From assembly GCA_013375405.1 (NCBI GenBank), contig JABXJU010000106.1, forward strand, positions 1 through 14,284: a stretch of 14,284 nucleotides of DNA, given 5' to 3'. The translations under genes were made by a program, and so were the position numbers. The number at the start of each line of letters is the position of its first letter. Position 1 is the first letter of the stretch. The notes beneath the pieces were generated by a model, which was not told the origin of the DNA, made no database searches, and was given only the letters and a program-made list of their open reading frames with translations. Shown here piece by piece: positions 1-14,284 of the stretch. This stretch comes from Candidatus Helarchaeota archaeon. Its GTDB lineage: Archaea; Asgardarchaeota; Lokiarchaeia; Helarchaeales; HEL-GB-A.

Positions 1-354
1 GATGACTTAAAAAAGTTGCCCGTGATCAAGTATAATCCTAAAAAATCTAAAATTAAACGGCTTAAAGATTTATCAAACGTGAATTGGCGCTTTTTTAATC
101 CTCTTCTGGTAGACATTCCCGCCTACCACAGGAAATATAATGATCGAACTGCTGCGGAACGCTTCAATGGGCGGCTAAAAGACGGCACACATGTCCGTCG
201 ATCTAACGTGCGGGGTCTTCAAAACAATCATAAATTCGTCTATTTTGGTATCATTACCATGCAATTAATAACATTGACCCTCCAATATCTGATCAAAAAT
301 GCTCAAAAAATGTATCAGCTCTCTTTAAAGAGCTTTATAGGAGGTAATAACTGA
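1..354 (+). CDS. DDE transposase, C-terminal part (5' end outside window)
   Basis: The reading frame is open from base 1 to a TGA at 352-354, so only the last ~117 residues of the protein are visible; a TTG at 16 is not a credible start. The diagnostic segment is the block DRTAAERFNGRLKD, which matches the region around the catalytic glutamate of DDE transposases of the IS4/ISNCY/IS1182-like groups. It is followed by a hydrophobic helix typical of their C-termini. I cannot assign an IS family from this piece. I also found no convincing terminal inverted repeat between 355 and 587, so the right boundary of the element is unknown. Whether the copy is intact depends on the sequence to the left. 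Confidence 0.75.
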   Translation, partial: DDLKKLPVIKYNPKKSKIKRLKDLSNVNWRFFNPLLVDIPAYHRKYNDRTAAERFNGRLKDGTHVRRSNVRGLQNNHKFVYFGIITMQLITLTLQYLIKNAQKMYQLSLKSFIGGNN

Positions 355-587
355 ATCAAAGAATAGAAAATATTGAGAAATTGCAATTGTAAGCTCATTA
401 GCAAGAAAAATGCCTTAATTTTGCATTCTGACCAAAATGAAAATTCAGGGCAATTTTTCGATAAAAAAAGTTAAATTTTTAGTTTTGCAATTCCCTCCTA
501 GTAATAAAAATTAAGAATCATATTGTAATTTTCTCTAAATAAAATGAATTAATTATCGCAAAAAATTCTTTGAAAACGGGTGATTGG
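355..587. other. AT-rich intergenic region after the transposase
   Basis: No gene or RNA gene is visible. The octamer TTGCAATT occurs near 379 and again near 484. An imperfect hairpin (arms containing TTGC...CTGA and TCAG...GCAA) lies around 418-462. Either could be part of the right end of the insertion sequence, but neither is strong enough to place the boundary. The promoter of the radical SAM gene must also lie here. Confidence 0.3.
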
Positions 588-2036
588 ATGAAAGTCGAGT
601 TAGTACTCCCCGCAATGCCCTCTTGGAAGGTAGGCGATGGGAGTAGTGTTCCTCCATTGGGATTATTGTACATAGCTGGCGTTCTAAATGAAGCAGGACA
701 TGAAGTGGATGTTACAGATCAACAAGGAGAAAATTTATCAGATGAGGGATTGAAGAAGAAAATAAAAAAATTCGACCCTGATGTTGTGGGCTACACTACT
801 TACTCACATTTCGGACGTAGAGCGATTAAAATAGCAGATAGCCTACAGAAATTAAATCCCAACATTAGTACAATATTTGGAGGATTTTTTGCGACTTTTA
901 ACCCAACTGAGATTCTAGGGATATCCTCAGCTGTGGATTATTGCGTACGAGGTGAAGGAGAAGTCACCGCCTTGGAACTCATTAATGCGTTAGAGAAGAA
1001 CCAAGACGTTTCTAAAATCCTTGGAATAAATTATAAGGAGAATGGAATAATAAAATCAACTCCCGATCGCCCCCTTATCGAGGATATTGACACCTTACCC
1101 ATCCCTGATAGAACGTTGGTGAAAGGTAATACGTATGGCGGATACGCTAACATGCAAATCGATAAATTTTCTTCGGTTGGAACATCTCGCGGGTGTCCAT
1201 TCAAATGTACATTTTGTCTTACAACGCATTGGAACCGAAATCGATGGCGTAAAAGAGACTTTAGGAAAGTTGCGGATGAATTTGAATATCTAACTCATTT
1301 GGGTTACCAGAATATTCTTATTGTGGATGATAATTTTAATGTAAATCCCAAACATGTCATCCACGTGAGTCAAGAACTCAGACGTCGAAAATTAGACGTA
1401 AACTGGTTTTGTGAAGGACGTGTCTCATCCGGTTCTGCGCAAATGTATAATGAGATGAGACGTGGTGGTTGTAAATTAGTATATCTCGGATTGGAATCTG
1501 GCAATCAACGAATTCTCGATTATTTTAATAAACGTGCTACAGTTGAGCAAGCATTTTCTGCAGTGAAAGCAATACGTAAAGCCAATATTGATATGATAAC
1601 AGGGTCTTTTATTGTGGGTGCTCCTACTGAAACAATCCAAGAGGTTCAAAATACAATCGATTTTGCCTTAAAATTAGATATTGATGTTCCACTCTTTGGA
1701 GTATTAAATGTTTTTAAAGGAACTATGCTTTGGGATGAATATTTAGATAAAGGCTACATAAATACCGAAGAAGATTGGGGAAAAGCAATACCAGTCTGTG
1801 ATTTCCACCCAGATTGTCTTTCACGCGACCTACTCGTTAAAATAATAAATAGAGGCTATGATAAACTCATAAGTCGAAAAAAATGGTATTTAAAAGTCAT
1901 CTTACGAGCATTGAAAAGCAGATTTCGACTCAAATTGATGATGAAGAATATTGATAAACGTCATGATATAAGAAAACGTTTCAGGTTCGGAGATATTTCT
2001 CAACTAGATCTTTATTTGGAGGAAGACGAGAATTAA
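588..2036 (+). CDS. B12-binding-like radical SAM protein
   Basis: An iron-sulfur enzyme of the radical SAM superfamily with an N-terminal cobalamin-binding-like Rossmann domain (about residues 1-130), recognised from PPLGLLYIAGVLNEAGHEV and the FGG and RGEGE segments. The radical SAM core carries SRGCPFKCTFC, giving the [4Fe-4S] ligands Cys203, Cys207 and Cys210. The core continues through LGLESGN and GAPTET, and a basic C-terminal extension follows. The DxHxxG motif for lower-axial B12 ligation is absent, so cobalamin would bind base-off without His, or not at all. I start at ATG 588 rather than an upstream in-frame TTG (570) because GGGTGAT (578-584) lies 3 nt before it. The next gene follows closely, suggesting an operon. 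The substrate cannot be predicted from sequence. Confidence 0.85.
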   Translation: MKVELVLPAMPSWKVGDGSSVPPLGLLYIAGVLNEAGHEVDVTDQQGENLSDEGLKKKIKKFDPDVVGYTTYSHFGRRAIKIADSLQKLNPNISTIFGGFFATFNPTEILGISSAVDYCVRGEGEVTALELINALEKNQDVSKILGINYKENGIIKSTPDRPLIEDIDTLPIPDRTLVKGNTYGGYANMQIDKFSSVGTSRGCPFKCTFCLTTHWNRNRWRKRDFRKVADEFEYLTHLGYQNILIVDDNFNVNPKHVIHVSQELRRRKLDVNWFCEGRVSSGSAQMYNEMRRGGCKLVYLGLESGNQRILDYFNKRATVEQAFSAVKAIRKANIDMITGSFIVGAPTETIQEVQNTIDFALKLDIDVPLFGVLNVFKGTMLWDEYLDKGYINTEEDWGKAIPVCDFHPDCLSRDLLVKIINRGYDKLISRKKWYLKVILRALKSRFRLKLMMKNIDKRHDIRKRFRFGDISQLDLYLEEDEN

Positions 2037-2049
2037 TCTTTCTAAAAAA

Positions 2050-2538
2050 GTGCCTGAACAAACCATGAAATCCGAAAAAAACTTAATTTCGGTCAAAATT
2101 AGACAGTACCGGCCGGATGATAAAGAAAAAGTTCATAGCATTAATCATATATCCCTTGAAATTTCATTTCGATACTTCTACGATGTTTTTCATGAGAAAG
2201 AGCCCGAACTATTTTTAGTCGCAGAATACAAAGGTGAAATCGTAGGATTCATATTAGTGAAGAATGGGATGAATTTAGGGGAGTCGTCTACCGCTCTTAT
2301 CTACGCCATAGCGGTCTCACCCCAATATCGAAGCTTAGGTATAGGTACGCAACTTGTTAAAGCAATAATGAAAGTGCTTCAAGAAAAGCATATTAAAAAG
2401 TTCTTCTTACATGTTAGAACCGCGAATAAGAGAGCTGTTAAGTTCTATGAGCGATTAGGATTTACAGAGATTAAAAAAATAGAAAAATTTTATTCCTGGG
2501 GCGAAGATGCTTACCGGATGATGAAATTGATTGAATAA
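2050..2538 (+). CDS. GNAT N-acetyltransferase, RimI/Ard1-like
   Basis: A single-domain GNAT protein that transfers acetyl from acetyl-CoA, probably to protein N-termini. Motif A is clear: AIAVSPQYRSLGIGTQLV, with the Q/R-x-x-G-x-G/A pyrophosphate loop as R-S-L-G-I-G. It is followed by HVRTANKRAVKFYERLGF, the beta-5/alpha-4 signature shared by RimI and archaeal Ard1/NAA10-like enzymes. FLVAEYKGEIVGFILV is the usual beta-2/beta-3 hairpin. The start is uncertain: GTG at 2050 lies 13 nt after the radical SAM stop, and ATG at 2065 would remove five residues. Neither has a good ribosome site, so translational coupling is plausible. Its stop codon abuts the stop of the convergent kinase gene with no base between. 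A non-protein substrate is possible. Confidence 0.85.
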   Translation: MPEQTMKSEKNLISVKIRQYRPDDKEKVHSINHISLEISFRYFYDVFHEKEPELFLVAEYKGEIVGFILVKNGMNLGESSTALIYAIAVSPQYRSLGIGTQLVKAIMKVLQEKHIKKFFLHVRTANKRAVKFYERLGFTEIKKIEKFYSWGEDAYRMMKLIE

Positions 2539-2550
2539 TTAAAAATTATT
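2534..2550. repeat. Perfect 7-bp palindrome over two convergent stop codons
   Basis: AATAATT-AAA-AATTATT covers the stop codons of the acetyltransferase (2536-2538) and of the convergent kinase (2539-2541). It could form a weak AU hairpin in both transcripts. Given the base composition it may be chance, and no long T-tract accompanies it. Confidence 0.35.
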
Positions 2551-3555
2551 GATAAATTGATCATATCCCCTTTTCTTAAGTGGAATTATTTGCCCATCCT
2601 TTGTTTTTATCAGGATTTTTTTATCTGTCGTAACTTTGCCAATTTGAGTAATTTTTAGATTCAGTTCATCACAACGCTTTTTAACTATCTCCCACTTTCC
2701 GGGGGAAATAGTAAGCACTAATTCAAAGTCCTCCCCAATATATAATGCCAATTCAACAGGATCTAAATCATGAGATTTCGCAATTTTTTTAATTTCCTCT
2801 CGAATAGGAAGTTGGCTCTCTTGGATTATCACTCCCTTATTACTCGCTTCACTAATTTTATGTAATTCTAATGCAAGTCCATCGGTAATATCTCCTGCAG
2901 AAGAGATAGCGTTCAATTTCGTCAAAGCAAGGGCTTCAGAAAGGCGAGCATGAGGCTCCAAAACACGTTGAAGCAGGTCTTCATCAAGATCTGACCCTTT
3001 TTTTAAGAGATATAGACCTAAGGCAGCTTCACCTATCCAATCTGTTACTGCGATGATGTCATTCTCTTTTGCACCACTACGTAGTAAAATATGATCTTCA
3101 CTGGTGACTCCGATAGCGGTACCTGCCAAAATTATATCATCTGTTTGATTAGTATCGCCTCCGAAGACGCATGTATTGTATTCCTCTGCAGCAGAATTCA
3201 TCCCTTTTGCTACATTTTCAATTTCTTCTATAGAGATATTCTTTGGGAGTCCTATACTAAAAACTAATCCTAATGGCTCGGCACCCATAGCTGCAAGATC
3301 GCTAATATTAACAATCACCGCCTTACGACCCATTTGAAAAAAAGTCATCCTAGGAGGTACATGTGTCTTTTTCCCAATTAAATCCGTTGTTACCACTAAA
3401 AGCTGTTTATCACCAAGACGTATCGCCCCTGCATCTTCATGTATGCCCGTTGGACTAGCCACGCCCATAAAAATGTGGGATTGCGTTTTGAAGTATTTCC
3501 GAAAGCTTTCAATTATTTTAATTTCAGTAAGTTCTTCAGGCATTTTCTTTCCCAT
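2539..3555 (-). CDS. thiL: ThiL-like kinase (thiamine-monophosphate kinase / AIRS family)
   Basis: A PurM/AIR-synthase-fold ATP-dependent enzyme of 338 residues, the usual ThiL length. Family blocks appear in order: an acidic HEDAGAI segment, VVTTDLI, GRKAVIVNISDLAAMGAEPLG, VFGGDTNQTDD, AVTDWIGEAALGLYLL, AGDITDGLALEL and IGEDFELVLTI. These correspond to the metal/ATP-binding aspartates and the substrate pocket of ThiL, which phosphorylates thiamine monophosphate to the diphosphate. The usual ISDGL and GEDYEL appear as ITDGL and GEDFEL. Since related AIRS kinases share this plan and no thiamine gene lies nearby, the substrate is inferred. The ATG at 3555 has no Shine-Dalgarno site and sits ~27 nt from a TATA-like palindrome, suggesting leaderless transcription; ATG 3543 is an alternative. 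Confidence 0.75.
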   Translation of the reverse strand: MGKKMPEELTEIKIIESFRKYFKTQSHIFMGVASPTGIHEDAGAIRLGDKQLLVVTTDLIGKKTHVPPRMTFFQMGRKAVIVNISDLAAMGAEPLGLVFSIGLPKNISIEEIENVAKGMNSAAEEYNTCVFGGDTNQTDDIILAGTAIGVTSEDHILLRSGAKENDIIAVTDWIGEAALGLYLLKKGSDLDEDLLQRVLEPHARLSEALALTKLNAISSAGDITDGLALELHKISEASNKGVIIQESQLPIREEIKKIAKSHDLDPVELALYIGEDFELVLTISPGKWEIVKKRCDELNLKITQIGKVTTDKKILIKTKDGQIIPLKKRGYDQFINNF

Positions 3556-3576
3556 TTTAAAACTAAGGAAGTAACA

Positions 3577-3586
3577 AATTTAAATT
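3577..3586. promoter_or_regulatory. Palindromic TATA-like box between divergent thiL-like and DUF123 genes
   Basis: AATTTAAATT is a perfect palindrome in the 55-bp divergent spacer. Its centre (3581.5) is about 26.5 nt from the minus-strand ATG (3555) and 29.5 nt from the plus-strand ATG (3611). These are normal archaeal TATA-to-start distances for leaderless or near-leaderless mRNAs, so one box may serve both directions. Confidence 0.45.
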
Positions 3587-3610
3587 CTTAATTGAGATAA
3601 TGAAGAAGGA

Positions 3611-4075
3611 ATGACTCAAGGAGTTTATGCCCTCATCATTGAAAATGGCAATGAGAAGCATCTTCAAATTGGAAAATTAGGAAATTTCTTATTTATAAAA
3701 GGATTATATGTATATATAGGAAGTGCGCTGGGAAGAACTTCAACTAGTTTAGAACATCGACTGAAGAGACATTTATCTTCAGTGAAAAAAAAGTTATTCT
3801 GGCACATCGATTTCTTTTTAAACTCAAATGAGGTAGAAGTCTTTGCCCTGATTTTCTCTCAAACTTCAGAACGAAAAGAATGTGAATTAGCTTATGCTGT
3901 TTCTCAAATAGAAACCGCTCAAATCCTCGTTCGGAGGTTCGGGGCCTCTGATTGCGCTTGCCTAAGTCATTTGTATTATTTCTCAATACAAGAAAATGAA
4001 CTCATAGACTTAATCAAATCTGCGTTTTCTAAACTTAATCTTAAGCCAATACTTCAAAATCAAAAGGTTTCATAA
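3611..4075 (+). CDS. DUF123 / GIY-YIG-like protein
   Basis: A 154-residue member of the DUF123 family, found mainly in archaea and sometimes fused to endonuclease III. Visible signatures are GVYALII at the N-terminus, FIKGLYVYIGSALGR (the GIY-YIG-like element), RLKRHL, LFWHIDFFL and FGASDCACLSHLYYF with clustered Cys and His. The fold is related to GIY-YIG nucleases, but catalysis has not been established for the family to my knowledge, so a DNA-repair role is an inference from the fusions. The ATG is preceded immediately by GAAGAAGGA, too close for a normal ribosome site; with the TATA-like box ~30 nt upstream this suggests a very short leader. The 3' end overlaps the convergent nitroreductase gene by 16 bp. 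Confidence 0.85.
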   Translation: MTQGVYALIIENGNEKHLQIGKLGNFLFIKGLYVYIGSALGRTSTSLEHRLKRHLSSVKKKLFWHIDFFLNSNEVEVFALIFSQTSERKECELAYAVSQIETAQILVRRFGASDCACLSHLYYFSIQENELIDLIKSAFSKLNLKPILQNQKVS

Positions 4076-4584
4076 TGGATTATTTTTTTAAGTGGAATTC
4101 GAGGGGTTGGATGTGGTATTCTTTTTGGTACTCCAATAGGTATAAGTGCAATTGGACGCACTTCTTTAGGAGTTTTCAAAATAGCTGCTACAGCCGACTC
4201 CCTAAAAGCACCTACCCAACATGCTCCATATCCTAGTGCAGTGATTGTTAATAACATAGTTTGAATGGCTGCAGCCGTATCTTGTATGCAATAAAGTTCA
4301 CTTCCGCGTCTTCCATAACCCATCGCTGATCTAATTTGGTTTGCACAAACGACAATCACAACCGGGGCCTTTGCAATAAACCTCTGTCCAAGAGCTGCTC
4401 CTACCAACTCCTCTTTTATTTCTTGTTTTGTTACTATTATGAAATCCCAAGATTGTAGATTCCCAGCAGAAGGCGCTCGTATAGCCGTTTCTAAGATTTG
4501 ATTCAGAATTGCATCTGGAACTTCCTTTTCTGTCTGAAAGTTACGAATTGAACATCGATTTTTCACTACATCAAAAAATTCCAT
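4060..4584 (-). CDS. Nitroreductase-family FMN oxidoreductase
   Basis: A compact 174-residue FMN-dependent NAD(P)H oxidoreductase. It begins MEFFDVVKNRCSIRNF, with the R-x-S-I-R phosphate-binding block, and continues with APSAGNLQSWDFIIV (FMN-binding loop), a central helix IQDTAAAIQTMLLTITALGYGACWVG, and IPIGVPKRIPHPTPR near the end. These define the small archaeal/bacterial nitroreductase type. I start at ATG 4584 because GAAGGG lies 6 nt before it and family members begin at this point; in-frame ATG 4590 and GTG 4620 are upstream alternatives. The last 16 bp overlap the convergent DUF123 gene. The physiological substrate is not predictable. Confidence 0.88.
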   Translation of the reverse strand: MEFFDVVKNRCSIRNFQTEKEVPDAILNQILETAIRAPSAGNLQSWDFIIVTKQEIKEELVGAALGQRFIAKAPVVIVVCANQIRSAMGYGRRGSELYCIQDTAAAIQTMLLTITALGYGACWVGAFRESAVAAILKTPKEVRPIALIPIGVPKRIPHPTPRIPLKKIIHYETF

Positions 4585-4625
4585 TTTCATCCCTTCTTTT
4601 GTTTGATTATCCCATGACACATAAA

Positions 4626-4658
4626 TAAATATATAATTCTCATTAGATGTTTAGTGAT
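4626..4658 (+). promoter_or_regulatory. Probable promoter and ribosome site of the ubiquitin-like gene
   Basis: An AAATATATAA TATA-like stretch (about 4627-4636) lies ~30 nt upstream of the ATG at 4664. GTGAT at 4654-4658, complementary to the archaeal 16S rRNA 3' end, lies 5 nt before that ATG. Together they support a real gene at 4664. Confidence 0.5.
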
Positions 4659-4663
4659 TGACG

Positions 4664-4834
4664 ATGAAATACACATTTAAGATTATGGGGGCTCCACCAG
4701 GAAAAGATGTGGTCGAATTAGACATTAATCCAAATGATACTATTTTAGATATTAAATATAAATTAATAAAGAAAGCGAACTTGAAGATTCCTCCTCAGAA
4801 TTTGAAGTTCATTATCCAACATGATACAAAATAA
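4664..4834 (+). CDS. Short ubiquitin-like (beta-grasp) protein
   Basis: A 56-residue protein that reads like the first two-thirds of ubiquitin. It starts with a strand MKYTFKIM, a turn, then VVELDINPNDTILDIKYKL, matching ubiquitin's TLEVEPSDTIENVKAKI. IPPQNLKFII follows, matching IPPDQQRLIF, which contains the Ile44 patch. The protein stops at about ubiquitin residue 50, so strands beta-4 and beta-5 and the C-terminal Gly-Gly are missing, and it could not be conjugated by the usual route. No downstream frame restores the missing part. A GTGAT ribosome site and TATA-like box precede it. Asgard archaea are known to encode ubiquitin-like proteins. It could be a stand-alone binding module or a degenerate gene; both the fold and any function are inferred. 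Confidence 0.7.
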   Translation: MKYTFKIMGAPPGKDVVELDINPNDTILDIKYKLIKKANLKIPPQNLKFIIQHDTK

Positions 4835-4902
4835 GTTTAGAGTAGGTTACTAGATCATATTTATTAATAGTTAATATTATCTTTTGATGAAACTTATCCT
4901 CA

Positions 4903-4910
4903 TTTTAAAC
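4903..4910 (+). promoter_or_regulatory. TATA-like box of the PHP gene
   Basis: TTTTAAAC is centred about 24 nt before the ATG at 4930, and no Shine-Dalgarno site is present. This fits a leaderless transcript. Confidence 0.35.
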
Positions 4911-4929
4911 AAGTAACCATGGTTTTCTA

Positions 4930-5646
4930 ATGAAAAAATTTGATCTCCACGTACATTCAACGTGTTCAAAACATAAAATGTGGGGTATAGATGGTATTAA
5001 TACTCCCGAGGAAATCGTGGACAGGGCAGTCCAGATTGGACTTGATGGCATTGCCGTGACTGACCATAATACAATAAAGGGTGGACAGAGAGCCATTCAA
5101 TATGTTAAAGCAAAAAAAGTTCCTCTTTTAATTATACCAGGGGCAGAAATTAGAACTATTACTGGAGATATTCTTGCATTCGGACTCAGTGAAAATATTA
5201 AAGCAAAATTGACAGTTCATGAAACTATTGATGCAATCAAAGATCAAAACGCTATAGCTGTAGTTGCGCATCCATATAAATATAATACAAAAATGGCTTT
5301 AAAGCTAAAAGATTCTTCTATACGCTCACGGTTTGATGCAGTTGAAGTCTTCAATGCAAATATTACAAAGAAAGCAAATAAAAAAGCACTAAGGTTTGTT
5401 GAAGATTATAATATGCTAGGTATTGCTGGCAGTGATGCCCATTATAAAATGAATATTGGAAAAGCGATTACATTACTTGATATCAATAATTTATCTGTGG
5501 ATGATGCATTTAGCGCTATAAAAAACAATAAAATAAAATTATTCTGCAGTTATACTCCTTTACGCAATATTTTTTACCTATATATCAATAAATTTAGGCA
5601 GATGGTTAAAAAGCGCATAGGAAAAGGAAATAAAACCTGTATATAG
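4930..5646 (+). CDS. PHP-domain metal-dependent phosphoesterase
   Basis: A 238-residue protein of the polymerase-and-histidinol-phosphatase (PHP) superfamily. All metal-site motifs are present in order: FDLHVHST (His pair), VTDHNT, IPGAEI (metal-bridging Glu), VVAHPYKY, VEVFNA and AGSDAHY (terminal Asp-His). These build the trinuclear metal centre that hydrolyses phosphoesters. This stand-alone group includes nucleotide and nucleic-acid 5'-end phosphatases, so the substrate is unresolved. The C-terminal ~35 residues are basic. The gene converges on the TPR gene, whose stop lies 17 nt away. Confidence 0.88.
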   Translation: MKKFDLHVHSTCSKHKMWGIDGINTPEEIVDRAVQIGLDGIAVTDHNTIKGGQRAIQYVKAKKVPLLIIPGAEIRTITGDILAFGLSENIKAKLTVHETIDAIKDQNAIAVVAHPYKYNTKMALKLKDSSIRSRFDAVEVFNANITKKANKKALRFVEDYNMLGIAGSDAHYKMNIGKAITLLDINNLSVDDAFSAIKNNKIKLFCSYTPLRNIFYLYINKFRQMVKKRIGKGNKTCI

Positions 5647-5663
5647 AAATATCCAGAGGCTTC

Positions 5664-6608
5664 TTACTTTATCTTAATGCCTAATTCCTTTAGAATCTTA
5701 TTTGCCTTTGTTGTACAGTTCTCAGCTTCTTTGCTATTTCCCAATTTGTCATAAATCTTAGCTAGGTATAATAATGATGATGCCATCAATTTTGAATACT
5801 TGGTTTTCGTGGCGAGGTCGAGTGTTTTTTCAAATTTCTCTTTTGCGGTTACAAATTCTTCTTTTTCAAATAAAATTTTCCCAAATCCTATTTCAACATT
5901 AATAATTCCAAAAATAGATTTATGTGCTTGGAAATATTTCAGCGCCCGCTTATAATATTTCTCTGCAAAATCAGTTTGTCCAAGTTCTAAATAGATATCT
6001 CCAAGGGTTGCATTACAATTTGCTTCTCCCTTTTTATTATTGTGTTTTTTCATTTGACGGACTGCTTTTTCTAAAAGAGAACGTGCTTCTGTCAATTTAT
6101 TTACGTGATAGAATGCCAAACCTAAATCTGATAATGCCCGTGCTTCACCACGCTTTCCCTTATTCTTTGGCATTTTTCTATAAAGTTTCAACGAACGTGA
6201 AAAAAAATCAATTGCTTCATCATATTTATCTAAATAATCGAAAATGGAACCAATATCTCCTAAAATATCGGCTTCCATTTCCTTATTTTTGATTTGCCTC
6301 GCGAGATATAAGCCCGCTTCATATGCAGTTATAGCTTCCTTTATGAAATTGTTTCTAAAATATAAACCTCCAATTATTCCCAGAGTTTCAACCTGAGACT
6401 TCTTATCATTTATTTGTCGAAATTTAGATAAAGCTAAATTAAATGAATTAAGTGCATTCTTGAACTTATCCTCTTTCGAATGGGCAAATCCAATACCTAA
6501 ATAGGCTTTCGCTTTTATTTTATCTCCAATAGCCTTATTATTTACTACTTTATTCCAAGATTTAATAGCCTTTGATAGATTGCCCTTCTGAAAGGCTGAA
6601 ACAGCCAT
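5664..6608 (-). CDS. Tetratricopeptide repeat (TPR) protein
   Basis: Seven to eight helix-turn-helix repeats with a period near 40 residues, for example AITAYEAGLYLARQ...ADILGDIG and AIDFFSRSLKLYRKM...ALSDLGLAFY. The spacing is longer than the classic 34 and resembles the repeats of LGN/Rapsyn- and kinesin-light-chain-type proteins. Such proteins are cytoplasmic scaffolds, and no catalytic domain, signal peptide or membrane segment is visible. The ATG at 6608 is the first standard start, but it lies 42 nt after a strong AGGAGGT site (6651-6657 on this strand). The frame is open upstream with helix-forming residues (AQDKAIEEYA) that complete helix A of the first repeat. The true N-terminus is therefore probably about 11 codons upstream, near an ATC at 6639-6641. 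The partner is unknown. Confidence 0.85.
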   Translation of the reverse strand: MAVSAFQKGNLSKAIKSWNKVVNNKAIGDKIKAKAYLGIGFAHSKEDKFKNALNSFNLALSKFRQINDKKSQVETLGIIGGLYFRNNFIKEAITAYEAGLYLARQIKNKEMEADILGDIGSIFDYLDKYDEAIDFFSRSLKLYRKMPKNKGKRGEARALSDLGLAFYHVNKLTEARSLLEKAVRQMKKHNNKKGEANCNATLGDIYLELGQTDFAEKYYKRALKYFQAHKSIFGIINVEIGFGKILFEKEEFVTAKEKFEKTLDLATKTKYSKLMASSLLYLAKIYDKLGNSKEAENCTTKANKILKELGIKIK

Positions 6609-6745
6609 GGCATATTCTTCTATAGCTTTATCTTGCGCGATGTTTGGGAAACCTCCTAAAGAAGCTTATAATTGCTAGAAAACAAGAGAATTTAAAATTT
6701 GCTTCTTAATGAAAGAGCGAAAGCGGAAAAATTAGCATGACTTTC

Positions 6746-6753
6746 AAAAAAAA
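6746..6753 (-). terminator. T-tract terminator of the unknown-function gene
   Basis: Eight consecutive T's on the minus strand begin 5 nt after the stop codon at 6758. This is the usual archaeal termination signal. Confidence 0.5.
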
Positions 6754-6757
6754 GAAA

Positions 6758-7849
6758 TTAGTTAGAGAAAAAATCAGGAATTACTCGCTGTCCAGGATGC
6801 ATTTGAACAAAATTAATTCGAGATTTTGGTTTAATTCTTCGTTTATATCGTTTTTTTCGTCGTCTTTGCCTTCTTGGCTCAATATAGTCTCTATATGGAT
6901 CTTTTAATAAATTTTCGATGTCTTTTCGAGCGGTTTCTGTCCATAACGCACTTGTATACGGCGTATATCCCAGTAACAATTGAATACCAGAACGCGCATA
7001 TAATATCCAAAAACTTGGTAGTTTATTTGCTAAATACACATCCGCTTGAATTATTTGATCTGCAATTTCCGATAGATTCTGGATTCGCCAAACTCCCCAT
7101 TGACGTGCTGGTTTATTACATGGTTCAATCAATTTAATTGAGGCCACAGATTCTTCCTTTCGACCACCAAATAATAGATTCACTGATTTATCATCCCAAA
7201 AAAGAGAGCGCACCCCATGATGTTTGAAAAGATAACTATTTTCTACTTTTCGTACGAGCTGCTGAAAGCTCTTTCCCGAAAGGATCACCTTATTATATTC
7301 CTCTGAAATATGAGGTTCCATCGTTTCTATATTCACATAATATTTAAGTTCTTGATATGCGTCTTTCCACCATTTTGGCATCACAATCTTCTTTAAAATA
7401 TGGGCTTTTTTATCAATCGCAAGCTCAATTCCATCTGGATCGATATATAACCACAGACTTGGAGTATAAGATCTACTCCGCAAATCCCTAATGAATTGTG
7501 GATTAAAATCAACATTAGTCATTCCCTCCTGGCGAATACGCTCCTTAAATAGTGTTTCTGGAAATCGAATTTTACAATAAGAATGTCCAAACCGTGAAAA
7601 TCCTTCAAAATCTACATAATTTTCAGTGACGGTTACAACAGGATCATAGATTCTATTCAAGCTTATCCCTGGATGCGCCATTAAAATTTGATTTAGTTGT
7701 AAGATTCCAGCTTTAAAGAGGTCCGGCTTCAGAATTTGACTTTCTAAGAAGGGAAGAGTTTGATTGGGGTCAATTATAGGTTCTAAGATGAGTTTATTCT
7801 CTGATATATAACTACCCTGTACTACTTCCTGTTTTAATATTATTGACAT
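6758..7849 (-). CDS. Unrecognised 363-residue protein with arginine-rich C-terminal tail
   Basis: I do not recognise this family. The protein is soluble-looking, without signal peptide or membrane helices, and rich in Trp and Tyr. Distinct segments are DPVVTVTENYVDFEGFSRFGH (about 70-90), LWLYIDPDGIELAI, SLFWDDKSVNLLFGGRKEE and a Trp-containing block near residue 285. From about residue 325 there is a very basic tail with RRQRRRKKRYKRR, like the arginine-rich RNA-binding motif of HIV Tat, followed by MHPGQRVIPDFFSN. The tail suggests nucleic-acid or ribosome binding; that is inference only. It is preceded by GAGGG about 10 nt before the ATG and a 237-bp AT-rich intergenic region. It is not obviously operonic with argS because a T-tract separates them. 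Confidence 0.75.
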   Translation of the reverse strand: MSIILKQEVVQGSYISENKLILEPIIDPNQTLPFLESQILKPDLFKAGILQLNQILMAHPGISLNRIYDPVVTVTENYVDFEGFSRFGHSYCKIRFPETLFKERIRQEGMTNVDFNPQFIRDLRSRSYTPSLWLYIDPDGIELAIDKKAHILKKIVMPKWWKDAYQELKYYVNIETMEPHISEEYNKVILSGKSFQQLVRKVENSYLFKHHGVRSLFWDDKSVNLLFGGRKEESVASIKLIEPCNKPARQWGVWRIQNLSEIADQIIQADVYLANKLPSFWILYARSGIQLLLGYTPYTSALWTETARKDIENLLKDPYRDYIEPRRQRRRKKRYKRRIKPKSRINFVQMHPGQRVIPDFFSN

Positions 7850-8086
7850 AATATACTACCCTCTTATTCTCGAAATATTACAGAGATAAGACACTAGTTT
7901 CTGTTAATTTTCAATGAAACGTAGTATTATTTTTCCAATCCTCCCATATTAATCTATTTTACACAAACAGATAAAAATACTTAAAATACTATTCTGATAA
8001 TATAAAAGCTTTTAAATATCACGTTTAAAATTTTTAAGCCCTTTTTATATTCAATTTCAGTTTTTTAAAAAAAGAAATATGCGAGG
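7850..8086. other. AT-rich intergenic region with argS terminator and candidate promoter
   Basis: No gene is visible. On the minus strand a T-tract just after argS (8067-8077) is followed by several TATA-like stretches, the clearest being CTTTTATATTATC at about 7995-8007. That would leave a leader of more than 100 nt before the ATG at 7849. I found no tRNA or recognisable riboswitch in it. Confidence 0.4.
8067..8077 (-). terminator. T-tract terminator of argS
   Basis: The minus strand reads TTTCTTTTTTT starting 9 nt after the argS stop, without a GC-rich hairpin, as expected for archaeal termination. Confidence 0.5.
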
Positions 8087-10012
8087 TTACATCCGATCTG
8101 GAACTTGAATGCCCAATAAATCCATTAATAAGATTTTTAAGAGGATATTGATGGCTTGTACTAATTGTAACCGAGAGGTTTTTAGTTCTGCGGTAGCGGC
8201 CTTTAAAACCGGAACTTGATGATAAAAATCATTAAACCTATCTGCCAGTTCAAGCGCATAGTTTGCTATCTCATGAATATTAAAATCAGTAGCAACTTTA
8301 TGAATGAGTCGAGGAAACTTTGCAATCAACCTGATGAGGGTTACTTCAGATTCATGTGTTAGTAGGGAAGGATTTGGATTTTGAATAGTTCCTTGATGTT
8401 TTCGAAAAATTCCTTGTGTCCTCACATATGCATATTGAATATATGGGGCACTTTCCCCTTCGAAATTTAGCACATCTTTCCAATCTATAACAATTTTTTT
8501 CTCAGGGTTGTATTTTGCTAAATAATACTTCACCGCTCCGACCCCTATACTTTCTGCGATCTGGTTCATTACTTCAATAGAAAATTCCCCCTCATGTCGT
8601 TTTTTCACTTCTTCTAACGCTAATTCGACTGCTTTATTTAATGCCGCATCCGCTTCAAATCCAATCCAAGTGCCTTTTCTTCCACTAAATGCCTGTTGAC
8701 CTGGAAGCCATACCCATTTAAAACTCAAATGATGCGAATTCTGGTATTCTTTTTCATATCCTGTTATTTTTAAGGCATGATTGACAACTTGTTGCGGAAA
8801 GTTCTGCTCATAACCAATGACATTAATTGTTAAATTACCATATCCAAAACGTTCAAAATATTTGCCTTCTTTTGTCGTTTCCCAAAGCTCTTTACCATTT
8901 GGCTGAGTTCCCCACTTTCGAAATTTGAATTTCCCTTTCACTAGATTCATTTTAAAAAAATGAAGCCCAATATCTCGTCCCGTATACGTTGCTACCCCGT
9001 TTGATCGTACGATAATTTTGTATGGTTTTTCCATTTGTTGATAAGTTTCCCCAAATTCCGACATATCAACGACAATACAGCCTTCATCTTCGCCTTCTGT
9101 TACCTTATACACATTTTTTGATTGAAGAAGTCTGGTTAGAGTTTCCTCAAAAATTCCTGATGCAATTACATCGCTCTCCCAAATGAGCAAGTCGTAGAAA
9201 ATGTTCATGCGCCAGGCGGTTTCAAGCTGACCTTTTAACGCTTTTTCAACTAGTTCCGCAGATACCTGCGCAAATTCTGGATCGTCATTCTCTAATTTAG
9301 CAATAAGGTCTTGAACTTCATTTTCCAATTCTGGTTTTGCTTGAATTTCTTGGGAAGCTTTCGTATAAAGAAGTCCGAGTTTAAAATCCTCTTTTGCGTC
9401 AGATTTTTCACTTTTATATTCTTTTTCATCTAAATGTAAAAAACCCCACGTTAAAACTGCTACTTGTCTTCCTAAATCATCCATATAATCCTCTATTTCA
9501 ACGTTATATCCTGCCTTTTTCAATATTCGCCCTGTAATATCCCCTAAAACTGCACATCTCATCGTTCCCATATGTAAGGGTTTAGTAGGGTTTGGTGAGG
9601 TATGCTCGACAATTGCCTTCAGTCCATTCCCAATGGATAAATTCCCGTAATTCTCTTTTAATTCAATAATTTGGTTAAGAACGGTTATGTTGAATTTTTT
9701 CCAATCAATAAAGAAATTGATATACCCTGCACCCGCCACTTCGACTTTGGAGAAGTATGGTAATTTTTCTAATTGAATTTCGTTTAAAATCATCTCAGCG
9801 ATCTGACGTGGCGCTTTCTTTAAACTTTTTGCAAGGTGAAACCCCATAGTTATGGCAAAATCCCCTAATTTAGGATCAGGCGGTTCTTCGAGCAAATTCT
9901 TTAGTTTTTCCGACGGAATTGTGTCTATTTCCAATCTTTTTAAAACCTGTTCTAATTCAGAAAGAATCTGAGATTGCAAATAAACCCAGGGATTTTCCAT
10001 TTGAAGTATCAT
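8087..10012 (-). CDS. argS: Arginyl-tRNA synthetase
   Basis: Class I aminoacyl-tRNA synthetase charging tRNA-Arg, 641 residues, full length. The N-terminal additional domain (1-125) contains GDFAITMGFHLAK and GAGYINFFI. The catalytic domain opens with VEHTSPNPTKPLHMGTMR, typical of ArgRS. The Rossmann fold continues through DYMDDLGRQVA, SNGVATYTGRDIGLHFFK and FSGRKGTWIGF (in place of KMSKS). VLNFEGESAPYIQYAYVR starts the anticodon-binding DALR domain, which ends LLGIQVPDRM. The HIGH signature is HMGT (residues 147-150), so its second His is replaced by Thr. The ATG at 10012 has no ribosome site and a TAAATA box lies ~30 nt upstream, suggesting a leaderless mRNA; ATG 10000 is an alternative. 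It follows the proteasome gene on the same strand. Confidence 0.95.
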   Translation of the reverse strand: MILQMENPWVYLQSQILSELEQVLKRLEIDTIPSEKLKNLLEEPPDPKLGDFAITMGFHLAKSLKKAPRQIAEMILNEIQLEKLPYFSKVEVAGAGYINFFIDWKKFNITVLNQIIELKENYGNLSIGNGLKAIVEHTSPNPTKPLHMGTMRCAVLGDITGRILKKAGYNVEIEDYMDDLGRQVAVLTWGFLHLDEKEYKSEKSDAKEDFKLGLLYTKASQEIQAKPELENEVQDLIAKLENDDPEFAQVSAELVEKALKGQLETAWRMNIFYDLLIWESDVIASGIFEETLTRLLQSKNVYKVTEGEDEGCIVVDMSEFGETYQQMEKPYKIIVRSNGVATYTGRDIGLHFFKMNLVKGKFKFRKWGTQPNGKELWETTKEGKYFERFGYGNLTINVIGYEQNFPQQVVNHALKITGYEKEYQNSHHLSFKWVWLPGQQAFSGRKGTWIGFEADAALNKAVELALEEVKKRHEGEFSIEVMNQIAESIGVGAVKYYLAKYNPEKKIVIDWKDVLNFEGESAPYIQYAYVRTQGIFRKHQGTIQNPNPSLLTHESEVTLIRLIAKFPRLIHKVATDFNIHEIANYALELADRFNDFYHQVPVLKAATAELKTSRLQLVQAINILLKILLMDLLGIQVPDRM

Positions 10013-10038
10013 CTTTATGCGTAACGATCTAAATAGGC

Positions 10039-10044
10039 TAAATA
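10039..10044 (-). promoter_or_regulatory. TATA-like box of argS
   Basis: The minus strand reads ACTTATTTAG here, centred ~30 nt before the ATG at 10012, in the 90-nt gap after the proteasome gene. It suggests argS has its own promoter. Confidence 0.35.
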
Positions 10045-10083
10045 AGTATCTGAAATTTGAATAAAATTAAGTGAATTTACAAT

Positions 10084-10101
10084 AAAAAGAAAGTGAAAAA
10101 A
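10084..10101 (-). terminator. T-tract terminator of the proteasome beta gene
   Basis: Directly after the stop codon the minus strand reads TTTTTTCACTTTCTTTTT, two T-runs in 18 nt. This is a typical archaeal termination region. Confidence 0.5.
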
Positions 10102-10102
10102 G

Positions 10103-10747
10103 TTAATTCACAAATTCTAATCCTTTTTTCGTGATTGTGGCGATCTGCATTTTTCCACCCGAGGCAATATCACGTTTTTTAGCAGCATCCACTGCTCGTT
10201 TTACCAGCTCTATCCCATTTTTTACTGTCATTTTTTCCTTATAGCCAGCTTCCAATACACCAAAGCCCACTACACTTCCACTTCCAACAGAAGTAAATTG
10301 CTTTTCTTCGATAATCGAACCAAACGGATCTAAGCTATATAAATGTGTACCTTCTTCATCGAAGCCTCCCATTAATAGTGCACTATAAAATGGAAACATC
10401 CTATTTTGAAAGAGAAGTACAGCAGTGAGCTGGGCTGCAGCTTTAACTAGAGTTGGCTTCCCTAGTTCTAATTCACGTATCGCAAGTAAAGCAGACAACT
10501 GTTTTACAACATGTTGACAATCTGCGACACCCCCTGCAATAGTCATCCCAATTCGGGGGGTAATTTTGAACAGTTTTGTTGCATCTTTAGTGGCTACGAG
10601 GTAGCCCATAATAGCTTGTGATTCAGTTGCGAGCACCACACCATCCTCACACACCACACCCATGGTGGTTGTGCCTGTCATTAACTTAGGAACTTTATTA
10701 TTTTTTGGAAACATCTTTTTCAACTCTTTCCTTAACCAAAATTGCAT
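10103..10747 (-). CDS. psmB: 20S proteasome beta subunit
   Basis: The catalytic N-terminal-nucleophile hydrolase subunit of the archaeal 20S proteasome, 214 residues. A short propeptide ends at Thr-Gly, and cleavage before TTTMGVVCEDGVVLATE exposes the nucleophile Thr (residue 26, mature Thr1). Mature Glu17 and Lys33 are in place, as are TIAGGVADCQ, VGSGS and AAKKRDIASGG near the other active-site residues. Glu17 instead of Asp also occurs in the active Thermoplasma beta subunit, so activity is expected. Arg19 of the usual ERR/DRR block is Gln. The ATG at 10747 gives a 25-residue propeptide and ATG 10714 a 14-residue one; no ribosome site decides. It acts with an alpha ring encoded elsewhere. 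Confidence 0.95.
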   Translation of the reverse strand: MQFWLRKELKKMFPKNNKVPKLMTGTTTMGVVCEDGVVLATESQAIMGYLVATKDATKLFKITPRIGMTIAGGVADCQHVVKQLSALLAIRELELGKPTLVKAAAQLTAVLLFQNRMFPFYSALLMGGFDEEGTHLYSLDPFGSIIEEKQFTSVGSGSVVGFGVLEAGYKEKMTVKNGIELVKRAVDAAKKRDIASGGKMQIATITKKGLEFVN

Positions 10748-10954
10748 TATCGTAAGAATTATTCTCTAATTAATCTTAAATTTTCCTTTTAATGACCGTA
10801 ATTTCAAGAAATTACAATGTTAATATCAATTACATAAAGGGATTAATAAAAATTTACCTTAAATTTTTTATTTGGACTGTTTATTATTAAATCCATAATT
10901 CAAAAAGTTTTCAATTGTAAAAACATAATCATTTTCAATTATATCGATATAATT
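10748..10954. other. AT-rich divergent intergenic region between psmB and the H-protein gene
   Basis: No gene is visible. Very AT-rich, with several TATA-like stretches facing both directions (for example TTTAAG on the minus strand near 10780). It must hold both promoters. Confidence 0.35.
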
Positions 10955-10960
10955 GGTGGT
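10955..10960 (+). promoter_or_regulatory. Ribosome binding site fixing the gcvH start
   Basis: GGTGGT lies 4 nt before ATG 10965 and selects it over the in-frame TTG at 10953. Confidence 0.5.
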
Positions 10961-10964
10961 AGAT

Positions 10965-11387
10965 ATGGTAAAAGTAGGCGATTATGAACTTCCAGATGAA
11001 TTGTATTATTATGAACAGCACACTTGGGTTAAAGTTGAAGGCGACCTTGTTCGCGTGGGACTGGATACAATTGGGTTATCAAGAGCTGGTAAAATTGTCT
11101 TTATCCGCGTCAAAAAAGGTAAAGTGATTAAACAAGGAAAGACCTTTGGTACTGCTGAGGCAGGGAAAGGAGTTATTCCATTATATGCACCGATTAACGG
11201 AGAGATTGTTGAAGGTAATCCAAAAGTTGAGAAAAGAAATGTCACCGCACTTAATGACGATCCATATGGAGAGGGTTGGATTGTTAAAATGAACCCCTCT
11301 AATTTAGAAGAAGATTTAAAAGTATTAAAACATGGCGATGATGTAGTTCCTTGGGCTGAAGAAGAAATTAAGAAGATTGATGAATAA
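10965..11387 (+). CDS. gcvH: Glycine cleavage H-like lipoyl carrier protein
   Basis: A 140-residue lipoyl-carrier protein of the GcvH family. HTWVKVEGDLVRVGLD matches the N-terminal HEWV...VGIT block. AEAGKGVIPLYAPINGEIVEGN matches the family's ESVKAVSDLYAPVSGEVVEVN, putting the lipoylated lysine at residue 68. DDPYGEGWIVKM is the typical C-terminal signature. In glycine cleavage it carries aminomethyl groups between GcvP, GcvT and the dehydrogenase. None of those genes is nearby, so it could instead be an H-like carrier in lipoate or sulfur metabolism. The start is ATG 10965, preceded 4 nt upstream by GGTGGT; an upstream TTG at 10953 is in frame but would overlap that site. The family's motif LGDIVFV is altered to AGKIVFI. 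Confidence 0.87.
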   Translation: MVKVGDYELPDELYYYEQHTWVKVEGDLVRVGLDTIGLSRAGKIVFIRVKKGKVIKQGKTFGTAEAGKGVIPLYAPINGEIVEGNPKVEKRNVTALNDDPYGEGWIVKMNPSNLEEDLKVLKHGDDVVPWAEEEIKKIDE

Positions 11388-11407
11388 TTTACAGTCTTAA
11401 TGAAAAT

Positions 11408-11437
11408 TCATCAAATTTTTTCCTATTTTTTTGATGA
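11408..11437 (+). terminator. Terminator region of gcvH: hairpin with T-tracts
   Basis: TCATCAAA (11408-11415) and TTTGATGA (11430-11437) are perfectly complementary. The loop between them contains T6 and most of a T7 run, and the region lies 21 nt after the gcvH stop. T-rich tracts are the archaeal termination signal; the hairpin may be incidental. Confidence 0.5.
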
Positions 11438-11550
11438 TTATACATCTGTACTTCAAAAACTGCTTCCTTTCGAGATAAAAAGTAGAAAATATCAGTTTTT
11501 CTTATATCTATTATTAAATCTTCTACAATTTTTTAAATAAGTGCTTATAC

Positions 11551-11581
11551 TAAAATAGATATAGTGGGATCTTTATTCCCA
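11551..11581 (+). promoter_or_regulatory. Probable selD promoter and leader hairpin
   Basis: The AT-rich stretch AAAATAGATATA (about 11552-11563) is the best TATA candidate upstream of selD. A small perfect hairpin follows, TGGGA (11565-11569) with TCCCA (11577-11581). It lies before the ribosome site, and its role, if any, is unknown. Confidence 0.3.
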
Positions 11582-11598
11582 TTTAATGAGAATTCATT

Positions 11599-11606
11599 GG
11601 AGGTGA
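11599..11606 (+). promoter_or_regulatory. Perfect Shine-Dalgarno site deciding the selD start
   Basis: GGAGGTGA is fully complementary to the archaeal 16S rRNA 3' end. It lies 7 nt before CTG 11614 in the selD frame. A TAA at 11611-11613 closes that frame just upstream, so initiation must be at or after 11614. Confidence 0.75.
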
Positions 11607-11613
11607 TTTGTAA

Positions 11614-12654
11614 CTGCCTGATGAATATCGATTAACCTTGGCAGTGGATATTCACGGATGAAGCTGTAAATTACCACAGAAGGAACTTTCCGCCTTAATA
11701 AAGGATGCCAACATTCAAATACCCCTGAATGACCGAATTCTCGCAGCAATTGGCGAAGATTCAGCAGTTATCAAAATCAGAGACGATTTAGCTTTAGTTA
11801 AAACTATCGATATTTTTACACCCCTTGTTGATGATGGTTATATTCAAGGACAGATTACTGCGTGCAATGTCACCAATGATATTTACGCGATGGGTGTGAC
11901 AGATATTACTGGAGTTTTGGTTTTTGAAGCCTTTCCCAATGATATGCCACATGAAATCGCAGTAAATTTGCTCAAAGGCTTTTGTGATTTCTCGAGTCAA
12001 CTTAATGCACCAGTTATTGGAGGACACACTATTATCAATCCTTGGCCACTATTAGGTGGGTGCGCTATTGGAATCTCACATCCTGCGAAAATCACATATA
12101 CTTATAATGCCCAACCTGGTGATTCCCTTATTTTAACGAAAGCCTTAGGAACGCAACCGGCAATGGCAGTCTATCGATTGCTGCGTGATGCTAAAATTTC
12201 GGTTGAGGAAATATTTCCAAATATTACTCGAAAAGAACTCGAAAATTTACCGGAATTAGCAATAAAGGCGATGATAACAAGCGAAAAACCTGTTGCAGAA
12301 ATAATACACGAAATTTCTATTAGTGCAGCAACCGATATCACTGGATTTGGACTTTTTGGACACGCAACAGAAATGGCTGAAAATAGTAAGGTCAATATCT
12401 TAATTGAGAGTTTCCCGGTGTTCAGTAGAGCTGTAGAAGTGTCTAAAGCATTGGGATACAGTCTTGAAACAGGTGGCTCTGCAGAAACCGCAGGTGGTTT
12501 GTTACTATCAATTCCTCCTGAGAAATTGGATCTTATTGAATCCGAATTGAAAAAAAAGAAAATTCCAGCGTATCAGGTTGGAAAAGTGCTTTCTGGAACC
12601 GGAAAGGTTCATCTATCAGATTCTCTTGAAATTCTTGAAACAAAAGCGGTATGA
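11614..12654 (+). CDS. selD: Selenide, water dikinase (selenophosphate synthetase), selenocysteine-containing
   Basis: Makes selenophosphate from selenide and ATP, the selenium donor for Sec-tRNA. Reading the in-frame TGA at 11659-11661 as selenocysteine gives 346 residues, the normal SelD length, beginning (M)PDEYRLTLAVDIHGUSCKLP. Sec16, Cys18 and Lys19 align with E. coli SelD Cys17, Cys19 and Lys20. Downstream are GEDSAVI, VKTIDIFTPLVDDGY, NDIYAMG, GGHTI and TDITGFGLFGHATEM, the last being highly diagnostic. The first ATG (11890) lies far inside the conserved domain, so it is not the start. CTG 11614 is chosen for the perfect GGAGGTGA 7 nt upstream; TTG 11638 is a weaker option. A SECIS-like structure overlaps the stop codon. 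The gene is probably monocistronic, as a T-tract separates it from gcvH. The protein supports its own synthesis and that of other selenoproteins. Confidence 0.93.
11659..11661 (+). other. In-frame UGA selenocysteine codon of selD
   Basis: TGA sits between GGA and AGC-TGT-AAA, giving G-U-S-C-K at the catalytic loop where SelD proteins carry Sec or Cys. The frame is otherwise open from 11614 to 12651, so this is recoding rather than termination. Confidence 0.9.
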
Positions 12655-12703
12655 AAAATGAAGGAATAGAAAAAAGCTTGATGGTCTATTTCTGATTGAC
12701 CGC
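12646..12703 (+). promoter_or_regulatory. Eukaryote-like SECIS element of selD
   Basis: Helix I is GCGGU (12646-12650) paired with ACCGC (12699-12703). A 5' internal loop of A's follows. The core is AUGA (12658-12661) facing UGAU (12693-12696), allowing U59-U96, sheared G60-A95 and A61-G94, and A62-U93. Helix II is GGAAUAGA (12663-12670) with UCUAUUUC (12685-12692), 8 bp with one G-U, or 9 bp with A62-U93. The 14-nt apical loop starts AAAAA. This matches the eukaryotic SECIS plan (AUGA, A's in the apical loop about 10 nt later, NGAN) and not the classic archaeal GAA/A bulge. Helix I overlaps the last codons and the stop lies in the internal loop. Related structures are reported in Lokiarchaeota. 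The pairing is seen by eye; function is inferred. Confidence 0.8.
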
Positions 12704-12715
12704 CAACGCAGGCGG
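12700..12715. repeat. GC-rich hairpin after selD
   Basis: CCGCC (12700-12704) and GGCGG (12711-12715) form a perfect 5-bp stem with the loop AACGCA, conspicuous in AT-rich DNA. Its 5' arm overlaps the 3' strand of SECIS helix I. A second ACCGC at 12717-12721 could substitute in helix I and leave this hairpin intact. Confidence 0.5.
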
Positions 12716-12731
12716 CACCGCTCTTTCTCAT

Positions 12732-12738
12732 AAAAAAA
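12732..12738 (-). terminator. T7 terminator of the GH105-like gene
   Basis: Seven T's on the minus strand directly follow the stop codon at 12739-12741. The convergent selD 3' end is on the other side. Confidence 0.5.
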
Positions 12739-13797
12739 TTAGAGTAATTGTTTTTCCTTCAAGAATTGCAGTAACTGTTTAACCTCATTTGCAGTTTTTA
12801 GAAAAAATCCTTGTGCATGGGGATATGGTTTATTATATGGTGTGAATTTCGGGTCTATTGTTAGTCCTGAAGCGTTCATAATCATTCCGTCTTCACGCAC
12901 ACATGTAATTACTGCATCAAAAGCTTTTTGCACATATTCCGCAAACTCGGCATCGACCCATTCATTTCTAATTGCTTTTGAGAGTCCATATGCTAAAATT
13001 AGCGTCCCAGCCGTTTCAATTTTCGAAATCTCAGACACTTGATCAAGAAATATTCTCCAAAATCCTTGCTCATCCTGACAGAGCATTATTGCTTCTAATA
13101 ACCTCTGGATTTCCGTGATTAATTGTTTTTTCTTTGGATGATCATCGGGGAGCTGCTCTGTTACCTCTACCAAACCTACCAACATCCACCCATTTCCCCT
13201 TCCCCAAAGCGATCCCTCCGTAAATTTTTTCCGCTTTTCATCCCAAATATGCCGATATAATCCCGTTTCAGGATCTCTAAGATACTCAATATGAAGTTCT
13301 AATTGTTTAATTGCTTCATCTATATACTTAGGTTCTTTTAGAAAAGTTGCTACCTTTGCAAGGAAGGGACAAATCATGACCATGAGATCAACCCAAATTT
13401 GCTGGACCTGCTTCAAATAAAATAAAGCTCCATTCTCTGCACGTTTTAATGAAGGATCTAATAAATAGTCCGCCTGCTTTCGGATGGCTTGGAATAACTT
13501 TTCAGATTCTACCTCATTTTTTGCGAAATAAATCAGTGATAAACCAATTAATGCAAAATCCCCTTGGGAGGGATCACCACCACTTAGCTCTCCCTCTGGT
13601 GTTTGCGTTTCAACCGATTGCATCACCCATTTTTTAACAAAATTCAGGGCCGACTCATCTTGGTCATACAAATATTTGGCAAGTATCCCGCTTAACAGTA
13701 GTCCCTTTCCCCAACTTCCCATTGAATACTCCTTATCGAACTGAGTCATCGAAAATTCTTTTACCTTATTTAAAAGGTCATCAAATTTTGAATTCAT
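12739..13797 (-). CDS. GH105-like unsaturated glucuronyl/galacturonyl hydrolase
   Basis: A 352-residue (alpha/alpha)6-barrel glycoside hydrolase of the GH105/GH88 type (YteR/RhiN-like). These remove the unsaturated uronic acid left at the end of oligosaccharides by polysaccharide lyases. Signatures are QQIWVDLMVMICPFLAK with the conserved Asp137, DPETGLYRHIWDE (Asp186), LWGRGNGWMLVGL (198-209), and SEISKIETAGTLILAYGL near the C-terminus. These match the family's aspartate/His and aromatic active-site blocks; which aspartate is the acid/base is inferred by analogy with YteR. There is no signal peptide, so it acts in the cytoplasm on imported oligosaccharides. No lyase or transporter lies next to it. 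The ATG has no ribosome site and a TATA-like box 25-30 nt upstream, suggesting a leaderless mRNA. Confidence 0.82.
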   Translation of the reverse strand: MNSKFDDLLNKVKEFSMTQFDKEYSMGSWGKGLLLSGILAKYLYDQDESALNFVKKWVMQSVETQTPEGELSGGDPSQGDFALIGLSLIYFAKNEVESEKLFQAIRKQADYLLDPSLKRAENGALFYLKQVQQIWVDLMVMICPFLAKVATFLKEPKYIDEAIKQLELHIEYLRDPETGLYRHIWDEKRKKFTEGSLWGRGNGWMLVGLVEVTEQLPDDHPKKKQLITEIQRLLEAIMLCQDEQGFWRIFLDQVSEISKIETAGTLILAYGLSKAIRNEWVDAEFAEYVQKAFDAVITCVREDGMIMNASGLTIDPKFTPYNKPYPHAQGFFLKTANEVKQLLQFLKEKQLL

Positions 13798-13817
13798 AAG
13801 GAATTATTAGGTGTAAA

Positions 13818-13829
13818 AATTTAAATAAG
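13818..13829 (-). promoter_or_regulatory. TATA-like box of the GH105-like gene
   Basis: The minus strand reads CTTATTTAAATT, centred about 25-30 nt before the ATG at 13797. No Shine-Dalgarno site lies between, consistent with leaderless transcription. Confidence 0.4.
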
Positions 13830-13863
13830 ATTCTCTCTGTTAAAATCTATAACTTTACAACAA

Positions 13864-13871
13864 GAGATGAT
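13864..13871 (+). promoter_or_regulatory. Ribosome binding site of the aminotransferase
   Basis: GAGATGAT differs from the ideal GAGGTGAT at one base and lies 5 nt before ATG 13877. Confidence 0.55.
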
Positions 13872-13876
13872 ACCAA

Positions 13877-14284
13877 ATGAAACCTGAAGATATTGATTGG
13901 GATAATTTAGGATTCGACTACATGTCGACCAAAACAATGTTTTGGGCAACGAAAGAAGGCGATAAGCCTTGGACAGATGGCGAATTAAAACCATTTGGCA
14001 CATTTGAAATAAATCCCGCAGCATGTGTTCTGAATTACGGACAAGGCGTATTCGAGGGCATGAAAGCGCAACGGACGAAGGACGATCTGATTGTACTTTT
14101 TCGCCCACTAGAAAACGGGAAGCGTTTCAAGGAGAGCTGCGAACGTCTGTGTCTACCGCCCTTTGATCCAGAGAAGTTCGTATATTGGGTCAAAGAAGTG
14201 GTCAAAGCCAATAAAGAATACGTGCCGCCGTATGGCAAAGGAGCCCTATACATCAGACCAATTATTTTCGGCTCCGGACCAATA
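13877..14284 (+). CDS. ilvE: Branched-chain amino acid aminotransferase, N-terminal part (runs off window)
   Basis: A PLP-dependent fold-type IV aminotransferase that makes Val, Leu and Ile from their keto acids. The visible 136 residues begin MKPEDIDWDNLGFDYMSTK and contain LNYGQGVFEGMKAQR, the hallmark of the eukaryote/BCAT-like IlvE group. LFRPLENGKRFKESCERL and YIRPIIFGSGP follow. The PLP-binding lysine lies beyond the window. The start is supported by a good ribosome site 5 nt upstream. The frame is open to the last base. The related D-amino-acid and aminodeoxychorismate branches of fold IV are less likely given the EGMKA and RPxxNxxR blocks. Confidence 0.92.
   Translation, partial: MKPEDIDWDNLGFDYMSTKTMFWATKEGDKPWTDGELKPFGTFEINPAACVLNYGQGVFEGMKAQRTKDDLIVLFRPLENGKRFKESCERLCLPPFDPEKFVYWVKEVVKANKEYVPPYGKGALYIRPIIFGSGPI

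Follow-up and report, generated by a model that had tools for sequence, protein, structure and literature searches.

The selD gene of a Candidatus Helarchaeota archaeon (assembly GCA_013375405.1, contig JABXJU010000106.1; the whole stretch of 14,284 nucleotides analysed is called the window) contains an in-frame UGA, which raises the question of what form of selenocysteine insertion sequence (SECIS) element lies at its 3′ end. A SECIS acts by bringing to the ribosome the Sec elongation factor together with a protein that binds kink-turns, and the upstream UGA is then read as Sec. A first-pass annotation of this sequence had proposed a plain two-stem eukaryotic SECIS that spans the selD stop codon, as another instance of such elements in Asgard archaea.

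Eukaryote-like elements of this kind were found by Huang et al. 2024 (PMC11227280) in 1224 (85.1%) Asgard selenoprotein genes, selD included, and were divided into types I and II, with type II reported for most selD; a 2026 review (PMC13188914) repeats the two-type model. The former paper, citing Mariotti 2016, also notes for Lokiarchaeia a frequent overlap between the stop codon and the AUGA motif. Both the eukaryote-like SECIS in Asgard selD and the stop-codon overlap were already published there, so that the annotation's headline is not new. The review PMC9499178, citing Mariotti 2016, describes a single apical loop in the Lokiarchaeota element, as opposed to two in most archaeal elements; it also reports that the archaeal elongation factor fails to bind the element. 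A 2025 study (PMC11881835) reported that a lokiarchaeal SECIS was not functional in Methanococcus maripaludis and that methanogen elements tolerate shortening if the kink-turn-like motif is kept.

The search model of Huang et al. (PMC11227280) comprises the core, the upper stem, and the apical loop; the lower stem and internal loop are described as lacking highly conserved bases across families, with no further hairpin, and the word "hairpin" is absent from the main text. In contrast, the internal loop of the element described here includes a third helix that is conserved and covaries, and this helix is enclosed by the lower stem. A search of passages in the open-access literature found no description of a SECIS three-way junction or of an extra hairpin. 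What we take to be new is therefore the third helix, which makes the Asgard SECIS a conserved three-way junction, and not the eukaryote-like SECIS itself.

The selD gene and the fold of its 3′ end

The gene and its Sec codon are located as follows:

11599-11607, + strand, Shine-Dalgarno-like GGAGGTGAT of selD (from the sequence)
11614-12654, + strand, selD (selenophosphate synthetase) frame (from the translation, with TGA read as Sec)
11659-11661, + strand, in-frame UGA, the Sec of HGUSCK (from the translation)

The product matched the NCBIfam SelD equivalogs with 352 and 223 bits, above the cut-offs (291 for the 352-bit match). It was 77% identical to the SelD of Hel_GB_A over residues 2-346 and about 49% identical to the next named relatives, and an internal TGA was present in 30/30 of the best selD matches in the Asgard genome search. 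There is no ATG upstream of the Sec codon, and the start is probably CTG 11614, with a TTG or GTG further in also possible.

A non-AUG start behind a strong Shine-Dalgarno sequence (11599-11616 in the window) seems to be a pattern that the window shares with relatives L001, L019-L022, and L014. In the window, TTG-TAA lies immediately 5′ of the CTG; the Hel_GB_A gene has ACG at the position of this CTG, the Jordarchaeia-type start is CTG, and that of one Borrarchaeum selD is perhaps CTG. At the left edge of the window, positions 1-354 contain the end of an open frame that has, by eye, the look of a transposase fragment.

Folding gave the full extent of the SECIS element as 12645-12722, a three-way junction of 78 nt with the following parts:

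12645-12650, + strand, helix I (P1) 5′ arm, in the last selD codons (fold, pair probabilities, covariation in relatives)
12652-12654, + strand, selD stop UGA, on the 5′ side of the junction (sequence, translation)
12658-12661, + strand, AUGA, 5′ half of the kink-turn quartet (sequence; TGA invariant in the seed alignment)
12662-12670, + strand, helix II (P2) 5′ arm, 9 bp (fold)
12671-12684, + strand, A-rich 14-nt apical loop AAAAAGCUUGAUGG, type I, without a stable ministem (fold)
12685-12693, + strand, helix II (P2) 3′ arm (fold)
12693-12696, + strand, UGAU, 3′ half of the kink-turn quartet (sequence)
12700-12704, + strand, third helix (P3) 5′ arm CCGCC (fold, covariation)
12705-12710, + strand, P3 loop AACGCA (parse; the usual loop of the group is (Y)GYRA)
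12711-12715, + strand, third helix (P3) 3′ arm GGCGG (fold, covariation)
12717-12722, + strand, helix I (P1) 3′ arm ACCGCU, partner of 12645-12650 (fold, pair probabilities, distal-arm covariation in relatives)

The kink-turn core was seen in the sequence exactly as the annotation had placed it, its AUGA/UGAU quartet having the predicted pairs U.U, G.A, and A.G, and the 9-bp helix II and A-rich apical loop were recovered on folding. The element also spans the stop codon as had been claimed, with UGA 12652-12654 inside the internal loop. The proposal for helix I held in part: its 5′ arm is indeed within the coding sequence, but its 3′ arm is at 12717-12722 and not at 12699-12703, and a third helix (the P3 hairpin 12700-12715, 5 bp with the loop AACGCA) is also present. 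When positions 12640-12710 were folded alone, 12646-12650 paired with 12699-12703 (z -1.60; 13/200 shuffles as good), whereas in the fold of 12640-12730 the P1 5′ arm paired with 12717-12722, with a second hairpin between (z -1.96; 11/200 as good). For the same 91 nt, the three-way junction had a folding energy of -23.6 kcal/mol compared to -12.8 kcal/mol for the two-stem form, and the pair probabilities were 0.79-1.00 and, for the two-stem helix I, 0.00. The pairing of 12646-12650 with 12699-12703 was thus rejected on energy, on pair probability, and on the comparison with relatives given below. Since folding energy relative to shuffles is weak evidence, relatives were examined.

The window was also compared with published descriptions. 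The core 5′-GA_[G/A]A of Huang et al. (PMC11227280) is present as GA 12660-12661 with GA 12694-12695, the upper stem (7-15 bp with up to 2 mismatches in that scheme) has 9 bp and 0 mismatches, the apical loop of 14 nt is within the 8-20 nt of type I, and the element lies within -30 to +600 of the end of a selenoprotein gene, here selD with its in-frame UGA. The type II form is a published tendency for most selD and not a requirement, and the window element is of type I instead. The type I pattern with up to 2 mismatches gave 5 matches in -30 to +600, not above shuffles (mean 4.39), whereas without mismatches it gave one match, the core identified by the annotation, with 0.037 expected. The eukaryotic SECIS features (kink-turn quartet, helix II, and apical adenines) are all present; an Rfam scan gave no SECIS family match up to E 5, its one match being unrelated. 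The annotation had further held that the element is not of the classic archaeal GAA_A form, and a search of -30 to +600 around the selD stop gave 0 matches to the methanogen-type form, in which a GAA_A bulge separates two stems.

Conservation, covariation, and association with UGA-containing genes

The SelD query (P0001) had matches, paralogues included, in at least 188 of the 227 genomes of the phylum. A set of 113 selD ends was assembled from the best 30 matches, 80 taken by place (4 of them second copies), and the window, L005, and L007; the set was drawn from the matches listed and leaves out partial matches, most second copies, and paralogues. The ends were scanned for P1, NTGA, P2, GA or AA, P3, and P1′ in that order, with a scoring that was devised after the selD ends had been seen, and at the strict threshold of 33 the three-way junction was found in 95/113 ends compared to 5/565 dinucleotide shuffles. 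The window scored 48.4, which was reached by 0/3000 dinucleotide shuffles of its region (highest 41.4). A two-stem scan without P3 found 27/113 ends at a score of 25 (shuffles 5/565) and 7/113 at 30 (shuffles 1/565).

Of the 18 ends below 33, one is L007, which encodes a SelD with Cys instead of Sec and had no parse in the strict scan, and 17 contain UGA. Under relaxed rules, 12 of these 17 reached 33, 4 of them on a core other than that in the Thorarchaeia alignment; the background was 10/339 shuffles at 33, and these rules also gave a parse of the Cys control L007, in which the score was 36.2, a loop was 43 nt long, and the P3 loop motif was missing. Among the remaining strict-scan misses, G080, G145p, and G125 matched covariance model R1, and G107 and G082 are doubtful as three-way junctions. 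At least one strict selD parse (G112p, 33.5) is in the wrong register.

In most parses P3 adjoins P1 with 0-1 nt between them. GCA or GCG occurs within the P3 loop and its closing bases in 75/95 strict selD parses, and the common loops UGCGA, CGCAA, UGCAA, UGUGA, and CGUAA have the form (Y)GYRA; those of Helarchaeales and Borrarchaeum selD (AACGCA, CACGCA, and AAUGCA) are longer and keep the GCA. The stop codon lies 7 nt upstream of the core in the window and 12-15 nt upstream in most Lokiarchaeia-type genes.

All three helices covary, so that this check, which the annotation had suggested for helices I and II, came out strongly. The helices of the window and of Hel_GB_A are identical and show no covariation at that depth. 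In an alignment of 64 rows from 99 sources, which was fitted to the model and hence leans towards structure, 90.0% of the cells were paired (shuffles 63.4), 288 cells had changed on both sides compared to 77.3 in shuffles, and the covariation score was 0.690 compared to 0.200 in shuffles and at most 0.117 with the partner slid. By helix, the paired cells were 89.8% (helix I), 87.2% (helix II), and 95.0% (helix III), with two-sided changes in 5/5 pairs of helix III. All 18 pairs had some two-sided change, which is not in itself unusual (shuffles 16.2; 48/500 as high). Matches with E values as high as 1 were admitted to this alignment, and one or more of these (L038, minus strand) are off site; the seed omits G106 (misaligned), G154, and G140.

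For 35 Thorarchaeia-type sequences aligned independently with MAFFT, one row of which was given the structure, 90.1% of the cells were paired (P1 99.6%, P2 78.2%, and P3 96.0%). Here 16/20 pairs changed on both sides (shuffles 11.3; 0/500 as high), with a score of 0.461 compared to 0.214 in shuffles and at most 0.154 when slid. The P1 5′ arm in these 35 genes encodes the end of SelD, E-T-E-F-P in most, and its coding-strand variants GAGACCG, GAGACTG, GAAACTG, and GAGGCCG have matching changes in the 3′ UTR, on the other side of the stop codon.

In the same Thorarchaeia-type genes (L024-L031 and L033-L059), the stop UGA is the UGA of the kink-turn core in 35/35; the stop therefore seems to be held to UGA, which is also the Sec codon.

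An initial idea that P3 is confined to selD was dropped when P3 was found at UGA-containing FlpD genes. Among the matches listed, UGA-containing FlpD/FrhD ends reached 33 in 22/27 cases (shuffles 5/540) and 30 in 24/27 (shuffles 15/540), the strict count being made up of 17/20 in a first test (shuffles 2/400) and 5/7 for seven ends added to it; five of the 27 were below 33, three of them without any parse. In contrast, 0/29 UGA-free FlpD ends, presumed to carry Cys, reached the threshold in the same scan, and none reached 25. These controls came from the same 20-genome set as the UGA-containing ends, 24/29 from 16 genomes that also have UGA-containing ends, after exclusion of L183 (at a contig edge) from 30. 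The FlpD tests were run later than the selD scan, with the same scoring and with a range that was equal for both FlpD groups and wider than that for selD. The architecture therefore follows UGA recoding rather than membership of a gene family. In FlpD, GCA or GCG was present in the P3 loop with its closing bases in 19/22 strict parses; the near-identical relatives L188 and L189 were parsed with a P3 lacking such a loop, although one having it is possible. Huang et al. (PMC11227280) state that hdrA shares the frhD element. Among the matches listed to NiFe-hydrogenase large subunits (PF00374, 17 genomes), none contained TGA.

Proposed function and alternative explanations

We consider it highly probable that the element is the cis-acting SECIS of selD and that it acts as a three-way junction; as far as a sequence can tell, it is a genuine Asgard SECIS. 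What the sequences show is its anatomy, its conservation and covariation, and its association with UGA-containing genes, whereas its function in UGA recoding, the proteins that it would bind, and the role of P3 are inferred. P1, starting in the last selD codons, would close the element, with P2 carrying the kink-turn quartet at its base and the adenines in its loop and with P3 set against the P1 3′ arm. When the ribosome reaches the UGA about 990 nt upstream of the folded element, the element would recruit an L7Ae/L30e-type protein that binds kink-turns and, either through this protein or directly, the Sec-specific elongation factor carrying Sec-tRNA, and UGA would then be read as selenocysteine. 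With its GNRA-like loop, P3 may provide a second contact or recognition site, or may fix the arms or the junction geometry. Because the P1 5′ arm is in the coding sequence, a terminating ribosome should open the base of the element.

A plain two-stem SECIS, with helix I formed by 12646-12650 and 12699-12703 and a downstream hairpin that is irrelevant, would agree with the descriptions of Asgard and Lokiarchaeota elements in Huang et al. (PMC11227280) and in the review PMC9499178, which are given without a third helix, and the 5-bp pairing does exist and gives the best fold of a sequence that ends at 12710. However, on the full sequence this form is 10.8 kcal/mol weaker and its helix I has no pair probability, the distal arm pairs and covaries in relatives, in which P3 is paired in 95.0% and 96.0% of the cells of the two alignments, and the scan without P3 separated real ends from shuffles far less well, so that we regard it as improbable. 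We give the same low standing to the idea that P3 is a transcription terminator or an mRNA-stabilising hairpin that lies 3′ of the SECIS by chance: P3 is a G+C-rich hairpin near a gene end, but P1, with a 5′ arm on the upstream side of the SECIS core, surrounds it, it directly adjoins P1 in most parses, GCA or GCG is kept in its loop with the closing bases in most strict parses of both selD and FlpD, and the architecture was not found after any of the 29 UGA-free FlpD genes. L7Ae-type proteins bind kink-turns in general, and it could be supposed from this that the binding of L7Ae or L30e to the kink-turn serves to autoregulate the selD mRNA (its translation or stability) and not to recode UGA; this is less probable still, since the architecture follows FlpD genes that contain UGA and not those that are free of it, which fits recoding and not the control of selD.

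The three-way-junction SECIS resembles eukaryotic SECIS elements of type I in its kink-turn quartet, its helix II of about 9 bp, and the adenines at the start of the apical loop, and differs from them in the three-way junction, in the location of the P1 5′ arm in coding sequence, and in the absence of an Rfam match. The eukaryotic SECIS partner SBP2, whose L7Ae-type domain is reported to bind kink-turns (PMC2746813), was not detected in Asgard archaea according to PMC9723677. The element is like the methanogen SECIS (GAA_A) in its 3′ location and its kink-turn-like internal loop, unlike it in having no GAA_A near the selD stop. It also resembles a k-junction, which is a kink-turn at a three-way junction, in having G.A pairs at such a junction, whereas the spacers are longer here and the fold is a predicted one.

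In light of these results the Asgard element looks less like a near-copy of the eukaryotic SECIS, and the conserved extra domain common to the selD and flpD/frhD elements is a concrete candidate for a binding site. A bolder reading, to which we give somewhat less than an even chance, is that P3 with its (Y)GYRA loop is an essential, previously undescribed domain of archaeal SECIS elements outside the methanogens and is read by a stand-in for SBP2, which may be the short domain IV of the archaeal elongation factor, an L7Ae-family protein, or the ribosome. If so, the eukaryotic SECIS would have arisen from a three-armed form that lost P3 when SBP2 took over, and an element tested without P3 could fail, which might bear on the lokiarchaeal SECIS that was inactive in Methanococcus maripaludis (PMC11881835).

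Covariance models and the distribution of the element

The comparison yields covariance models with which such elements can be sought; SECISearch3 had produced no significant results for Huang et al. (PMC11227280). In a search of 70 kb, model R3, built without the two Helarchaeales sequences, recovered Hel_GB_A with E 2.3e-6 and the window with E 0.0023. Within the window the left-out model ranked the element first (E 0.00046 unfiltered; next 0.23), with P2 and P3 placed correctly and P1 in the wrong register, because the spacer between P1 and the core is longer in the window (7 nt) than in most seed sequences (about 3). On 33 sources, R3 matched L001, the window, L027, and L018 on site (E at most 0.019) and L193 weakly; an off-site match came from L026, and R3 failed to find the remaining Thorarchaeia-type and FlpD sources. 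The Thorarchaeia model R2, at E up to 1, found 3/27 sources outside its training group (L087, L005, and L197) and missed the window. Models trained on selD rarely found FlpD elements (R3 1/20, at E 0.26; R2 1/12).

When model R1 was run on the 227 Asgard genomes, there were 90 matches at E up to 1.2e-6, followed by a gap to 3.9e-4. By eye, 87/90 of these follow a selD copy among the matches listed, two, on other contigs, follow a SelD C-terminus (L140 and L209), and one (G148, L210) follows only the apparent last codons of SelD. As R1 was trained on selD, this says little about other genes. The last match (L210 143-213, minus strand; G148:C22:1342-1412; E 5.8e-18) is an orphan SECIS that adjoins another selD copy, which suggests a remnant of a deleted tandem copy or an assembly chimera. 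Many Lokiarchaeia-type genomes (L119-L122 and others) have two UGA-containing selD copies close together, often each with a SECIS.

In seven selD genes (four of Jordarchaeia type, G075, G074, and G076), an insert of about 30-31 nt follows TNDVY or TSDVY, at a site common to all seven around SelD residues 95-98 (L019-L023, L211, and L212). In L019-L023 the insert is 30 nt long and contains a TAA in frame and a hairpin with a stem that varies in sequence from lineage to lineage; the frame is shifted in L211 and L212. One fold of the L021 insert resembles a bulge-helix-bulge, so that the insert may represent a very small mRNA intron of archaeal type within a selenoprotein gene.

L005 carries a UGA-containing selD with an Asgard-type three-way junction in a genome (G228) that is named Euryarchaeota archaeon and is the sole one of its phylum searched. 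This genome (L005 and L191) has UGA-containing FlpD genes as well, and 1/2 of the FlpD ends tested parses as an Asgard-type three-way junction. SelD matches were also found in 4 unannotated phage records, with 27-31% identity.
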